This document shows, in pieces, positions 1 to 64,000 of a stretch of 64,000 nt of DNA (position 1 is the first letter of the stretch; each line of letters starts with the position of its first letter). A program made the translations under genes and the position numbers. Source of the stretch: Microlunatus capsulatus (GTDB lineage Bacteria > Actinomycetota > Actinomycetes > Propionibacteriales > Propionibacteriaceae); assembly GCF_017876495.1 (NCBI RefSeq), contig NZ_JAGIOB010000001.1:2108001-2172000 (forward strand), given 5' to 3'. Below the pieces are notes generated by a model. It had not been told where the DNA came from and ran no database searches. It saw nothing but the letters and a program-made list of their open reading frames with translations.

Positions 1-1
1 G

Positions 2-598
2 GTCCGGCTGCTGGACGAGGCCGGCTGCACGGTGGTGGCCGCCGTCGGCGACGCCCCGGGGTTCCTGGCCGCGGCGGCCGAGCACCGGCCCGACGTCGCC
101 GTCGTCGACGTGCGGATGCCGCCCACGATGACCGACGACGGCCTCCGCGCCGCCGTCCGCGCGCGCGAGGAGCAGCCCGACCTCGCCGTCCTCATGCTCT
201 CGGCCTACATCGAGCTGTCCTACGCCGACGTGCTGCTCTCCAGCGGCCGCGGCCGGGTCGGCTACCTGCTCAAGGACCGCGTCACCTCCCTCGACGTGCT
301 CGTCGAGGCGCTGCGGACGCTCACCGCGGGCGGCACAGTGCTGGACCCCGAGGTCGTCGCCCAGCTGCTGGTCGGCCGGCGGACCGACCCGCTGGACGCG
401 CTCACCCCGCGCGAGCGGGACGTGCTGGGGCTGATGGCCGAGGGACGCAGCAACGCGGCGATCGCCGAGCGGCTGGTCGTCGGCCAAGGCGCGGTCGAGA
501 AGCACATCTCGAACATCTTCACCAAGATCGGTCTGCCCGACGCCGGGGGCGACAACCGCCGGGTGCTGGCGGTGCTGGCCTGGCTGCAGGCCCGCTGA
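2..598 (+). CDS. LuxR/NarL-family response regulator, 5'-truncated by window edge
   Basis: This is a DNA-binding response regulator of a two-component system. The reading frame is open from base 2 without a start codon in a plausible place, so the gene begins upstream of the window. The receiver domain keeps the phospho-acceptor Asp in VVDVRMPP and the conserved Lys in YLLKD. The C-terminal helix-turn-helix is a clear LuxR/GerE domain (LTPRERDVL, then GRSNAAIAERL and VEKHISNIFTKIGL). The first GTG codons (32, 35) fall inside the receiver beta-strand and are not believable starts. Its sensor kinase probably lies just upstream, which is inference. Targets cannot be read from the sequence. Confidence 0.9.
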   Translation, partial: VRLLDEAGCTVVAAVGDAPGFLAAAAEHRPDVAVVDVRMPPTMTDDGLRAAVRAREEQPDLAVLMLSAYIELSYADVLLSSGRGRVGYLLKDRVTSLDVLVEALRTLTAGGTVLDPEVVAQLLVGRRTDPLDALTPRERDVLGLMAEGRSNAAIAERLVVGQGAVEKHISNIFTKIGLPDAGGDNRRVLAVLAWLQAR

Positions 599-636
599 GC
601 CGCGCGCGGACCGGCCGCCGGCGCGTGCGGGGGCGG

Positions 637-642
637 TAGCCT
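637..642 (+). promoter_or_regulatory. minus-10 box of a leaderless promoter (LigD-type polymerase)
   Basis: TAGCCT ends 6 nt before the ATG at 649, so the expected transcription start coincides with the start codon. There is no Shine-Dalgarno sequence. The same geometry recurs at about ten genes in this window. Confidence 0.55.
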
Positions 643-648
643 CCGGTC

Positions 649-1599
649 ATGGCGGCGGAGCGGATCGAGCTGGAGGTCGAGGGGCGCACGGTCTCGATCA
701 GCAACCCGCAGCGGGTGTACTTCTCCGCCCGCGGGGAGACCAAGCTGGACCTCGCGCAGTACTACCTGGCCGTGGCGCCCGGCATCGTCAACGCGCTGTA
801 CCACCGGCCGTGCATGCTGCACCGGTTCCCCGACGGGGTGGACGGGGAGAAGGTGCACCAGAAGCGGGTGCCCCCGGGCGCCCCGCCCTGGCTGGAGACG
901 GTCCGGGTGCACTTCCCCCGCTACCACCGGCACGCCGACGAGCTGTGCGTCGCCCACCCGGCCGACGTGCTGTGGGCCGTGCAGATGTCGACGGTGGAGT
1001 TCCACCCCTGGAACTCCCGCCGCGACGACACCGAGTCCCCCGACGAGTGGCGGATCGACCTCGACCCCATGCCGGCCGCGACCTACGACGACGTCCGCCG
1101 GACCGCGGGCGTGGTGCAGGAGCTGCTCGCCGAGCTGGGCGCCGTCGGCTACCCGAAGACCTCGGGCGGCAAGGGCCTGCACATCTACGTGCGGGTGGTC
1201 CCCGAGCACGGGTTCGGCGACGTCCGGCGGGCCGCGCTGGCCTTCGCGCGCGAGGTGGAGCGGCGGGCCGACGGGCTGGTCGACACCACCTGGTGGCGCA
1301 AGGACCGCGACCCGGGCTCGGTCTTCGTCGACTACAACCAGAACGCCCGCGACCACACGATCGCCTCCGCGTACTCGGTGCGCGGCACCCCGGAGGGGCG
1401 GGTCTCCGCGCCCCTGCGCTGGGACGAGGTCCCCGACGCCGAGCCCGGCGATTTCACGCTCGCCACCATGCCGGCCCGGTTCGCCGCGCTGGGCGACCTG
1501 CACGCCGACATCGACGCGCACCCCTACCGGCTGGGCACGCTGCTGGAGTGGGCCGAGCGCGACGAGCGGGACGGCGCCGAGGCCCCGCCCGAGGACTAG
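649..1599 (+). CDS. LigD-type polymerase/primase domain protein, stand-alone
   Basis: This 316-residue protein is the polymerase (archaeo-eukaryotic primase-like) module seen in NHEJ ligase LigD, without ligase or phosphoesterase domains. The metal-binding acidic pair is present as D137 and D139 in IDLDPM, the SGGKGLHIYV motif follows around residue 165, and the third acidic residue is D228 in VFVDYNQN. The family adds nucleotides, often ribonucleotides, during end joining or gap filling. No ku or ligase gene is adjacent, so a role outside classical NHEJ, or with partners elsewhere, is possible. The start is fixed by the TAGCCT box 6 nt upstream. It is convergent with the next gene. Confidence 0.9.
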   Translation: MAAERIELEVEGRTVSISNPQRVYFSARGETKLDLAQYYLAVAPGIVNALYHRPCMLHRFPDGVDGEKVHQKRVPPGAPPWLETVRVHFPRYHRHADELCVAHPADVLWAVQMSTVEFHPWNSRRDDTESPDEWRIDLDPMPAATYDDVRRTAGVVQELLAELGAVGYPKTSGGKGLHIYVRVVPEHGFGDVRRAALAFAREVERRADGLVDTTWWRKDRDPGSVFVDYNQNARDHTIASAYSVRGTPEGRVSAPLRWDEVPDAEPGDFTLATMPARFAALGDLHADIDAHPYRLGTLLEWAERDERDGAEAPPED

Positions 1600-1623
1600 C
1601 GCCCGGGGCGGGGCCGGCCGGCC

Positions 1624-2754
1624 TCAGCTGGGGGTGACCCGGATGATCCGGTCCTTCCCGCCGCCGTTGGAGGTGGTGAGGTAGAGCAGCCCGTCCGGGC
1701 CCTGCTGCAGGGTGCGGATCCGGCCGAAGCGGTCGGCCCCCGGCACCGTCCGGGTGCTGGTGACCTTGCCGCCCTTGTCGAGGAACAGCAGGCGGACGTC
1801 CTCGCCCTTGAGCTCGGCGACCGCGAGGGCGCCGTTCCACGTCTCCCACCGCTTCCCGCTGAGGAAGGTCATGCCGCTGGTGGCCACGGTCGGGTTGCCC
1901 GAGGACCACAGCGCGGGCACGGCCTTCGGAAACTTCTTCCGGTCGGTCATGGGGACGGACTCGTCGTAGCCGGGGCCCGGGTCCCAGCCGTAGTTGGCCC
2001 CCTTGCGGATGAGGTTCACCTCGTCGTCGCGGTAGGAGCCGTGCTCCGCGGTGAACATCTGACCGGTGGCCGGGCGGACGGCCAGGCCCTGGATGTTGCG
2101 GTGGCCGTAGTTCCAGACGTAGCGCGCGGCGCCGCCGGAGGCGTAGAACGGGTTCGTCTTCGGGATGGTGCCGCTGGAGTAGACGCGGAGCACCTTGCCG
2201 CCCAGGGAGGACTTCTTCTGCGGGTTCGCGGAGACGGCGGCGTCGCCGGTGCCGATGTAGAGGACGCCCTTGGGGCTGAACCGCAGCCGGCAGCCGGTGT
2301 GCCGGCCGCTGGTCAGCGGGATGCCGGTGACCAGCGGCTTGCCGACGGCGACGGCGCGGGTGTCGGAGGTGAGCCGCCAGCGCAGCACCCGGACGTCCTT
2401 CGCGCTCGCGCTCGTCGAGCAGGTGTAGAAGAGCTTGTTCGTCGAGGCCTTGGGATCGGCCACCAGGCCCAGCAGCCCGCCCTCGCTGTTGACGTAGGGC
2501 TTCGGGAGCGGGAACGAGACCCGGCGCGGCGCGGCCGTGCCCCGCTTGCTGAAGAGGTCGCCGTCGCGCTCGTCGAACAGCATCACCGGCCCCACCCAGG
2601 TGAGGTCCCAGGGGATGGTCAGCCCCGAGACCACCGTCGTGTACTTCAGGGACGGCGCCGCCTCGGCGACCTCCGTCGGACCCGCCACCAGGAACGAGGC
2701 GCCCAGTGCCCCGGTCAGCCCGGCCGCGGCCGTCCAGCTCTTCCAGCGCGTCAT
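1624..2754 (-). CDS. secreted PQQ-dependent sugar dehydrogenase (glucose/sorbosone dehydrogenase family)
   Basis: This protein of 376 residues is a six-bladed beta-propeller quinoprotein of the GSDH family, which oxidises aldoses outside the membrane. A signal peptide is visible (charged MTRWKSW start, hydrophobic stretch, Ala-rich cleavage region near residue 33). Family motifs include IPWDLTW near the N-terminus, GRHTGCRLRFSPKG and YGHRNIQGLAVRP, then AEHGSYRDDEVNLI and NYGWDPGPGY. I chose the ATG at 2754 because GAGGAGGT lies 6-8 nt upstream; the open frame extends further 5' but has no signal peptide there. The natural substrate cannot be read from sequence. It is downstream of, but separated by a terminator from, the osmoprotectant operon. 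Confidence 0.85.
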   Translation of the reverse strand: MTRWKSWTAAAGLTGALGASFLVAGPTEVAEAAPSLKYTTVVSGLTIPWDLTWVGPVMLFDERDGDLFSKRGTAAPRRVSFPLPKPYVNSEGGLLGLVADPKASTNKLFYTCSTSASAKDVRVLRWRLTSDTRAVAVGKPLVTGIPLTSGRHTGCRLRFSPKGVLYIGTGDAAVSANPQKKSSLGGKVLRVYSSGTIPKTNPFYASGGAARYVWNYGHRNIQGLAVRPATGQMFTAEHGSYRDDEVNLIRKGANYGWDPGPGYDESVPMTDRKKFPKAVPALWSSGNPTVATSGMTFLSGKRWETWNGALAVAELKGEDVRLLFLDKGGKVTSTRTVPGADRFGRIRTLQQGPDGLLYLTTSNGGGKDRIIRVTPS

Positions 2755-2848
2755 CGCGCCACCTCCTCGACTCAGACCCCGAGCCACGGCCAGCGTACGT
2801 GCCGGCGCCGGCGCGGGTGGGCCGGTCGCGGAGGTCTGCGGACGCGAC

Positions 2849-2880
2849 GCACCCCCGGAGCCGGCGGGCTCCAGGGGTGC
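2849..2880 (-). terminator. rho-independent-type hairpin after the osmoprotectant operon
   Basis: A 14-bp stem with one mismatch (GCACCCCCGGAGCC against GGCTCCAGGGGTGC) and a 4-nt loop lies just after the stop codon of the substrate-binding protein gene. No T tract follows, which is usual in high-GC actinobacteria. Confidence 0.6.
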
Positions 2881-2924
2881 GGCGGTCGAGCGACGGCGGT
2901 CGAGGGGACGGGGACGAGCAGCGG

Positions 2925-3860
2925 TCAGACGAGGCCCTTGCTGGTGAGCCACTCCTTCGCCACCTCGTCGGCGTCGGACTTGTCGACGTCGACCTTCTTG
3001 TTGAGGGCGGTGAGCTCCTCGGTGGTCAGCGCCTGCTGCACCGCGTCGACCGCGCCGGTGACCGTGGCGTCCGAGCCGACCTCGGACCGGTAGAGCGGCA
3101 CGACGTTCTGCGGCAGGATCATCGCCTGCGGGTCCTCGAGGACCACGTAGCCGTTGTCGGGGATGACCGCCTCGGTGCTGAAGAACTCGCCGACCTGGAT
3201 CTTCCCGTCGTTGAGGTCCCGGGAGCGGACGGCGGCGGAGTCGTAGGGCTTGAACTCCTTGAGCTTCGCGCCGTAGACCTTGTCCAGGCCCTCGGGGCCG
3301 TAGGCGCGCGTGGCCAGCTCGGACGGGCCGCCGAGCACGGCGTCGCCCGCGACCTTCTTGAGGTCCTCGAGCGAGGTGACGCCGTTGGCCTCGGAGTACT
3401 CCTTCGTGACGACGTAGACGTCCTGGTCGACGGCCTTCGACGGCGTGCCCAGGACGAAGTCGGACGGCAGGGCCTCGGGCAGCGCCTTCTCGACCTCCTC
3501 GGCGGTGGTGGCCGTGGCCGACTTGTCGTAGTTCAGCAGGAGGTTGCCGGTGTACTCCGGCACGATCGAGATCGAGCCGTCCTGCAGCGCCTTGAGGTAG
3601 ACCTCACGGGACCCGATGTTGAGCTTGGTGGAGGCCTGGACGCCCTTGGCCGCGATGGCCTGGGCGTAGAGCTCGGCGACGACGGTCGACTCGGTGAACG
3701 CGGCCGAGCCGACGACGACCGGCTGACCGCTGCCGCTGCTGGCGGCCGGAGCACTGCTGGAGGGCTCCGCGAGCGGGTCGGCGCCGCCGCCGCCGCAGGC
3801 CGCGAGCAGCAGGGAGGCGAGGCTGACGCCCGCCACGGCCAGGTTTCTTCTGAGGTTCAT
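2925..3860 (-). CDS. glycine betaine/osmoprotectant ABC transporter substrate-binding lipoprotein (OpuAC/ProX type)
   Basis: The 311-residue protein is the extracytoplasmic receptor of the osmoprotectant importer. It has a lipoprotein signal peptide with lipobox LLAAC (Cys about residue 22) followed by a Gly/Ser-rich linker, then a QBP-type OpuAC domain beginning PVVVGSAAFTESTVVAELYAQ and containing IVPEYTGNLLL. It is the last of four minus-strand genes: ATPase, permease, permease, receptor. The 60-nt gap before it holds no promoter I can recognise. A hairpin terminator follows at 2849-2880. The ligand (betaine, choline, carnitine or other) is not readable. Confidence 0.92.
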   Translation of the reverse strand: MNLRRNLAVAGVSLASLLLAACGGGGADPLAEPSSSAPAASSGSGQPVVVGSAAFTESTVVAELYAQAIAAKGVQASTKLNIGSREVYLKALQDGSISIVPEYTGNLLLNYDKSATATTAEEVEKALPEALPSDFVLGTPSKAVDQDVYVVTKEYSEANGVTSLEDLKKVAGDAVLGGPSELATRAYGPEGLDKVYGAKLKEFKPYDSAAVRSRDLNDGKIQVGEFFSTEAVIPDNGYVVLEDPQAMILPQNVVPLYRSEVGSDATVTGAVDAVQQALTTEELTALNKKVDVDKSDADEVAKEWLTSKGLV

Positions 3861-3920
3861 GGTCCACTCCGTCTCGGCAAGGGTTGATTCCCCACTGGCG
3901 CACCAGGGTATGCGGTGACG

Positions 3921-4607
3921 TCAGGCGGGGGCGACCGCGGCCGCGGCCGCCGTCCTGCTGCGCGGACGGGCGCGACGGGCCGCGCCCCAGCCGGCGAGGC
4001 CGAGCAGCAGGTCGAGCACGATCGCCAGCGCGGCGATGAGGATCGCGCCGGCGAACATCTGCGGGTAGTCGCTCTGGGCCTGGCCGCTGGTCAGCAGCTG
4101 GCCGAGACCACCGCCCGAGGCGAAGGCGGCCACGGTGGCCGTGGCGACCACCTGCAGCGTCGCGCTGCGCAGCCCCGAGACCACGAGCGGCAGGGCCAGC
4201 GGCCACTCGACGCGGGCCACCACCTGGCGCTCGGTCATCCCGAGGGCCCGGCCGGCGTGCACGGCCTCGCGGTCGGCGCCGGCGATGCCGGCCGCCGTGG
4301 CCGTGAGGATGGCGGGCAGGGCCAGGATCGCCAGCACCACGACGATGTTGCCCACGCCGGTGCCCAGCAGCATGACCGCCAGGAACAGCAGGCCGAGCGA
4401 GGGGATCGCCCGGGCCGCGTTGCTGAGCCCGATGACGAGGAACGAGCCACGCCCGGTGTGACCGATGAGGATCCCGAGCGGGATGGCCACGACGGCGGCG
4501 AGCAGCACCCCGGCCGCGGTGTAGAGCAGGTGCTGCAGCAGCAGGTCGAGGATCCTGCCGTTCCCCGGCCAGTTGGCGCCGTCCAGGAGGTAGCTGAAGA
4601 CGTTCAC
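3921..4607 (-). CDS. osmoprotectant ABC transporter permease (second)
   Basis: This 228-residue inner-membrane permease of the BPD_transp_1 (OpuAB/ProW) family has five to six hydrophobic segments and an EAA-type cytoplasmic loop (AGRALGMTERQVVARVEWPLALPLVVSGLRSA). The GTG start at 4607 overlaps the stop of the upstream permease (GTGA), which points to translational coupling and fixes the start. The C-terminus is Arg/Ala rich. It forms the membrane channel with the neighbouring permease. Confidence 0.92.
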   Translation of the reverse strand: MNVFSYLLDGANWPGNGRILDLLLQHLLYTAAGVLLAAVVAIPLGILIGHTGRGSFLVIGLSNAARAIPSLGLLFLAVMLLGTGVGNIVVVLAILALPAILTATAAGIAGADREAVHAGRALGMTERQVVARVEWPLALPLVVSGLRSATLQVVATATVAAFASGGGLGQLLTSGQAQSDYPQMFAGAILIAALAIVLDLLLGLAGWGAARRARPRSRTAAAAAVAPA

Positions 4608-5251
4608 GCGCGACGCCCCCTCGCCCAGGGCAGGGCCCCGCGCTGGATCAGCAGGATGATGCCGTCGGCCACCAGCGCGAGCAGCACCGTCAGCACCAGG
4701 CCGACGATCAGCGGGGTGTAGAAGATGCTGTTGTAGCCGCGGAGGAACAGCTGGCCCAGGCCGCCGCTGGCCACCAGCACCGCGACCGTGACCAGGGCGA
4801 TGTTGGAGACGGTGACCACCCGGAGGCCGGCGAACACGACCGGCATGGCCAGCGGCAGCTCGACGCGGAGCAGCCGGCCCCAGCGGCTGAAGCCCACCGC
4901 CGAGGCGGACTGCTTGACCGAGGGCGGGACCGAGCGGAGGCCGTCGACGACGCTGCGGACGAGCAGGGCCACCGAGTAGATGGTGAGCGCGACCGCGACG
5001 TTGACCGGGTCCAGGATGCGGGTGCCGAGCAGCACGGGCAGGGCGACGAACAGGGCCAGCGACGGGATCGAGTAGATGACGCCGAGCACCGCGAGGATCG
5101 GGTTGGCGCCCTTGCCGGTGCGGAAGACGAGGTAGCCGAGCGGCAGGGCGATGACCAGGGCGGCCACCACCGGGACCACCGCGAGCAGGACGTGCTGCCC
5201 CAGCAGCGAGGCGATCTCGCCGAGGTTGTTCTGGATCCAGCCCCAGTTCAT
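4604..5251 (-). CDS. osmoprotectant ABC transporter permease (first)
   Basis: This 215-residue permease of the same family has a clear EAA loop (SASAVGFSRWGRLLRVELPLAMPVVFAGLR) and about five transmembrane helices. Its ATG overlaps the stop of the ATPase gene (ATGA at 5248-5251) and its own stop overlaps the next permease start, so the three genes are a tightly coupled operon. Two separate permease genes are the usual OpuC/OsmU-type arrangement. Confidence 0.92.
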   Translation of the reverse strand: MNWGWIQNNLGEIASLLGQHVLLAVVPVVAALVIALPLGYLVFRTGKGANPILAVLGVIYSIPSLALFVALPVLLGTRILDPVNVAVALTIYSVALLVRSVVDGLRSVPPSVKQSASAVGFSRWGRLLRVELPLAMPVVFAGLRVVTVSNIALVTVAVLVASGGLGQLFLRGYNSIFYTPLIVGLVLTVLLALVADGIILLIQRGALPWARGRRA

Positions 5252-6750
5252 CGGCGGACGTCCGTGTCGTCGGGCTGCCGCGCGTCGTCGGGCTGCTCGG
5301 CGTCGTCGAGCCGCTCGGGACCGTCGGGCCGCTCGGGGCCGGCGGACTCGTCGGCCACCAGGGCGGCCTCGTGCTGGACCGGGTCGGCGGCGAGCGGCGC
5401 GCGGACGGCCGTGCCCTCGACGTCGCTGTCCGGTCCGCCGTCGTCGTCACCGGTGCGGGAGCCGTCCGCACCGGCGTCGGGGCCGAACGCGTCGGCGTCG
5501 ACGTCCTGGCCGCTCTCGTCGCCCAGCTCGGCGGTGCCGTGCTCGTCCTGCCCGGCGGAGGCGTCGGCGGGCGGCGCCGACCAGCCGCGGTGGTCGTGGC
5601 CCGGTGCGGCCTCGTCGTCGTGCGCGAGGCCCGTCCCGGCGTCGGCCGCGTCCGCCCCGGCCTCGGGCCGCACGGTGACCGACTCGACCTGGCGGGCCCG
5701 GGCCTGGTGCACGCCGGCCAGGATCGTCTCGGTGGAGACGACGCCCGCGTAGCGGCCGGTGCCCGGGACGACGCCGACGGCGAGCCCGACCGGGGAGGTC
5801 AGCACCGCGTCGAGCGCGTTGCGCAGGGTGCCCGACTCGACATCGAAGGTGGAGCCGAGAGCCGTCGTCCGGCCCGGCTCGCCCGGCAGCACCCAGCCGA
5901 CCGGGCGGGCGTCCCCGTCGACGACCAGCGTCGGGCCCTCGGCCGAGGCAGCCGCGACGTCGCGGACGACCGGCACCCCGTCGAGGTCGAGGGAGGAGGC
6001 GGGCTGGAAGGCCAGCGAGCGGTAGCCGCGGTCGCGGCCGACGAAGCCCTCGACGAAGGGGTCGGCCGGCTCGTCCAGCAGCTGCTGCGGGGTGCCGACC
6101 TGGGCGAGGTGCCCGCCGACGCGCAGGATGGCCACCTGGTCGCCCAGCTTGATGGCCTCCTCGATGTCGTGCGTGATGAGGATGATCGTCTTGCTGATCT
6201 GGCGCTGCAGCTCGAGGAAGAAGTCCTGGAGCTCACCGCGCACCACCGGGTCGACGGCCGAGAAGGGCTCGTCCATCAGCATCACCAGCGGGTCGGCGGC
6301 CAGGGCCCGGGCGACACCCACGCGCTGCTGCTGGCCCCCGGAGAGCTGGGCGGGGTAGCGGTCGGCCTGCTTGCGGTCGAGCCCGACGGCGTCCAGCAGC
6401 TCCAGGGAGCGCTTCTGCGTCTTCGACCGCGACCAGCCGAGCAGGCCCGGCACCGTGCCGATGTTGTCCACCACCGTGCGGTGCGGGAAGAGCCCGCCGC
6501 TCTGGATGACGTAGCCCATCTGACGGCGCAGCGTCGTCTTGCGCTGCGAGCGGAGCGGCTTGTCGTCCCAGGTGATCCGGCCCGTGCTGGGCTCGATCAT
6601 CCGGTTGACCATCCGCAGGGTGGTCGTCTTGCCGCAGCCCGAGGGGCCGACGATCGTCGTGATCTTCCCCGAGGGCACCTGGAGGCTCAGGTCCACCACC
6701 GCGGCCGTGCCGTCCCGGAAGGTCTTGCCGACGTGCTCGAACTCGATCAT
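5248..6750 (-). CDS. osmoprotectant ABC transporter ATP-binding protein with CBS-like region and long acidic tail
   Basis: This 500-residue ATPase powers the osmoprotectant importer. The catalytic set is complete: Walker A GPSGCGKT (35-42), signature LSGGQ (136-140), Walker B VMLMDEP (156-162) and H-loop His194. Residues about 255-345 look like the CBS-domain pair that senses ionic strength in OpuA-type ATPases. Residues about 362-500 are an unusual low-complexity tail rich in Asp, Glu, Ala, Gly and Pro, ending in degenerate PDD/ERPD repeats; family members usually stop near 370-400 residues. The ATG at 6750 follows GGTGGGGA and starts directly with [11 protein letters not shown]. It is the first gene of the operon. 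Confidence 0.92.
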
Positions 6751-6785
6751 TCCCCACCCACTGCCTCTCGCCACCTCGGTCGGTA

Positions 6786-6802
6786 GGTCGGCTCCGACCC
6801 TA
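6786..6802 (-). promoter_or_regulatory. candidate promoter/operator of the osmoprotectant operon
   Basis: Read on the minus strand, TAGGGT (6797-6802) is a plausible minus-10 box 46 nt upstream of the ATPase start. It overlaps the inverted repeat GGTCGG-CT-CCGACC (6786-6799), which could be an operator or an early mRNA hairpin. Confidence 0.4.
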
Positions 6803-6960
6803 GCGGCCGGTCCTGACGATCCCGTGGCACGCGACCGGCGTGCCCCCGAGCCCGGGTCGCGCGGGACGACGGCGCCGGGCCGGCGCGATACTGGCCGCCG
6901 GGTCGCCGCGGCCGGGCTCCCCCGGTGCGCGCGGGACCCGGTCCTGTCGGTGGGCCCGGC

Positions 6961-6966
6961 TAGGTT
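6961..6966 (+). promoter_or_regulatory. candidate minus-10 box of etfD
   Basis: TAGGTT lies 33 nt upstream of the GTG start at 7000. The short leader it would give contains the Shine-Dalgarno sequence AGAGAGGAGG. Confidence 0.45.
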
Positions 6967-6999
6967 GGCCCCCCGCGCTGCAGCAGAGAGGAGGCGCCG

Positions 7000-9198
7000 G
7001 TGACCGTCGTCGCCGTCGTGCTGGCCCTGGCCGTGTCGGTGGTCGGCGTCGCCCTGTTCGCCCGGGGCGTGGCCTCCATCGTCGGCGTGCTCCGGCTGGG
7101 CCGCCCCGTGACGGGCCGCCGCGACTCCCCGAGGGACCGCTGGCGGCACCTGCTGGCCGAGACGCTGGGCCACACCCGGATGCTGCAGTGGACGGCGGTC
7201 GGGATCGCGCACTGGTGCGTCTTCGTCGCCTTCGGCGCCCTCTTCCTCACCCTGGTCACCGCCTACGGGCAGCTCGTCGACCCGCGCTTCGCGCTGCCGC
7301 TCATCGGCCACTGGGTGGTCTACGAGTGGGCCAGCGAGGTCATCGCCTGGGCCGGCCTGCTCGGCATCCTCTACCTGATCGGCGTCCGGGCCCGCCAGCG
7401 CGGGCGCGGCCGGGCGTCGCGCTTCTCCGGCTCCACCGGCTGGCAGGCCGTCTACGTCGAGCTCACCATCCTCGGCATCGTCGTCTGCGTGCTCGCGCTG
7501 CGCGCGCTGGAGTTCCAGCTGCTGGGGGCGACGACGAGCCGCTGGCACTTCCCGCTCACCTGGTTCCTGCTGCCGGGCGGGCTGCCGGTGGCGGGGGTGG
7601 AGACCGCCGTCGTGCTGGTGGCCGCGCTGAAGATCGTCATCTCGATGGCCTGGTTCGTCACCATCGGCCTCAACCAGACGATGGGCGTGGCCTGGCACCG
7701 GTTCACGGCCTGGCCGAACATCTGGTTCAAGCGGCGGGCCGACGGCCGGCCGGCGCTGGGCGCGCTGGCCCCGGTCGTCGTCGACGGGAAGCCGCTGGAC
7801 TTCGCCGAGATCGAGGGCCTCGACGAGGACGCCACCCTGGGCGTCGGCAAGGTCGAGGACTTCACCTGGAAGGGCCTGCTGGACTTCACCTCCTGCACCG
7901 AGTGCGGGCGCTGCCAGTCGCAGTGCCCCGCCTGGCACACCGGCAAGCCGCTCTCCCCCAAGCTCGTCATCACCGACCTCCGCGACCACGCCCATGCCAA
8001 GGCCCCGTACCTGCGGGCGGCCGAGGAGGCCCGGGCCGCGCTGCCCGCCGCCGTGCTCGCCGAGGCCGAGCGGCCGCTGGTCGGCCCGATCCAGGTCGTC
8101 GAGGGCGGCCGGGCCGGCGTCATCGACCCCGACGTGCTGTGGTCGTGCACCAGCTGCGGCGCGTGCGTGCAGCAGTGCCCCGTCGACATCGAGCACGTCG
8201 ACCACATCCTCGACCTGCGCCGCCACCAGGTGCTGATGGACTCCGACTTCCCGAAGGAGCTCAACGGGCTGTTCAAGGGGCTGGAGAGCAAGGGCAACCC
8301 CTGGAACCAGAGCCCGCGCGGCCGGATGGACTGGGCGGCGGACCTGCCGTTCCCCGTCCCGGTGGTCGGCGAGGACGTCGAGGACCTGACCGCCGTGGAG
8401 TACCTGTTCTGGGTCGGCTGCGCCGGGGCCTACGAGGACCGGGCCAAGAAGACGACCCGCGCGGTGGCCGAGCTGCTGCACACCGCGGGCGTCACCTTCG
8501 CGGTGCTGGGCAAGGGCGAGACCTGCACCGGCGACCCGGCGCGGCGGGCCGGCAACGAGTTCGTCTTCCAGCAGCTGGCGCTGGAGAACGTCGAGACCCT
8601 CACCGAGGCGGGCGCCACCAAGATCGTCACCAGCTGCGCGCACTGCCTCAACACGCTCAAGAACGAGTACCCCGAGCTGGGCATCAGCGCCGAGGTCGTC
8701 CACCACACCCAGCTGCTGAACCGGCTGGTCCGCGACGGCCGGCTGACCCCGGTGGCCCCGCCCGCGGGCTCCGTCGGCGGCCGGACGATCACCTACCACG
8801 ACCCCTGCTACCTCGGCCGGCACAACCAGGTCTACGACCCGCCGCGCGACCTCCTGGGCTCCATCCCCGGTGCCACCGTGGCCGAGATGCCGCGGCACGG
8901 CTCCCGCTCCTTCTGCTGCGGCGGCGGCGGCGCCCGGATGTGGATGGAGGAGAAGATCGGCACCCGGATCAACGACGACCGGACGGCGGAGGCGGTCACG
9001 ACGCTGGAGTCGGCCGGCGCCGGGACGGGCCCGGCGGCCATCGCCACGGGCTGCCCGTTCTGCCGGGTGATGCTCTCCGACGGCCTGACCGCCCAGCAGG
9101 CGCAGGGTCGCGCGCCCGAGTCGGTCGAGGTGCTGGACGTGGCGCAGCTGCTGCTCGAGTCGGTGCGCCGCGAGCCCGAGGCCGGGACGCGGGTCTAG
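7000..9198 (+). CDS. etfD: membrane-bound iron-sulfur oxidoreductase, EtfD-type (ETF:menaquinone oxidoreductase)
   Basis: The 732-residue protein joins an N-terminal NarI-like membrane part (about five helices, residues 1-260) to a cytoplasmic HdrD-like iron-sulfur part. Two [4Fe-4S] ferredoxin motifs are present: C299-x2-C-x2-C-x3-C followed by Pro, and C383-x2-C-x2-C-x3-C followed by Pro. Two cysteine-rich CCG domains follow (SCAHCLNTLKNEY and SFCCGGGGARMW). In mycobacteria the homologous EtfD passes electrons from electron-transfer flavoprotein, fed by acyl-CoA dehydrogenases, to menaquinone. The GTG at 7000 is preceded by AGAGAGGAGG at good spacing. No etfAB genes are in the window, so the ETF link comes from family knowledge. 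Confidence 0.85.
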   Translation: MTVVAVVLALAVSVVGVALFARGVASIVGVLRLGRPVTGRRDSPRDRWRHLLAETLGHTRMLQWTAVGIAHWCVFVAFGALFLTLVTAYGQLVDPRFALPLIGHWVVYEWASEVIAWAGLLGILYLIGVRARQRGRGRASRFSGSTGWQAVYVELTILGIVVCVLALRALEFQLLGATTSRWHFPLTWFLLPGGLPVAGVETAVVLVAALKIVISMAWFVTIGLNQTMGVAWHRFTAWPNIWFKRRADGRPALGALAPVVVDGKPLDFAEIEGLDEDATLGVGKVEDFTWKGLLDFTSCTECGRCQSQCPAWHTGKPLSPKLVITDLRDHAHAKAPYLRAAEEARAALPAAVLAEAERPLVGPIQVVEGGRAGVIDPDVLWSCTSCGACVQQCPVDIEHVDHILDLRRHQVLMDSDFPKELNGLFKGLESKGNPWNQSPRGRMDWAADLPFPVPVVGEDVEDLTAVEYLFWVGCAGAYEDRAKKTTRAVAELLHTAGVTFAVLGKGETCTGDPARRAGNEFVFQQLALENVETLTEAGATKIVTSCAHCLNTLKNEYPELGISAEVVHHTQLLNRLVRDGRLTPVAPPAGSVGGRTITYHDPCYLGRHNQVYDPPRDLLGSIPGATVAEMPRHGSRSFCCGGGGARMWMEEKIGTRINDDRTAEAVTTLESAGAGTGPAAIATGCPFCRVMLSDGLTAQQAQGRAPESVEVLDVAQLLLESVRREPEAGTRV

Positions 9199-9205
9199 CG
9201 GAGCC

Positions 9206-9775
9206 TCAGAAGCGCTGGAAGTTGAGGTGCGAGCGGCTGGGCGTCGGACCGCGCTGGTTCTGGTAGCGCGAGCCGTACTGCGACGAGCCGTACGGCAGCT
9301 CGGCGGCCGAGGTGAGCCGGAAGAAGCAGAACTGGCCGATCTTCATGCCGGGCCACAGCTTGATCGGCAGGGTCGCGACGTTGGAGAGCTCCAGCGTCAC
9401 GTGCCCCGAGAAGCCCGGGTCGATGAACCCGGCGGTCGCGTGGGTGAGCAGGCCCAGCCGGCCCAGCGAGGACTTGCCCTCCACCCGGGCGGCGACGTCG
9501 TCGGGCAGCGTGACGACCTCGTAGACCGAGCCGAGCGCGAACTCCCCCGGGTGCAGGATGAAGGGCTCGCCGTCCACCGGCTCCACCGCGCGGGTGAGCT
9601 CGGGCTGCTCCTCCGACGGGTCGATGTGGGGGTAGCGGTGGTTCTCGAACACCCGGAAGAAGCGGTCGAGCCGCACGTCGATGCTGGACGGCTGGACCAT
9701 CGCCGGCTCGTAGGGGTCGAGGCCGATGCGGCCCGCCTCGACCTCGGCCCGGATGTCGCGGTCGGAGAGCAGCAT
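9206..9775 (-). CDS. dcd: dCTP deaminase (probably bifunctional dCTP deaminase/dUTPase)
   Basis: The 189-residue enzyme converts dCTP towards dUMP for thymidylate synthesis and keeps dUTP low. Family motifs are complete: MLLSDRDI start, [42 protein letters not shown] with the catalytic Glu in TLEL, then GMKIGQ and the C-terminal [15 protein letters not shown] lid. Actinobacterial Dcd proteins of this type carry both deaminase and diphosphatase activity. Its start is marked by a TAGGGT box 7 nt upstream with no Shine-Dalgarno. It is convergent with etfD with a gap of only 7 nt. Confidence 0.95.
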
Positions 9776-9782
9776 GGCCGCG

Positions 9783-9788
9783 ACCCTA
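9783..9788 (-). promoter_or_regulatory. minus-10 box of a leaderless promoter (dcd)
   Basis: On the minus strand TAGGGT ends 7 nt before the dcd ATG at 9775, placing the expected transcript start at or next to the start codon. Confidence 0.55.
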
Positions 9789-9820
9789 CCGGGAGCGGGT
9801 CCGGGGCGCGCCGCCCGCGA

Positions 9821-10915
9821 TCAGTCCTGGCGGACGGTCAGCCAGTGGTCGCCCATGGAGACGACGGAGCCCTCGTCCACGTGCACCGGGCGGCCGGGCT
9901 CGCAGGGGGTGGTCACGCCGTCGGTGGTCGTCACCGTCGAGCCGTTGGTGGAGCCGCGGTCGACGACGACCAGGCCCTCCTGGTCGACGTCGAGCGCGAG
10001 GTGCGACTTCGACACCGTGCGGGTCTCGTCGGCGATCTTGACCAGCTCGGCGGTCTCCTCGCCCGGGCGCGGCTGCGGGTTGCGGCCCAGCAGCACGAGG
10101 CCGGCGACGGGCACCTCGCGGCCGTCGTCGAGGACCGCGGTCCAGCGTCGTGGCGCGGGCGGCGGGGCGGGGCTGCGGCGGACGGGCGGGGCGAACCGCT
10201 CGGTGCGCTCGCCGACGTCCTCCGGCTCCGCGGCAGCGGGCACGGGGCCGGCGGCGACGGCGCCCGGACCGACGGGAGCCATCCCGACCTCCACCCCGCT
10301 GGGAGCCATCGGCAGGGCGGTGGCGGGCAGGGCGCCCGCGACCGGGTCGACGCCGGGGCTCGCGGCGGGCGGCGTGAGCGGGCGCGGCGCCTCCGCGGCC
10401 GCCGGGCCGCGCGGGTCCGCGGCGGCGGAGGACGCGGGACGGGCGCCGCGCGGGGCCAGCATCCGCTCCCGGATGACGACCGAGCCGGCGGCGAGGTCGT
10501 GCCAGCCCTGGTAGCGGGGGTGCCGGAGCAGGAAGAACAGCATCAGCAGGAGGCCGATCCCGGTCGCGCTCAGCAGCCCGAGGACCAGCGCGCGGAGCAG
10601 GAAGCGCCCCCAGCCGATCGGACGGCCGTCGCTGAAGCCCACGAGCTGCAGCTTCATCAGCCGCATGCCGGGCCCGGCGGCCCGGGTGGCGAACATCCAC
10701 CACAGGACGACGGCCCAGGCCACCAGGAGGACGAGGGCGACGACGTCACCGGCCTGGACGCCGGGCTCGCCCGTCGAGGTCAGCACGGCGACGAGCACCG
10801 CGGGCACGACGGCGTCGACCAGGTGCGCCACCAGCCGGCGGCCGAGCGGCCCCACCTCCACGCCGGGTGGCAGACCGGTGAACCGGTCCGGCTTCGCCGC
10901 CGTCTGGGATGCCAT
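9821..10915 (-). CDS. RDD-domain membrane protein with C-terminal FHA domain
   Basis: The 364-residue protein has an N-terminal RDD membrane domain (about residues 18-150, three to four helices; signature LGRRLVAHLVDAVVP and a later RFLLRALVL). A Pro/Ala-rich linker (about 155-255) follows, then an FHA domain (about 262-360) with the phosphothreonine-binding pattern LLGRNPQPR, SKSHLAL and DRGSTNGS. FHA domains read Ser/Thr-kinase phosphorylation, so this is probably a membrane-anchored phospho-signalling component. The ATG has AAGGAG 9 nt upstream. It sits 72 nt downstream of a second FHA gene on the same strand, and the two are probably co-transcribed. The biological role is unknown. Confidence 0.85.
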   Translation of the reverse strand: MASQTAAKPDRFTGLPPGVEVGPLGRRLVAHLVDAVVPAVLVAVLTSTGEPGVQAGDVVALVLLVAWAVVLWWMFATRAAGPGMRLMKLQLVGFSDGRPIGWGRFLLRALVLGLLSATGIGLLLMLFFLLRHPRYQGWHDLAAGSVVIRERMLAPRGARPASSAAADPRGPAAAEAPRPLTPPAASPGVDPVAGALPATALPMAPSGVEVGMAPVGPGAVAAGPVPAAAEPEDVGERTERFAPPVRRSPAPPPAPRRWTAVLDDGREVPVAGLVLLGRNPQPRPGEETAELVKIADETRTVSKSHLALDVDQEGLVVVDRGSTNGSTVTTTDGVTTPCEPGRPVHVDEGSVVSMGDHWLTVRQD

Positions 10916-10987
10916 GCTCGCTGCTCCTTCGTCGTCGTCCCGCGCCTGCTGCGCGGTCCGGGGTCTCGCGGTGGTTCGGAGCCGACG

Positions 10988-12232
10988 CTACCGGGGGTCG
11001 GTCACGGTGACCGAGACCCCCTCGGCCAGCTCGAGGACGTCACCGGCCCGCACCGGCACGGGCTGCCCCGGGGGCAGCGAGCGCCGCCCGCCCGCCGGGT
11101 CGACCAGCAGCGTGCCGTTCGTCGAGTGCAGGTCGGTGACGGTGACCCGCCAGCCGTCCACCGCGACCTCCAGGTGCGTGCGGCTGATGTCGTGCGCGGG
11201 GCTGGGCACCGTCAGCAGCCGGACGGGTCCGGCGCCGCGGGCGGCCGGGGCGCGGCCGACGAGCACGGTCCGGTCGACCGGGACCTCGGCGCCGTCGCTG
11301 ACCCGCAGGACCGCCAGCACCGGCTGCGCCACCCGTCGGGTGCGCTGGTCGGTGACCGCGACCCCGCAGTCGCGGCAGCGGAGCTCCCCCGGCGGGTTCG
11401 CGTGGCCGTGCGGGCAGACGACGGCGTCGACGACGGGGCCGGTCGGCGGCGCGGGCGGGACGGCCACGCCGCCCAGCTCGGCGGCCAGCGGCGCCAGCTG
11501 CACCAGCTCGGTGTCGGCGTTCTCCAGGGCCGCCCGCGCCGGGTCGTCGGCCGCCGGGGCGGCCGGGTCCGGCAGCACCTGCGTCGGCTCGACGCCGTCG
11601 CCGAGGGCCTCCTCGGCGTGCAGGGGCTCGGTGTCGGGGAGCTCGGCGTCGGGGAGCTCGGTGTCGGGCGTGGGCCCCGCGCCGCCCCGGGCGTCGCGGG
11701 TCCGGCTCGTCGGCTCCGAGCGATCGGCGTCCGCGGCCGGCACCGGCTGCGGGGACTGGGCGCGGGCGTCCTCCCGGGCGTCGAGCAGCACGGACGAGGC
11801 CTGCACCGCGCCGACGACGAGCGGCAGCCGCAGCCCGGTGCCAGGGGCGTCGCCGGAGCCGCAGCGGACGAGCACCGTGCTGAGCCGGCCGAGCCCGACC
11901 TCGCTCCAGGTCTGGATGCCGGCGCCTTCGGCCACCACCCGCCCGTCGGCGGGGTCGACGACGGCGACCGCGCCCCGGACCAGCGAGCGCATCCCGTCGT
12001 CCTCGGTCCAGAACAGGGCGCCGAAGCTGGGCATGGTGTCCAGGCCGTAGCCGGCCATCCGTGCGGCGAGGTCGACCAGCGACGACGACGCCAGGACCTG
12101 CTGCCAGAGCTCCTCCACCAGGGGGGTCCAGCCCTCGCCCGGCGGTTCGACGACCACCAGCGACGTCGGCCCGCAGAGGACCAGCCAGTCCCCCGGCGCG
12201 TAGGTCGCGCGCCAGCGCCCCACCGGGCTCAT
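10988..12232 (-). CDS. FHA-domain protein with zinc-ribbon-like motif
   Basis: This 414-residue protein has an unassigned N-terminal region of about 150 residues (starts SPVGRWRATYAPGDWLVL). A disordered acidic/Pro linker follows, with a small internal repeat (TELPDAELPDTE). Next comes a probable zinc ribbon CPHGHANPPGELRCRDCG and a C-terminal FHA domain (about 305-410; VLVGRAP, ISRTHLEV, DLHSTNGT). It resembles FHA proteins found in actinobacterial secretion or kinase-signalling loci, but no such machinery is adjacent. The ATG at 12232 overlaps the stop of a tiny upstream frame (ATGA), suggesting coupling. It is probably co-transcribed with the RDD-FHA gene. Confidence 0.8.
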   Translation of the reverse strand: MSPVGRWRATYAPGDWLVLCGPTSLVVVEPPGEGWTPLVEELWQQVLASSSLVDLAARMAGYGLDTMPSFGALFWTEDDGMRSLVRGAVAVVDPADGRVVAEGAGIQTWSEVGLGRLSTVLVRCGSGDAPGTGLRLPLVVGAVQASSVLLDAREDARAQSPQPVPAADADRSEPTSRTRDARGGAGPTPDTELPDAELPDTEPLHAEEALGDGVEPTQVLPDPAAPAADDPARAALENADTELVQLAPLAAELGGVAVPPAPPTGPVVDAVVCPHGHANPPGELRCRDCGVAVTDQRTRRVAQPVLAVLRVSDGAEVPVDRTVLVGRAPAARGAGPVRLLTVPSPAHDISRTHLEVAVDGWRVTVTDLHSTNGTLLVDPAGGRRSLPPGQPVPVRAGDVLELAEGVSVTVTDPR

Positions 12233-12267
12233 CCGCGCACCCGGCCCGTCGGCCCCGCCTCGCTCAT
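12229..12267 (-). CDS. possible 12-codon leader peptide coupled to the FHA gene
   Basis: A short frame encoding MSEAGPTGRVRG begins at ATG 12267, has GAGGGGA just upstream, and its TGA overlaps the FHA gene start as ATGA. The FHA start itself lacks a good ribosome-binding site, so reinitiation after this mini-frame is plausible. Such short frames arise often by chance in GC-rich DNA. Confidence 0.25.
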   Translation of the reverse strand: MSEAGPTGRVRG

Positions 12268-12375
12268 GGACATCCCCTCGCGCCGTGTGACCGGCCCCGG
12301 AGCGGGTGCCGGCAGGCGCCCATCATCCCCCGCGCGTGCGGGGTCCGCAGCCCACCGGCGCCGGACGCGACGACC

Positions 12376-13221
12376 TCAGGCCGCGACGACCCGGCTGTCC
12401 TCGGACTCCAGCTGGGCGTTGAACTCGCGCTTGCCCGCCTGCCAGCCGTCCTCGGTCTGGCCGGTCCGCCAGTAGCCGGACATCGAGACGCGCTGGCGGT
12501 TGAAGCCGATCTCGGTGAACAGGTAGCGGCGCAGCTGGCGGATCATCTCGGCGTTGCCGTGCACGAAGGCCTGGACGTCGCCGGCCGGGACGCCGGCGGT
12601 GCGGACGGCCTCGGCGAGCGCGTCGCCGTAGGGCCGGCCCGCGCGGTGCACCCAGGTGACGTGCACGTCGGGGCTGGCGCTGAGCACCATCTCGTCGCCG
12701 GGGCCCTCCACCTCGAGGAAGACCGAGGCCCGGGCGGTGTCGCCGAGCCGGTCCAGCGCGGCGGCGATGGCCGGGACGGCCGCCTCGTCGCCGACGAGCA
12801 GGTGGCGGTCGGCGGCCGGGTCGGGGGCGTAGCCGCCGCCGGGGCCGAAGAAGCCGATCCGGTCGCCCGGGACCGCGCGGGCCGCCCACGGACCGGCGAG
12901 CCCCTCGTCGCCGTGCACGACGAAGTCGACGGCCATCTCGTTGCGCTCGGCGTCGTAGCTGCGGACGGTGTAGGTGCGGGTGACCGGCCAGCGGTGCGCG
13001 GGCTCGGTGGCCTTCATCCCGTCGGGGTCGAAGGGCCAGCGGTAGTCGCAGCCGTGCGGGGCGAAGAGGATCTTGAGGTAGTGGTCGGTGCAGGGCATCT
13101 GCTCCAGGCAGCGCAGGTCCGCACCGGTGAACACCACGCGGCGCATGGACGGGGTCAGCCACGTCGCGCGCACCACCTCGGCGGTGCGGGGGGTGCGCTT
13201 GCGCTGGCCAGCCTGGCTCAT
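12376..13221 (-). CDS. siderophore-interacting protein (FAD-binding ferric-siderophore reductase)
   Basis: The 281-residue protein belongs to the SIP/ViuB family, NAD(P)H-dependent flavoenzymes that release iron from siderophores in the cytoplasm. An FAD-binding barrel (about 10-135; RTYTVRSYDAERNEMAVDFVVHG) is followed by the SIP C-terminal domain (GPGGGYAPDPAADRHLLVGDEAAVPAI, then QAFVHGNAEMIRQLRRYL and MSGYWRTGQTEDGW). An IdeR/DtxR-like box lies 38 nt upstream, consistent with iron repression. I chose ATG 13221, preceded by GAGG; GTG at 13233 is an alternative. A small hairpin at 12328-12343 may end the transcript. Confidence 0.9.
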   Translation of the reverse strand: MSQAGQRKRTPRTAEVVRATWLTPSMRRVVFTGADLRCLEQMPCTDHYLKILFAPHGCDYRWPFDPDGMKATEPAHRWPVTRTYTVRSYDAERNEMAVDFVVHGDEGLAGPWAARAVPGDRIGFFGPGGGYAPDPAADRHLLVGDEAAVPAIAAALDRLGDTARASVFLEVEGPGDEMVLSASPDVHVTWVHRAGRPYGDALAEAVRTAGVPAGDVQAFVHGNAEMIRQLRRYLFTEIGFNRQRVSMSGYWRTGQTEDGWQAGKREFNAQLESEDSRVVAA

Positions 13222-13258
13222 GGGGGTCCTCACAACAGGTCTTCGGAGCGGTCGCTAC

Positions 13259-13277
13259 TAAGGTTAGCCTCACATAT
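13259..13277. promoter_or_regulatory. IdeR/DtxR iron-box-like operator
   Basis: TAAGGTTAGCCTCACATAT matches the 19-bp IdeR consensus (TWAGGTWAGSCTWACCTWA) at 16 positions by my count. It lies between the divergent siderophore-interacting protein gene and the methyltransferase gene, so it could control either or both. Confidence 0.7.
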
Positions 13278-13307
13278 CTTCGGCCGGTAGCAGGGGAGGA
13301 TGGCCGG

Positions 13308-14369
13308 GTGGAGGCGCTCGGGGACCCGGTGGACGGCATCCTGCTCAGGGAGGCGGGGGCGCTGGCCGCTGCGCCCGGACCCGTGGTGGTGCTGGAGGAC
13401 GCGTCCGGCGCGCTCAGCACGGGGGTCGCCGCCCTCCGACCCGGCGTCGCGGTGCGCGTCCAGGTGGACGCCTGGACCGACCAGCAGGCGGTGGCCGCGG
13501 CCGTCGCGGGTGTGCCCGAGATCACCCTCCTCGAGGACCTCGGACACGAGCTGCTGGGCGGCGCTGTGCTCGTGGTGCTGCGGCTGCCCAAGGGGCTCGC
13601 CGCCCTCGACGAGATGGCCGGGGCCGTGGCCCGCTGGGCCGACCCGTCCGTGGTCGTGCTGGCCGGCGGCCGCGTCAAGCACATGAGCCGGGGCATGAAC
13701 GACGTCCTCGCCCGGCACTTCGGCGTGGTCCGCGCCAGCCTCGGCGCGCAGAAGTCCCGGGTGCTGGTCGCCCGCGAGCCGCGGCCGGCCGACGGCGGGC
13801 GCTACCCGGTCGTCGGCCACGACGCGGAGCTGGGGCTGGAGGTGCACGCGCACGGCGGCGCCTTCGCCGGCCCGTCGGTCGACCTCGGCACCCGTTTCCT
13901 GGCGGGCTTCGCGGGCTCCTTGCCCGCCGACGCGCGCCGGGTCGTGGACCTGGGCTGCGGCACCGGCGTGCTGGCCGTCACCGCCGCGCGCACGCTGCCG
14001 GAGGCGTCGGTGCTGGCCCTGGACGTGTCCCGGGCGGCCGTCCTGTCGGCGACCGCGACGGCGGCGGCCAACGGCGTCGGCGACCGCGTCGAGGTGCGCC
14101 GCGGCCACCTGCTGGCCGGGGTGCCCGACGCCGACGTCGACCTGGTCCTCTGCAACCCCCCGTTCCACCGCGGCAACAGCCGCGACAGCGCCGTCGCCTT
14201 CGAGATGCTGGCCGACGCGGCCCGCGCCCTGCGACCGGGCGGGGAGCTGTGGACGGTCTACAACTCCCACCTGCCCTACCTGCGGACGCTGCGCCGCCTC
14301 GTCGGCTCCACCGCCGTCGTCGGCCAGAACACCGGATTCACCGTCACCCGGTCGGTCCGCAGCCGCTGA
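13308..14369 (+). CDS. class I SAM-dependent methyltransferase (RsmC/RlmG-like)
   Basis: The 353-residue protein has a degenerate N-terminal methyltransferase-like half and a catalytic C-terminal half, as in RsmC/RlmG rRNA guanine-N2 methyltransferases. The SAM-binding motif VVDLGCGTGVLAV and the base-binding NPPF motif (LVLCNPPFHRGN) are intact. The GTG start at 13308 follows GGGGAGG at about 8 nt; other codons nearby are out of frame. It is divergent from the siderophore-interacting protein gene and its promoter region includes the iron box, although an rRNA methyltransferase would not obviously be iron-controlled. The substrate (16S, 23S or other) is not certain. Confidence 0.8.
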   Translation: MEALGDPVDGILLREAGALAAAPGPVVVLEDASGALSTGVAALRPGVAVRVQVDAWTDQQAVAAAVAGVPEITLLEDLGHELLGGAVLVVLRLPKGLAALDEMAGAVARWADPSVVVLAGGRVKHMSRGMNDVLARHFGVVRASLGAQKSRVLVAREPRPADGGRYPVVGHDAELGLEVHAHGGAFAGPSVDLGTRFLAGFAGSLPADARRVVDLGCGTGVLAVTAARTLPEASVLALDVSRAAVLSATATAAANGVGDRVEVRRGHLLAGVPDADVDLVLCNPPFHRGNSRDSAVAFEMLADAARALRPGGELWTVYNSHLPYLRTLRRLVGSTAVVGQNTGFTVTRSVRSR

Positions 14370-14381
14370 CGCCGAGGGCGC

Positions 14382-16529
14382 TCAGGGCGCCACCAGCGGC
14401 GGGTGCAGGTCGGCCATCCGGAACTGCTGGCGACGGCGGACGGTGACGACCACGAGGGCCAGCGCGGCGACGGCCACTGCGAGCAGCACGACGACGTCGC
14501 GGACGAGGTGCGCGCCCTGGCCGCCGGAGATGGCGATCCGGAACGCGTCGACCAGGTAGGTCATCGGCAGGAACGGGTGGATCGCGGCGAAGAAGCCCGG
14601 CAGCAGCTCCGGCGGGTAGGTGCCGCCGGCGGCCGCCAGCTGGAGGATGAGCAGCACCAGCAGCAGGCTCGAGCCGGGAGTGCCGAGCGCCGTCCGCAGC
14701 AGGTGCGCGATCGCGCTGAAGCAGACCGCCGCCAGGGTCACCACCGCCATCACCAGCACCGGGTGCACGGGGTCGAGGCCGAGTGCGGCCCAGACCACGC
14801 CGACCATCAGCCAGCCGGCCGCGACGGCGACCGCCCCGATCGGCAGCCAGGCGGTGAGGGCCAGCCGGACCGCCCCGGCCCGCCCGACGAGCGCCCGTCC
14901 CGAGATGGGCCGGACGACGAGGAAGACCGAGATGCCGAACACCCAGAGGGCGATGGAGAAGAACAGCGGGGCGAGGCCGCGGCCGTAGACCCCGGCCGGG
15001 TGGTCGACGACGGTCGTCACGTCCGCGGGCGAGGACAGCACCTGGACCGCCCGGTCCTGGTCGTCGGCGCTGAGCCGCGGGATCCGGGCGGCGCCCTGGT
15101 CGAGCTGGTCGGCCAGCGTGCCGGCGCCGTCCCGGAGGGTGGTGAGGCCCGTGCGCAGCGTCCCGGCGCCCGTGCCCAGCGCGTCGACGCCGTCGGAGAG
15201 CTGGTCGGCCCCGGTGGCGAGCGTGGTCGCGCCGTCGGCCGCCCGGCCGACGCCGGTGCTCAGCTGGTCGGCCCCGTCGGAGGCGCTGGCGATGCCCCCG
15301 TTCAGCTGCCGGGCCCCGTCGGCCACGGCCGCCGCCCCGGTGTCGAGGGCCCGGAGGTCCGAGCGCGCGTCGGCGATCCGCTCGTCGAGGTCCCCGCCCT
15401 CCTGCACCTGCGCGTCCACCTGGCTGATCCGGTCGGCCCCGGTGCGCACGTCGGCGGCGATGTCCTCGGCCCGGCCGGACGCGGCGTCGACGCGGGCCTG
15501 CGCCTGCTGGAAGGCGGGGCTGTCCGCGACCTCGGGGTACTGCGCGCGGAGGGCGTCCAGCTGGTCGGACGCCGTGGCCAGGTCGGTGCTGATCGACGCG
15601 CTGCGGCCGGCGGCCCGCTGGGCGATGGTGTCCAGCCGGCCCGAGACCGCCTTCGCGTCGGCCTCGATGCCGGGCAGCGCCTCCTGCGCCGCCGCCAGGG
15701 CGGGCTGCACCCGGTCGTCGAGGGCCTTGTTGCCGGCCGCCACCTGGGCGGCACCGGTGCTGAGCCGGGCGGAGCTGGACTGCAGCGTGTCGAGCCCGCT
15801 CGCGAGGTCGCGGGCGCCGGTGCGGGCGGTGCCGAGGCCGGAGGCCAGGGTGGTCGCGCCCGTGCTCAGCTGGTCGGCGCCGTCGGACGCGGTCGCCGCG
15901 CCCGTGACGAGGTCGCCGGCGCCGGAGCGGGCCGTGCCGAGGCCGTCGTGCAGCTTCTCGGCCCCCGACGCCGCGTCGAGCAGGCCGGAGCGGATGGTGG
16001 CGAGGTTGGCGAAGACGGCGTCGAAGTAGCTGGCCACGGCCGACTCGTCGACCGAGCGGGCGATGGTGTTCTGGGCGCTGTTCAGCAGGCTGCCGATGAC
16101 GAAGCCGTTGGCGTCGTCGCGCCGGAGGGTGATCTGCGCCCGCTCGGGGTCGTCGCCCTGCCCGCTGACGAGGTCGGCGGAGAAGTCGGCCGGGACGTGC
16201 ACGACGAGGTAGTAGTCGCCCTCGCGCAGCCCCCGGTCGGCCTCGGCGGCGTCGACGTCGTGCCAGTCGAACGAGCCCTTCACGTGCAGGCTCTCGACGA
16301 AGTCGGCGCCGGCGTGCACGGTCTTGCCGCCGACGGTCGTCGGCTGGTCGTCGTCGACGACGGCGACGGGCAGGTCGGTGAGCCGACCGTAGGGGTCCCA
16401 GTTGGCCGTCAGGTACACCGCGCCGTAGAGCAGCGGGATGACCAGCACGAACACGAGGGCGATCTTGGCCAGCCGGCCGCGGAACCGCCGGAGCTCGAAG
16501 CGGGCGAGGCGGGCAGCGGGGACGCGCAT
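14382..16529 (-). CDS. YhgE/Pip-domain membrane protein
   Basis: This 715-residue membrane protein has one N-terminal helix (about 20-43), a large extracytoplasmic region and five to six C-terminal helices (about 515-700, ABC-2-like permease part). The extracytoplasmic region is built from YhgE heptad-like repeats (ATASDGADQLSTGATTLASG and many variants). This is the YhgE/Pip architecture (phage infection protein family, distant relatives of MmpL/ESX accessory and ABC-2 exporters). The transported substrate is not known for most members. It starts 1 nt after the stop of the partner ATPase gene, within a TetR-ABC-YhgE operon. Confidence 0.9.
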   Translation of the reverse strand: MRVPAARLARFELRRFRGRLAKIALVFVLVIPLLYGAVYLTANWDPYGRLTDLPVAVVDDDQPTTVGGKTVHAGADFVESLHVKGSFDWHDVDAAEADRGLREGDYYLVVHVPADFSADLVSGQGDDPERAQITLRRDDANGFVIGSLLNSAQNTIARSVDESAVASYFDAVFANLATIRSGLLDAASGAEKLHDGLGTARSGAGDLVTGAATASDGADQLSTGATTLASGLGTARTGARDLASGLDTLQSSSARLSTGAAQVAAGNKALDDRVQPALAAAQEALPGIEADAKAVSGRLDTIAQRAAGRSASISTDLATASDQLDALRAQYPEVADSPAFQQAQARVDAASGRAEDIAADVRTGADRISQVDAQVQEGGDLDERIADARSDLRALDTGAAAVADGARQLNGGIASASDGADQLSTGVGRAADGATTLATGADQLSDGVDALGTGAGTLRTGLTTLRDGAGTLADQLDQGAARIPRLSADDQDRAVQVLSSPADVTTVVDHPAGVYGRGLAPLFFSIALWVFGISVFLVVRPISGRALVGRAGAVRLALTAWLPIGAVAVAAGWLMVGVVWAALGLDPVHPVLVMAVVTLAAVCFSAIAHLLRTALGTPGSSLLLVLLILQLAAAGGTYPPELLPGFFAAIHPFLPMTYLVDAFRIAISGGQGAHLVRDVVVLLAVAVAALALVVVTVRRRQQFRMADLHPPLVAP

Positions 16530-16530
16530 G

Positions 16531-17238
16531 TCAGGAGGTCTTCTCTGCAGAGGGGGGAACGGGGGTCGGGCCCGCCGGCGCGGGGTCCGCGGCCGGCGGC
16601 GGCCGGAGCGGGACGACGACGGTCCCGGGCGGCAGCGACGCCGCCTCGGTGGTGCTGACGACCACGGTCTGGCCGGCGGCGCACAGCCGGCCGAGCGCGT
16701 CGAGCAGCCGGCGCTGGTCGGCGACGTCGAGGGCGCGGTCGGCGTCGTCGAGCAGCACGAGGTCGGCGGGCCGGACGAGGGCGAGGGCGACGCACAGCAG
16801 GGCCCGGTCGTACGCGCTGAGGTCGTCGACGAGCAGGGAGCGGTCGAACGTCGTGCCGACGGTCTCCTCGGCCCGGGCCACGGCGCGGGCGGCGGCGTCC
16901 GCCGCGACGCCGTCGACCAGCGCGCGCTCGGTCACCGACTCCCCGACGGTCAGCCGGCCCTCCGGCTCGACGAGCGTGGCGAGGCGGGCGACCGCGGTGT
17001 GCGCCCGCAGGTCGCGGGGCCGGCTGCGGGCGGCCCGCTCCCCCAGCCGCACCGTGCCGGTCACCCGGCGCATCCGGCCCCCGAGCGCGAGCAGCAGCGC
17101 GGAGCGGCCGCTGCCGGAGGGCCCGACGACCGCGGTCAGCGCGCCGCGCGGGACGGCGAAGGAGAGGTCGGTGAAGACGGGTCCCGCGGGGGTCGCCAGG
17201 CCCAGGCCCTCGACGGCCAGCAGGGGGTGGGCGTTCAC
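16531..17238 (-). CDS. ABC-type ATPase with degenerate catalytic motifs, partner of YhgE protein
   Basis: The 235-residue protein has the ABC ATPase fold, but each catalytic motif departs from consensus. Walker A is GPSGSGRS (Arg for Lys). The Q-loop region reads LATLVEPEGRLTV with no Gln. The signature is LSAYD instead of LSGGQ. Walker B ends LVLLDDAD (Asp for catalytic Glu), and the switch-loop His is replaced (VVVSTTEAA). It may bind but not efficiently hydrolyse ATP, or act as a regulatory or structural subunit. The GTG start overlaps the TetR stop (GTGA), and the downstream YhgE gene follows by 1 nt, so the three proteins are made together. Confidence 0.85.
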   Translation of the reverse strand: MNAHPLLAVEGLGLATPAGPVFTDLSFAVPRGALTAVVGPSGSGRSALLLALGGRMRRVTGTVRLGERAARSRPRDLRAHTAVARLATLVEPEGRLTVGESVTERALVDGVAADAAARAVARAEETVGTTFDRSLLVDDLSAYDRALLCVALALVRPADLVLLDDADRALDVADQRRLLDALGRLCAAGQTVVVSTTEAASLPPGTVVVPLRPPPAADPAPAGPTPVPPSAEKTS

Positions 17239-17843
17239 GCGAGGATCCCGCGCATCACGTGGGCGAGGACCGCCTCGACCAGGGGCTCGGGAAAGGCCTC
17301 GGGGGCGGTGGCGTGCTCGACGGCGAGGCTGTTGACCGTGGTCAGCAGCAGCGTCGCCGCCACGGCCAGGTCCAGGCCGGCCGGCACGGCGAGCCGGTCG
17401 ACCACTCCGCCGAGCAGCTCCTCGAGCTCGATCCGCTGCCGCAGCCGCAGTCCGGAGTAGACGGCGGCCAGCTCCGGGTCGCGCGCGGCCAGCGCCCGGA
17501 ACTCGGCCAGCAGGCCGGGCAGCGGGCCCCGGACGACGCCCCGCGCCAGGGAGGCCGCCACGGCGCGCGGGGCGTCGCTGCCCGGGGTGTCGACGGCGGC
17601 CAGCGCGTCGCGCAGGGCCCCGCCGACCAGCGCGGTGAACACCGCGGCGAACAGCTGGGGCTTCCCGCCGAAGTTCGAGTAGACGGCGCCCTTGGTGAAG
17701 CCGGCGGCCGCGGCGATCGCGCTGACCGAGACCTCGGCGTAGGACTGCGCGGCGAAGGCCTCGGCCGCGGCCCGGACGACCTGGGCGCGGACGTCCGCGC
17801 GACGGGGCCGCGAGCGGGTGCCGGCACTGCTGGTGGTGGTCAT
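17235..17843 (-). CDS. TetR-family transcriptional repressor of the ABC-YhgE operon
   Basis: The 202-residue protein has a classic TetR N-terminal helix-turn-helix (AAAEAFAAQSYAEVSVSAIAAAAGFTKGAVYSNFGGKPQLFAAVF) and a TetR C-terminal ligand domain. I chose ATG 17843, which has AAAGGGGA upstream; the open frame extends 32 codons further but through the operator region. Two near-identical palindromes upstream are obvious candidate operators, so autoregulation of the whole operon is likely. The inducer is unknown; in family logic it may be a substrate of the YhgE exporter. Confidence 0.92.
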   Translation of the reverse strand: MTTTSSAGTRSRPRRADVRAQVVRAAAEAFAAQSYAEVSVSAIAAAAGFTKGAVYSNFGGKPQLFAAVFTALVGGALRDALAAVDTPGSDAPRAVAASLARGVVRGPLPGLLAEFRALAARDPELAAVYSGLRLRQRIELEELLGGVVDRLAVPAGLDLAVAATLLLTTVNSLAVEHATAPEAFPEPLVEAVLAHVMRGILA

Positions 17844-17855
17844 CGATCCCCTTTC

Positions 17856-17870
17856 GATACCCAGGGTATC
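17856..17870. promoter_or_regulatory. TetR operator copy 1
   Basis: GATACCCAGGGTATC is a perfect 7+1+7 palindrome 13-27 nt upstream of the TetR start. On the minus strand it contains TACCCT, a possible minus-10 box. Its core is repeated at 17889-17901. Confidence 0.75.
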
Positions 17871-17888
17871 CCTTGCTGGACGTTCTGC

Positions 17889-17901
17889 ATACCCCGGGTA
17901 T
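17889..17901. promoter_or_regulatory. TetR operator copy 2
   Basis: ATACCCCGGGTAT is a perfect palindrome with the same arms as copy 1. The centres of the two copies are 32 bp apart, about three helical turns, so two dimers would bind the same face of the DNA. Confidence 0.75.
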
Positions 17902-17923
17902 CCGATGGTGGCCCCGGACGCAC

Positions 17924-17955
17924 GACAGCCCCGGTCCACCGGGACCGGGGCTGTC
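17924..17955 (-). terminator. strong hairpin terminator after the peptidase gene
   Basis: A perfect 14-bp stem (GACAGCCCCGGTCC with its complement) and 4-nt loop ACCG begins 11 nt beyond the stop codon of the minus-strand peptidase gene. No T tract is seen. Confidence 0.75.
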
Positions 17956-17966
17956 GAGGGGAAGGG

Positions 17967-19709
17967 TCAGCGCACGGCGAGCGCCAGGTCCACCGCCGTC
18001 CGCGCCGCGGTCCGCGACGGGGTGGTGGTGGGCGCCGCGAACGGCTGGAGATCGGTGCCGCAGGTCGCGTCGGACCTCTTCGCCGCCGGGTTGAGCAGGT
18101 AGCTGGTGACCTTCTCGTCGACGCAGCGGCTCTGCCCCAGCGTGGTGTGGCCCCAGCCGGCCAGGGTGGTCACCGAGGCCCGGCGGAAGAGGTCGGCGTA
18201 GGGGCGGGTGTTCCGGTAGGGGGTGGCCGGGTCGAACCGGGTGCCCAGGACCATGACGCGGGCCTTCGTGGTCTGGCGCCAGGGCCCGGTGTAGGCGTCG
18301 CGGTCGCGGATGCCCGCCTCGGCCAGCGGCTGGCAGGCGAAGGCGGTCCAGGCGCGGTAGCGGCCGAAGTCGGGGAAGCGGCGGTCCTGCCGGTCGGCCG
18401 TCCGGGCGAACGTGGTGACCGAGTGCGGGGTGCGGGTGTCCACGCAGGTGCTCCCCAGCGAGCCGCCGGCGGAGGCGTAGTCCTGGGTCCGCCGGGCCGA
18501 GGTGAGCAGGGCGGCCACGCCCGCGTCGGCCTGCAGCGCCCGGGTCCGCTGGCCGATGGCGACCTCGGTGAGGAAGTCGGCGAGCTCGGCCCAGGTGGCC
18601 GGGCTGTAGAGGTAGCTGTAGGCGGCGACGACGGCCAGCTGGTAGGTGAGCTCGGTCGTCGTCCCGTCGGGCAGGGCGACGGTCAGCGGGCGCGCCTCCA
18701 GCCCGTCGAGCACCCGCCGGGCGACCGCCCCGGGCTCCCCGACCCCGGCCAGCGAGCAGCGCTGGGGTCCGGCGGCGCGGCAGCGGGCGAGGAACTCCTC
18801 GAACACCTCGTCCCCGCCCCGGTCCTGCTCGATCCGGACCCCGACCGGCACGCCGCGGAACCGCGGGGCGGTGCCGCTGTACTCGCGCGGGTCGATGGTG
18901 CCGTCGAGCACCAGCGCGCGCACCTCCCTCGGGAACAGCCGGGCGTAGGTGGCGCCGAGGAAGGTGCCGTAGGAGTAGCCCGCGTAGCTCAGCTGCCGGT
19001 CCCCGACGGCCCGCCGCAGCAGGTCCATGTCCCGGGCGACGTTGGCCGTGGAGATGTGGTTGAAGCGCTCCCGCGACGTGGCCGCGCAGCTCTGCGCGAG
19101 CGTGCGCGCCTCGCGGACGTAGCGCTTCTCCTCCGCCCGGGTGACCGGGTAGGGCAGCGAGGACGCGCCCCAGGCGACCTCCTCGGCCTCGGTGGCGAAG
19201 CAGGTCGCGGGGGTGGAGCGGGCGACGCCGCGCGGGTCGAAGCCGAGGATGTCGAAGCGGGCGCGGACCTGGGCGGAGTAGGCCACCGGCGCGGCGGTCT
19301 GCACGAAGTCGACCCCGGAGCCGCCCGGGCCGCCGGGGTTGGTGAACAGGGTGCCGATCCGGCGCGCCGGGTCGCTCGCCGGCAGCCGGGTGAGCGCCAG
19401 GGTGATGGTCTTCCCGCGCGGGCGGTCGTAGTCGAGCGGGACCTGCGCCGTGGCGCACTGGAACGCGGCCAGCTCGGCGCCGCCGCAGCTCCCCCAGCGC
19501 AGGGTGGGCACCACCGAGGCCGGCACCGGCCGCTCGGCGGAGGACGCGGTCGACGCGCCCGGGGCCGACGACGGCGTCCGGTCGGCGACGGGGTCCCCGG
19601 CCGGCGCGGCGAGCGCCGGGGCGGGGGCCAGGACGGTGGTGCCGACGAGGGCCAGCCCGAGGGCCACCCCCGTCAGTCCGGTGAGCGAACGGTTCCGGCG
19701 GTGTGGCAT
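17967..19709 (-). CDS. secreted alpha/beta-hydrolase, tripeptidyl aminopeptidase family
   Basis: The 580-residue exported protein is related to Streptomyces tripeptidyl aminopeptidases and SlpD/SlpE. A signal peptide (about residues 1-35, MPHRRNRS then hydrophobic, ending ALAAPA) precedes the alpha/beta-hydrolase domain. Motifs include the oxyanion loop NPGGPGGSG, the nucleophile elbow GYSYGT, an acid in GTRFDPATPYR, and the catalytic His in GWGHTTLG within a TAP C-terminal domain. It would remove tripeptides from the N-termini of proteins outside the cell. ATG 19709 has GGAGG 5 nt upstream. An inverted repeat overlaps its probable promoter at 19759-19772. Confidence 0.88.
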   Translation of the reverse strand: MPHRRNRSLTGLTGVALGLALVGTTVLAPAPALAAPAGDPVADRTPSSAPGASTASSAERPVPASVVPTLRWGSCGGAELAAFQCATAQVPLDYDRPRGKTITLALTRLPASDPARRIGTLFTNPGGPGGSGVDFVQTAAPVAYSAQVRARFDILGFDPRGVARSTPATCFATEAEEVAWGASSLPYPVTRAEEKRYVREARTLAQSCAATSRERFNHISTANVARDMDLLRRAVGDRQLSYAGYSYGTFLGATYARLFPREVRALVLDGTIDPREYSGTAPRFRGVPVGVRIEQDRGGDEVFEEFLARCRAAGPQRCSLAGVGEPGAVARRVLDGLEARPLTVALPDGTTTELTYQLAVVAAYSYLYSPATWAELADFLTEVAIGQRTRALQADAGVAALLTSARRTQDYASAGGSLGSTCVDTRTPHSVTTFARTADRQDRRFPDFGRYRAWTAFACQPLAEAGIRDRDAYTGPWRQTTKARVMVLGTRFDPATPYRNTRPYADLFRRASVTTLAGWGHTTLGQSRCVDEKVTSYLLNPAAKRSDATCGTDLQPFAAPTTTPSRTAARTAVDLALAVR

Positions 19710-19758
19710 GGAGCCTCCAGGGTCGGGCACGCCCCCGGGGGTCGGCCGGCGCGACGTG

Positions 19759-19772
19759 TGTTCGGCAGAACA
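19759..19772. promoter_or_regulatory. inverted repeat at the peptidase promoter
   Basis: TGTTC-GGCA-GAACA overlaps TATGTT, a possible minus-10 box on the minus strand about 50 nt upstream of the peptidase start. It could bind a regulator that I cannot name. Confidence 0.35.
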
Positions 19773-19858
19773 TATCGACGGCCGGGGTCAGAGCCCGGAC
19801 CCGGGGTGGCCGTCCCGTCCCGCCCTCGGCAGCTGCCGGCGGTCCGCTCCGCAGCGCG

Positions 19859-20635
19859 CTACCCGGCCCGGGTGACGAGGTCCAGCGCGACGTCGCGGAG
19901 CACGCGGTCCTGGGTCCGCGACGCCTCGAGGAGCAGGGCCCAGGCCTGCTCGGCCGAGCAGTTCCGGGTGCCCATGACTACCCCCTTGGCCTGCTCGATG
20001 ACGGCCCGGGTGCTCATCGCCTCGCGGAGCCGGCGGGCCTCGGCCACCGCGGGGTGCCGGGCGGCCCGCGCGACCGCAACGGCCACCGCGGCGTAGTCGG
20101 CGAAGGTCCGGGTGAGCGCCACCGAGCCCGGCGAGAGCGGGCGCGAGGTCGCGACGTACAGGGTCAGCGCGCCGGCCGCGGCCGCCCCGCCGTCGGGCGG
20201 TTCCACGGTCAGCGCGACCGCCAGCACCCGGGTGATCCCGTGCTGGGCGGCGATCCCGCTGAACGCCGGGTAGGGGGTCTCGGGGTCGGTGGTGGTGACC
20301 GCGACCGTCCCGCCGGCGGCGGCCGCGTCCAGGCCGGGGCCCTCGCCGAGCGCGTGCTGCTGCTCGTCCAGGAAGGCGGCCAGCCGCCCTGCGGCGACCG
20401 CGGTGCGCGGCCGACCCTCCTCGACCAGGGTCACCGACACCTCGCCGAGCTCGGGGACCAGGCTGCGCGCCCCGTCCACCACCCGCTGCAGCAGGCGGCG
20501 CAGCGGGCCCTCGTCGCCGGCCCGCAGGACCTCGCTGAGCTCGTCCCAGGGGTCGGACCACGGGCCCGGGCGCACGCCCCGGAGGGCCGAGCGCTGGTGG
20601 GTGGCGGGGTGGTGCGTGGCGGGTGCGTCGGTCAT
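19859..20635 (-). CDS. GAF-ANTAR RNA-binding antiterminator (paralogue A)
   Basis: The 258-residue protein has a GAF sensor domain (about 35-185) and a C-terminal ANTAR domain (about 195-255) with the expected pattern LREAMSTRAVIEQAKGVVMGTRNCSAEQAWALLLEASR. ANTAR domains bind double-hairpin RNAs and prevent transcription termination. ATG 20635 has GGAGAA upstream; the GTG at 20647 is a weaker alternative. It is paralogous to the gene at 23056-23841, and both share a conserved, structured leader and promoter. In a PP2C/ANTAR neighbourhood the GAF domain probably senses a small ligand or stress signal (inference). Confidence 0.92.
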   Translation of the reverse strand: MTDAPATHHPATHQRSALRGVRPGPWSDPWDELSEVLRAGDEGPLRRLLQRVVDGARSLVPELGEVSVTLVEEGRPRTAVAAGRLAAFLDEQQHALGEGPGLDAAAAGGTVAVTTTDPETPYPAFSGIAAQHGITRVLAVALTVEPPDGGAAAAGALTLYVATSRPLSPGSVALTRTFADYAAVAVAVARAARHPAVAEARRLREAMSTRAVIEQAKGVVMGTRNCSAEQAWALLLEASRTQDRVLRDVALDLVTRAG

Positions 20636-20689
20636 GGCGTTCTCCACGGGGTCGCCCGGTGCCCACCCCGCGGCGCCGACCGGGGGTGC

Positions 20690-20769
20690 CTCTGCGGGAG
20701 CCGCTGCTCGACCCCAGGCCGGCCCGTTCCCGGGCGCCGGTTGCGTCGTCCCGCCGGACGACCGCAGAG
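20690..20769 (-). promoter_or_regulatory. structured 5' leader RNA of GAF-ANTAR gene A
   Basis: This leader starts close to the predicted transcript start and ends about 55 nt before the ATG. A closing stem of 7 bp (20763-20769 with 20690-20696) encloses three hairpins: GTCGTCC-ggcg-GGACGAC (20745-20762), GCCCG-GGAA-CGGGC, and GAGC-agcg-GCTC. The same layout and most of the sequence recur at 23900-23978 upstream of the paralogue, with a compensatory base-pair change in the first hairpin. The function is inferred: an ANTAR target, or another regulatory RNA element. Confidence 0.6.
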
Positions 20770-20773
20770 CCGC

Positions 20774-20804
20774 AGCCTAGGACCTCGGGACGCGTCCGCG
20801 CCAC
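20774..20804 (-). promoter_or_regulatory. promoter of GAF-ANTAR gene A
   Basis: On the minus strand GTGGCG (20799-20804) and TAGGCT (20774-20779) are separated by 19 bp. The same spacing and similar boxes occur before paralogue B. Bases 20805-20985, the rest of this intergenic stretch, show nothing else I can support. Confidence 0.5.
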
Positions 20805-20985
20805 GGTTCCGCGCAGGCGGGGCACCAGCAGCACCGGCAGCACCAGGCGACCCAGCGGTGGGCGGGAGGGACAGCGGACCTGGAGAGGAGGCGCGTGGTC
20901 GGCGGACCTCGGGTCGTGCCTCGCTCCGGGGGACACCGAGGAGTGCCCGCGCTCGGCGCTGCCCGTCCCGGTGCGACGCGTCCTG

Positions 20986-22971
20986 TCACCGCCCCTCGGC
21001 GTCGGCGCCTGTCGGGTTCGGGGCCTGCTGGTAGGGCAGGCGGACCAGCTCGAGCACGTGTTGGGCCGGGGTGCCGTTGGGGGCGATCAGCTGGAGCCGG
21101 AGGTTGAGCGCTCGGGCTTGGCGGTCGACGCGGAAGAGCTGGTCGACCCCGCAGCTGGCGAGCAGGGTGAGGCGGGTCAGGTCGACGGTGGCCGTGGTGG
21201 CGGCCTCGGTGAGGGCCAGGTTGAGGTAGACGGAGACCTCGCTGGTGTGGGTGCCGTCGAGGGGCCCGACGATGGTGACGACCGGTTCCGGGCCGCCCGT
21301 GGCGTAGACGTCGAAGTGCTCGGGGTCGACCCTCGCGCTGGGACGCGGACCCTCGGCTGACGTGAGCAACCCGGCCGGCCGGTGGACGACGTGCCGCACC
21401 GTGGCGGTGGTGCCTGCCGCGGTGCCTTCGACCTGGAGCTCGTCGACGAGCTGGCGCACCAGGGCCAGGCCGCGGCCTCGGCTCTCGGTCACGATCGGCA
21501 TCTTCCAGCTCCCCGAGTCGCTGACGCGGAGGACGACCTGGCTGGTGGAGGTCAGCTCCGCGCGCAGCCGGAGGGGTTGCGGCGGGCTGTCGAGGTGGGC
21601 GTGGTCGGCGACGTTGGCGACCAGCTCGGTCACGCTCTGGAGCAGGGCCTGGACCGTTTCCTGGTCGACGGCGAGGTCCTCCAGCCAGCTGCGGACCGCC
21701 CTCCGCGCGAGTCCGGCCGCCGCAGCTCCGGGCAGACCTCCCACCGCCAGGTCCTCGACCGGCGCACGTCGCTGAGCGGCGAGGATGGTGATGTCGTCGC
21801 TGCGGCCGGTGGTCCGGGTGAGCAGCTCGAGGACGAGGCTGCAGATCCGCTCGGCGGCGCTGGTGGGGGCGCCGGCGGGCATGGTCCTGTTGTGCTGGGC
21901 GTCGTCGGCGGTGCTGAGCAGCTCGACCGCCGCGGCGGCGCCCGTGGTGCCGGGGCGCTCGAGGAGGCCGTCGCTGTACAGCACCAGCGTCTCGCCCACC
22001 ACGAGCTGGACCCGGGCGACGGTGAAGACGGTGCCGGTGGCCAGCGGACCGGCACCGCTCGGTGGGAGATAGCGGCTGCCGCTGCCGTCGACGGCGGCCA
22101 GGACCAGCGGCGGTGGGTGTCCGGCGGTGCAGTACTCGACCGATCCGTCGACGGCGACGAGGGCGACGAGGGCGACGACGACGGTGGCGCGGCGGGCGGC
22201 CGGCACGGTGTCCGCGAACCGGTCGAGGAACCCGAGCGACTCCGCCAGCCCTGCCCCCTGCTGCAGCTGGGCGAGCAGCAGGGTCCGCAGCTGCCCCATC
22301 GCCACCGCAGCCGCCTGCCCGTGGCCGACGACGTCACCGACCACGAGCGCCGTGGTGCCGTCGGGACGGGCGACGGCGTCGAACCAGTCGCCGCCGGCGA
22401 CGTCCTCGTCGTCGGCGAGGAGATAGCGGGCGGCCACGTCGAGGCCACGCGCGACCGGGACCGCATCCGGGAGCAGGGCCCGCTGGAGGGCGCGGACGCT
22501 GCCACGGGCAGCCGCGTAACGGCCACGGAGCTCCTCCAGCTCACGTTGCCGCTCGGCGCGCTGCCCCACGCGCTCGGTGACGTCACGGGCTGTCATGATC
22601 GTCCCGCGGGGTCGTCCGTCGGGGCCGAGGCGCGGGCTGAAGGTGGCGTCCAGGTAGATCTGGGCGACGGAGCCGTCCGGCTGGTGCAGCTGCATCCGGA
22701 ACTCCTCCACGGTGACCGTCTCACCGGTCTCCACGGGAGTGCGGTAGGCCTGCGGCCACCCCTGGCCCTGGAGCTCGCGGGGGAAGGACTCCAGGATCGG
22801 CTGACCCGGCTCGAAGCGGCCGCCGACGATCGCGCGGGCTGCCGCGTTGAGGGCCAGCGTGCTCAGCTCGAGGCCGTCGGTCACCACCATCAGCACCGGC
22901 GCCTGCTCGAACGCCTCAGCGGCCGCCTCCACGTCACCGCAGGGGCGCCGGTCCGACTCGTCAGCCATCAT
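20986..22971 (-). CDS. PAS-PP2C (SpoIIE-type) phosphatase with ATPase and STAS domains
   Basis: The 661-residue protein combines four signalling domains. A PAS domain (about 15-140) comes first. The PP2C/SpoIIE phosphatase follows (about 165-400; metal-binding GGDWFD 193-198, GDVVGHG 212-218, YSDGLLE 332-338, DDITIL 392-397). Then come a GHKL ATPase/anti-sigma kinase domain (about 415-530; ELVANVADHA with N453, DSGSW) and a C-terminal STAS domain (about 550-650; Ser in LLASCGVDQ). It therefore contains the phosphatase, the anti-sigma kinase and the antagonist of an Rsb-type partner switch in one chain. It lies between two GAF-ANTAR genes on the same strand, 84 nt after the first of them. Confidence 0.92.
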   Translation of the reverse strand: MMADESDRRPCGDVEAAAEAFEQAPVLMVVTDGLELSTLALNAAARAIVGGRFEPGQPILESFPRELQGQGWPQAYRTPVETGETVTVEEFRMQLHQPDGSVAQIYLDATFSPRLGPDGRPRGTIMTARDVTERVGQRAERQRELEELRGRYAAARGSVRALQRALLPDAVPVARGLDVAARYLLADDEDVAGGDWFDAVARPDGTTALVVGDVVGHGQAAAVAMGQLRTLLLAQLQQGAGLAESLGFLDRFADTVPAARRATVVVALVALVAVDGSVEYCTAGHPPPLVLAAVDGSGSRYLPPSGAGPLATGTVFTVARVQLVVGETLVLYSDGLLERPGTTGAAAAVELLSTADDAQHNRTMPAGAPTSAAERICSLVLELLTRTTGRSDDITILAAQRRAPVEDLAVGGLPGAAAAGLARRAVRSWLEDLAVDQETVQALLQSVTELVANVADHAHLDSPPQPLRLRAELTSTSQVVLRVSDSGSWKMPIVTESRGRGLALVRQLVDELQVEGTAAGTTATVRHVVHRPAGLLTSAEGPRPSARVDPEHFDVYATGGPEPVVTIVGPLDGTHTSEVSVYLNLALTEAATTATVDLTRLTLLASCGVDQLFRVDRQARALNLRLQLIAPNGTPAQHVLELVRLPYQQAPNPTGADAEGR

Positions 22972-23017
22972 CTGGTCCTTCTCGCGGGACGTCGTCTGCG
23001 GGCCCTTCCAGGCCTAC

Positions 23018-23055
23018 CCCCTGCCGGGGCCGCCGACCCATCCTTTCGGCAGGGG
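23018..23055 (-). terminator. hairpin between GAF-ANTAR gene B and the phosphatase gene (possible attenuator)
   Basis: A 9-bp stem CCCCTGCCG/CGGCAGGGG with a 20-nt loop begins directly after the stop codon of the upstream ANTAR gene and ends 46 nt before the phosphatase start. It may terminate or attenuate read-through into the phosphatase gene, which ANTAR antitermination could overcome. Confidence 0.45.
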
Positions 23056-23841
23056 TCACGGTGCCTGCGGGCGGACCCCGCGGCGGTTGACCAGGTCGTC
23101 GGCGATGTCGCGCAGCTTGCGGTTCTGCTGCTGCGACGCCCGCGTGAGCAGGCCGAACGCCTGCTCGGCGGTGCAGTGGCGGGTGGCCATCAGGATGCCC
23201 TTGGCCTGCTCGATGGCGGCGCGGGTCTTCATCGCCTCCTGCACGTGCCGGGCCTCCTCGAGGGCGTCGTGGTGCAGGACCGCGTTCGCGACGACCACCG
23301 CAGCGTGGCGGGCGAAGGTCTGCGCCAGCTCCACCGACGCGGTGCTGAGCGGCTGGGGGCTCGAGACGTACATGTTCAACGCGCCGACCGTGCGCTGGTG
23401 GGTCGGCAACCCGACCGCCAGCACCTGGGTGATGTGGTGCTGGGCCGCCATCCGGCTGAACTGGGGGTAGGTGCTGTGCGGGTCCGCGGTGTCGACGAGG
23501 ATCGTGCCGCCCACCAGCGCCGCGTCCAGGCACGGCCCGGACCCGAGCTCGTACTGCCGCTCGTCGAGCTGCGCCGCCAGAGAGCCGGCGAACGCCGCCG
23601 TGGTCGCGTGACCGTCCTGCACCAGGGTCACCGACACCAACGTCAGCTCTGGCAGCACACTCCGCGCCAGGTGCGCCACACGCCCCAGCACCCGGCCGAG
23701 GGACTGCCCGTCCCGGGTGAACAGGATCCGGTCCAGCTCGGCGAACACCCCCGTCGGCGCCACCGACGCCCCAGGGGCCGGACCCGGTGTGACCACCGCG
23801 GCCTCGGGCACCGGAGGACCGCCAGCTGCTGCGTCGTTCAT
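23056..23841 (-). CDS. GAF-ANTAR RNA-binding antiterminator (paralogue B)
   Basis: The 261-residue protein has a GAF domain (about 40-190; SGPCLDAALVGGTILVDTADP) and a C-terminal ANTAR domain (about 197-255; VQEAMKTRAAIEQAKGILMATRHCTAEQAFGLLTRASQ). ATG 23841 has GGAGA about 6 nt upstream. It is the first gene of a minus-strand series that continues with the multidomain phosphatase. Its structured leader (23900-23978) and promoter closely resemble those of paralogue A, so leader and gene duplicated together or the leader is under selection. Confidence 0.92.
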   Translation of the reverse strand: MNDAAAGGPPVPEAAVVTPGPAPGASVAPTGVFAELDRILFTRDGQSLGRVLGRVAHLARSVLPELTLVSVTLVQDGHATTAAFAGSLAAQLDERQYELGSGPCLDAALVGGTILVDTADPHSTYPQFSRMAAQHHITQVLAVGLPTHQRTVGALNMYVSSPQPLSTASVELAQTFARHAAVVVANAVLHHDALEEARHVQEAMKTRAAIEQAKGILMATRHCTAEQAFGLLTRASQQQNRKLRDIADDLVNRRGVRPQAP

Positions 23842-23899
23842 CGTCGTCTCCACGAGGTCGCCGCGGTGCAGCACCCGGTGAGGACGACGCCTGAGTGCT

Positions 23900-23978
23900 T
23901 CTGCGTGAGCCGCTGCTCGACCCAAGGCCAGCCCGAAGTCGTGGCGCCGGTTGCGTCGCCCCGCCGGGCGACCGCAGA
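23900..23978 (-). promoter_or_regulatory. structured 5' leader RNA of GAF-ANTAR gene B
   Basis: The second copy of the ANTAR leader has a closing stem TCTGCG/CGCAGA (23973-23978 with 23900-23905). Its first hairpin is GTCGCCC-ggcg-GGGCGAC (23955-23972), where a U-A pair of copy A is replaced by C-G. The second hairpin keeps 5 bp with one bulged A. The third, GAGC-agcg-GCTC, is identical to copy A. Confidence 0.6.
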
Positions 23979-23983
23979 CCCGC

Positions 23984-24014
23984 AGCGTAGGAGGTGGACC
24001 GCGTCCTCCGCCAA
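23984..24014 (-). promoter_or_regulatory. promoter of GAF-ANTAR gene B
   Basis: On the minus strand TTGGCG (24009-24014) and TACGCT (23984-23989) are 19 bp apart, as in copy A. Transcription would start within a few bases of the leader's closing stem. Confidence 0.5.
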
Positions 24015-24108
24015 CCCTGCAGCCGCTCGCGGAGGTCAGGGCGGTCGGGATCCTGACGATGTGCGGGGGCACCGAGGACACTCAGGGGTCCTGACCAGGG
24101 GCGCTGCG

Positions 24109-24182
24109 TGGAGCGGACGACGGGAATCGAACCCGCATTCTCAGCTTGGGAAGCTGATGTACTGCCATTGTACGACATCCGC
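24109..24182 (-). tRNA. tRNA-Gly (anticodon CCC)
   Basis: A complete cloverleaf is readable on the minus strand: acceptor stem GCGGATG/CGTCCGC with one G-T pair, anticodon loop TTCCCAA (CCC at 24148-24150), T-loop GGTTCGAATCC, discriminator T, and an encoded CCA end (24109-24111). No integrase or att-like repeat is next to it. Confidence 0.95.
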
Positions 24183-24312
24183 GTGCGGCGAACCGCGACG
24201 ACAACTGTAGCCCATGACGGGCACCGGACCCGCCGCGACGAGCGCTCAGGGTGTACCCCGAGATGTCCTGGGCGGCCCCCCGGGAGGTCTCGCCAGGGCC
24301 TCGTCGACGTCC

Positions 24313-24318
24313 TAGCGT
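24313..24318 (+). promoter_or_regulatory. minus-10 box of a leaderless promoter (DUF1707 gene)
   Basis: TAGCGT ends 7 nt before the ATG at 24326; no Shine-Dalgarno sequence is present. Confidence 0.5.
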
Positions 24319-24325
24319 GACGCCC

Positions 24326-25015
24326 ATGACCGAGCAGTCGCTGGAACCCACCCACGTCGGACCCGTGGCGGGAGGGCACCTGCGGGCGTCCGACGCCGAC
24401 CGCGACCAGGTGGCGGAGGTGGTGAGCACGGCGTTCGCCGAGGGTCGGCTGAGCCGTGAGGAGCACGACGAGCGTCTCGACGCCCTGCTGGCGGCCAAGA
24501 CGTTCGACGACCTCGTCGGCCTGACCCGCGACCTCGTCGTCGTCGGCACCCCCGCCCCGGCCGCCCCGCCGGCCGAGCAGCGGACCTACGCCGTCGAGCA
24601 CGGCACCCCGAGCGGGGAGGTCGACCGGATGATGGCGGTCTTCGGGGGCGCCGACCGCCGGGGGACGTGGCGGATCCGCAGCCGCACCCAGGTCTACGCC
24701 GTGTTCGGCGGGGTGAACCTGGACCTGAGGGAGGCGGTCTTCGAGAGCCAAGTGGTCGAGATCACCGGGTTCTGGTGCTTCGGCGGGCTGGACATCAAGG
24801 TGCCGGCCGGCGTCGAGGTCCGCGACCAGACCTCGGGCGTCTTCGGCGGCACCGACGTCCGCGACCTGGGCGAGCCGCAGCCCGGCGCCCCCGTCATCGT
24901 GCTCAAGGGCGTGTCCCTGTTCGGCGGGGTGTCGGTCAAGGGCCCCAAGCCGGAGCGCAAGAAGGTGTTCGGGCGCAAGCACCAGGGGTGCGGCGGGGGC
25001 TCGCACGCGCACTGA
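24326..25015 (+). CDS. DUF1707 (SHOCT-like) domain protein with LiaF-like C-terminal part
   Basis: The 229-residue cytoplasmic protein begins with a DUF1707 domain (about 18-70: LRASDADRDQVAEVVSTAFAEGRLSREEHDERLDALLAAKT). A beta-helical C-terminal region follows with repeated VFGG/CFGG motifs, as in the LiaF/YvqF C-terminal domain that modulates envelope-stress signalling. The end is basic and Gly/His rich. The start is fixed by the promoter box 7 nt upstream. Longer upstream frames are less likely. The exact role is unknown. Confidence 0.8.
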   Translation: MTEQSLEPTHVGPVAGGHLRASDADRDQVAEVVSTAFAEGRLSREEHDERLDALLAAKTFDDLVGLTRDLVVVGTPAPAAPPAEQRTYAVEHGTPSGEVDRMMAVFGGADRRGTWRIRSRTQVYAVFGGVNLDLREAVFESQVVEITGFWCFGGLDIKVPAGVEVRDQTSGVFGGTDVRDLGEPQPGAPVIVLKGVSLFGGVSVKGPKPERKKVFGRKHQGCGGGSHAH

Positions 25016-25073
25016 CCGGGCCCCGACCGCGGTCCCGGTCGGCGACCGCGGTCCCGCGTAGCCTGTGGACGTC

Positions 25074-25565
25074 ATGGACGATCTCTTCGCACCGCCCGGC
25101 CACGCGTGGCAGCGGCTCTCGCCGGCCTACCGGAACCTCCGACGGCTGACGACGGCCCTGGTCGCCCCGCTGGTGCTCTCGGTGCCCGCGCTGGTCCTCG
25201 GCCTCGTCTGGGGGCTCTGGTGGATCTCGCTGGCCCTGTGGGGGGTCGCCGCCGTCATCGTCGCGCTCCGCTGGAGCCTGATCGAGCGCACCTGGCGGTC
25301 CTGGGGCTACGTCGAGCGCGAGGACGACCTCTACATCACCCACGGCGTGGTCTTCCGCAGCCTGGTCGCCGTCCCCTACGGGCGGATGCAGCTGGTCGAG
25401 GTGGCCTCCGGCCCGCTCGAGCGCGCGTTCGGCCTGGCCACCGTCTCGCTGAAGACGGCGAGCCCGGAGACCAACGCCACCATCCCGGGCCTGCCGCCCG
25501 AGGAGGCCGCGCGGCTGCGCGACCGGCTCACCGAGCTGGGCGAGGCGCACGCCTCGGGGCTGTGA
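25074..25565 (+). CDS. PH-domain membrane protein (YdbS-like)
   Basis: The 163-residue protein has two adjacent transmembrane helices (about 25-65) and a bacterial PH domain (bPH2, about 75-150: EREDDLYITHGVVFRSLVAVPYGRMQLVEVASGPLERAFGLATV). YdbS/YdbT pairs are membrane proteins of uncertain function. Its stop overlaps the GTG start of the next gene (GTGA at 25562-25565), giving the usual YdbS-YdbT order. ATG 25074 is preferred over GTG 25065 because a TAGCCT box (25059-25064) lies immediately upstream. Confidence 0.85.
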   Translation: MDDLFAPPGHAWQRLSPAYRNLRRLTTALVAPLVLSVPALVLGLVWGLWWISLALWGVAAVIVALRWSLIERTWRSWGYVEREDDLYITHGVVFRSLVAVPYGRMQLVEVASGPLERAFGLATVSLKTASPETNATIPGLPPEEAARLRDRLTELGEAHASGL

Positions 25566-27955
25566 GCACCCCCGCCGCACCGGGCCCGCCGCCCGGCCCG
25601 GTCCCCACCGACGTCGACCCCGGCTCCCCCGCCGCCGCCCCCGTCGTGCCGGGCGCCCCGGTGGTCAAGCAGACCGAGCGCCCCCACCCCCTGACCCCCT
25701 TCATCCGCGGCTGGATCGTGCTGGTGGCCATCGCCGTGACCTGGTCGCGCGAGCTGGTGCCGGACGGCAGCGGTGACGGCTTCGACGCCTCCGACCTCGG
25801 CCTGCTGCTGCCGGTCGTCGGCGGGGTCGTCCTGCTCGCCGGGCTCGTCGGGTTCGTCAGCTGGTACTTCACCCGCTTCGTCATCGACGACGAGCTCCGG
25901 CTGGAGACGGGTGCGGTGTTCAAGAGCTCCAAGCGCGTGCCGTTCGAGCGGCTGCAGTCGGTGGACATCATCCAGCCGCTCGCCGCCCGGATCTTCGGGC
26001 TGGCCGAGCTGCGGATCGAGGTCGGGGCCGGCGACAGCACCCTGCGGCTGCGCTACCTCGGCCGCGCCAAGGCCGCGCAGCTGCGCGAGTACCTGCTGGT
26101 GCGCGCCCACGGCCGCCGCGGGCGCCCCGACGACCCGTCGCTGGCCCTGCCCGCCAGCGCCTTCACCGACCGCGGCGCCGAGGACCGGCCGCTGGTGACC
26201 GTCAGCCCGCAGCGGCTGGTGCTGAGCTTCCTGGCCTCGACCGAGTGGCTGGTCACGGCCGGCATCACGGTCGCCGTGCTCGTCGTCACCGGCCTGTTCG
26301 ACGTCACGGCCTACGCGCTGCCCGGGCTCATCCCGCTGCTGGTGGGCACCGTCTCCGTCGTCGGGCGCCGGGTGTTCGCCATGTTCAACTTCACGCTCTC
26401 GGAGTCCCCGCGCGGCCTGCGCGTCACCCGCGGGCTGACCAACCTGACGAGCCAGTCGGTGCCGGTCGACCGCATCCAGGGCGTGCGGACCAGCCAGCCG
26501 CTGCTGTGGCGGCCGTTCGGCTGGTACCGGGTCGACGTCGACATCGTCGGCTACGCGAGCTCGGACGGGGAGAACAACGAGTCGGCCGCGACCAGCGTGC
26601 TGCTGCCCGTGGCCACCCGCGCCGAGGTCGAGCGGGCGCTGGACCGGGTGCTGCCCGGGGTCTCCCTCGACGCCGTCGCGCTGCACCCCTCCCCCCGCCG
26701 GGCCCGCTGGGTGGCCTGGTTCGACTTCTGGACGCTGCGGTACGGCTGGGACGAGCGCGTGCTCGTCACCCGGCACGGCTGGCTGACGACGGTCGAGGAC
26801 GTCCTGCCGCACGGCAAGACGCAGTCGGTGCGCATCGAGCAGGGCCCGCTCCAGCGGCGGCTCCGGCTGGCCGACGTGCACTGCGACACCCCGCGGGGAC
26901 CGGTCGACGTCGTCGCCCGGCAGCTGGACGTCGCCGTCGCCCGCGAGCTGGCCCTGAGCCAGCTCGACCGGGCGCGGACCGCCCGCGCCGACGACCGCGA
27001 GCGCCAGGCCCGGCTGGCGGCCGGCCCGGACGAGCGCGAGGGCGAGGCGGAGGTGCTGACGGCGTTCGGCACCACCCGCGACCAGCTGCTCGGCGCCGGC
27101 TCGGAGTCCGAGGTCTTCGCCCTGGACGAGGAGCGCGTGCTGCGGCTGTACCGGGGCCGGCACGAGGCCCCGCAGCAGACCGCCGCGCAGCTGGAGTTGC
27201 TCTACCGCCACTGGGCGGGGGTCGACGTCGGCCTGGAGGTCCCGCTGACCCTGCAGACCGGCACGCTGGCCGGCCGCACCTGGGCCGTCGACCGGCGGTT
27301 CTCCGGCCGTCAGCTGTCGGGCTGGCTGGCGACGGCGACGCCGGAGGACCGGCGTCCCGCCCTGCTCAGCCTGCTGGACGCGGCCGTCGCGGTCTCCCGG
27401 CTGCCCAGCCCGGTGCCCGGCTGGGCCCGGCTGGTCGGCACGGGAGCGCCGCAGGTGCTCGGCAGCCTGCCGGAGCTGGCGAACACCATGCTCGCCGGGC
27501 CGGTCGCGCGCAGCCGCCCGCGGCTGCAGGCCGACCTGCCGGACGTCGCCGCCGTCTGGGACCGGCTGCAGGCCGACCTGGCCGAGCGCCGGGTCACCCC
27601 CGTGCTGGTGCACGGCGACATCTGCCCGCCCAACGCCTTCGTCAGCCTCGGCCCGGCCGGCCCGGTGGTCACCGGGCTGGGCGACTTCAGCCCGCACACC
27701 GTGCACGGCGACCCCGTGGCCGACCTCGTCGGGGCGACCGCCTTCCTCGAGCTCGAGGCCTACGCCGGCGCGGACGAGGACGCCGCCTGGCTGGCCGGTG
27801 TCGCACTGGAGCGCTTCGGCGCCAGCCCGGTGGCCGACGGCGACCTGACTCGGTGGCTGGGGATGTGGCGGCGCTTCTACGGCTTCTACTTCTCCGACAC
27901 CGCCGACGTCGAGCCGGCGCTCTACGCGTGGTGCCTGCGCCAGCTCCGCGGCTGA
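25562..27955 (+). CDS. YdbT-like PH-domain membrane protein fused to an APH-fold kinase domain
   Basis: This continuous 797-residue frame joins two protein families. Residues about 45-480 are a YdbT-type membrane protein with repeated bPH2 domains (FVIDDELRLETGAVFKSSKRVPFERLQSVDI; LRVTRGLTNLTSQSVPVDRIQGV; VLVTRHGWLTTVEDVLPHGKTQSVRI) and paired helices. A charged linker (about 480-497) leads to an aminoglycoside-phosphotransferase-like kinase domain (about 498-797). The catalytic loop is complete (H684-G-D686 in HGDICPPNAF). A metal-binding Asp is present at 708 in GLGDFSPHTVHGDP. There is no stop, frameshift or internal start at the junction. The kinase substrate is unknown. Confidence 0.85.
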   Translation: MSTPAAPGPPPGPVPTDVDPGSPAAAPVVPGAPVVKQTERPHPLTPFIRGWIVLVAIAVTWSRELVPDGSGDGFDASDLGLLLPVVGGVVLLAGLVGFVSWYFTRFVIDDELRLETGAVFKSSKRVPFERLQSVDIIQPLAARIFGLAELRIEVGAGDSTLRLRYLGRAKAAQLREYLLVRAHGRRGRPDDPSLALPASAFTDRGAEDRPLVTVSPQRLVLSFLASTEWLVTAGITVAVLVVTGLFDVTAYALPGLIPLLVGTVSVVGRRVFAMFNFTLSESPRGLRVTRGLTNLTSQSVPVDRIQGVRTSQPLLWRPFGWYRVDVDIVGYASSDGENNESAATSVLLPVATRAEVERALDRVLPGVSLDAVALHPSPRRARWVAWFDFWTLRYGWDERVLVTRHGWLTTVEDVLPHGKTQSVRIEQGPLQRRLRLADVHCDTPRGPVDVVARQLDVAVARELALSQLDRARTARADDRERQARLAAGPDEREGEAEVLTAFGTTRDQLLGAGSESEVFALDEERVLRLYRGRHEAPQQTAAQLELLYRHWAGVDVGLEVPLTLQTGTLAGRTWAVDRRFSGRQLSGWLATATPEDRRPALLSLLDAAVAVSRLPSPVPGWARLVGTGAPQVLGSLPELANTMLAGPVARSRPRLQADLPDVAAVWDRLQADLAERRVTPVLVHGDICPPNAFVSLGPAGPVVTGLGDFSPHTVHGDPVADLVGATAFLELEAYAGADEDAAWLAGVALERFGASPVADGDLTRWLGMWRRFYGFYFSDTADVEPALYAWCLRQLRG

Positions 27956-27961
27956 GCGGGC

Positions 27962-28405
27962 CTAGCGCTCCCGCGCCCAGGCCTCGAGGCGGTCCAGGGA
28001 GCGCTCGATCGAGCGCTGGTTGCGCCGCTGCGCGCCGATCAGGAGCAGCAGCAGCGGGACCCGGGACGTCGACGCGTCGAACTCCTCGATGACCAGGGTG
28101 GACGTCTCGTCCACCGGCACCAGCAGCCAGCGCCAGACGTGGCCCCCGGCGTGCCGCCAGGCGATCCGCCGGCCCTCCTCGAACTCGACGACCTCGTTGA
28201 GGATCTTGTAGCGCAGCCCCCAGTGCATCCGCATCCCGAAGCGGGCACCCGGGGAGAGCCGCTCGGGGGTGCGCTCCTGCACGTCGGTGACCGTCCCGGA
28301 GCCGTCGACGACCGGGTGGCGGGCCGGGGTGGCCAGCAGCTCGAAGACCTCCGCCGCCGGGGCGGGGACGACGCGGCGGTCCGAGGCGTTGCGGGAGACG
28401 GGCAC
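27962..28405 (-). CDS. SRPBCC-family (polyketide cyclase/dehydrase-like) protein
   Basis: The 147-residue START-like protein has the family's ligand-cavity pattern ([46 protein letters not shown]). Such proteins bind hydrophobic ligands; none can be named. I chose GTG 28405 because CACACT, a weak minus-10 box, ends 6 nt upstream; GTG 28429 is an alternative. It is convergent with the PH-kinase gene. Confidence 0.7.
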
Positions 28406-28454
28406 GCGGCCAGTGTGGCAGTCGGGCACCTCCCGCCGCGCCGGTCGATGTCGC

Positions 28455-28460
28455 TAGGCT
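28455..28460 (+). promoter_or_regulatory. minus-10 box of a leaderless promoter (ppgK)
   Basis: TAGGCT ends 7 nt before the ppgK ATG at 28468. Confidence 0.5.
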
Positions 28461-28467
28461 CCCCTCC

Positions 28468-29262
28468 ATGACCGACCAACCCGTGCACAGCGCTCCCGTC
28501 CTCGGCATCGACATCGGCGGCAGCGGGATCAAGGGGGCCCCGGTCGACCTGACCACCGGGGAGCTGGCGCAGAAGCGGCTGCGCATCCCGACGCCCGAGA
28601 AGTCGACGCCCAAGAACGTGGCGAAGGTCGTCGGCGAGATCGTCGAGCACTTCGCCGACGTCATCGGCCCCGACGGCCCCATCGGCGTCACCATCCCCGC
28701 GGTGGTCACCCACGGCCAGACCCGGTCGGCCGCGAACATCGACAAGTCCTGGATCGACGCCGAGGCCGAGAAGATCTTCGAGGACCACCTCGGCCGCGAC
28801 ATCTACCTCGTCAACGACGCCGACGCCGCCGGTGTGGCCGAGGTGCACTACGGCGCGGCCAAGGACCACCCCGGCCTGGTGCTGCTCACCACGCTGGGCA
28901 CCGGCATCGGCTCCGCCCTGGTCTACCGCGGCGTGCTGATCCCCAACACCGAGTTCGGCCACCTGGAGATCGACGGCCACGACGCCGAGTCGCGGGCCGC
29001 GTCCAGCGTCAAGGACAAGGAGGGCCTCTCCTACTCGGAGTGGGCCAAGCGGCTGCAGCGCTACTACGAGCGCGTCGAGGCCCTGATGTGGCCCGACCTC
29101 ATCGTCATCGGCGGCGGCGTCAGCAAGGACGCGGACAAGTTCCTGTCCAAGATCGACGTGCACGCCGAGATCGTGCCGGCGAAGCTGCTCAACACCGCCG
29201 GCATCGTCGGCGCCGCCTGGCTCGCCGCCGACCGGCGTGCGCACCCGGACCTGCTGAAGTAG
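28468..29262 (+). CDS. ppgK: polyphosphate glucokinase
   Basis: The 264-residue ROK-family enzyme phosphorylates glucose to glucose-6-phosphate using polyphosphate (and usually ATP). The phosphate-binding start [16 protein letters not shown], the second nucleotide motif [14 protein letters not shown], the catalytic Asp in [11 protein letters not shown], and [15 protein letters not shown] are all present. The length matches actinobacterial PpgK. Its product feeds the pgi-encoded step and the pentose phosphate pathway. The gene is monocistronic; a palindrome that could terminate it follows at 29333-29367. Confidence 0.95.
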
Positions 29263-29281
29263 GCCGTCCACCGGCCGCCCC

Positions 29282-29350
29282 CGCGCCCCCGGGCTCGTCG
29301 TCCTCGCGCCCTGGGCTCGTCGTCCTCCGCGCCCTGAGCTCGTCGAAGGG
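29282..29350. repeat. three tandem 23-bp units after ppgK
   Basis: The unit CGCGCCCTGGGCTCGTCGTCC starts at 29282, 29305 and 29328 with small changes (23-bp period). The third unit runs directly into the palindrome at 29333-29367. A 12-bp direct repeat CAGGCAGCGGGG (29364 and 29381) follows. Confidence 0.7.
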
Positions 29351-29367
29351 CCTTCGACGAGCTCAGG
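29333..29367. terminator. 35-bp palindrome between convergent ppgK and argS
   Basis: A perfect 17+1+17 inverted repeat begins CCTGAGCTCGTCGAAGG. Its position between two convergent genes suits a bidirectional terminator. Its sequence resembles dispersed palindromic elements of high-GC actinobacteria. Confidence 0.6.
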
Positions 29368-29394
29368 CAGCGGGGTGAGTCAGGCAGCGGGGCG

Positions 29395-31032
29395 TCACAT
29401 CCGGTCGGGCGCCGCGATCCCGAGCAGGTCGAGGCCGCGGGCCAGCACCTTCTTCGTCGTCGCGCAGAGCGCGAGCCGGGAGGTGCGGACCTCGCCCTCG
29501 GACTTGAGCACCGGGCACTGCTCGTAGAACACCGAGAGCGCCCCGGCCAGCTCGTAGAGGTAGGTGCACAGCTTGTGCGGCTGCAGGTCGCGGGCGACCG
29601 CGGTCACCGTCTCCCCGAAGCGCGACAGCAGCAGGGCCAGCTGCTGCTCGGCCGGCTCCTCGAGCACCGTCACGACCCGCTGCTCGCCCAGCCCGTCGGC
29701 CTCGGCCCGGCGCAGCACCTGCGCCATCCGGGCGTGCGCGTACTGCAGGTACGGGCCGGTGTTGCCGGTCGTCTGCACCATCCGGTCGACGTCGAAGACG
29801 TAGTCCTTGTTGATGCCGGTCGAGAGGTCGGCGTACTTGATCGCGGCCAGGGCGACGGGCGGCGCGGCCCGCTCCTCGGCGGCGTCGAGCAGGTCGGTCA
29901 GCGGGACGGCCGTGCCCTCGCGGGTCTTGAACGGCTTGCCGTCCTGACCCAGCACCATGCCGTAGCCGACGTGCTCGGCCACGACGTCCTCGGGCAGGTA
30001 GCCCGCCTTGCGGCAGACGGCGAAGACCTGCGCGAAGTGGTCGGCCTGCCGGGCGTCGGTGACGTAGACCATCCGGTCGGCGTGCAGGTCGCGCACCCGG
30101 TGCCGGACGGCGGCCAGGTCGGTGGCCGCGTAGCCGAAGCCCCCGTCCCGCTTGCGGACGATCATCGGGGCGTTGAAGCCCTCGACGAAGACGCAGAGCG
30201 CCCCGTCGTCGATGACGGCCGCGCCGGTCGACTCGAGCTCCTCCGCCACCACGGCGAGGTCGTCGTTGTAGGTCGACTCCCCGGCCAGGTCGTCGTCGGT
30301 CAGCAGCACCCCGAGCCGGGCGTAGGCCGCGTTGAAGCCGACCAGCGAGGACTCGATGAGCTGTCGCCAGATGTTGCGGGTCTCGGTGTCGCCGGCCTGC
30401 AGCGCCACCACCCGGTGCCGGGCGGCGGTGGCGAACTCCTCGTCGGTCTTGAAGTGCGTCGAGGCGCGCTGGTACAGCGCCGCCATCGCGGCGAGGTCGA
30501 GGTCGTCGGGGTTGGTGCCCTCGTCGAGGATCTGCTCGACGAGCATCCCGAACTGGGTGCCCCAGTCGCCGATGTGGTTCTGCGGGATCACCCGGTGGCC
30601 GACGGCGGTCAGCACCCGGTGGAAGCAGTCGCCGATGATCGTCGTCCGGAGGTGGCCGACGTGCATCTGCTTGGCCACGTTGGGCGCGGAGTAGTCGATG
30701 ACGACGACCTCCGAGGCCGCGGCGGGCTCGATCCCGGCGCCGGGGTCGGCCAGCTGGTCGGTGACCCAGGCCGCGAGCACCGAGGACCGCAGCCGCAGGT
30801 TCAGGAAGCCCGGGCCGGCGATCTCCACCGGCTCGCACAGGTCGTCCAGGTCCAGCCGCTCGACGATCGACGCCGCCACCTCGCGCGGCGGCCGCCCCTC
30901 GCTCTTGGCCAGGCGGAGCGCGACGTTCGACTGGAAGTGGCCGAACTGGGGCTTGGTGGCCGGCCGCAGCTCCGGGTCGACGCCGGCGACGGCCTCGATC
31001 CGCGAGCTCAGCTGCGAAGGAAGGGAGGACAC
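29395..31032 (-). CDS. argS: arginyl-tRNA synthetase
   Basis: The 545-residue class I synthetase charges tRNA-Arg. It has the N-terminal Arg-tRNA additional domain (about 1-85), the HIGH-type motif HVGHLRTT in DYSAPNVAKQMHVGHLRTTIIGD, the family NHIGDWGTQFG, the KMSKS-equivalent GQDGKPFKTREG, and a DALR anticodon-binding C-terminus ending LLGIAAPDRM. I chose GTG 31032 because the protein then begins SSLPSQLSSRIEAV, matching family length; a GGAAG lies upstream. There is no lysA/hom neighbour, which is the common arrangement elsewhere. Confidence 0.93.
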   Translation of the reverse strand: MSSLPSQLSSRIEAVAGVDPELRPATKPQFGHFQSNVALRLAKSEGRPPREVAASIVERLDLDDLCEPVEIAGPGFLNLRLRSSVLAAWVTDQLADPGAGIEPAAASEVVVIDYSAPNVAKQMHVGHLRTTIIGDCFHRVLTAVGHRVIPQNHIGDWGTQFGMLVEQILDEGTNPDDLDLAAMAALYQRASTHFKTDEEFATAARHRVVALQAGDTETRNIWRQLIESSLVGFNAAYARLGVLLTDDDLAGESTYNDDLAVVAEELESTGAAVIDDGALCVFVEGFNAPMIVRKRDGGFGYAATDLAAVRHRVRDLHADRMVYVTDARQADHFAQVFAVCRKAGYLPEDVVAEHVGYGMVLGQDGKPFKTREGTAVPLTDLLDAAEERAAPPVALAAIKYADLSTGINKDYVFDVDRMVQTTGNTGPYLQYAHARMAQVLRRAEADGLGEQRVVTVLEEPAEQQLALLLSRFGETVTAVARDLQPHKLCTYLYELAGALSVFYEQCPVLKSEGEVRTSRLALCATTKKVLARGLDLLGIAAPDRM

Positions 31033-31190
31033 GTCGCACGATTCTTCCACGGGTCGGCCTCCTCCCCCACCGCGTTGACGGGCCGCCGCCGGTGGGCCCT
31101 GCTGTGCCACGATGTGGCCCGGCACGGCGGCGTGGCAGGCCCGACGGCGTGCCCCGCCCTGGACCTGACCTCCCCGAGGAGCCCGCGCCG

Positions 31191-33056
31191 ATGCCCCAGC
31201 CCCTGCAGCCCTTCCTGCACGACCTCGTCACCGTCCTCGCCGCCCCCACGCAGGTGCTGTCCGACCGCACCGGCGACGTCGGCGCCGACGCCGACCGGGC
31301 CGGGGCGCAGGGGGTCCTGCACGCCGACGTCCGGGTGCTGAGCCGGGTCGTCGTCGAGGTCGACGGCGGGGCCGGGGAGCACATCGCCACCGAGGCCGGC
31401 ACCGCGACCGCCCGCTTCACCACCCTGCTGCGCCACGTCGGCGCCGGCCTCACCGCCGTGCCGGACCCGACGCTCCGGCTGGACCGCGAGCGGCACGTCC
31501 GGGCCGGAGCCGTCGCGGAGCGGCTGCGGCTGAGCTCGGTGCTGGCGGAGCCGGTCCCCGTCACGGTGACGGTCGCCTTCGCCGCGGACCTGGCCGGGGT
31601 CGAGACGGTCAAGACGGGCCGCGCGGGCACCCCCGCGGTCCTCCTCACCGGCTCCGGCGCACCCCGCTGGGGCGACGACGACCTCGCGGCGGCGCTCACC
31701 GCCGAGGGCGCGACCTGGGCCCCGGGTCCCGACGGCACGGGCGCGGTCGCCACCTGGTCGGTCGTCGTCCCCGCGCACGGCGCCGTCGACGTCGGCTGGT
31801 CCCTCGACGTCAGCGACCGCGGCGGGGTCGTGGTCGCGGCGGCGTCGCCCTGGACCCCCGCGGCGCTGCCGGCCGTCGCGGACTCCCGGCTGGAGCCGTG
31901 GCTGCGCCGCTCGCTGGAGGACCTGGACGGCCTGCGGATGGCGCGACCGCAGGCGCCCGACGACGTCTTCTTCGCCGCCGGGGCGCCCTGGTACCTGACG
32001 CTCTTCGGCCGCGACAGCCTGTGGGCCGCCCGGCTCGTGCTGCCCGTCAGCCTGGAGCCCGCCCGCGGGACCCTGCGCGCACTGGCCGCACTGCAGGGCA
32101 CCACGACCGACGTCGAGCGGGCCGAGCAGCCCGGCAAGATCATGCACGAGCTCCGCCGCGGGGCCTTCGGGCTGGGCACGATGTCCCTGCCGCCGCTCTA
32201 CTACGGCACGATCGACGCCACCCCGCTGTGGGTCTGCCTGCTGCACGACGCCTGGCGGGCCGGGCTCCCGGAGGCCGAGGTGCAGGAGCTGCTGCCCGCC
32301 CTGGAGGCCGCCCTCGGCTGGCTGCTCACCGACTTCGACGCCGACGGCGACGGCTTCGGGGAGTACCTCGACGCCACCGGCCACGGCCTGGCCAACCAGG
32401 GCTGGAAGGACTCCTCGGACTCGGTCCGCTTCCGCGACGGCCGGATCGCCGAGGGCCCGGTCGCGCTGTGCGAGGTGCAGGGCTACGCCCACGAGGCCGC
32501 CCTGGCCGGCGCCACCCTGCTGGAGGCCTTCGACCGGCCGGGCGCCGAGCGGCTGCGGACCTGGGCCGCGACGCTGGCCGACCGGTTCCGCGCCGCCTTC
32601 TGGGTGGGCGAGGGCGAGGACCGCTACCCGGCGCTGGCCCTGGACGGGCGCGGCGCCCGCGTCGACAGCCTGACCAGCAACATCGGCCACCTGCTGGGCA
32701 CCGGTCTGCTCGACGCCGAGGAGGAGCGGCTGGTGGCCCGGCGGGTCGTCAGCCCCGCGCTCGACTCGGGCCTGGGGCTGCGGACGATGTCCACCGACGA
32801 CGCCGGCTTCTCCCCGCTCAGCTACCACTGCGGCTCGGTCTGGCCGCACGACACCGCCGTCGTCGTGGCCGGGCTGGCGCGGGCCGGGCTGGCTGAGCAC
32901 GCGGCCGGCCGGTCGAGGGCCTGCTGCGGGCCTCCGTCGCCTTCGAGCAGCGGCTGCCCGAGCTGTGGAGCGGCGAGGGCCGCCCGGTCCCCTACCCTGC
33001 CTCGTGCCGCCCGCAGGCCTGGTCCGCGGCGGCGGCCGTCGTCGTCGCCTCGGTGA
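31191..33056 (+). CDS. glycogen debranching enzyme-like (amylo-alpha-1,6-glucosidase family), 3' end frameshifted
   Basis: The frame encodes 621 residues. It has an N-terminal GDE_N_bis-type domain (about 15-210) and an (alpha/alpha)6-barrel glucosidase domain with family motifs PWYLTLFGRDSLWAA, GKIMHELRRGAFG, YYGTIDATPLWV, GWKDSSDSVRF and SYHCGSVWPHDTA. After residue about 573 the reading becomes Arg/Pro/Ser-rich nonsense, while the family's conserved ending is found in another frame (32912-33079). A one-base deletion near 32902-32911, in a GGCCGGCCGG run, explains this; it may be real or a sequencing error. ATG 31191 has GAGGAG upstream. Confidence 0.8.
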   Translation: MPQPLQPFLHDLVTVLAAPTQVLSDRTGDVGADADRAGAQGVLHADVRVLSRVVVEVDGGAGEHIATEAGTATARFTTLLRHVGAGLTAVPDPTLRLDRERHVRAGAVAERLRLSSVLAEPVPVTVTVAFAADLAGVETVKTGRAGTPAVLLTGSGAPRWGDDDLAAALTAEGATWAPGPDGTGAVATWSVVVPAHGAVDVGWSLDVSDRGGVVVAAASPWTPAALPAVADSRLEPWLRRSLEDLDGLRMARPQAPDDVFFAAGAPWYLTLFGRDSLWAARLVLPVSLEPARGTLRALAALQGTTTDVERAEQPGKIMHELRRGAFGLGTMSLPPLYYGTIDATPLWVCLLHDAWRAGLPEAEVQELLPALEAALGWLLTDFDADGDGFGEYLDATGHGLANQGWKDSSDSVRFRDGRIAEGPVALCEVQGYAHEAALAGATLLEAFDRPGAERLRTWAATLADRFRAAFWVGEGEDRYPALALDGRGARVDSLTSNIGHLLGTGLLDAEEERLVARRVVSPALDSGLGLRTMSTDDAGFSPLSYHCGSVWPHDTAVVVAGLARAGLAEHAAGRSRACCGPPSPSSSGCPSCGAARAARSPTLPRAARRPGPRRRPSSSPR

Positions 33057-33079
33057 TGGGGGCGGCCGGAGCGGTCTGA
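32912..33079 (+). pseudogene. out-of-frame C-terminal tail of the glycogen debranching enzyme
   Basis: In the frame offset by two bases, translation reads VEGLLRASVAFEQRLPEL and then GRPVPYPASCRPQAWSAAAA, ending at TGA 33077-33079. PYPASCRPQAW is the expected conserved end of this glucosidase family, so these 55 codons belong to the gene at 31191. Confidence 0.75.
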
Positions 33080-33108
33080 CCTCTAATCAGCAGCGCGTGA
33101 TCGTTGCT

Positions 33109-33133
33109 ACGTGATCACGTCATATCGTAGAGT
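33109..33133 (+). promoter_or_regulatory. operator-like palindrome and leaderless minus-10 box of the serine hydrolase gene
   Basis: The perfect palindrome ACGTGATCACGT (33109-33120) lies just upstream of TAGAGT (33128-33133), which ends 6 nt before the ATG at 33140. The stretch is clearly more AT-rich than its surroundings. Confidence 0.5.
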
Positions 33134-33139
33134 CGGAGC

Positions 33140-34213
33140 ATGAGCCGAGCTCCCCGTCGCCCCGTCCGACCGGCCCGCCGCGTGGTCGTCGCGGTCGTCG
33201 TCGCCGCCGTCCTCGCCGGTCTGGTCTGGGTCTGGCCCGGCCCGCCGCGGGCGAGCGCCGCGCGTAGCGGCGACGCGGCGCTGCTGGACGCGGTCGGCGA
33301 GCCGGACGGCTTCCGCCGGCTGGCCGTCGCCGTCGTCGACCTCGACGGCAGCCCGCGGGTCCGCTTCGCCTCGGTGGGCGCGGACGAGCGCACGCCCTTC
33401 GAGGCCGGCTCGGTCACCAAGGCGCTGACCGGGCTGGTGATCGCCGACCAGGTGGAGCGCGGCGAGCTGGACCTCGACACCCCGGTGGGGGAGCTGCTCG
33501 ACCTCGGCGACGGCGACGTGTCCCGGACCACGGTGCGCCAGCTCGTCACCCACCACGCGGGGCTGCCACCGCTCGACCCGACGACCCGGCTGCGGGCCCT
33601 GCCGCCCGTGCTGCTGGGGCTGGACCCCTACCGGGGCGTCAGCACCGCCGAGCTCGTCGAGCGCGCCGGCGGCACGGACACCGGCGCGCAGGAGTACGCC
33701 TACTCCAACCTCGGGGCCGCGCTCGCGGGTCAGGCGGCGGCCGCGGCCGCCGGCACCGACTACCCGACGCTGGTGCAGGAGCGGTTGTTCACCCCGCTCG
33801 GGCTCGCGGGCACGACGCTGCAGACGGCGGAGGCGCGGGTGCCCGCCGGGCGCAGCGCGCTGGGTCGCCGCATGCAGCCGTGGGTCTTCGACGGCTACGC
33901 CCCGGCCGGTGCCACGGTGACCACGACCGCCGACCTGGCCACCCTCGCCACCGCCCTGCTCGAGGAGCGCGCGCCGGGCATGGCGGCCCTGGAGCCGCTG
34001 GCCGAGGCCGGCGACGAGGGCCGCCGGATCGGCACGTTCTGGCAGCTGAGCACGGAGGGCGACCAGACGATCACCTGGCACAACGGGCGCACCGGGGGCT
34101 ACGGGGCCTTCCTCGGTCTGGACCGGGAGCGCGGCCGGGCCGTCGTGGTGCTGTCCGACGTGGCCACCGACCGGACCGACGAGCTGGGCCTGCGGCTGGT
34201 CCGCGGCGCCTGA
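33140..34213 (+). CDS. serine hydrolase, class C beta-lactamase/D-alanyl-D-alanine carboxypeptidase-like
   Basis: The 357-residue exported or membrane-anchored protein has an N-terminal hydrophobic segment (about 14-36). The beta-lactamase (PF00144) domain carries the catalytic SxxK as SVTK, the YxN motif as YSN, and HNG in place of KTG. Such proteins act on peptidoglycan peptides or small esters/amides; true beta-lactamase activity is not implied. The start is fixed by the promoter box 6 nt upstream. The gene is convergent with nei2. Confidence 0.88.
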   Translation: MSRAPRRPVRPARRVVVAVVVAAVLAGLVWVWPGPPRASAARSGDAALLDAVGEPDGFRRLAVAVVDLDGSPRVRFASVGADERTPFEAGSVTKALTGLVIADQVERGELDLDTPVGELLDLGDGDVSRTTVRQLVTHHAGLPPLDPTTRLRALPPVLLGLDPYRGVSTAELVERAGGTDTGAQEYAYSNLGAALAGQAAAAAAGTDYPTLVQERLFTPLGLAGTTLQTAEARVPAGRSALGRRMQPWVFDGYAPAGATVTTTADLATLATALLEERAPGMAALEPLAEAGDEGRRIGTFWQLSTEGDQTITWHNGRTGGYGAFLGLDRERGRAVVVLSDVATDRTDELGLRLVRGA

Positions 34214-34229
34214 GCAGCGCGACGGGGCT

Positions 34230-35021
34230 TCAGCCGGGCGCGGGCTGGCAGCGCGGGCACCAGTAGCTGCGCCGCTCCTGCCCGCGCGGGCCGAACTCCT
34301 CGGTGAGGACCGGCGTCCGGCAGCGTCGGCACGGCTGGCCCGGCCGCTCGAAGACGTAGCGGCTGCGGCCGGGGCGCAGGTCCCCCGTCGTCGACTGCTC
34401 GGTGCGCCACCGGTTGGCCTGGAGCAGCAGCTGGCCGCGCACCAGCACCCGGCGGAGGTTGCGGACGTCCCGGACCGGCGTCCGCGGGTGCAGCCCCTGG
34501 AGGAACAGCAGCTCGGAGCGGTAGAGGGTGCCGATCCCGGCCAGGTTGCGCTGGTCGAGCAGGGCCTCGCCGATCGTCCGGTCGGGCTGGGCCAGCACGC
34601 GGCGGAGCGCCTCCTCGACGTCCCAGTCGGGCCCCAGCAGGTCGGGACCCAGGTGGCCGACGACGCCGTCCTCCTCCGCCGTCGGCACCAGCTCCACCAC
34701 GGGCAGCCGGTAGCCCACGGCGTCGTGCTCGGCCGTGGCCAGCACCGCCCGGATCTGGAACTCCTGGCCGCCGGACCAGGGCCGACCCGTCGGGAAGATG
34801 CGCCAGGTGCCCTCCATCCGGAAGTGCGTGTGCAGGGTCCAGCCGTTGCCGAACCGGAACAGCTGGTGCTTGCCGCGGCTGACGACGGCCAGCACCTCGA
34901 CGCCGGTCAGGTCGGTGGTGGCCAGCTGCGGCACCCGGAGCTCGCAGCGCGTCAGCACCCGGCCGGCCAGCGCCTCGTCGAGGCGGCGGCAGGACCGCCA
35001 GACGGTGTCTCCCTCGGGCAC
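34230..35021 (-). CDS. Fpg/Nei-family DNA glycosylase/AP lyase (Nei2-like endonuclease VIII)
   Basis: The 263-residue base-excision repair enzyme removes oxidised pyrimidines. It starts MPEGDTV, with Pro as the catalytic N-terminus after Met removal and Glu2. It contains the helix-two-turn-helix DQRNLAGIGTLYRSELLF and a C-terminal zinc finger C-x2-C ... YWCPRCQ. Length and motifs match mycobacterial Nei2. Immediately upstream on the same strand is an AlkA-like glycosylase (30-nt gap), making a small base-excision repair pair. Confidence 0.9.
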   Translation of the reverse strand: MPEGDTVWRSCRRLDEALAGRVLTRCELRVPQLATTDLTGVEVLAVVSRGKHQLFRFGNGWTLHTHFRMEGTWRIFPTGRPWSGGQEFQIRAVLATAEHDAVGYRLPVVELVPTAEEDGVVGHLGPDLLGPDWDVEEALRRVLAQPDRTIGEALLDQRNLAGIGTLYRSELLFLQGLHPRTPVRDVRNLRRVLVRGQLLLQANRWRTEQSTTGDLRPGRSRYVFERPGQPCRRCRTPVLTEEFGPRGQERRSYWCPRCQPAPG

Positions 35022-35051
35022 CCCGCCGTTCTGCCCGGCGGGTGCTCCCGC

Positions 35052-35951
35052 TCACGCCGGCAGCCGGTCGCCGACGGCGCGGGCGGCCACCTGGACCCAG
35101 GTGCGGAAGGGGCGCCAGCTCTGCGCCAACCGGGCGAGGGCGTCGGCGTCGAGGGCCGCGTCGAGCCCGTAGAGCCGGGCGACGGCCTGCTGGCCGTGAG
35201 ACTCCTCCGTCGCCGGGACGTCGGCGTGGCCCAGGGCGCGGACGACGACGAGCGTGGCGTAGAAGGGCCCGATGCCGGGCAGCCGGCGCAGCTCGGCGGC
35301 CGCCTCCTCGGGTGGCAGCGCACGCAGCCGCCCGGTGTCCAGCCGACCCTCGGCGGCCGCCTCGGCGATCGCGTGCAGCCGGGGCACCCGGTCGGCGGGG
35401 AGCCCTGGCAGCGCCGTCAGCTCGCGCAGCCGCGCCGGGGTGGGCACCGCGACCGTCGGACGACCGGCGAGCGTGAACGTGGTCCCCAACTGCTCCCCGA
35501 GGCGCAGCCGGAGCGGGATGGCCTGGGCCCGCGAGCGCCGGGCGCTGAGCACCGCCCAGACCAGGGCCTCGTAGGCCGAGTGGAACAGGGCGGGACGGAA
35601 GCCGGGAGCCGCGGCGTGCAGCCGGGCCAGCACCGGGTCGGCGGCGCAGAGCGCGGCGTAGGCGACGCCGTCGTGGTCGGCCGAGACGACGCGGGCGACC
35701 TGGGCCGCGACGGCCGCCAGCCGCGCGTCGTCGAGATCGCCCCCCTCGGCCACGTGGACGGTCAGGTCCAGCGCCGCACCCTGCTGGCGCACCTCGACGC
35801 CGACGGGCAGCGCGAGATCGGGCTCGGCGCAGAAGGCCAGCCGCATCACGCCGTCGACGTCGGCCTCGTCGCGGTGCCCGAAGCCCATCCGGGCGACCTC
35901 GCCGAGGTCGTAAGGCCCGCTCACCGGGATCGTCGTCGTCCGCGTGGTCAT
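35052..35951 (-). CDS. AlkA-like HhH-GPD DNA glycosylase family protein
   Basis: The 299-residue protein resembles 3-methyladenine DNA glycosylase II. It has an N-terminal AlkA_N-like part (about 1-110) and a helix-hairpin-helix GPD domain (LRRLPGIGPFYATLVVVRALGH). The catalytic Asp that normally follows the hairpin is not found; the corresponding stretch reads ADVPATEESHG. Related actinobacterial proteins may use this variant, so activity is uncertain. It is probably transcribed together with the nei-type gene downstream. Confidence 0.8.
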   Translation of the reverse strand: MTTRTTTIPVSGPYDLGEVARMGFGHRDEADVDGVMRLAFCAEPDLALPVGVEVRQQGAALDLTVHVAEGGDLDDARLAAVAAQVARVVSADHDGVAYAALCAADPVLARLHAAAPGFRPALFHSAYEALVWAVLSARRSRAQAIPLRLRLGEQLGTTFTLAGRPTVAVPTPARLRELTALPGLPADRVPRLHAIAEAAAEGRLDTGRLRALPPEEAAAELRRLPGIGPFYATLVVVRALGHADVPATEESHGQQAVARLYGLDAALDADALARLAQSWRPFRTWVQVAARAVGDRLPA

Positions 35952-36005
35952 GCCTCATCCTCGCGCCGCCCACCGACAGCTCCGGGCCTGTCCACAGGCC
36001 CGTCC

Positions 36006-36011
36006 TAGGCT
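36006..36011 (+). promoter_or_regulatory. minus-10 box of a leaderless promoter (SanA-like gene)
   Basis: TAGGCT ends 6 nt before the ATG at 36018. Confidence 0.5.
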
Positions 36012-36017
36012 GCGCGG

Positions 36018-36677
36018 ATGAGCCGCCTCCTCGCCCTGCTCCGCGTCACCGGCGGGCTGGTGCCCCTGGGGGCCGCGGCCGCCGTCCTGGCCTGCGTCGG
36101 CGCCGTCCGCTGGCACGCGGCGGGGCACCTGCATGCCGAGGCGGACGCCCCGACCGCGCCGGTGGCCCTGGTGCTGGGCGCCCAGGTCTTCCCCTCGGGC
36201 ACCCCGTCGGCGTTCCTGGCCGGACGCCTGGACCTGGCCCGCCGGCTGCTCGAGGGCGACCGGGTGCGGGTGCTGCTGCTGTCCGGGGACGGCGCGGCGC
36301 CCGAGTACGACGAGCCGGCGGCGATGCGCCGCTACCTGCTGGCCGCGGGCGTGCCGGACGACGCGATGGTGCTGGACCGGTTCGGGCTGGACACCTACGA
36401 CTCCTGCGTGCGGGCCGCCCGGGTGTTCGGCGTCGAGGAGCTGCTGGTGGTCACCCAGAGCTACCACCTGCCGCGGGCGGTCGGCACGGCGCGCGCCCTA
36501 GGGCTGGCCGCGGAGGGCGTGGGCGACGTCTCGGTCCGGCGGTTCCGGCCCGCCTACGTCCGCGGCGTGCTCCGCGACCAGGTGGCGTGCGTGAAGACCG
36601 TCGTCGACCTCGCCACCCGGCGCCGCCCGGTGCTGGGACCGCCCGACACGTCCGTAAAGGACGCCCTGGTGCGCTGA
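36018..36677 (+). CDS. SanA/YdcF-family (DUF218) envelope protein
   Basis: The 219-residue protein has one N-terminal transmembrane helix (about 8-30) and a DUF218 domain. Conserved motifs are VALVLGAQVFPSGTPSAFLAGRLDLA, LLLSGDGAAPEYDEPAAM, DRFGLDTYDSCVRAARVFG and VTQSYHLPRAVGTARALG. SanA homologues affect envelope barrier function and vancomycin sensitivity in enterobacteria; the biochemical activity is unknown. Confidence 0.85.
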   Translation: MSRLLALLRVTGGLVPLGAAAAVLACVGAVRWHAAGHLHAEADAPTAPVALVLGAQVFPSGTPSAFLAGRLDLARRLLEGDRVRVLLLSGDGAAPEYDEPAAMRRYLLAAGVPDDAMVLDRFGLDTYDSCVRAARVFGVEELLVVTQSYHLPRAVGTARALGLAAEGVGDVSVRRFRPAYVRGVLRDQVACVKTVVDLATRRRPVLGPPDTSVKDALVR

Positions 36678-36708
36678 CTCTGCTCCCCTGGTGCTGCTTC
36701 TGCAGCGG

Positions 36709-36724
36709 TGTAATCATGTAATCA
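36709..36724 (+). promoter_or_regulatory. tandem TGTAATCA repeat upstream of the RHH-like gene
   Basis: Two adjacent copies of TGTAATCA form an AT-rich island ending 15 nt before the ATG, directly before the strong Shine-Dalgarno AGAGGAGGT. It is a candidate operator or promoter element for the following gene. Confidence 0.5.
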
Positions 36725-36739
36725 ACAGAGGAGGTCACC

Positions 36740-37351
36740 ATGTGGCACGGATTCGACGGACCGCACGGTCCGCAGGACGACAGCGGCGACGAGCGGGGCG
36801 GACGGCGCGGCCCGCGAGGTCGCCGGGGCCCGGGACGACCGGGGGGGTGGCAGAACGTCGACCTGCCCCCGGCCGACGACGCCGGGAGCTGGTTCGAGGG
36901 ACGGCTGCCGGGTGAGTGGTTCAGCGCCGTCGCGGTGCACGCCGACCGCGAGGAGATCACGGTCGTCGGCACGCTCGCCGAGGACCCGGCGGCGGACCGG
37001 GCCGCGGCCGAGGGCCGGATCAGCCGGTTCCGCGCCGAGACCCGCGCGACCCGCATCCAGATCGCCGAGGAGGCCGAGGCCCGCTACGGCCGCAAGGTCT
37101 CCTGGGGCGCGAGGCTCGGGGAGGTGGAGACGCTGTTCACCCACCTCTCGGTGCCGGTCATGACCCGGCTCCGGCAGCCGGAGCGCCAGGTGCTCGACAC
37201 CCTCGTCGACGCCGGCGTCGCCCGGTCCCGCTCGGAAGCCCTGGCCTGGGCGGTCACACTGGTCGGCCAGCACGCCGAGTCCTGGCTGGGCGAGCTGCGC
37301 GACGCCATGCAGGAGGTCGACAAGCTGCGGGCCCAGGGTCCGCAGCTCTGA
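36740..37351 (+). CDS. unknown protein with C-terminal ribbon-helix-helix-like segment
   Basis: I do not recognise a named family. The 203-residue protein begins with a disordered Gly/Arg/Asp-rich segment (1-50). A compact middle domain follows (about 50-140: AVAVHADREEITVVGTLAEDP; RFRAETRATRIQIAEEAEARYGRKVSWG). The C-terminal segment LRQPERQVLDTLVDAGVARSRSEALAWAVTLVGQHAESWLGELRDAMQEV resembles a ribbon-helix-helix DNA-binding motif followed by a coiled helix. The Shine-Dalgarno AGAGGAGGT is one of the strongest in the window, suggesting high expression. A tandem 8-bp repeat upstream could be its own operator. A 22-bp hairpin follows. Confidence 0.7.
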   Translation: MWHGFDGPHGPQDDSGDERGGRRGPRGRRGPGRPGGWQNVDLPPADDAGSWFEGRLPGEWFSAVAVHADREEITVVGTLAEDPAADRAAAEGRISRFRAETRATRIQIAEEAEARYGRKVSWGARLGEVETLFTHLSVPVMTRLRQPERQVLDTLVDAGVARSRSEALAWAVTLVGQHAESWLGELRDAMQEVDKLRAQGPQL

Positions 37352-37357
37352 GCAACG

Positions 37358-37410
37358 AGTGCTGAACAGGGGCAGCGTCGAGGAACCGGACGCTGCCCCT
37401 GTTCAGCACT
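37358..37410 (+). terminator. 22-bp perfect hairpin, copy 1 of a repeated element
   Basis: AGTGCTGAACAGGGGCAGC begins a 22-bp perfect stem with a 9-nt loop, starting 6 nt after the RHH-like gene. Its left arm, preceded by CG, recurs at 38376 at the other end of the next gene. Confidence 0.7.
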
Positions 37411-37431
37411 GAGCCACCGCCGTCCACAGAT

Positions 37432-38385
37432 GTGCGCGCTCGGGGTCGCGGCTGGTGGTTCGGGCCGCAGGATCGGGGCGTGGTGGAGGTGGCGCGGGGC
37501 AAGGTGCGACGGGTGGGGTGGACGTCGGTGACGCCGGGCGCGCACGTCGCCACCACGGCTCCGGAGCTGCGGGACGCGCTACGGGCCTGGCACCTGGTCC
37601 TGCCCACCACGGCAGCCTTCACCCATCTGACGGCGGCCGCGCTGCGCGGCTGGTGGCTGCCGGCGCCCGTCCCCCGGCCGGTCTTCGTCTCGGTGTCCCG
37701 GCAGGACCGCCATCCCCAGCGACGCGGCCTGCAGGTCGACCGCTGCGGGGCCCCCGCGACCGAGCTCTCGGGCGGCCTCCCGCTGACGGGCGCCGCGGAG
37801 ACGCTGCTGGCCTGCGCGCGCGACCTCGACCTGCTGGACCTGGTGCCGATGGCCGACTCCGCGCTCCGCTCGGGACACCTCGACCTCGTCGAGCTGTCCG
37901 AGCTCGCTGCCGGCCGGCGACCGGGGACGCGGATGCTCCGCCGGGTGCTGCCGCTGGTCGACGCGCGCAGCGAGTCGCCGTGGGAGTCGGTGATGCGGGT
38001 GCTGCACGGTGCCGCGGGCATCCGGGTGGAGCCGCAGCACGTCGTCCGCGACGCGGCCGGCGGCTTCGTCGCCCGGGCCGACCTCTGGCTCGTCGGCACG
38101 CGACGGCTGCACGAGTACGACGGCGAGGTGCACCGCGACCTGGACACCCACCGGTCCGACCTCGACCGGGACCGGCGGCTCGTCGAGGCCGGGTGGCAGC
38201 GCTGCGGCTACACCGCCGGCGAGGTGCTGCGCAAGGGAGGCTCGATCATCGCCTCGGCTGACGCCGTCCTGGGCCGCGGCTGGGACCCCGAGCGCCTGAC
38301 GGCCTGGCGGGCACTGGTCCGGGCCTCCCTCTACGGACCCGATGGCCGGACCCGAGCCCGCCGCCGGTGGACCACCGAGTGCTGA
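37432..38385 (+). CDS. AbiEi-like/DUF559-type protein with Vsr/PD-(D/E)xK nuclease-like C-terminus
   Basis: The protein has up to 317 residues. The N-terminal part (about 20-110) resembles the AbiEi-type region common in actinobacterial proteins of this kind. The C-terminal part (about 180-280) has a Vsr/DUF559-like nuclease-fold pattern: RSESPWESVMRVLHGAAGI, FVARADLWLV, RLHEYDGEVHR, then DRDRRLVEAGWQ. These genes are abundant in actinobacteria and their function is unproven; DNA cleavage is inferred from the fold. The start is uncertain: GTG 37432 or, perhaps better, GTG 37480. The coding end (TEC stop) lies inside the left arm of the downstream hairpin, and a related hairpin precedes the gene. 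Confidence 0.7.
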   Translation: MRARGRGWWFGPQDRGVVEVARGKVRRVGWTSVTPGAHVATTAPELRDALRAWHLVLPTTAAFTHLTAAALRGWWLPAPVPRPVFVSVSRQDRHPQRRGLQVDRCGAPATELSGGLPLTGAAETLLACARDLDLLDLVPMADSALRSGHLDLVELSELAAGRRPGTRMLRRVLPLVDARSESPWESVMRVLHGAAGIRVEPQHVVRDAAGGFVARADLWLVGTRRLHEYDGEVHRDLDTHRSDLDRDRRLVEAGWQRCGYTAGEVLRKGGSIIASADAVLGRGWDPERLTAWRALVRASLYGPDGRTRARRRWTTEC

Positions 38386-38431
38386 ACAGGGGCAGCTCCG
38401 GACCTGTCGGAGCTGCCCCCAGTCAGCACTC
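38377..38431. terminator. hairpin, copy 2 of the repeated element, between convergent genes
   Basis: A 24-nt left arm starting GAGTGCTGAACAGGGGCAGC pairs with a right arm that differs at three central positions; the loop is GACCTGT. It overlaps the stop of the nuclease-like gene and touches the stop of pgi, so it could terminate both. Confidence 0.65.
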
Positions 38432-40076
38432 AGCGCGTGCGGTGCTCCCGGTAGTAGCGGATCAGGGCCTGGGTGGAGGGGTCCTGGGCGCTGAGGGCCT
38501 CCTCGTCGCCGCCGACGGCGGGGGTGACCTGCTGGGCCAGCTGCTTGCCCAGCTCGACACCCCACTGGTCGAAGCTGTCGATGCCCCAGACGACGCCCTG
38601 GACGAAGGTGATGTGCTCGTAGAGCGCGATCAGCTGGCCGACCACCGACGGGGTCAGGGCCGGGGCCATGATCGACGTCGTCGGCCGGTTCCCGGTGAAG
38701 ACCCGGGCCGGGACGATCTCCTCGGCCGTGCCCTCCGCCCGCACCTGGTCGGCCGTCTTGCCGAAGGCCAGGGCCGCGGTCTGGGCGAAGAAGTTGGCCA
38801 GGAACAGCTCGTGGACATCGGCGTCGCCGTCGGTCAGCGGGTGCGCGGGGTTCGCGACGGCGATGAAGTCGGCGGGGATGACCCGGGTGCCCTGGTGGAT
38901 CAGCTGGTAGAAGGCGTGCTGGCCGTTGGTGCCGGGCTCGCCCCAGAAGACCTCGCCGGTGTCGGTGGTGACCGGGCTGCCGTCGTAGCGGACGCCCTTG
39001 CCGTTGGACTCCATCGTCAGCTGCTGCAGGTAGGCCGGGAACCGGTGCAGGTACTGCGCGTAGGGCAGCACGGCGTGGGTCTGGGCGCCGAAGAAGTTGT
39101 CGTACCAGACGTTGAGCAGGCCCATCAGCAGCGGCACGTTGCGCGCCGGCTCGGCGGTCGTGAAGTGCTCGTCGACCGCGTGGAAGCCGGCCAGGAAGTC
39201 GGCGAAGTTCTCCGGCCCGATGGCGACGGCGACGGCGACGCCGATGGCGGAGTCGACGGAGTAGCGCCCGCCCACCCAGTCCCAGAAGCCGAAGGCGTTG
39301 TCGGGGTCGATGCCGAAGTCGGCCACCTTGTCGAGCGCGGTCGAGACGGCGACGAAATGCTTCGCCACCGCGCCCTCGGCGTTCCCGACGCCGTCCAGCA
39401 GCCAGGCCCGGGCCAGCCGCGCGTTGGTCAGCGTCTCCAGCGTGGTGAAGGTCTTCGAGGCGACGATGAACAGCGTCGTCTCGGGGTCGAGGTCCTTCGT
39501 GGCCTCGGCGACGTCGGTCGGGTCGATGTTGGACACGAAGCGGCACTCGAGGCCGTCCTGCACGTAGGGCTTGAGCGCCTCGTAGACCATCACCGGGCCG
39601 AGGTCGGAGCCGCCGATGCCGATGTTGACGACCGTGGCGATCCGCTTGCCGGTCACGCCGGTCCAGGACCCGCTGCGGACCGCCTCGGCGAAGGCGTAGA
39701 CCTTGTCGAGCACCTCGTGCACCTGGGGCACGACGTCGGTGCCCTCGACCACGAGGGAGTCCGAGCGCGGGCGGCGCAGCGCCGTGTGCAGCACGGAGCG
39801 GTTCTCGGTGACGTTGATCCGCTCCCCCGCGAACATGGCCGCGCGGCGCTCGGCCACCCCGACCTGCTCGGCGAGCTCCAGCAGCCGGGCCAGCACCTCG
39901 TCGTCGACGAGGTTCTTGGAGAGGTCGACGTGCAGGTCGCCCGCGTCGAGGGTGTACCGCTCGGCGCGGCCGGGGTCGGCGTCGAACCAGCCGCGCAGGT
40001 CGGGGGTGAACCCGGCCTTCAGCTCGGTGAGCGCGGACCAGGCCGCGGTGGTGGTGGCGTCGACAGGACTGGTCAT
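38430..40076 (-). CDS. pgi: glucose-6-phosphate isomerase
   Basis: The 548-residue enzyme interconverts glucose-6-phosphate and fructose-6-phosphate. Motifs include [19 protein letters not shown], the signature [37 protein letters not shown], and the catalytic Glu/His region [18 protein letters not shown]. The family length is about 550. ATG 40076 begins [20 protein letters not shown] box (40121-40126 on the minus strand) about 45 nt upstream is the likely minus-10. It connects PpgK-derived glucose-6-phosphate to glycolysis and phosphoketolase. Confidence 0.96.
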
Positions 40077-40169
40077 GGGTGCGGCTCCGGGGCTGGCGTG
40101 GTGGCGTCTCTTCCTCCCGCACCCTAGCGACGGCGCGCGGCGGGGTGCCGGGCGGTGGCGGCTGCGGGC

Positions 40170-40175
40170 TAGGTT
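40170..40175 (+). promoter_or_regulatory. minus-10 box of a leaderless promoter (dgt)
   Basis: TAGGTT ends 6 nt before the GTG at 40182, so the transcript probably begins with the GTG start codon. Confidence 0.5.
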
Positions 40176-40181
40176 GGCGAC

Positions 40182-41702
40182 GTGGATCCCCGGCTGGAGC
40201 GGGCGCGACCCGAGAGCACGAGCCCCTACGCGCCCGGGGAGTCGGAGTTCCGCTCCGACCTGGAGCGGATCCGGTTCGCCCACGCCTTCTCCCGGCTCGC
40301 CGAGGTCACGCAGGTGGTGGCGGCGAACGCGACCAGCGGGGTCGTGCACAACCGGCTCACCCACAGCATCAAGGTGACCGCGGTGGCCCGCGCCATCGCC
40401 GTCCGGCTGCTGCGCACCGAGGACCGCGACCTGCTGCGCCGCCTCGGCGGGCTCGACCACGTCGTCGTCCAGGCGGCGGCGAACGCCCACGACCTCGGCC
40501 ACCCGCCCTTCGGCCACCTCGGCGAGCGAGCGCTGGACCGGCTGGCCCGCGACCGCTTCGGCCTGGTCGACGGGTTCGAGGGCAACGCGCAGACGTTCCG
40601 GATCCTGTCCGAGCTGGAGGTGCACGGCCCGGGCGACGAGGGCCTCAACCTGACGGCGGCCACCCGGGCGGCGGTGCTCAAGTACCCGTGGGCCCGCTTC
40701 CACCACCCCGACCCGCACCCGACGACCTGGGACGAGCCGCCGCGCGGGGCGGGCCACGGCGGCGCCGGGTCCGGCGCCGCCAAGTTCTCCTGCTACCTCA
40801 TCGACCTGCCCGAGATGCAGCAGGCGCTCGCCGCCTTCCCGGGGCTGCCGCCGGGCCGGCAGACGCTCGAGTGCTCGGTCATGGACCTCGCCGACGACAT
40901 CGCCTACTCCCTGCACGACGTCGAGGACTTCCACCGCTCCGGGGTCCTGCAGTTCTCCCCCGTGTCCGGGGAGTTCCGCTCGTGGGTGGACGACCGGGCC
41001 GCGCTGGCGGCGATGGACGTCCGCACCCTCGCCGCCGCGGGCCGCCAGCCCGGCGCCGGCCTGGAGCGGCTGCGCCGGCGGCTGCGGACCCGGGAGGCCT
41101 GGGTGTTCGACGAGCAGACCTTCGTCGACGCGATCACCACCGTCGGGGAGGAGTTCGTGGACGGCGTGCTGGCCACGCCCTACGACGGCTCGATGGCCGG
41201 GGACCGGGCCATCTCGGGCTTCGTCTCCCGCTGGATCGACCACCTCATCGGCTCGGTGGCCGTCGACCCGGACCCGCCGGTCCGCTCGGGCTACGTCTCG
41301 ATGAGCGCGCCCGCCTGGCACCAGGTGTCGGTGCTCAAGTTCGTCAACAGCTACTTCATCCTCGACCGGCCCGACCTCGCCATGTTCCAGCGCGGCCAGG
41401 AGCGGACGATCACCCACCTCGTCGAGGGGTTCGACGACTGGCTCTCCGACCGCGGCGACGCCGCCCGCGCGCCGCGCCGGCTGCTGGACCTCGTCAACGC
41501 CGCCACCTACGGCTACGAGCGGATCGCGGCCACCCACCCGGAGTGGCTGGATGGCCGGACCGGGGACGCCGAGCTGGCCCGGATGGGCCGCGGCCGGGGC
41601 ATCGTCGACTTCGTCAGCAGCCTCACCGACGCCCAGGCCGTCGCCTTCGCCGCCACCCTGACGGGCACCAGCAGCCTGCTCTGGACCAACGGCGCGCTCT
41701 GA
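40182..41702 (+). CDS. dgt: deoxyguanosinetriphosphate triphosphohydrolase-like protein
   Basis: The 506-residue HD-domain enzyme hydrolyses dNTPs to deoxynucleosides and triphosphate. Metal-binding residues are visible in [32 protein letters not shown] (HD motif) and the later [17 protein letters not shown]. It contains the family's [12 protein letters not shown] and ends [18 protein letters not shown]. In actinobacteria this gene often neighbours dnaG; that is not the case in this window. Together with dcd it points to active control of dNTP pools, which is functional inference only. Confidence 0.92.
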
Positions 41703-41754
41703 GCCGGCCGCACTCGTCCCCGCCCTGACCAGGGGCGTCGGGGACACTGGGGGC

Positions 41755-42531
41755 ATGCCCGTCTCCGACCGCACCCGCACCGTCGCCGTCGCCGTCACCG
41801 CGCTGGCCCAGGCCGTCATCGGCCTCGGCTCCCAGTTCGTCGTGGACGCCGGCTCCAGCACGGGGGCCATCTCCGACGCGAACCGGTCGCCGGTGACGCC
41901 GGCGGGCTACGCCTTCTCCATCTGGGGCCTCATCTACCTGGCCTGCCTGGTGCTCGCGGTCTACCAGGCGCTGCCCGCGCAGCGCGAGCGCGCGGTGCAC
42001 CGGCGGACGGGCTGGTGGCTGGTGGCCGCCTTCACCGCGGCGTCGGTCTGGGTCCCGGTCTTCGCCACCCGCACCCTGTGGCTGGCCCAGGTCGTCATCC
42101 TCGTGCTGCTGGCCTCGCTGGTGGTGGCCGTCCGGCGCTCGGTGCGCAGCGGCCCCGCCGCCGACCGCGTCGAGCAGTTCGCGTTCCGGCTGCCGGTCAC
42201 CCTCTACCTCGGCTGGGTGACCCTGGCCACCGTCGCCGGCTTCGGCACCACGGCCCGCTCGCTGGGCCTGCCGGAGAGCGGGGTGGCCGTCACGCTGTTC
42301 TCGCTGCTCCTCGTGCTGGCCGCCACCGTCTTCTCGGTGGTGGTGGTCGGGCGGTTCGCCGCCCTCGCGGCCTTCACCTTCACCGCGGGCTGGGCGCTGG
42401 TGGCCATCGTGGTCGCCAGCTCCTCCGTCGTCGTGCAGGTGGCCGCCGTGCTCGCGCTGCTGGCCATCGTCGCGGTCCTGGTGATCCGCACCGGCCGCAG
42501 CCCGCACAAGGCCACCCTGCTGCTGGGCTGA
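41755..42531 (+). CDS. TspO/MBR-related multi-pass membrane protein
   Basis: The 258-residue protein has about seven hydrophobic helices. It contains a segment typical of TspO-related 'tryptophan-rich sensory' proteins ([27 protein letters not shown]). It is longer than classical five-helix TspO (about 160 residues). GACACT, a weak minus-10 box, ends 6 nt before the ATG. The stop is 4 nt from the start of a membrane peptidase gene, so the two probably form an operon. Ligand and role are unknown. Confidence 0.75.
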
Positions 42532-42535
42532 GCCG

Positions 42536-43288
42536 GTGGAGCTGCTCGCCGAGGTCTGGCGGCGCGCCACCGCCGACCAGCCGCCCCCCACCCCGGGAGT
42601 GGTGCTGGGTGCGGCGCTCGCCGCCCTGGTGCTGGTCGTCCACCCGCTGCTGTGGCGGGCCACCCGCGTGCTGGTGACGATCACCCACGAGGGCGGGCAC
42701 GCCGTCGCCGCCGTGCTGGCCGGCCGTCGCCTGCAGGCCATCCGGGTGCACTCCGACACCTCCGGGCTGACGGTCTCCCGGGGACGGCCGAGCGGCCCCG
42801 GGATGGTGGCCATGCTGCTCGCCGGCTACCTGGGTCCGGCCGTGGTGGGGCTGGGCGCCGTCGGCCTGCTGCTGGCCGGGCACGCCCTGGGCCTGCTCTG
42901 GCTGGTGACGCTGCTGCTCGCCGCGATGCTGCTGCAGATCCGCAACCTCTACGGGTTCGTCGTGGTGCTCGGCGTCGCCGCCGGCGTGCTGGCGCTGAGC
43001 TGGTACGGCTCGGCCGCGCTGCAGACGGCGGTCGCGACGCTGCTGACCTGGTTGCTGCTGGTCGCCGCGCCCAAGCCCGTCGTCGAGCTGGCCCGCCAGC
43101 ACCGGGCGGGCCGGGCCGGGCACTCCGACGCCGGCCAGCTGGCCCGGTTGACCCGGCTGCCGGCCGGGTTGTGGATCGGGGTCTTCGGGCTTCTCAGCGT
43201 CGCGGGCCTCGCCGTCGGCGCGGCGCTGTTGGTGCCCGCGCTGGTCGACCTGGGCCGGTCGCTGGCCGGCGTGCTCACCGCGCCCTGA
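42536..43288 (+). CDS. M50B-family membrane metallopeptidase
   Basis: The 250-residue intramembrane zinc protease-like protein has the HExxH motif as HEGGH in VTITHEGGHAVAAVLAGRRL, followed by several helices and a probable third-ligand region in the hydrophobic C-terminal half. The GTG start lies 4 nt after the TspO-like gene stop. No regulated substrate (such as an anti-sigma factor) is encoded next to it. A shared hairpin terminator follows at 43303-43330. Confidence 0.8.
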   Translation: MELLAEVWRRATADQPPPTPGVVLGAALAALVLVVHPLLWRATRVLVTITHEGGHAVAAVLAGRRLQAIRVHSDTSGLTVSRGRPSGPGMVAMLLAGYLGPAVVGLGAVGLLLAGHALGLLWLVTLLLAAMLLQIRNLYGFVVVLGVAAGVLALSWYGSAALQTAVATLLTWLLLVAAPKPVVELARQHRAGRAGHSDAGQLARLTRLPAGLWIGVFGLLSVAGLAVGAALLVPALVDLGRSLAGVLTAP

Positions 43289-43302
43289 CCCGGGCAGCAG
43301 AA

Positions 43303-43330
43303 AGGCTCCCGTCCGTGAGGACGGGAGCCT
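43303..43330. terminator. bidirectional hairpin terminator
   Basis: A perfect 12-bp stem (AGGCTCCCGTCC with GGACGGGAGCCT) and loop GTGA lies between the convergent peptidase gene and a small minus-strand gene. On the minus strand it is followed by TTTCTG, giving a short T run. Confidence 0.75.
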
Positions 43331-43357
43331 GCAGGTGCGTCGTGCGCGGGGTGGGGA

Positions 43358-43513
43358 TCAGACGCGCGGGCCGAAGCCGTTGCCGCGCTGGGCCACCATG
43401 ATGAGCTCGTCACGCATGGCGGGCGTGGCGGCGTTGCTGATCGCACGGGCCAGCTCGCGGCGGGTGCGGTTGATCTCACGGTGGCTCTGGATGGCCTGCG
43501 CGAGGCGAGACAT
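43358..43513 (-). CDS. small conserved-looking basic protein (51 residues)
   Basis: A short gene encodes MSRLAQAIQSHREINRTRRE, continuing LARAISNAATPAMRDELIMVAQRGNGFGPRV. It is amphipathic, helical and basic at the N-terminus, with high use of GC-rich third positions. It has GAAGGGAAG 6-9 nt before the ATG at 43513, a clear terminator (43303-43330), and an AT-rich promoter region upstream (43545-43585). I do not know its function. Its codon bias and clean expression signals support it as a real gene. Confidence 0.7.
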   Translation of the reverse strand: MSRLAQAIQSHREINRTRRELARAISNAATPAMRDELIMVAQRGNGFGPRV

Positions 43514-43696
43514 GTGGTGCTTCCCTTCGGTGGTGGTGCTGTGATGCTTAGAAGTCGAACCCTTCGATTTCGAAGCTATCGTAGCAACGCCACCGTTCCC
43601 CCTCCTATTCCACCAGCCCGCGCGGGGCCCCGGACGTGCGACGACCGCCGGCGCCGGAGGGCGCGGGCGGTCGTGGGGTGGTGCGCGGGACGAGGG

Positions 43697-44155
43697 TCAG
43701 GCGGCCTGGCCGAAACGGCGGTCGGTGACCCGCACGCCGACCCGCTCGAGCTCGGCCTCGACGCGGAGCCGCTCGATCTCGCGCTCCATGCCGACGCACT
43801 CGGTGCCGAGGTCGTGGTGCACCTCGAGCATGTCGCAGGTCTGGGCGAGCAGCCGGTCGTAGGCCAGCCGGGTGCCGAGCTGCTGGGTGGCCGAGCGGCT
43901 CTCGTCTGCCCCGACGACGACCCGCAGCCGTCGCAGGTCGGCGATCACCTGCTCCAGCGGGAGGCCCTGCTGCTCGCGGAGGGCCTTGACGGCCTGCCGG
44001 TGCTCGCGGCGGACGGCGCGGCGCTCGCGCCAGGCGCTCATGCTCTCGTCCCAGCGCCCGGCGAGGAGGTCGTAGCAGAGCACGCAGAGGATGGGGACGA
44101 GGACCATCACGGTCACGGCGACAGCGCCGAGCACCATCTGGTACGAGTCCACCAT
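43697..44155 (-). CDS. unknown single-pass membrane protein with coiled-coil cytoplasmic part
   Basis: The 152-residue protein has one N-terminal transmembrane helix (about 5-30; MVLGAVAVTVMVLVPILCVLCYDLL) followed by a long charged helical region (about 35-145) typical of coiled coils. No named domain is recognised. The ATG at 44155 is preceded by TAAGGT ending 6 nt upstream (leaderless pattern). Upstream of its neighbour at 43513 the DNA is AT-rich; 43514-43696 otherwise holds only that promoter region. Confidence 0.65.
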   Translation of the reverse strand: MVDSYQMVLGAVAVTVMVLVPILCVLCYDLLAGRWDESMSAWRERRAVRREHRQAVKALREQQGLPLEQVIADLRRLRVVVGADESRSATQQLGTRLAYDRLLAQTCDMLEVHHDLGTECVGMEREIERLRVEAELERVGVRVTDRRFGQAA

Positions 44156-44217
44156 GAACAAACCTTAGGTCGCGCTCAGAGCGTCCACAAGTTCGTGCGC
44201 GACCGACCTGCGGTGAT

Positions 44218-45270
44218 CTACCCCGCAGCGTTGCCGTAGACGGTCACGTGCACGTGGTCGTAGTGGTTCGCCGAGGGCGATCCGCGGTCGGACATGCTCC
44301 GCCAGCCCTCGCCGCTGCGCTGCACGGTCCAGATCCGCTGGGCGAAGATGACCTCGCTCACACCGAGCTGCTGCGCGTTCGCGCGCACCCAGCCGGCGAT
44401 CTCCTGGCCGAGGCCGTTGCTGGAGACCATGGCGTCCAGCGCGCGGCCGGAGGGGTGCTCGGGCAGCGAGTCGGCGCGGACGCCGCCGTAGGAGGTGACA
44501 GCCGGGAAGCGGGCGCAGATCGCGCGGTGCACCTTGACGGCGTCGGGGGTCAGCCCGGACTCGACCGAGGAGCCGCCGGCACAGGTGCCGCCCGAGACCC
44601 CGGCGGAACCGGAGGACTTCGTGGACGAGGGCGACGAGGACTTCTTCGCCGCGGGGGGCTTCGGCTTGGACTCGACGAGGTACTGCTTCTTCACCCAGCC
44701 GCCGTCGCCGCGGTAGGCGACGTACTGCCAGGCCCCGCGCACGGTCCCGGTCACGGAGACCTTGGCGCCGGACTTCAGCACGGTGATGAGGTCGGAGTCG
44801 GCGTCGGCCTGCTCGCGGACGTTGAGGTCAACGCGGGTGTACTCGGTGTCGACCACGGCGAGCGAGGGCAGGTCGACCTCCGGCAGCGTCCCGACGCCCT
44901 CTGCCTTCTTCTGGGCCTTCTTGTCGGCGGCCTTCTTCTTCTCCGCCGCGGCCTTCTCCTGGTCGGCGGCCTTCTTCTCGGCCGCCGCCTGGTCAGCGGC
45001 GGCCGCGGCGCTCAGCGCCGGGCGGTCGACGCCGCTGCGGCTGGTGCCCTGCTCGCGGGTGAGCGCCGGGGCCGTCGTCGACGGCGCGGCGCTGGGAGCG
45101 CTGGCGCTCGAGGCGGCGGTGGGGCCGCTCAGCGGAGCGGTCGTCGCGCCGGTCGCGGCCGCCACCACCCCGGTGGTGGCGAGGCCGGCGAGGAGGCCGG
45201 GGACGGCCAACCGGGCCACCCGCTGCCGCCACGGCGCCTGCAGCGCCCGACGTGGGCGTGGTCGTTCCAC
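44218..45270 (-). CDS. secreted SH3b-domain cell-wall protein with ARB_07466-like C-terminal domain
   Basis: The 350-residue exported protein has an N-terminal signal anchor (about 18-42). A low-complexity Ala/Ser/Pro and Ala/Lys-rich segment follows (about 45-125; AAAEKKAADQEKAAAEKKKA). Next come a bacterial SH3 domain (about 140-200; LNVREQADADSDLITVLKSGAKVSVTG) and a C-terminal domain (about 235-350) with GRALDAMVSSNGLG, EVIFAQRIWTVQR and NHYDHVHVTVYG. The His/Asp pattern HPSGRALD...HYDHVHV suggests a metal-dependent peptidoglycan-active fold, but that is not proven. GTG 45270 follows GGAGGA. A TAGACT box about 75-90 nt upstream may be the promoter. Confidence 0.8.
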   Translation of the reverse strand: MERPRPRRALQAPWRQRVARLAVPGLLAGLATTGVVAAATGATTAPLSGPTAASSASAPSAAPSTTAPALTREQGTSRSGVDRPALSAAAAADQAAAEKKAADQEKAAAEKKKAADKKAQKKAEGVGTLPEVDLPSLAVVDTEYTRVDLNVREQADADSDLITVLKSGAKVSVTGTVRGAWQYVAYRGDGGWVKKQYLVESKPKPPAAKKSSSPSSTKSSGSAGVSGGTCAGGSSVESGLTPDAVKVHRAICARFPAVTSYGGVRADSLPEHPSGRALDAMVSSNGLGQEIAGWVRANAQQLGVSEVIFAQRIWTVQRSGEGWRSMSDRGSPSANHYDHVHVTVYGNAAG

Positions 45271-45468
45271 GAGTCCTCCGCTCCCCCGAGCCTGATGCCC
45301 TGCTGTCCGGCACCACGGTGCGCCGAGATCGAATCGTTATCTACCGGCGGGGAGTCTAGGCAGGGCGAGCCCCTCCTGGCCAATCGGCAGGGAGTTGGCA
45401 GGATTCCTCCGCACCACGGCAGAGCAGCCACTCCCCGGGTCCGACCGACCCCCGCCAGGGTGAGGTCC

Positions 45469-45633
45469 ATGACCGGGTTCCTGCTCCTGCTGCTGCTCCT
45501 CACCGCCCTCGTGCTCGCCCTCGAGGTGCGCCACCGCCGCGCCGACGAGGCGCTGCAGCGGCGGGTCCGCGCGGCCGCCGGTCCGGGTGAGCGGCCGTGG
45601 TGGCCGCCCGGCCCGGTGGTGCGGCGCTCCTGA
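45469..45633 (+). CDS. small single-pass membrane protein (54 residues)
   Basis: The sequence begins MTGFLLLLLLLTALVLALEV and continues with a basic, Trp/Pro-containing tail (RHRRADEALQRRV, GERPWWPPGPVVRRS). It has one N-terminal helix and a short cytoplasmic tail. GAGGT lies directly upstream. It is divergent from the SH3b gene, and the 198 nt between them (45271-45468) hold both promoters but no recognisable riboswitch. The function is unknown. Confidence 0.55.
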   Translation: MTGFLLLLLLLTALVLALEVRHRRADEALQRRVRAAAGPGERPWWPPGPVVRRS

Positions 45634-45698
45634 CCCGGACCGCCCGCCGGGGCGTGGCTAGGGTGAGCCGCACACCCCCACCCACGAAGGGAACGGCC

Positions 45699-47087
45699 AT
45701 GACGGCAGCAGCGGCGGAGCGCACGGACGCCGACACCTCCACCTCCTACGCGGCGATCGTCATCGGCGCCGGCCAGGCCGGACCGGGCGTCGCCGCGGCT
45801 CTCGCGGCGCACGGCCGGGTCGCCCTCGTGGAGATGGAGCGCGTCGGCGGGACCTGCCTCAACCACGGGTGCAAGCCGACCAAGGCGCTGCGGGCCAGCG
45901 CCGTCGTCGCGCACCAGGCCCGGCGGGCCGCCGAGTACGGCGTGCACACCGGTGAGGTGACGGTGGACTTCGGCTTCGCCATCGACCGGGTGCACAAGAT
46001 CATCGAGGAGGAGGTCGACGGCCTCCAGGACTACATCGAGGGCGTGGAGGGCCTGGAGCTGGTGCACGGCCGCGCCACCCTGACCACCGACCCGAGCGGG
46101 GCCGAGCACGTCGTCACCGTCGACGGCCGCCGGCTGACGAGCAGCCAGGTCTACCTCAACGTGGGCGCCCGCGCCTCAGTGCCGCCGATGCCGGGTCTCG
46201 ACACCGTCGACGTCCTCACCGAGGTGGAGCTGCTGAACCTGACCGCGCTGCCCGAGCACCTGGTGGTCATCGGCGGGGGCTACCTCGGCTGCGAGTTCGG
46301 CCAGATGTTCCGGCGCTTCGGCTCGGAGGTGACGATCGTCGCGGGCAGCGGGATCGGGGGCCACGAGGACCCCGACATCGGCGAGATCCTCACCCGCACC
46401 TTCACCGACGAGGGCATCCGCGTGGTGGAGCAGCGGACCGAGCGGTTCGCCCCCGCCGACGGCGGCGTCGAGGTGACGCTGGCCGACGGCAGCACCGTCA
46501 CCGGCAGCCACCTGCTGGTGGCCGTCGGCCGGCGCTCCAACTCCGACCTGCTGGGCGAGCACGGCATCGAGACCGACGACCACGGCTTCTTCGTCACCGA
46601 CGGACGCTTCCAGACCTCGGTCCCCGGCGTCTGGGCGCTGGGCGACGTCAACGGCCGCGGCGCCTGGACCCACACCTCCTACCAGGACGGCCAGATCATG
46701 ATGGAGCCCTCCCGCTCGGTCGACGGCCGCGTCACCACCTACGCGATGTTCACCGACCCGCCGCTGGGCCGCGTCGGGATGAACGACGCGCAGGCCCGCG
46801 AGTCCGGCCGCCGGGTGCTCAAGGCCGAGGTGCCGATGGCGCGGGTCAGCCGGGCGCGGCTGGAGAGCGAGACCACCGGCGTCATGCGGATCCTCGTCGA
46901 CGCCGACAGCGAGGAGGTGCTGGGCGCCACGATCCTGGGGCTGCAGGCCGACGACGTGATCCAGGTGGTCGGCACGGCCATCCAGGCCGGCGTCCGGTAC
47001 CCCGTGCTGCGCGACGCCCTGCCGATCCACCCGACCGTCGCCGAATACATCCCCTCGATCCTGACCTCGCTGCAGCCGCTCGACTGA
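45699..47087 (+). CDS. pyridine nucleotide-disulfide oxidoreductase (mercuric reductase/Lpd-like)
   Basis: The 462-residue FAD enzyme has an N-terminal Rossmann motif VIGAGQAGPGVAAALA, redox-active disulfide GGTCLNHGCKPTK (C53, C58), NAD(P) motif VVIGGGYLGCEFGQMF, FAD motif VWALGDVNGRG, and the C-terminal dimer-interface motif with HPTVAEYIPSIL. It lacks the heavy-metal domain and the terminal Cys pair of true MerA and is not beside 2-oxoacid dehydrogenase genes, so the substrate is unknown. ATG 45699 follows AAGGGA. A TAGGGT box about 35 nt upstream is a plausible promoter element. Confidence 0.85.
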   Translation: MTAAAAERTDADTSTSYAAIVIGAGQAGPGVAAALAAHGRVALVEMERVGGTCLNHGCKPTKALRASAVVAHQARRAAEYGVHTGEVTVDFGFAIDRVHKIIEEEVDGLQDYIEGVEGLELVHGRATLTTDPSGAEHVVTVDGRRLTSSQVYLNVGARASVPPMPGLDTVDVLTEVELLNLTALPEHLVVIGGGYLGCEFGQMFRRFGSEVTIVAGSGIGGHEDPDIGEILTRTFTDEGIRVVEQRTERFAPADGGVEVTLADGSTVTGSHLLVAVGRRSNSDLLGEHGIETDDHGFFVTDGRFQTSVPGVWALGDVNGRGAWTHTSYQDGQIMMEPSRSVDGRVTTYAMFTDPPLGRVGMNDAQARESGRRVLKAEVPMARVSRARLESETTGVMRILVDADSEEVLGATILGLQADDVIQVVGTAIQAGVRYPVLRDALPIHPTVAEYIPSILTSLQPLD

Positions 47088-47094
47088 CGGTCGC

Positions 47095-47976
47095 TCAGGC
47101 CAGGGCGTCGACGAGGCGGGCGCAGCGGACCGGGTCCTCGGTGAGGCCGTGCTCCAGGCCCCACAGCCAGTGGTCGACGGCGCGGACGACCGTCCAGCCG
47201 GCGGCCTGGTCGGGGTCGAGGCCCGCGGCGTCGGCCACCAGCCGGAGCACCCGGCGCAGGTCGGCGGCGCTCGGGGCGTCGTCGGCGCGGGTCCACAGCG
47301 GCTCGGCAAGCGCGACGGCCGGGTCGCCGACCAGCGGCTTCGGGTCGACGGCCCGCCACCCACCCGCGCCGTCGGCCAGCACATTGCCGCCGTGCAGGTC
47401 CCCGTGCACGAGCAGCCCGGCGTCGGTCGGCAGGGTCGCCGCGAGCTCGCGGGCCCGGGCCAGCGCCCGGGCCGGGACCGGTCCGCCGAGAGCCGTGTCC
47501 CGCGCCGCGACCCCCGCGACGAAGGCCGCGGCGGAGGCGGCCAGCGTCGGCAGGCCGGGCGGGGCGGGCACGGAGAGCTCGGCCAGCAGCCGGCCGGTGA
47601 CCACGGCGGCCCGCTCCACCGGCAGGTCGCGCAGCGTCCGGTGCGGGTCCAGCCGCTCGAGCAGCAGGGCGTCGCCCGCCGGGTCGACGGCGACCAGCCG
47701 CACCGCCCCCCGGCCGTCCCAGGCCCGCAGCGCCGCCACCTCGGCGTCCTGCCCCGGCTCGGGCCAGCGGACGCGCAGCGCCAGCCGCTCCTCCCCGCGC
47801 CGCACCAGCACCACCAGCGCGAGCGCCCCGGCCAGCGGCGGGGTGTCCTCGACGACGAGGTCCCAGGCGGCGCAGAGCGCGGCGACCCGCGCCGGCAGCC
47901 CGTCCAGCCAGCGCCGGCCGACGTCGCCGCTCTGCCCGGTCCGCCAGCGCACCAGCGCGGGGGGCACGGTGATCAC
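47095..47976 (-). CDS. APH-fold kinase, streptomycin 6-kinase/hydroxyurea phosphotransferase family
   Basis: The 293-residue protein carries the family's catalytic loop HGDLHGGNVLADGAGGWRAVDPKPLVGDPAVALA, including HGDxxxxN and the Asp of the metal loop (VDPKP). The family includes streptomycin 6-phosphotransferases, but chromosomal copies are widespread and the natural substrate is usually unknown. The GTG start overlaps the stop of the upstream mpg-like gene (GTGA at 47973-47976), indicating co-translation with a DNA glycosylase. Resistance should not be assumed. Confidence 0.85.
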   Translation of the reverse strand: MITVPPALVRWRTGQSGDVGRRWLDGLPARVAALCAAWDLVVEDTPPLAGALALVVLVRRGEERLALRVRWPEPGQDAEVAALRAWDGRGAVRLVAVDPAGDALLLERLDPHRTLRDLPVERAAVVTGRLLAELSVPAPPGLPTLAASAAAFVAGVAARDTALGGPVPARALARARELAATLPTDAGLLVHGDLHGGNVLADGAGGWRAVDPKPLVGDPAVALAEPLWTRADDAPSAADLRRVLRLVADAAGLDPDQAAGWTVVRAVDHWLWGLEHGLTEDPVRCARLVDALA

Positions 47977-48560
47977 GGCGGCGCGGGGGCGCGCGGGCTG
48001 CGCTTGTAGTCGGAGACGAAGCGGTCCCCGGTGAGCCAGAAGCGCCAGGGCCGGTCCGCCTCGGCGGAGACCCCGACGCGCGGTCCGGCGCTCACCCGCG
48101 CGGCCGGAGGGGGGTCCAGGGCCAGCGTCACCGGCCCGCCACCCAGGACCGACGTCCCCTTGTGGTCGGCGGTGATGCCCAGCGCCTGGGTGAGCCGGCC
48201 GGGGCCGCGGGCCAGGTCCCGGTCGGACGCGCGACCCCGGCGCGAGCGCGCGAGCGCGAGCCCCTCGACCACCTCGCCGGCCCGCAGCAGCACCCCGGAC
48301 GCCGTCCCGTCGGGCCCGCAGACCACGTTCGCCGCCCAGTGCATGCCGTAGGAGAAGTAGACGTAGAGCCGCCCGGGCGGGCCGAACATCACCTCGGTGC
48401 GGGCGGTGCGGCCGCGGAAGGCGTGCGAGGCGGGGTCGGCCGCGCCGTCGTAGGCCTCGACCTCGGTGAGCCGGACGACGACCTCGCCGTGCCGCAGCAG
48501 GCTGCCGAGCAGGGTGGGCGCGACCCGCTCGACCGGCCCGTCGAGGGCGGTCACGAGCAC
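47973..48560 (-). CDS. 3-methyladenine DNA glycosylase, Mpg/AAG family
   Basis: The 195-residue AAG-type glycosylase excises alkylated purines. The conserved elements are VVRLTEVEAYDG with the catalytic Glu, DPASHAFRGRTART, MFGPPGRLYVYFSYGMHWAANVV, and the LARGPGRLTQALGI segment. The N-terminus is short relative to many homologues, and the GTG start at 48560 is only tentatively assigned. It is translationally coupled to the downstream streptomycin-kinase-like gene. With the AlkA-like and Nei2-like proteins it is the third base-excision repair gene in the window. Confidence 0.9.
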   Translation of the reverse strand: MLVTALDGPVERVAPTLLGSLLRHGEVVVRLTEVEAYDGAADPASHAFRGRTARTEVMFGPPGRLYVYFSYGMHWAANVVCGPDGTASGVLLRAGEVVEGLALARSRRGRASDRDLARGPGRLTQALGITADHKGTSVLGGGPVTLALDPPPAARVSAGPRVGVSAEADRPWRFWLTGDRFVSDYKRSPRAPAPP

Positions 48561-48584
48561 CGCACCAGGACGGCCGCGGGCACC

Positions 48585-49739
48585 TCAGTCGACGACGTCG
48601 ACCCACTCCCGACCGGCGGCGGAGCGCAGCATGGCGTCGCAGATCGCGGCCGCGCGGGCCCCGTCGGCGAAGGTCGGCAGGCCCGGGGGTCGCTCGCCGT
48701 GCCCGGCGTGGGCGTCGATCGCGGCGTAGGAGTCGGCGACGTAGGCCTCGAAGCACTGCGCGTAGCCCTGGGCGTGGCCGGCGGGCAGGGTGGCCAGCCG
48801 GCGCTGCTCCGGGGAGCCGTGCAGCGGGTCGCGGACCAGGGTCTTGTAGCCCTCCTCGTCGCCGAGCAGCAGCTGCTCGGGCAGCTCCTGGTCGAAGACG
48901 GCGCTCTGCTGCATGCCGTCGACCTCGACCCACAGCCGGTTCTTGCGGCCGGCGGCCAGCTGCGTGATGACCGCGGAGCCGGCGACGTCGGCCGCCGTGC
49001 GGAACAGGATGATGGCGCTGTCCTCGGTGGTGACGTCGACCAGCGGGGCGTCGCTCTCGACCGTGCTGAAGGCGGCGGCGCCGGCCGGCAGGGCGGCGGG
49101 CCGCTGCTTGATGCTGATCGAGGTGGTGGCCACCAGCGAGGCGATCCGGTCCCCGGTCACCCACTCGACGAGGTCGCACCAGTGCGAGCCGATGTCGCCG
49201 AAGGCGCGCGAGGGTCCCCCGGCCGCGGGGTCCACCCGCCAGCTGGTCGAGAGCGGGCTCAGCAGCCAGTCCTGCAGGTAGGTGCCGTGCACGAGGTTGA
49301 CGGCGCCGAAGGCGGGGTCCTGCACCCGGGCGCGCAGCTCGCGGGCCATCGGGTGGAAGCGGTAGGCGAAGGGCATCGTGTTGACGACGCCGGTGCGCGC
49401 GGCGACCTCGGCGGCGTGCCGGGCGTCCTCGACGCTGACCCCGAGCGGCTTCTCGCACAGCACGTGGACGCCCGCCTCCATCAGCTGCACCGCGAACGGC
49501 ACGTGCGAGGCGTTGGGGGTGCAGATGTGCACCGCGTCGAGCCCGGCGGCGGCCACCTCGTCGATGCTGCCGTAGGCCTGCTCGACGCCCCAGCGGGCCG
49601 CCACCTCGCGCGAGCGCTCGGGGCTGGAGGCCATCACGCCGACGACCTCGGCGCCGGCCAGCACGGCCGCGCGCCGGTGCACCTCGCCGATCATCCCCGC
49701 CCCGAGGACCGCCACGCGCTTCGTCGTCGAAGAAGTCAT
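48585..49739 (-). CDS. Gfo/Idh/MocA-family oxidoreductase
   Basis: The 384-residue NAD(P)-dependent sugar or inositol dehydrogenase-like enzyme has an N-terminal Rossmann fold (VAVLGAGMIGEVHRRAA), the DAVHICTPNASH segment and the catalytic-lysine motif CEKPLGVS. A C-terminal substrate domain has FGDIGSHWCDLVEWVTG, whose His and Asp are expected at the active site. It lies downstream of a ribose-type sugar ABC operon on the same strand but behind a strong terminator, and it has its own TAGGGT box ending 6 nt before the ATG. Oxidation of the imported sugar is plausible but not shown. Confidence 0.88.
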   Translation of the reverse strand: MTSSTTKRVAVLGAGMIGEVHRRAAVLAGAEVVGVMASSPERSREVAARWGVEQAYGSIDEVAAAGLDAVHICTPNASHVPFAVQLMEAGVHVLCEKPLGVSVEDARHAAEVAARTGVVNTMPFAYRFHPMARELRARVQDPAFGAVNLVHGTYLQDWLLSPLSTSWRVDPAAGGPSRAFGDIGSHWCDLVEWVTGDRIASLVATTSISIKQRPAALPAGAAAFSTVESDAPLVDVTTEDSAIILFRTAADVAGSAVITQLAAGRKNRLWVEVDGMQQSAVFDQELPEQLLLGDEEGYKTLVRDPLHGSPEQRRLATLPAGHAQGYAQCFEAYVADSYAAIDAHAGHGERPPGLPTFADGARAAAICDAMLRSAAGREWVDVVD

Positions 49740-49745
49740 GGCCAC

Positions 49746-49751
49746 ACCCTA
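49746..49751 (-). promoter_or_regulatory. minus-10 box of a leaderless promoter (Gfo/Idh/MocA gene)
   Basis: On the minus strand TAGGGT ends 6 nt before the ATG at 49739. Confidence 0.55.
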
Positions 49752-49792
49752 GGGCGTGCCGCAGGAGGCCCCGCGGACGAGGGTCCTGGGAC

Positions 49793-49832
49793 GCGGACGG
49801 GCCCGGGGGATCGCTCCCCCGGGCCCGTCCGC
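49793..49832 (-). terminator. strong terminator after the sugar ABC operon
   Basis: A perfect 18-bp stem (GCGGACGGGCCCGGGGGA with its complement) and loop TCGC lies 14 nt beyond the stop of the sugar-binding protein gene. It is the longest uninterrupted GC-rich stem after the one at 37358. Confidence 0.8.
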
Positions 49833-49846
49833 CGTCCGTCCCAGCC

Positions 49847-50887
49847 TCAGAAGACGCTGTTCGGGTCGTAGTACTCGTCGATGTTCTCGCAGCCGATGCC
49901 GACCGCCTTGGTGAAGGACTCCGGCTTGTAGTCGCTGGGCTTGGACTTGCCCGTGGCGACGTCGACGGAGATCTTCAGCGCCTCCTCCGCCGCCAGCGAC
50001 GGGGAGTTCAGACCGGTCGAGAGGTACCGGCCCTCGCAGCCGCCCTGCTTGATCAGCGCCAGCGCCTCCTTCTGCCCGTCGGCGGACGCGGCGACGTAGA
50101 CGTTCTTGTACTGGTCCTTGCCGTTGACGACGTTGTACGCGCCGAGGGCCATGGAGTCGTTGAGCCCCAGGATCAGGTCGATGTCGGGGTTGCCGGCCAG
50201 CATCGTCTCGGCCGCCACCTGGCCCTTGTCCTGGGCGTAGTCCCCGGGCTGCTCGGCCTTGATCTCGTAGGGCATGCCGCCCTCCTCGAGACCGTCCAGG
50301 AAGCCCTGCCGCCGGTTGGGCCCGACGAACTCGTCGGTGGCCGGACCGGTGAGCACCACCATCGTGATGCTGGTCTTGCCCATGTCCTTGAAGCGCTTGG
50401 CGGTGAGCTTGCCCGACTCGCGGCCGATCGTCAGGTTGTCGGACTGGACGCTCGTCATGCCCGTGCCGGGGACGCTGGTGTCGATGTAGGTGACCGGGAT
50501 CTGGGAGGCGATCTGGGTCATCATCTCCTTCTGACCCTTGACGCTGGTGGCGTTGACCACCAGGACGTCGGCGCCCTGGCTGATCATCGCCTGCATCTGG
50601 TTCATCTGGATGACCGGGTCCTTGTTCGCCGCCTGGAACAGCAGCTTGAAACCCTGCTCCTTCGCGATCTGCTCCGACTGCACCTGCATGGCCGCGAAGT
50701 AGGGCGCCTGCAGCTGCTGCTGGGCGAAGCCGACGACGACCTCGCTGACATCGGGCTTGATGCCGTTGGCCGGGCCCTGCGCGGGCTCGGACGAGGGGTA
50801 GATCGAGCCGCAGGCGCTGAGCGCCGCCAGGGCGGTCGCGGCGGCGACGACGCCGGTGGCGCGCCGCAGCCGGGAGGTCCTCATCAT
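49847..50887 (-). CDS. sugar ABC transporter substrate-binding lipoprotein (RbsB type)
   Basis: The 346-residue lipoprotein has lipobox LAALSACGS and a type I periplasmic-binding fold (Peripla_BP_4; VVVGFAQQQLQAPYFAAMQVQSEQIAKEQGF, IDLILGLNDSMALGAYNVV). It delivers a sugar or polyol to the adjacent permease. ATG 50887 is chosen because GGAGA lies about 7 nt upstream; 50884 and 50899 are alternatives. It is the last gene of the ATPase-permease-receptor operon. The sugar is not identified; the neighbouring Gfo/Idh/MocA enzyme hints at an inositol- or hexose-like substrate. Confidence 0.92.
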   Translation of the reverse strand: MMRTSRLRRATGVVAAATALAALSACGSIYPSSEPAQGPANGIKPDVSEVVVGFAQQQLQAPYFAAMQVQSEQIAKEQGFKLLFQAANKDPVIQMNQMQAMISQGADVLVVNATSVKGQKEMMTQIASQIPVTYIDTSVPGTGMTSVQSDNLTIGRESGKLTAKRFKDMGKTSITMVVLTGPATDEFVGPNRRQGFLDGLEEGGMPYEIKAEQPGDYAQDKGQVAAETMLAGNPDIDLILGLNDSMALGAYNVVNGKDQYKNVYVAASADGQKEALALIKQGGCEGRYLSTGLNSPSLAAEEALKISVDVATGKSKPSDYKPESFTKAVGIGCENIDEYYDPNSVF

Positions 50888-50913
50888 CGGTGTCTCCATG
50901 GGTCGGACCGGCG

Positions 50914-51942
50914 TCACTTGGACGCGGGGGTGGTCGAGTCGGCCTTGCGCTTGCGCGCGAACTGGACGGTGGCCAGGGTCACCGCGACCAGGATCAGCGC
51001 ACCGCGGAAGGCGTCCTGGAGGAACGTCGACACGTTGAGCAGCGAGAGGAGGTTGGCGATCACGGCGAAGATGATCGTGCCGACGACGGCCCCGAAGACC
51101 TTGCCGTAGCCGCCGGCCAGCCGGGCGCCGCCGATGACGACGGCCGCGATGGCCTCCAGCTCCAGCAGGTTGCCGGCGGTCGAGGTCCCGCTGGCGAAGC
51201 GGGCCAGGAAGATCCAGCCGCCCAGGCCGACGAGCAGGCCGGCCAGGATGTAGACCGACCACAGCGTGGTCTTGACCGGGATGCCCGAGCTGCGGGCCGC
51301 GTTGATGTTGGAGCCGATGGCGTAGACCCGGCGGCCCCAGACGGTGCGGTAGAGCAGGAACGCGATGAGGGCCACGACGACGAGCCAGATGATGGCGAGC
51401 ACCGGGATGCCGATGAACGTCGACTGCCCCAGCTTCGCGAACGAGTCGGCCGACTCCGGGTTGATCGGGATGCCGTTGCCGTAGGCGTAGACGAGGCCAC
51501 GGGCCAGGGCCAGCATGCCCAGCGTCACGATGAAGGGCTCCAGGCCGCGGAAGGCCACCAGCCAGCCGTTGACCGCGCCGACGATGCCGCCGATGACGAT
51601 GGCGACGACCAGCGCGAGCAGCACCGACGGGCCGCCGAACAGGCCGGCCGCGACGACGGCGGCCAGGCCCAGGGCCGAGCCGACGCTGATGTCGATGCCG
51701 CCGGTGAGGACGACGATGAGCTCGGCCATCACCACGACGCCGATGATCGACATCTGCAGCAGCAGGTTGGTGATGTTGGTGCCGCTCCAGAAGACCGCCC
51801 CGCGCGTGATGGTGGCCACCAGCAGGAGGGCGACGAGGATGTAGAGGGCGTACTGGCTCTTGAGCCAGTCGACCACGGCGCTGCCGCGGTTCTCCTCGGC
51901 TTGCTCGGGGGACGAGGTGGGGGCGGTCGCCGTGGCGGTCAT
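50914..51942 (-). CDS. sugar ABC transporter permease (RbsC type)
   Basis: The 342-residue membrane permease of the BPD_transp_2 family has about nine to ten helices. Family motifs are AELIVVLTGGIDISVGSALGLAAVVAAGL, GLEPFIVTLGMLALARGLVYAYGNG, and YAIGSNINAARSSGIPVKTTLWSVYILAGLLVGLGG. It lies between the ATPase and binding-protein genes on the minus strand with small gaps (105 nt and 26 nt), consistent with one transcript. Confidence 0.93.
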   Translation of the reverse strand: MTATATAPTSSPEQAEENRGSAVVDWLKSQYALYILVALLLVATITRGAVFWSGTNITNLLLQMSIIGVVVMAELIVVLTGGIDISVGSALGLAAVVAAGLFGGPSVLLALVVAIVIGGIVGAVNGWLVAFRGLEPFIVTLGMLALARGLVYAYGNGIPINPESADSFAKLGQSTFIGIPVLAIIWLVVVALIAFLLYRTVWGRRVYAIGSNINAARSSGIPVKTTLWSVYILAGLLVGLGGWIFLARFASGTSTAGNLLELEAIAAVVIGGARLAGGYGKVFGAVVGTIIFAVIANLLSLLNVSTFLQDAFRGALILVAVTLATVQFARKRKADSTTPASK

Positions 51943-52047
51943 GCGCGGGCTCCTGTGTCTGCGGTCGGGGAAGAGGTGGGTCGGGCCGCGCCGGGCGCGG
52001 TGGGGACGACGCGGCGCGGTCGCGCCGACGTCGCCGGGGTGCTGCGG

Positions 52048-53601
52048 TCAGTCATCGCTGTGCAGGGCCGTGCGGATGAGCGCGTCGGTGTCGGTGCCCT
52101 CGTCGTCGGGGTCGAACTCCCCGACCACGCGGCCGTTGCGCATCACGAGGATGCGGTGGCAGAGGGAGAGCAGCTCCTCGGCCTCGCTGGAGACCACCAG
52201 GACGCCCTTCCCTCGGGCCGCGACCCGGTGGATGATCTGGTAGATGTTCGCCCGGGCGCCGACGTCGATGCCCTTGGTCGGCTCGTCGAGGACGACGAAG
52301 TCGGGGTCGGCCTCCAGCCACTTGGCCACGACGACCTTCTGCTGGTTGCCGCCGCTGAGCGAGCTCGTGTAGGTCTTCGGCCCGCCCTTGACCTGGAACT
52401 CCTTGATCAGCTCGCGGATGCGCTTCTTCTCCCGCTTGCCGTCGACGACGCCGGCCTTCGACATCTGCGGGAGCACGACCAGGCTCATGTTCTCGCCGTT
52501 GTCGAAGTCCTTGACGAAGCCCTCGAGCCGGCGGTCCTCGGTGAGGTAGGCGATGCCCTTCTTGAGGGCGGTCCCCGGGGAGTCGAGCACGACCTCCTGG
52601 CCGCGGACCGTGATGGTGCCCTCGACCGCGCGCTTCTGGCCCGTGATGGTGCGGGCGACGGAGGACCGGCCGCTACCGACCAGCCCGTACAGGCCGACGA
52701 TCTCGCCCGGGTTGACGTCGAACGAGACCCCCTTGGCCGTGCCGCCCCAGAGGTCGCGGACCGAGACCACCGGCTGGGCGTCGGTGACGTCGACCGCCTC
52801 GGGCCGGTCCAGCGCCTTCAGCGCCTGGCCGATCATCAGGGTGGTGATGGCGTCCGGGTCGGTCTCGGAGGTCTTGAGGACGTCGACGAGGCTGCCGTTG
52901 CGCAGCACCGCGATGCGGTCGCACATGGCGAACACCTCGTTGAGGCGGTGCGAGACGAAGATGATCGATGTCCCGGCCGCCTTCTCCCGCGCGACCAGGT
53001 CGAGGATGTCCTTGAAGTGCTCCTCGCTGGTGGAGGCCGTGGTCTCGTCCAGGATCATGATCTTGTGCTCGCTGACCGCGGCGCGGCTCAGGGAGAGCAT
53101 CTGGCGCTGGCCGGGGCCGAGGTCGCCGGCGAGCTGGTTGGTGCGCAGGTGGCCCAGCCCGACGTCGCGGAGGACCTGCTTGGTCTCGGCGCTGTTGGTG
53201 TCCACCTTCTGCGCCCAGGGGCGGATGTCCTTGCCGCTGCGCAGCTTGTACAGCCAGACGTTCTCGCCGACGGTGAAGTCGTCGATGATCAGCGGCTCCT
53301 GGTGCATCATCAGCACCCCGGCCTGCTCCGCCTCGGCGGCGTTGCGCACCGGGTGGTCGTAGCCCGCGACCATGATCTCGCCGTCGGTCGGGGTCTCGAC
53401 GCCGGCCAGCAGCTTCGCGAAGGTGGACTTGCCCGCGCCGTTGGCGCCGCAGATGGCGAGCACCTCCCCCCGGTAGCCCTCGAGGTCCACGCCGTCGAGG
53501 GCCTTCACGCCGGGGTAGTGCTTCTTGACCCCGACGGCCTTGAAGGCGAGCTTGCCCGCAGGCTCCCCGGCCCGCTCGTGCTCACGCTCTACCGCTACCA
53601 C
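52048..53601 (-). CDS. sugar ABC transporter ATP-binding protein, tandem NBD (RbsA type)
   Basis: The 517-residue protein has two ABC domains, as in RbsA/MglA. The first has Walker A GANGAGKST, signature-region LGPGQRQ and Walker B IMILDETTAS. The second has the usual degenerate Walker A GLVGSGRSS but intact LSGGNQQK and VVLDEPTKGID. GTG 53601 is preferred: it follows GAGGGAG and leaves the promoter and operator (53630-53666) outside the gene, although the open frame reads further upstream. It is the first gene of the sugar import operon. Confidence 0.93.
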   Translation of the reverse strand: MVAVEREHERAGEPAGKLAFKAVGVKKHYPGVKALDGVDLEGYRGEVLAICGANGAGKSTFAKLLAGVETPTDGEIMVAGYDHPVRNAAEAEQAGVLMMHQEPLIIDDFTVGENVWLYKLRSGKDIRPWAQKVDTNSAETKQVLRDVGLGHLRTNQLAGDLGPGQRQMLSLSRAAVSEHKIMILDETTASTSEEHFKDILDLVAREKAAGTSIIFVSHRLNEVFAMCDRIAVLRNGSLVDVLKTSETDPDAITTLMIGQALKALDRPEAVDVTDAQPVVSVRDLWGGTAKGVSFDVNPGEIVGLYGLVGSGRSSVARTITGQKRAVEGTITVRGQEVVLDSPGTALKKGIAYLTEDRRLEGFVKDFDNGENMSLVVLPQMSKAGVVDGKREKKRIRELIKEFQVKGGPKTYTSSLSGGNQQKVVVAKWLEADPDFVVLDEPTKGIDVGARANIYQIIHRVAARGKGVLVVSSEAEELLSLCHRILVMRNGRVVGEFDPDDEGTDTDALIRTALHSDD

Positions 53602-53629
53602 CGTCTGCTGCTCCCTCGCTCGCCGAACA

Positions 53630-53666
53630 TGTGATGCAGCACACAGCCTGCCCTGGCAGAAGTCAA
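53630..53666 (-). promoter_or_regulatory. sigma-70-like promoter with overlapping operator, sugar ABC operon
   Basis: On the minus strand TTGACT (53661-53666) and TGTGCT (53638-53643) are 17 bp apart. The minus-10 box overlaps the palindrome TGTGCTGCATCACA (53630-53643), symmetrical except at two internal positions, as expected for LacI/GntR-type repressor sites. This is the clearest minus-35/minus-10 pair in the window. Bases 53667-53834 show nothing further. Confidence 0.65.
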
Positions 53667-53834
53667 CCACCGCCGCACCCTGGGCACGCGCCGACGCCGG
53701 ACGACCGGGCACCGCACCGGCCCGGCCCGCGCGACGGTCGTGCCGCGCGGCCGACCGGGCCGGCTGCGGACTCTACCGACGCCCGCCGCGAGCGCTCCGG
53801 CGGGCCCTGCGCGAGGCCGGTCCGGTCCGGTCGG

Positions 53835-54998
53835 CTACCGGCCGACGGCGGCGGCCATCCGCTCGACGGCCTCGGTGAGCACCGCCGTCGAGGTCGCGAA
53901 GTTCAGCCGGACGTGGCCGGCGCCGCCGGTGCCGAAGTCGGGCCCGACGCCCAGCGCCACCCGGGCGTGCTCCAGGAAGAAGGCCGCCGGGTCGGCGGGC
54001 AGGTCCAGCGCCCGGCAGTCCAGCCAGGCCAGGTAGGTGGCCTGCGGCGGGGTCCACCGGAGCGCCGGGAGGTGCTCCGCCAGCAGCCGGCCCAGCAGGC
54101 GCTGCTGGGCGTCGAGGCCCGCGCGGTGCTCGGCCAGCCACTCCTGGCCCCCGCGCAGGGCCGCGGTGTGGGCGAGCACCCCCAGCGAGCTCGCGCCGTG
54201 CCCGACCACCTCGGGCATCGCGGCCAGCTCGGCGGCGGCGCCCGGCCCCGCGACCGCCAGCGCCGCCTTGAGGCCCGCCAGGTTCCAGGCCTTGGAGGCG
54301 GAGAAGACGACGAAGCCCCGCTCGGCGCCGGGCACGGCGAGGTAGGGGGTGAAGGCCGGCCCGTCGACGCGGGTGAGCGGGGCGTGGATCTCGTCCACCA
54401 CCACCCGCACCCCGTGCCGCTCCGCCAGCGCGGCGACGGCGGCGAGCTCGGCGGCGGTGTGCACGGTGCCGGTGGGGTTGTGCGGGCTGGCCAGCAGCAG
54501 GGCCGCCCGGCGGCCGCCGGCGGCGGCGTCGGCGCAGGCGCGCTCCAGCGCGTCGAGGTCCAGCCGGCCGTCGACGCCCAGCGGGGCCTCCACGAGCCGG
54601 CGCCCGGTGTGGGTGACGAAGCCGGCGAAGGGCGGATAGACCGGCGGCACGATGACGACGGCGTCGCCCGGTCCCGTGACCAGGGCCAGCACCTCGACGA
54701 CGCCGGTCATGACGTCGGCGACCAGCGCGGTCGCGGCGGGGTCGGGGCGCCAGCCCCAGGCAGCCTGCGCGGCGTCGGCGTAGGCCTCGGCGTAGCCCGG
54801 ACCCCAGGGGTAGCCGGTGTCGCCGAGGTCGAGCGCCTCGTCGAGGGCGGCGCGCACGGCCGGCGCGGGCAGGGTGTCCATCTCGGCCACGAAGAGGGGC
54901 AGCACGTCGGGCGGGTACGCCCGCCACTTGAGGCTCTGCCGCCGCCGCAGCGCGTCCAGGCTCAGACGGTCGAAGGGCTGGGCGGGGTCGGTGGGCAC
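53835..54998 (-). CDS. PLP-dependent aminotransferase class I/II, MalY/PatB-like (C-S lyase)
   Basis: The 387-residue PLP enzyme matches the MalY/PatB subgroup, which cleaves cystathionine or other C-S bonds. The N-terminal pattern [20 protein letters not shown] is characteristic. The cofactor is held by the PHNPTGTVH segment, the Asp in VVDEIHAPL, and the Schiff-base Lys in [12 protein letters not shown]. The GTG start at 54998 follows CAGAGT by 6 nt, a possible leaderless arrangement. No regulator or transport gene is coupled. Substrate preference cannot be read. Confidence 0.88.
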
Positions 54999-55041
54999 GG
55001 GCCGACTCTGCCACCCGCGGGCCGGCGACCGGCCCGCGAGG

Positions 55042-55245
55042 TCAGTCCTGCTCGGTGGCCATCAGCACGAAGCCGGTGACGAACACCCCGACCGTGGCGA
55101 ACATGGCGAGCACGCCGCCCACGACGCCGAAGCCGGGGGTGGGGATGTCGTTCACACCGCTGGTGGTCAGCATCATGACGACGCCGACGACGTACAGGGC
55201 CAGCGACAGCCCGCCGAGGACCAGCAGGACGATCGCTCGTCGCAT
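55042..55245 (-). CDS. small two-helix membrane protein (DUF6458-like)
   Basis: The 67-residue protein has two hydrophobic helices (about 4-26 and 40-62) separated by a short loop [14 protein letters not shown]. This pattern is common in actinobacterial DUF6458 proteins of unknown function. Gene context gives no clue. Confidence 0.75.
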
Positions 55246-55323
55246 CGTGTCTCGCTCTCTGTCCGGCGACCCGGGGGTCGTCCGTCGTCTTCGCCTCCGG
55301 AGCGCGGCCGGGCCGCGCGGGGA

Positions 55324-55905
55324 TCACTCTAGCGGCTGGCCGTCGGGCACCGCCGCGGGGAGCGGGGTGTCCGCGCCGGCCCGCCGGGCCCGGCCGATGA
55401 CGTCGGCGAGCGCCGCGTGCAGCCGCTCGGCGTCGGCCACGTCCAGCTGCAGCCGCTCCATCACGGTCCGGGGCACCGCGAGCGCCTGCTCCCGCAGGGC
55501 GGCCCCCGCCGGGGTGAGGGTCAGCCGCAGGGCGCGCTCGTCGCCCGGCTCGCGCCGCCGCTCGAGGTAGCCGACCGCCTCGAGCCGCTTGAGCAGCGGC
55601 GAGAGGGTCGCGGGCTCCAGGGCCAGCAGCCGGCCCAGCTCCCCCACCCGCAGCGGGGCGTGCTGCCACAGCGCCAGCATCACCAGGTACTGGGGGTGCG
55701 TCAGCCGCAGCGGCTCCAGCACCGGCCGGTAGATGCTGATCACGCTGCGGGAGGCCACGGCCAGGGCGAAGCAGACCTGGCGCTCGAGCTCGAGGAGGTC
55801 GGGCCCCTCCCCCACTCCGCCGCCCGCGCCAGCCCGGCCGGCGTCGCGCTCCGTGGCCGGGCTCACGTCGCCGGCGGGCTCCACCCGCTGTCGCTCCGCA
55901 GTCAT
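55324..55905 (-). CDS. MarR-family transcriptional regulator
   Basis: The 193-residue regulator has a disordered N-terminus (1-35) and a MarR winged helix-turn-helix (about 40-170; LTHPQYLVMLALWQHAPLRVGELGRLLALEPATLSPLLKRLEAVGYLERRREPGDERALRLTLTPAG). The absence of a conserved reactive Cys in the usual OhrR position argues against an organic peroxide sensor; a Cys at VCFALAVASR is the only candidate. A perfect inverted repeat covers its own minus-10 box, indicating autorepression. A small gene is divergently transcribed from the same region. Confidence 0.9.
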   Translation of the reverse strand: MTAERQRVEPAGDVSPATERDAGRAGAGGGVGEGPDLLELERQVCFALAVASRSVISIYRPVLEPLRLTHPQYLVMLALWQHAPLRVGELGRLLALEPATLSPLLKRLEAVGYLERRREPGDERALRLTLTPAGAALREQALAVPRTVMERLQLDVADAERLHAALADVIGRARRAGADTPLPAAVPDGQPLE

Positions 55906-55907
55906 GC

Positions 55908-55919
55908 TTAGTACACTAA
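55908..55919. promoter_or_regulatory. MarR operator overlapping the leaderless minus-10 box
   Basis: TTAGT-AC-ACTAA is a perfect inverted repeat 3-14 nt upstream of the MarR ATG. On the minus strand it contains TAGTGT (55913-55918), which ends 7 nt before the ATG, so repressor and RNA polymerase would compete. Confidence 0.65.
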
Positions 55920-55968
55920 CAGTTCGTGGCCTCAGCACTCGGCGGGGCGCGGACCGACGGGAGTCGAC

Positions 55969-56163
55969 GTGACGGAGAAGGTGGCCCGGGGTGACGGCTA
56001 CTCGCTGCCCTACCGGATCTGGTGGGAGATCGAGTACACGCTGCTGCACGTGTTCGGACCGGCCTCGCTGGACGGCGACGCCGACCCGCGGGTGGCGATG
56101 AAGAAGGACCACGACCGGCGCAAGGCCCTCTGGCTGGAGCGACGGGCCGCCGCCAGGCGCTGA
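55969..56163 (+). CDS. small conserved-looking protein of unknown function (64 residues)
   Basis: The protein begins MTEKVARGDGYSLPYRIWWE and continues IEYTLLHVFGPASLDGDADPRV, ending in a basic KKDHDRRKALWLERRAAARR helix. GGGAG lies 5 nt before the GTG start. It is divergent from the MarR gene and may be its target, since only about 50 nt separate the operator from this start. Confidence 0.6.
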   Translation: MTEKVARGDGYSLPYRIWWEIEYTLLHVFGPASLDGDADPRVAMKKDHDRRKALWLERRAAARR

Positions 56164-56182
56164 GCGGCCCGACCCGCCGGCG

Positions 56183-56721
56183 TCAGGTCGGCGGGGCCGA
56201 CGACCGCTCGGCCGCCGCGCTCCGGCGGAGCAGCAGGCCCGGCAGGACACCGAGGGCGGCGACCACCACGGCCGTGAGCGCGGCCACGACGACGGCCACG
56301 GGCATCCCGACCACGACGTCGAAGACCAGCAGGACCGTGCCGACGAGCACCAGCCCGACCCCGAGCAGCACGAGCCGCAGGACCTGGTGCCCGACGGCGA
56401 CGACCAACGTCTTGGCCCGGCGGCGGAAGAGCGCCCGGTGCAGGCTGACCGGCGCGAGCCCGAGCGCCGTCGTCAGCACGGCGACCACCACGAGCCGAGG
56501 TAGATCCGCTGCTGGTAGGTCTCGAGGTCGTCGAACCGGGGCTGAAACGCGACGGCCAGCAGGAAGCCGGTGAGCACCTGGGTGCCGGTCTGCGTCACCC
56601 GCAGCTCCTGCAGGATCTCGATCCAGTTCCGGTCCAGCCGCTGGTTCGGCGACTCCTCGCGGCCGTCGTCGGCCTCAGCCCCGGGCTCCCCCGGCTCCGG
56701 GCGGGTGGCACCCGTCGTCAC
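56183..56721 (-). pseudogene. DUF6328 membrane protein gene interrupted by a frameshift
   Basis: Two overlapping minus-strand frames together make one DUF6328-type protein. The first (GTG 56721 to stop 56473) encodes SPNQRLDRNWIEILQELRVTQTGTQVLTGFLLAVAFQPRFDDLETYQQRIYL. The second (from about 56491 to 56183) continues VVVAVLTTALGLAPVSLHRALFRRRAKTLV plus two more helices. A one-base deletion near 56494-56500 (CTCGGCTCG, where CTCGxGCTCG would restore the frame) explains the break. It may be a sequencing error. The GTG overlaps the stop of the upstream TetR gene. Confidence 0.7.
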
Positions 56722-57467
56722 CGCGGGACCACGGCCATCCGGTTGATCAGCTCCTCGAGGGAGTCCTCGAACTCGTTGTCGAAGGCGTCGAGGGACAGCT
56801 CCGGCGAGAGCTCCATGACCAGCGGGTAGGCGGCGAGGTCGTTGGTCTCGACGAACTCGATGTCGCTCGCCGCGTCCAGCCGCGGCTCCACCGCGTAGGT
56901 GGCCGACTCCAGCAGCAGGTGGCCCAGCAGGAACGTCGAGAAGGCGCGGTAGACCAGCACGCTGTCCTCGTTGCTGATCCCGTAGTGCCGCAGCCCCTGC
57001 AGGAAGGCTTCGACCCAGCGCAGGCTCCGCAGCGGCGGTCGCAGCCACGGCGCCGCCGGCGGCCGGCTGGCCACCAGCGGGAAGATCTTGGGGTGCTCCA
57101 TGGCCATCGCCCGGACGCCGTGGGCCATCTGCTGGAGGAACTCCTGCCAGGTGCCCGGTCGCTGCAGCTCCATCGTGAGCCCGTACAGCTCGTCCATCAC
57201 CGTCTCGACGACGCCGTCGAGCAGCTGGTCGCGGCCGGGCACGTAGCGGTAGAGCGCCATGGCCTCCACGCCCAGCTCGGCCCCGAGCCGGCGCATGGTC
57301 AGCCGCTCGCGGCCGTGCGCGTCGATGAAGCGGACGGCCTCGCGCAGGATCAGCAGGCGGTCCAGGGGGCGGCGGCCGCCCGGCGTGATCGCCTTCTCCG
57401 GCCCCGCCGCCGGTTGCGCACCGAGCGTGCCGGTGGGGCTCGGCTGCTGGGGCTGGTGCGGTGTCAT
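56718..57467 (-). CDS. TetR-family regulator (TetR_C type)
   Basis: The 249-residue regulator has an N-terminal TetR helix-turn-helix (RLLILREAVRFIDAHGRERLTMRRLGAELGVEAMALYRYVPGRDQLLDGVVETVMDELY) and a TetR-C-type ligand domain with acidic C-terminus. ATG 57467 follows GAGGGA. The perfect palindrome GTTTACAAGGTAAAC lies 75 nt upstream. Its stop overlaps the start of the DUF6328 gene, so it probably controls that membrane protein as well as itself. Confidence 0.9.
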   Translation of the reverse strand: MTPHQPQQPSPTGTLGAQPAAGPEKAITPGGRRPLDRLLILREAVRFIDAHGRERLTMRRLGAELGVEAMALYRYVPGRDQLLDGVVETVMDELYGLTMELQRPGTWQEFLQQMAHGVRAMAMEHPKIFPLVASRPPAAPWLRPPLRSLRWVEAFLQGLRHYGISNEDSVLVYRAFSTFLLGHLLLESATYAVEPRLDAASDIEFVETNDLAAYPLVMELSPELSLDAFDNEFEDSLEELINRMAVVPR

Positions 57468-57541
57468 GGGTCCCTCGCAGGTCTCGGCCGGGCTCGGCAC
57501 CCGGCCGCGACCACTGCCGTCCCCGGCCCTCCACCCCGGCT

Positions 57542-57556
57542 GTTTACAAGGTAAAC
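57542..57556. promoter_or_regulatory. TetR operator
   Basis: GTTTAC-AAG-GTAAAC is a perfect 6+3+6 inverted repeat in an otherwise GC-rich region, upstream of the TetR gene. TetR proteins often bind such GTTTAC-type sites. Confidence 0.65.
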
Positions 57557-57719
57557 GACCCGGCCTACAGTGAGCGGAGACGACGCGGTCACTTCCTCGG
57601 AGCATAGTTCACGGCTCCGAGCCCCCTCGGCGCCCGGCTCCCGCCGGGCCTGCTGACCAGGGACGACGCGCCGCCGGTGCCGCGCGAACTCGTCGTGCGG
57701 CGGAGGTGAGGAGACCGAC

Positions 57720-57905
57720 ATGAGCGGACTGGGCGACAAGATCAAGGGCAAGGCCGAGGAGCTCGCGGGCGACGCCAAGGCCAAGGCCGGCGACGCCACC
57801 GACAACCGGGACCTGCAGGCCGAGGGCCACGGCGACCAGGCCTCAGGCAACGCCCGGCAGGCCGTCGGCGAGGTCAAGGACGCGGCGGACGACCTCAAGC
57901 GCTGA
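57720..57905 (+). CDS. CsbD-family stress protein
   Basis: The 61-residue protein starts MSGLGDKIKGKAEELAGDAK and shows the CsbD pattern of charged, Gly/Ala-rich amphipathic repeats (GDQASGNARQAVGEVKDAADDLKR). CsbD-like proteins are induced by general stress in many bacteria; the mechanism is unknown. GGAGGTGAGGAG gives a strong ribosome-binding site. A hairpin terminator follows. Confidence 0.9.
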   Translation: MSGLGDKIKGKAEELAGDAKAKAGDATDNRDLQAEGHGDQASGNARQAVGEVKDAADDLKR

Positions 57906-57932
57906 CGTCCCCCGCTGACGCGGGCAGCACGC

Positions 57933-57963
57933 ACGGCCTCCTCGTCGACGACGGGGAGGCCGT
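57933..57963. terminator. bidirectional hairpin between csbD-like and tagD-like genes
   Basis: A 14-bp stem with one G-T pair (ACGGCCTCCTCGTC with GACGGGGAGGCCGT) and loop GAC lies between the convergent genes. Confidence 0.65.
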
Positions 57964-57987
57964 CCTGCGTCCGGCGCCGGTCGGGCC

Positions 57988-58392
57988 TCAGCCGGCCGCG
58001 CCGCCGCCGGAGATGTGCTCGATGATCGCCGTCGTGGAGACCGACGGGGTGCGCGGCAGGTAGATCACGCGGCAGACGTCGTTGAGGAAGTCGAACTTGC
58101 CGGTCCAGTCGTCGCCCATGACGAGGATGTCGGCCCGGTGCTCCAGCACGTACTCCCGCTTCTGCTCCAGGCTCTCCTCGACGAACACCGCGTCGACGAC
58201 CTTGAGGTTGGACACGATCTCGGTCCGCTCGTCCTGGTCGAAGACCGGGTTGCGGCCCTTCTTGGAGAAGTTGAGCGCGTCGGAGGACACCCCGACCACC
58301 AGCCGGTCGCCCAGCGCCGCCGCGCGGTTCAGCACGCGGACGTGCCCGACGTGCAGCACGTCGAAGGTGCCGAAGGTGATCACGGTGGTCAT
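57988..58392 (-). CDS. glycerol-3-phosphate cytidylyltransferase-like (TagD/RfaE2-type) nucleotidyltransferase
   Basis: The 134-residue cytidylyltransferase-fold enzyme has the nucleotide-binding motif GTFDVLHVGHVRVLNRA and the C-terminal RTPSVSTTAIIEHI (RTxGISTT-like). It matches TagD length (about 130 residues) and would activate glycerol-3-phosphate or a related phosphate for wall polymer or lipid synthesis. It is not next to other teichoic-acid genes, so the substrate is uncertain. AGGAG precedes the ATG, and a TAGGGT box lies about 40 nt upstream. Confidence 0.88.
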   Translation of the reverse strand: MTTVITFGTFDVLHVGHVRVLNRAAALGDRLVVGVSSDALNFSKKGRNPVFDQDERTEIVSNLKVVDAVFVEESLEQKREYVLEHRADILVMGDDWTGKFDFLNDVCRVIYLPRTPSVSTTAIIEHISGGGAAG

Positions 58393-58511
58393 GGTGGAGC
58401 TCCTGGCGGTGGGGGACGAGACGCCGACACCCTAGTGGCCGCGGCGCCCCGGCGGCTCGGGGCGCGAGACGGGCGGACCGGCGCGCGGTCGGGGTGGATA
58501 GCCCGACGACG

Positions 58512-58517
58512 TACATT
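58512..58517 (+). promoter_or_regulatory. possible minus-10 box of the MFS transporter gene
   Basis: TACATT ends 9 nt before the ATG at 58527; no Shine-Dalgarno sequence is seen. Confidence 0.35.
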
Positions 58518-58526
58518 GGCCCGGCC

Positions 58527-59819
58527 ATGGCCCTGCTCCTCGACCTGACCCCGCTGCGCGCCAGCCCCCCGTTCCGGCGCCTGGTCATCGGCCTCGGCGT
58601 CTCGAACCTCGGCTCCCAGCTCACCGTCGTCGCCGTCGGCCTGCAGGTCTACGCGATCACCGGCTCGACGCTGTCGGTGGGCGTGCTCGGCATCTGCGCG
58701 CTCGTGCCGCTGGTGCTGCTCGGCCTCTACGGCGGCGCGCTGGTGGACGCCTACGACCGCCGGCGGGTGGCGCTCGCGTCGTCGCTGGGGCTGTGGGTGG
58801 TGACCATGGCCCTGGCCCTGCAGGCCTGGCTGCACGTGGACTCGGTCCTGCTGCTGTACGCGCTAGTCGCGGTCCAGTCGGCCGGGTTCGCCATCAACAA
58901 CCCGGCCCGGACCTCGATCATCCCGCGGCTGGTCGAGCCGCGGATGCTGCCGGCGGCCAACGTCCTCACCACCATCGAGACCAACGTCGCCCTCACCGTC
59001 GGCCCGCTGCTCGGAGCCCTGCTGGTGGCCGTGTGGGACTTCGGGCCGGCCTACACCGTCGACGCCCTGCTCTTCACCTTCGCCCTGTGGGCGCTGTGGC
59101 GGCTGCCGGACCTGCCCCCGCTGACCGCCGACGGCTCGGCGCCCGAGCGCGGCAGCCGGCGCGGGTTCGCCTCCATCGTCGAGGGGCTGCACTACCTCGC
59201 GACCCGGCCCAACGTCCGGATGACCTTCGTGGTGGACATCATCGCCATGGTCTTCGCCATGCCCCGGGTGCTGTTCCCGGCCGTCGGCGTCCTGTTCCTC
59301 GGCGGCGGCGCCACGACGACGGGCCTGCTCAGCGCCGCCTACGCGATCGGCGCCGTGCTCGCCGGCGTCTTCTCCGGCGGGCTGGTGGGCCTGCGCCACC
59401 AGGGCCAGGTGATCACCGGCTCGATCCTCGCCTTCGGGGCCTCGGTGGCGGCGTTCGGGGTGGTCCTGGTCGTCGTCGGCCGCGACCAGCCCGCCCAGGT
59501 GCTCGTCGGCGCCCTCGTCGTGGCCATGGTGTTCCTCGCCCTGGCCGGCGGCTCGGACGCCGTCAGCTCGGTGTTCCGCCAGACGATCCTGCAGTCCGCG
59601 ACGCCCGACCACATGCGGGGCCGGCTGCAGGGGGTGTTCATCGTCGTCGTCGCGGGCGGCCCCCGGCTGGGCGACCTCGTGCTGGGCGCGGAGTCCAGCT
59701 GGGTCGGCGAGGGCTGGGCGGCCGTCGTCGGCGGGCTGACCTGCATGGTCGTGCTGACCCTCGTCGTGGGGCTGCAGCGCCGCTTCCTGCGCTACGACGC
59801 GCTGGCCCCGACCCCCTAG
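58527..59819 (+). CDS. MFS exporter, EntS-like
   Basis: The 430-residue transporter has twelve predicted helices. The first part ([34 protein letters not shown]) and the loop [18 protein letters not shown] are typical of EntS/MFS_3 exporters, as is [22 protein letters not shown]. EntS exports enterobactin, but the subgroup is broad and no siderophore synthesis genes are near; the siderophore-interacting gene is 45 kb away. ATG 58527 fits the hydrophobic start better than the upstream GTG at 58494. Confidence 0.85.
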
Positions 59820-59913
59820 GCGGGCCTCCCGGCCGTCTGAGACGGTGGGACCCCGGGGGCGGGCGAGGACCGCCGGCTCCCGGCCGGTCGGTCCCAGCGC
59901 ACGGAGGAGCACG

Positions 59914-62403
59914 ATGACCCAGCTCGCCAGCATGGGCGGCGACACCGCCGCCGACAACGAGGGCGGCACCGGCGGCGAGACCGTCGCCCCGGAGGCCTAC
60001 ACCCTCGGCGACGCCACCGGTCCGCTCGACCCGGACGCGCTGCGCCGGCTCGACGCCTGGTGGCGGGCGGCGAACTACCTCGCCGTCGGGCAGATCTACC
60101 TCAAGGACAACCCGCTGCTGCGCGAGCCGCTGCAGGCCGAGCACGTCAAGCCCCGCCTGCTCGGGCACTTCGGGACCGTGCCGGGCCTCAACCTCGTCTA
60201 CGCCCACGCGAACCGGCTGATCCGCGACCGCGGGCTGAGCGCGGTCTTCGTCGCCGGCCCGGGCCACGGCGGCCCCGGGCCCAACGCCTGCGGCTGGATC
60301 GAGGGCACCTACTCCGAGCTCTACAGCCACATCCCCCGCGACGCCGAGGGCATGCAGGCGTTCTTCCACCAGTTCTCCTACCCCGGCGGGGTTCCCAGCC
60401 ACGCCGCGCCCGAGACCCCGGGCTCCTTCCACGAGGGCGGCGAGCTGGGCTACTCGCTGCTGCACGCCTTCGGCGCCGCCCTGGACAATCCCGACCTCAC
60501 CGTCTTCTGCGTCGTCGGCGACGGCGAGGCCGAGACCGGGCCGCTGGCCGGCAGCTGGCACGCCAACAAGTTCGTCAACCCCGCCCGCGACGGCGCCGTG
60601 GTGCCGGTGCTGGCCCTCAACGAGTACAAGATCGCCAACCCGACGCTGCTGGCCCGGATCCCGCAGGAGGAGCTGGAGACGCTGCTGCGCGGCTACGGCT
60701 ACGAGCCGCACGTGGTCGCCGGCTCCGACCCGGCGCAGGTGCACCAGGACATGGCCGCCGCGATGGAGGCGTGCCTGGACGGCATCGCCGAGATCCAGCG
60801 GGTCGCCCGGGCGGCCGGCGGCGACGCCGGCCCCGAGGACGGCCGCCGCCGCTGGCCGATGATCGTCATGCGCACCCCCAAGGGCTGGACCTGCCCGCCG
60901 GTGGTCGACGGCCAGCAGGTCGAGGGCACGTTCCGGGCGCACCAGGTGCCGCTGCCCGCGGCCCGCACCGACGGCACGCACCGGGCGGTGCTGGAGCAGT
61001 GGCTGCGCTCCTACCGGCCCGAGGAGCTGTTCGACGAGGACGGGGCGCCGGTCGCGGAGCTGCTGGAGCAGAACCCCGAGGGCGACGCCCGGATGAGCGC
61101 CAACCCCGTCGCCAACGGCGGGCTGCTGCTGCGCGACCTGCGGCTGCCGGACTGGCGCGACTTCGGCGTCGAGGTCGGCACCCCCGGCTCGACGGACCAC
61201 GAGGCCACCCGGGTGCTGGGCCGCTGGCTGGCCGAGGTCACCCGGCTGAACCCGACGAGCTTCCTCACCTTCGCCCCCGACGAGCTGGCCTCCAACCGGC
61301 TGCAGGACATCCTCGACGTCACCGGCCGCAGCTGGCAGGCCGAGATCGGGGAGTTCGACGAGCGGCTGGACCGGCAGGGCCGGGTGGTGGAGGTGCTCAG
61401 CGAGCACATGTGCCAGGGCCTGCTCGAGGGCTACCTGCTGACCGGGCGGCACGGCCTGTTCACCTGCTACGAGGCCTTCATCCACATCGTCGACTCGATG
61501 TTCAACCAGCACGCCAAGTGGCTGCAGGCCAGCGCCGAGGTCGACTGGCGCCGCCCGATCGCCAGCTTCAACTACCTGCTGTCCAGCCACGTCTGGCGCC
61601 AGGACCACAACGGGTTCACCCACCAGGACCCGGGCTTCCTCGACGTCGTGCTCAACAAGAAGCCCGAGATCGTCCGGGTCTACCTGCCGCCGGACGCCAA
61701 CACCCTGCTCTCGACCTACGACCACTGCCTGCGCTCGCGGCACTACGTCAACGTCGTCGTGGCCGGCAAGCAGCCGCAGGCCGACTGGCTGGGGGTGCAG
61801 GACGCGGCCCTGCACTGCGCCCGCGGCGCCGGGATCTGGGAGTGGGCGGGCCACGGCGACGAGACGGGCAGCGACCCCGACGTCGTGCTGGCCTGCGCGG
61901 GCGAGATCCCGACGCTGGAGACCCTCGCCGCCGCCGCCCTCCTGCGCGAGCGGCTGCCGGACCTGCGGGTCCGGGTGGTCAACGTCGTCGACCTCATGCG
62001 GCTGCTGCCGGAGTCCGAGCACCCGCACGGGCTGCCGGACTCGGAGTTCGACACCCTCTTCACCGCCGACAAGCCGGTGATCTTCGCCTTCCACGGCTAC
62101 CCCTGGCTGGTGCACCGGCTCACCTACCGCCGGACCAACCACGCGCAGCTGCACGTCCGCGGCTACAAGGAGAACGGCACGACGACGACGCCGTTCGACA
62201 TGGTGATGCTCAACGACCTCGACCGGTACCACCTGGTCGTCGACGTCATCGACCGCGTGCCCGCGCTGCGCTCCCGGGCGGCGGGGCTGCGCCAGGAGAT
62301 GGTCGACACCCGGCTGCGGGCGCGGACCTGGACCCGCGAGCACGGCGTCGACCTGCCCGAGGTGGCGGAGTGGACGTGGCCGGGCGCGACCGGGCAGGCC
62401 TGA
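59914..62403 (+). CDS. xfp: phosphoketolase (xylulose-5-phosphate/fructose-6-phosphate)
   Basis: The 829-residue thiamine-diphosphate enzyme splits xylulose-5-phosphate and/or fructose-6-phosphate into acetyl phosphate and an aldose phosphate. Family motifs are [44 protein letters not shown], the cofactor site [20 protein letters not shown] (GDGE near residue 201), and the C-terminal phosphoketolase domain. It is slightly longer at the N-terminus than typical proteins (about 790-825). ATG 59914 follows GGAGGAG. No acetate kinase or phosphotransacetylase gene is adjacent. Confidence 0.94.
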
Positions 62404-62416
62404 CGCGGGGGCGGGG

Positions 62417-63523
62417 TCAGCGCGCGACGTCGTCCCGGGCGTCGTCGGGGTCGCGGAGCGAGCTGAGGTCGCGGTACCAGCGCGGCAGCACGTGGGCCGC
62501 CTGCAGGTCGGCGACGTAGCGGGCGCTGGCCGCGCCGAAGACGACGTCGCCGCCCAGCCCCGGCTCGGCCGAGAGGAGCGCGCCGACGGCGTCGGTGGCC
62601 GCCAGGTCCTCGCGCCGCGGCTCGGCGCCCAGCTGCTCGTCGAACCAGCGGCCGCCCTCCTCGCTGCCGCCGAGGCGGCGGTGGCCGCGGGCCAAGCGGG
62701 CCGTCGCCAGCGGGGCCATCACCTCGGTGCACGCGAGGTGGCCCAGCGCGGCGCCCCGCCAGCGCCGCTGCAGGCCCAGCAGGGTGACGAGGTTGGTGGT
62801 CAGCAGCGTCACCCCGGGCAGCCGGTCGACGTGCTCCCCGTAGCCGGTGCCCAGCCCCCAGGACCGCAGCAGCTCCCGGTACAGCTCGGCGCGCATCAGC
62901 GGCAGCCGGCCGCGTCCCCAGGTCTGCGCCTCCAGCTCGGCCAGCGCCACCTTGGGCTCCCCCGAGAGCCGCGGCAGCGTCCAGGCGTAGCCGTCGCCGG
63001 CCCGCAGCTCGGCGGGGGCGCGGTGCACCAGCAGCTCGCGCAGCTGCTCGGCGGTGCCCTCGCGCACCAGGTGCTCCGCCGGGGAGGCGGTGAGGTCGTC
63101 GCGGCGGCCGAGGGCGACGACGCGGGAGACGGTCGCCTCCAGCCCGCGCTGGCGCAGGCTGTGCGGCGCGCCGACCTCGCTCTCCAGTGCGGCCAGCACC
63201 AGCTGCTCCCACTCCTGCCGGGCGCGCAGCAGGTCGGGCTGCCACTCCCACTCCTCCGGCACGCCGGCCAGGCCGCGGTGGTGCAGCTCGTAGACGCAGT
63301 GCAGCGCCAGCTGGAGGTCGTCGTCGGCCAGCGCCTCGCCCAGCAGGCCGTCCCACCACAGGGCGTCGCCCACCCGGACCTCCCAGGGGCGGCGCCGGAG
63401 CAGGTGCAGCAGGGCGGCGCTGACGGGCCCGCGCGGGGCGGGGAGCGGGGCGGGCGGGTCCACGACGGCGGCGGTGCCGGCGGGAACGGCCGGGGCGGCG
63501 GTCGGGTGGTCGGGGGGTGCCAC
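62417..63523 (-). CDS. iron-containing redox enzyme family protein (haem-oxygenase-like diiron fold)
   Basis: The 368-residue protein matches the haem-oxygenase-like diiron (HDO) family. Candidate metal ligands are seen in LALHCVYELHHRGLAGV (Glu and His), VALAELEAQTWGRGRLPLMRAELYRELL, LACTEVMAPLATARLARG and RRLGGSEEGGRWFDEQL. HDO members perform diverse oxidative reactions; the substrate here is unknown. The GTG start follows GAGAGGA. The upstream region contains two tight hairpins (63606-63646) and TAACCT about 150 nt upstream as a possible minus-10 box, giving a long structured leader. Confidence 0.8.
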   Translation of the reverse strand: MAPPDHPTAAPAVPAGTAAVVDPPAPLPAPRGPVSAALLHLLRRRPWEVRVGDALWWDGLLGEALADDDLQLALHCVYELHHRGLAGVPEEWEWQPDLLRARQEWEQLVLAALESEVGAPHSLRQRGLEATVSRVVALGRRDDLTASPAEHLVREGTAEQLRELLVHRAPAELRAGDGYAWTLPRLSGEPKVALAELEAQTWGRGRLPLMRAELYRELLRSWGLGTGYGEHVDRLPGVTLLTTNLVTLLGLQRRWRGAALGHLACTEVMAPLATARLARGHRRLGGSEEGGRWFDEQLGAEPRREDLAATDAVGALLSAEPGLGGDVVFGAASARYVADLQAAHVLPRWYRDLSSLRDPDDARDDVAR

Positions 63524-63605
63524 GCGGACGTCCTCTCGGGGGAGTCCCGGCCGAGGGCGGGTCCCGGGCGCAGAAGGGCAGACCGCCCGGCGACCGGGTG
63601 GGGAG

Positions 63606-63646
63606 CCGGCGCAGCCGCGCCGGTCCGGGCCGGGGTCACCGGCCCG
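63606..63646 (-). promoter_or_regulatory. paired hairpins in the leader of the iron-containing redox enzyme gene
   Basis: Two adjacent perfect stems, CGGGCCGG/CCGGCCCG (8 bp, 63626-63646) and CCGGCGC/GCGCCGG (7 bp, 63606-63623), lie about 85-125 nt before the start codon. They could be a regulatory RNA structure or incidental GC-rich pairing. Confidence 0.3.
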
Positions 63647-63750
63647 CTGCCCCCTCCGTGCTGAAGAGGCGTGGGGTCAGGTTAGCGCGGTCGCGCCGCG
63701 GAGGACGCGACGCGGATGTCGCCGGGAGCGGAACCCGCCCGGGGCACCGG

Positions 63751-64000
63751 TCAGGAGGCGGCGTCGACCTGGAAGGGGGCCGGGGCCTCCGCCAGCGCGG
63801 GGTCGGCCGCCGCGACCACCTGGCCGGCGGCGGCGTGCAGCCGGATGTTGTAGTTCTGCGAGTAGCGGCGGAGCAGGTCGAAGGCCGCGTCGGCGCTGCT
63901 GCCGTTGCGCTCCATGAGCATCCCGAGCGCCATGTCGATCCGGCGCCGGCGGTCCATCGCCGCCGCCCGGTCGTCGAGCTCGCGCGCCTGCCGCACCAGG
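63751..64000 (-). CDS. ANTAR-domain protein, 5'-truncated by window edge
   Basis: Only the C-terminal ANTAR domain and tail are visible: RQARELDDRAAAMDRRRRIDMALGMLMERNGSSADAAFDLLRRYSQNYNIRLHAAAGQVV. The frame stays open to the window edge, so the N-terminal part (often GAF or response-regulator receiver) lies beyond 64000. It is the third ANTAR gene in the window. The C-terminal tail is Ala/Pro rich. The codon at 63996 is not a convincing start. Confidence 0.85.
   Translation of the reverse strand, partial: LVRQARELDDRAAAMDRRRRIDMALGMLMERNGSSADAAFDLLRRYSQNYNIRLHAAAGQVVAAADPALAEAPAPFQVDAAS

Follow-up and report, generated by a model that had tools for sequence, protein, structure and literature searches.

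A short RNA hairpin with conserved pairing, termed P2, is located almost only before ANTAR genes, including the two GAF-ANTAR genes of the window analysed here, a 64,000-nucleotide stretch of Microlunatus capsulatus DNA. The leaders carrying this hairpin probably contain an ANTAR-target RNA that acts in cis and lets the ANTAR protein regulate its own gene. Both window genes (starts 20635 and 23841) contain Pfam GAF and ANTAR domains scoring over the curated cut-offs. Among solved structures, the product of gene 2 was closest to chain 6HMJ (E 4.2e-9; runner-up E 0.021), which we take to be NmPAL. The gene family is rich in paralogues, some of which adjoin each other. The features of the two loci are as follows.

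19859..20635, minus strand: GAF-ANTAR gene 1 (258 aa; Pfam ANTAR 57.8 bits, GAF_2 30.4 bits)
20690..20769, minus strand: leader 1 between the arms of its closing stem (CUCUGCGG/CCGCAGAG, 8 bp)
20698..20714, minus strand: P2 of leader 1, GGGUC-GAGCAGC-GGCUC with a flanking G-C pair (R1 46.8 bits, seed)
20745..20762, minus strand: first hairpin of leader 1, GUCGUCC-GGCG-GGACGAC (one compensatory pair relative to leader 2)
20774..20804, minus strand: promoter-like boxes of leader 1 (-35 GTGGCG, 19-bp spacer, -10 TAGGCT; from sequence only)
23056..23841, minus strand: GAF-ANTAR gene 2 (261 aa; Pfam ANTAR 74.0 bits, GAF_2 37.3 bits)
23900..23978, minus strand: leader 2 between the arms of its closing stem (UCUGCG/CGCAGA, 6 bp)
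23907..23923, minus strand: P2 of leader 2, GGGUC-GAGCAGC-GGCUC with a flanking U-A pair (R1 45.5 bits, seed; recurs at other ANTAR genes)
23955..23972, minus strand: first hairpin of leader 2, GUCGCCC-GGCG-GGGCGAC (alignment and folding)
23984..24014, minus strand: promoter-like boxes of leader 2 (-35 TTGGCG, 19-bp spacer, -10 TACGCT; likewise read from the letters)

The initial annotation had described near-identical leaders at both genes, and the alignment agreed with this: a 50-nt and a 41-nt block of the leaders were 92% and 90% identical, whereas two coding blocks of the gene copies reached 72% and 73%. The promoter-like boxes indeed stand at the same 19-bp spacing in both leaders, and the difference in the first hairpin, from GTCGTCC/GGACGAC to GTCGCCC/GGGCGAC, is a true compensatory change. 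The outer pair of P2, G-C in leader 1 and U-A in leader 2, is compensatory as well. The closed fold around three hairpins, which had been claimed for each copy, was obtained only in part. Leader 1 alone (83 nt) adopted the described shape with a z of -2.01, equally good folds being found in 8 of 200 shuffles, but leader 2 alone (85 nt) formed a different outer stem (z -0.92; 36 of 200 shuffles), and its 6-bp closing stem was missing from the predicted minimum-energy fold. When longer leaders were folded (137 and 142 nt), neither the described closed shape nor P2 appeared in the minimum-energy fold of either. In a wider comparison of leaders, the closing stem and the middle hairpin were not found beyond the two window copies, and the third hairpin, P2, was the sole part of the window leaders met again elsewhere. 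The conserved unit is thus not the closed structure of about 80 nt proposed initially, since only the 17-nt P2 recurs. In the window leaders, about 30 nt and another hairpin separate the first hairpin from P2. By-eye inspection also noted a short upstream frame starting with GTG. At the gathering threshold of Rfam 15, tRNAs were the only matches in the window and in 20 element loci, and the Rfam matches of leader 2 were weak, every one being below threshold.

Within the genus, P2 was followed with R1, a covariance model of the window-genus form, in a sample of 20 same-genus genomes. At scores of at least 33 bits, ten matches were found in four genomes (eight seeds and two new), and all ten lie before ANTAR genes; the same genomes hold 199 Pfam ANTAR matches. 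The best R1 match away from an ANTAR gene (32.6 bits, genome G005) was read as lying in the end of a coding frame. Among 55 ANTAR-frame rows, six further loose GGGTC stems (L018, L040, L091 plus, L107, L111 minus, L121) were set aside, as their loops did not resemble the rest. Outside the genus, R1 gave nothing convincing in the genomes of the order or in 80 named GAF-ANTAR loci. Matches at E <= 0.02 occurred in 210 of the 391 genomes of the order, but they look like chance in GC-rich DNA, an ANTAR frame being present at 6 of the 54 loci L129-L182, and these six are the loci of already known elements. In the 80 named loci, the top match (24.8 bits) lay away from the gene. The stem of P2 had changed in other families, and this form was found by a loop-based scan.

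In Micromonospora, Actinoplanes and others, the P2 of GAF-ANTAR genes has the changed stem GCGUC/GGCGC and follows a covarying hairpin, P1, to which it is joined by a short linker. In the 80 named GAF-ANTAR loci, stems of the type GCGTC-N6..8-GGCGY were found upstream in 30, against 1.56 expected from the remainder of the same loci, and the loop A[AG][AC]AG[CT], when closed by a stem of 5 bp or more, was present in 20, against 1.35 expected; eight changed control loops gave 0-2 each. The covariance model of this form, R2, was searched genome-wide in 16 genomes, where 26 of 30 inspected matches (of 31) precede ANTAR genes. The same holds for three of three matches in 393 class genomes and all eight extra matches among the collected loci. 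Counts of this kind are not independent, since the loci and alignment rows are related to one another and were selected through homology or a pattern. R2 targets at other genes (L293, L297, L286) were weak and judged to be chance. The model found none of the window leaders or of the other genus leaders on which it was run; because R1 and R2 miss each other's form, the union of the two P2 forms rests on the loop, the inner stem and the position. Outside these families enrichment was weak: 7 of 32 loci had GTC/GGC hairpins (2.84 expected), and 4 of 35 PAS-ANTAR-type genes had loop hairpins (1.66 expected). The initial annotation had set as a test the finding of homologues with further covariation at other ANTAR genes, and the covariance-model searches show that they exist. 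Its reading of the leaders as candidate autoregulatory RNAs or a riboregulator class is supported in part: the leaders carry an RNA element that is particular to ANTAR genes, but the unit is P2, which in other families stands behind a covarying hairpin.

In P1, nine of nine pairs change on both sides, with a covariation score of 0.280 against 0.052-0.106 for slid pairings and none of 500 shuffles reaching it, as scored on a structure-guided model with realignment, which leans towards its structure. The number of both-side pairs in this analysis was not above shuffles (99/500). For P2 across clades the score was 0.225, against at most 0.094 for slid pairings (0/500 shuffles), while pairs changed on both sides (454/500) and pair types (177/500) did not exceed shuffles. 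RNAalifold applied to alignment A4 recovered P2 alone, because MAFFT had misaligned P1. The 42 nt before P2 had a mean folding z of -1.13, compared with +0.14 in control windows (56 leaders), and nine of ten window-genus leaders were not below -1.

P2 is probably bound by the encoded proteins, judging by its position and by a loop common to RNAs that bind the photoreceptor NmPAL. SELEX RNAs bound by NmPAL have the loop AGCAGC (aptamers 53 and 58), its natural RNA being reported as unknown; NmPAL binds AGCAGC hairpins in light, and the binding of aptamer 58 is signal-dependent and nanomolar (PMC10966536). The loop AGCAGC closed by C-G is exact in leaders L244, L246, L250 and L251; the window leaders and most others have an extra purine or A before AGCAGC, and variants such as AAGAAGC occur. 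The recognition element would be P2, with an (R)AGCAGC-type loop and a stem of 5-6 pairs; the three pairs next to the loop are GUC/GGC and include a U-G wobble. In Micromonosporaceae and some others it is preceded by the covarying P1, which lies directly behind a -10-like box. By analogy with NmPAL and light, the protein encoded downstream may bind the P2 loop with its ANTAR domain once its GAF or PAS sensor is activated. In part of the leaders, P2 might further compete with a complementary stretch near the gene start, so that binding could change translation. Close to the gene start, some leaders carry complements of the loop, which track its class (Fisher p 0.006 and 0.005), and forming P2 costs more beside the native than the shuffled downstream part (4.33 versus 3.34 kcal/mol, p 0.009). 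An opening of the Shine-Dalgarno site by P2 found no support, the average gain from forced P2 being -0.06 versus -0.11 kcal/mol in shuffled sequences (p 0.94, 53 leaders).

The leaders may instead be structured cis-regulatory RNAs bound by a metabolite, another protein or an sRNA, while the ANTAR proteins act at other sites. The strong structure of P1 and the extra parts of the genus leaders would suit such a ligand. We nevertheless regard it as unlikely, given that the P2 loop is the one to which a same-branch ANTAR domain binds with nanomolar affinity (PMC10966536), and that genes of the GAF-ANTAR, PAS-ANTAR and bare-ANTAR types all carry the element, which leaves the ANTAR domain as their common feature.

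It is still less probable that the likeness reflects shared ancestry or local gene conversion among paralogue leaders whose RNA has no function, even though the window leaders are nearly identical at a distance of 3.2 kb and the paralogues are numerous and sometimes adjoining. P2 was retained in L003 and L033 although the remaining leader had diverged, and the compensatory changes in P1 and P2 also argue against this explanation. So does the U-G wobble of the inner stem, which is invariant, while its Watson-Crick version was not enriched in the 80 named loci. The same wobble, with the rarity of its Watson-Crick form, speaks against P2 being a DNA operator or part of a coding sequence (an N-terminal extension or an upstream reading frame), which we consider the most improbable account, although P2 is an inverted repeat near the promoter and open frames run through it in some leaders. 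The P2 loop is conserved and asymmetric, and its length varies, being mostly 7 nt. Relative to the gene, P2 uses all three reading frames, with stops in between in 12 of 29 cases; reading frames and stops rule out the leader as a coding extension.

The autoregulatory reading can be extended, although here we see the arguments as evenly balanced: many actinobacterial ANTAR genes may be self-addressed, the message carrying the cognate hairpin read by the encoded ANTAR domain. The GUC/GGC stem and AGCAGC-type loop would then be a branch code, rediscovered by the NmPAL SELEX aptamers, and loop variants (AAGCAGC, AAGAAGC, AUGAAGC, GAGACCAC) would insulate paralogous pairs within a cell. No link is claimed between residues of the ANTAR domain and the class of the loop, as the column that differs most (V versus L before SQ) follows clades and is not strict. 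Many ANTAR proteins in actinobacteria are without a known RNA target, and P2 offers a candidate family of natural targets together with their probable recognition loop. Both this question and that of the natural ligand of NmPAL are testable with a roughly 19-nt RNA. The P2 set also provides putative natural pairs of protein and hairpin that could serve as RNA tools. The results suggest that searches for A1/G4 dual hexaloops can leave one branch of ANTAR targets undetected.

According to the main text of PMC8164766, the canonical ANTAR-target RNA is a dual hexaloop with A1/G4, found in firmicutes and proteobacteria and with 611 predicted in actinobacteria; the words GAF, autoregul, Micromonospora, Actinoplanes and Microlunatus are absent from that text. 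Its criteria include a linker of 2-25 nt between the stem-loops and overlap with a terminator, ribosome site or start codon. The element described here is likewise a leader hairpin with a probable ANTAR partner, and one of its forms has two hairpins with a short linker. However, the loop of P2 is mostly of 7 nt, the loops of P1 vary and are not conserved, and the target would be the ANTAR gene itself. As the initial annotation had stated, the loop departs from the hexaloop rule, AGCAGC having A1 but A instead of G at place 4. The revision that one hairpin suffices, as given in PMC8934654, fits a lone recognition hairpin such as P2. In the riboptoregulator, an NmPAL switch (PMC11381354), the aptamer hairpin excludes a helix near the ribosome site; that system is engineered, whereas in natural leaders such exclusion is suggested in part of the leaders and Shine-Dalgarno opening failed on average. 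No obvious NmPAL orthologue was found among 393 sampled genomes (best 39% identity). The ANTAR domain of the proteins considered here belongs to the same branch as that of NmPAL. P2 has the loop AGCAGC in common with the NmPAL-binding hairpins (motifs 2 and 3), and L244-type leaders close it with C-G, as does Nm60 (UUCAGCAGCGAG), the only natural candidate, known from one genome (PMC10966536). The NmPAL aptamers are artificial, whereas P2 is natural and recurs across several families at ANTAR genes, most of which encode a GAF sensor.

In accordance with the initial annotation, the two GAF-ANTAR genes in the window have nearly identical leaders, at 92% over 50 nt and 90% over 41 nt, against 72% and 73% in coding blocks. 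The equal 19-bp spacing of their promoter-like boxes was found again in the sequence, and so was the compensatory change in the first hairpin between leader 1 and leader 2. The closed three-hairpin shape that had been ascribed to both leaders was kept in part: leader 1 alone folds into it somewhat better than shuffled sequences do (z −2.01), but leader 2 forms another outer stem and does not clearly exceed its shuffles (z −0.92). The minimum-energy folds of longer versions of both window leaders contained neither the closed shape nor the third and last hairpin, P2 (GGGUC-GAGCAGC-GGCUC). The surroundings of the two genes, and a further ANTAR frame in the window, are as follows.

24109-24182, minus strand: tRNA-Gly (anticodon ccc), immediately preceding leader 2 and in the same orientation
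20986-22971, minus strand: 661-aa PAS / SpoIIE phosphatase / HATPase / STAS protein, flanked by the two GAF-ANTAR genes; it looks like a stress-signalling switch
63814-63963, minus strand: further ANTAR match (Pfam search), part of a 464-aa open frame that lies at the end of the window

When the genome containing the window (4.41 Mb, one contig) was searched at the DNA level, a third site appeared in addition to the two copies, and it matches the last hairpin only. Just downstream of this site is another GAF-ANTAR gene, an arrangement that a second species within the genus shares. Across 55 rows of upstream regions of ANTAR frames in the genus, eight genes are preceded by GGGUC-loop-GGCUC or GGCCC, with the loops GAGCAGC, AAGCAGC, AGACAAGC, AAACAGC, AGACAUC and GAGCAGG; six other loose stem matches were discarded. 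The covariance model built from eight P2 leaders of the genus gave ten matches of at least 33 bits in 20 genus genomes, all of them upstream of ANTAR genes, and the next-best match (32.6 bits) was not at an ANTAR gene. Two of the ten were outside the seed, one at a gene for a divergent ANTAR protein (40.5 bits in Pfam) and one at the following gene.

L091:1699-1917, minus strand, same genome outside the window: bare ANTAR gene of 73 aa with a GTG start (Pfam ANTAR 46.7 bits) and its own P2, GGGTC-AGGCAGC-GGCCC

The ten sites are spread over four of the 20 genomes (5, 3, 1 and 1), which together hold 199 Pfam ANTAR matches; therefore, P2-bearing genes are a minority branch. The window's genome has a close group of three ANTAR frames, of which two are divergent, at about 454300-456300 (L091, L094).

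Other families were approached through a single scan of named genomes with a GAF-ANTAR protein alignment, which provided 80 loci among the matches listed. The genus model found nothing convincing in these 80 loci, and a search for the loop irrespective of its stem revealed GCGUC-AAGCAGC-GGCGC and GCGUCC-AGCAGC-GGGCGC upstream of the genes. Since the loci are related genes, counts over them are not independent; with this reservation, loops of the form A[AG][AC]AG[CT] closed by 5 bp or more occur in 20 of the 80 upstream regions, against 1.35 expected from the remaining parts of these loci; one of the 20 (L243) is not of the P2 type, and eight changed-loop controls gave 0-2 each. The stem GCGTC-N6..8-GGCGY was present in 30 of the 80 (1.56 expected), whereas the Watson-Crick form GCGTC/GACGC was seen in 1 (0.91 expected) and GCGCC/GGCGC in 4 (2.29 expected); this marks the U-G wobble as a feature of P2. 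Record titles assign most of the 30 stem-bearing loci to Micromonospora, Actinoplanes or Paractinoplanes; Plantactinospora, Couchioplanes, Frankiales or Frankineae bins and a bin titled Candidatus Melainabacteria (L255) contribute single cases. The L255 bin holds an actinobacteria-like GAF-ANTAR gene with its leader, and its title may be a binning error. Outside the main groups, GTC/GGC hairpins are weakly enriched (7 of 32 loci, 2.84 expected), and one Blastococcus locus (L265) has a similar hairpin. By eye, two other Blastococcus leaders (L218, L234) share TCCGTGCGGTCATGACGCGGCTCGCGGTGGCGACCGG behind a strong hairpin, a stretch that is possibly a diverged P2.

In these families P2 is preceded by another hairpin, P1, and a second covariance model of this form (GCGUC/GGCGC stem) was built from 27 sequences and realigned over 49 matches, 48 of them distinct. 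A -10-like box comes first, followed by P1 (about 8-9 bp), by P2 after a short linker, and by the start codon; P2 and the start are mostly 50-130 nt apart where a start accompanied by a Shine-Dalgarno site could be picked. In the realignment 79.7% of P1 cells pair, and both sides change at all nine pairs, a count reached by 99 of 500 shuffles; the P1 covariation score of 0.280 (0.052-0.106 when slid) was reached by none of 500. The constancy of P2 in this model is partly due to choice, because the P2 of its sequences was picked by pattern. In a cross-clade alignment of 18 P2 rows chosen by ourselves, the score was 0.225; sliding gave no more than 0.094, none of 500 shuffles reached 0.225, and neither both-side pairs (2) nor pair types (7) exceeded shuffles. 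The second pair is GU in six rows, CG in five, GC in four and unpaired in three, and all 18 rows have U-G in the wobble column; rows L244 and L217 are judged to be misregistered. Moreover, relative to the gene P2 occurs in each of the three frames, and stops intervene in 12 of 29 leaders.

The second model is largely specific for ANTAR genes. Over 16 whole genomes it gave 31 matches at E ≤ 0.05, and at 26 of the 30 inspected a same-strand ANTAR-domain open frame begins within 155 nt. By position, seeds of the leader alignment account for 13 of the 30; 13 of the 17 others lie at ANTAR genes, some being close relatives of seeds. The non-seed matches above 40 bits number 11: ten stand at ANTAR genes, and the other, L294 (A. 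xinjiangensis locus L238; 55.9 bits), precedes a GAF gene whose product resembles a GAF-ANTAR protein but seems to lack the ANTAR domain. Three matches at other genes, L293 (39.2), L297 (35.1) and L286 (32.9 bits), look like chance. A search of 393 class genomes under strict filters, with few candidates scored per genome, gave three matches, all at ANTAR genes, and none in the window's genome; all eight additional matches in collected loci lie at a neighbouring ANTAR gene. None of the ten genus leaders included in that search of collected loci was matched at E ≤ 0.02. In another family, a PAS-ANTAR gene (L310) carries GAGGUC-AAGCAGC-GGCUUC with its end 26 nt ahead of the start, and the 35 genes of that scan as a group show no clear enrichment of loop hairpins (4 found, 1.66 expected).

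Judging from these sequence patterns and by analogy, the leaders probably act by autoregulation, through a proposed binding of P2 by ANTAR proteins. Between P2 and the gene start, GCTGC occurs in 20 of 32 leaders with a GCAG loop versus 3 of 17 with a GAAG loop (Fisher p 0.006), and GCTTC in 2 of 32 versus 7 of 17 (p 0.005), the sequences being related in both comparisons. The loop complement adjoins the Shine-Dalgarno site in several leaders, as in L203 (CCGCTGC-GGGGA), and in L230 GCGTCGCTTCTT before AAGGA allows 12 pairs. Forming P2 costs more beside the native than beside a shuffled downstream part (4.33 versus 3.34 kcal/mol, p 0.009). Forcing P2 produced no average opening of the Shine-Dalgarno site in 53 leaders (p 0.94). 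An action of P2 via transcript elongation or mRNA stability is possible.

No description of such GAF-ANTAR gene leaders came up in searches of open-licence PMC papers. The closest solved relative of the second GAF-ANTAR protein of the window is chain 6HMJ (E 4.2e-9; next 0.021), listed as 'Putative PAS/PAC sensor protein', and it is also the closest to an alignment of five such proteins (9.5e-12; next 3.6e-5). We take 6HMJ to be NmPAL. For ANTAR targets, the published rule demanded two hexaloops with A1 and G4 (PMC8164766; PMC8934654) and was later revised to a minimal motif of one hexaloop (PMC8934654). NmPAL, according to PMC10966536, is a PAS-ANTAR-LOV photoreceptor of Nakamurella multipartita that binds the SELEX hairpins 53 and 58, the latter at 3.5 nM in light, and the two hairpins have the loop nucleotides AGCAGC in common.
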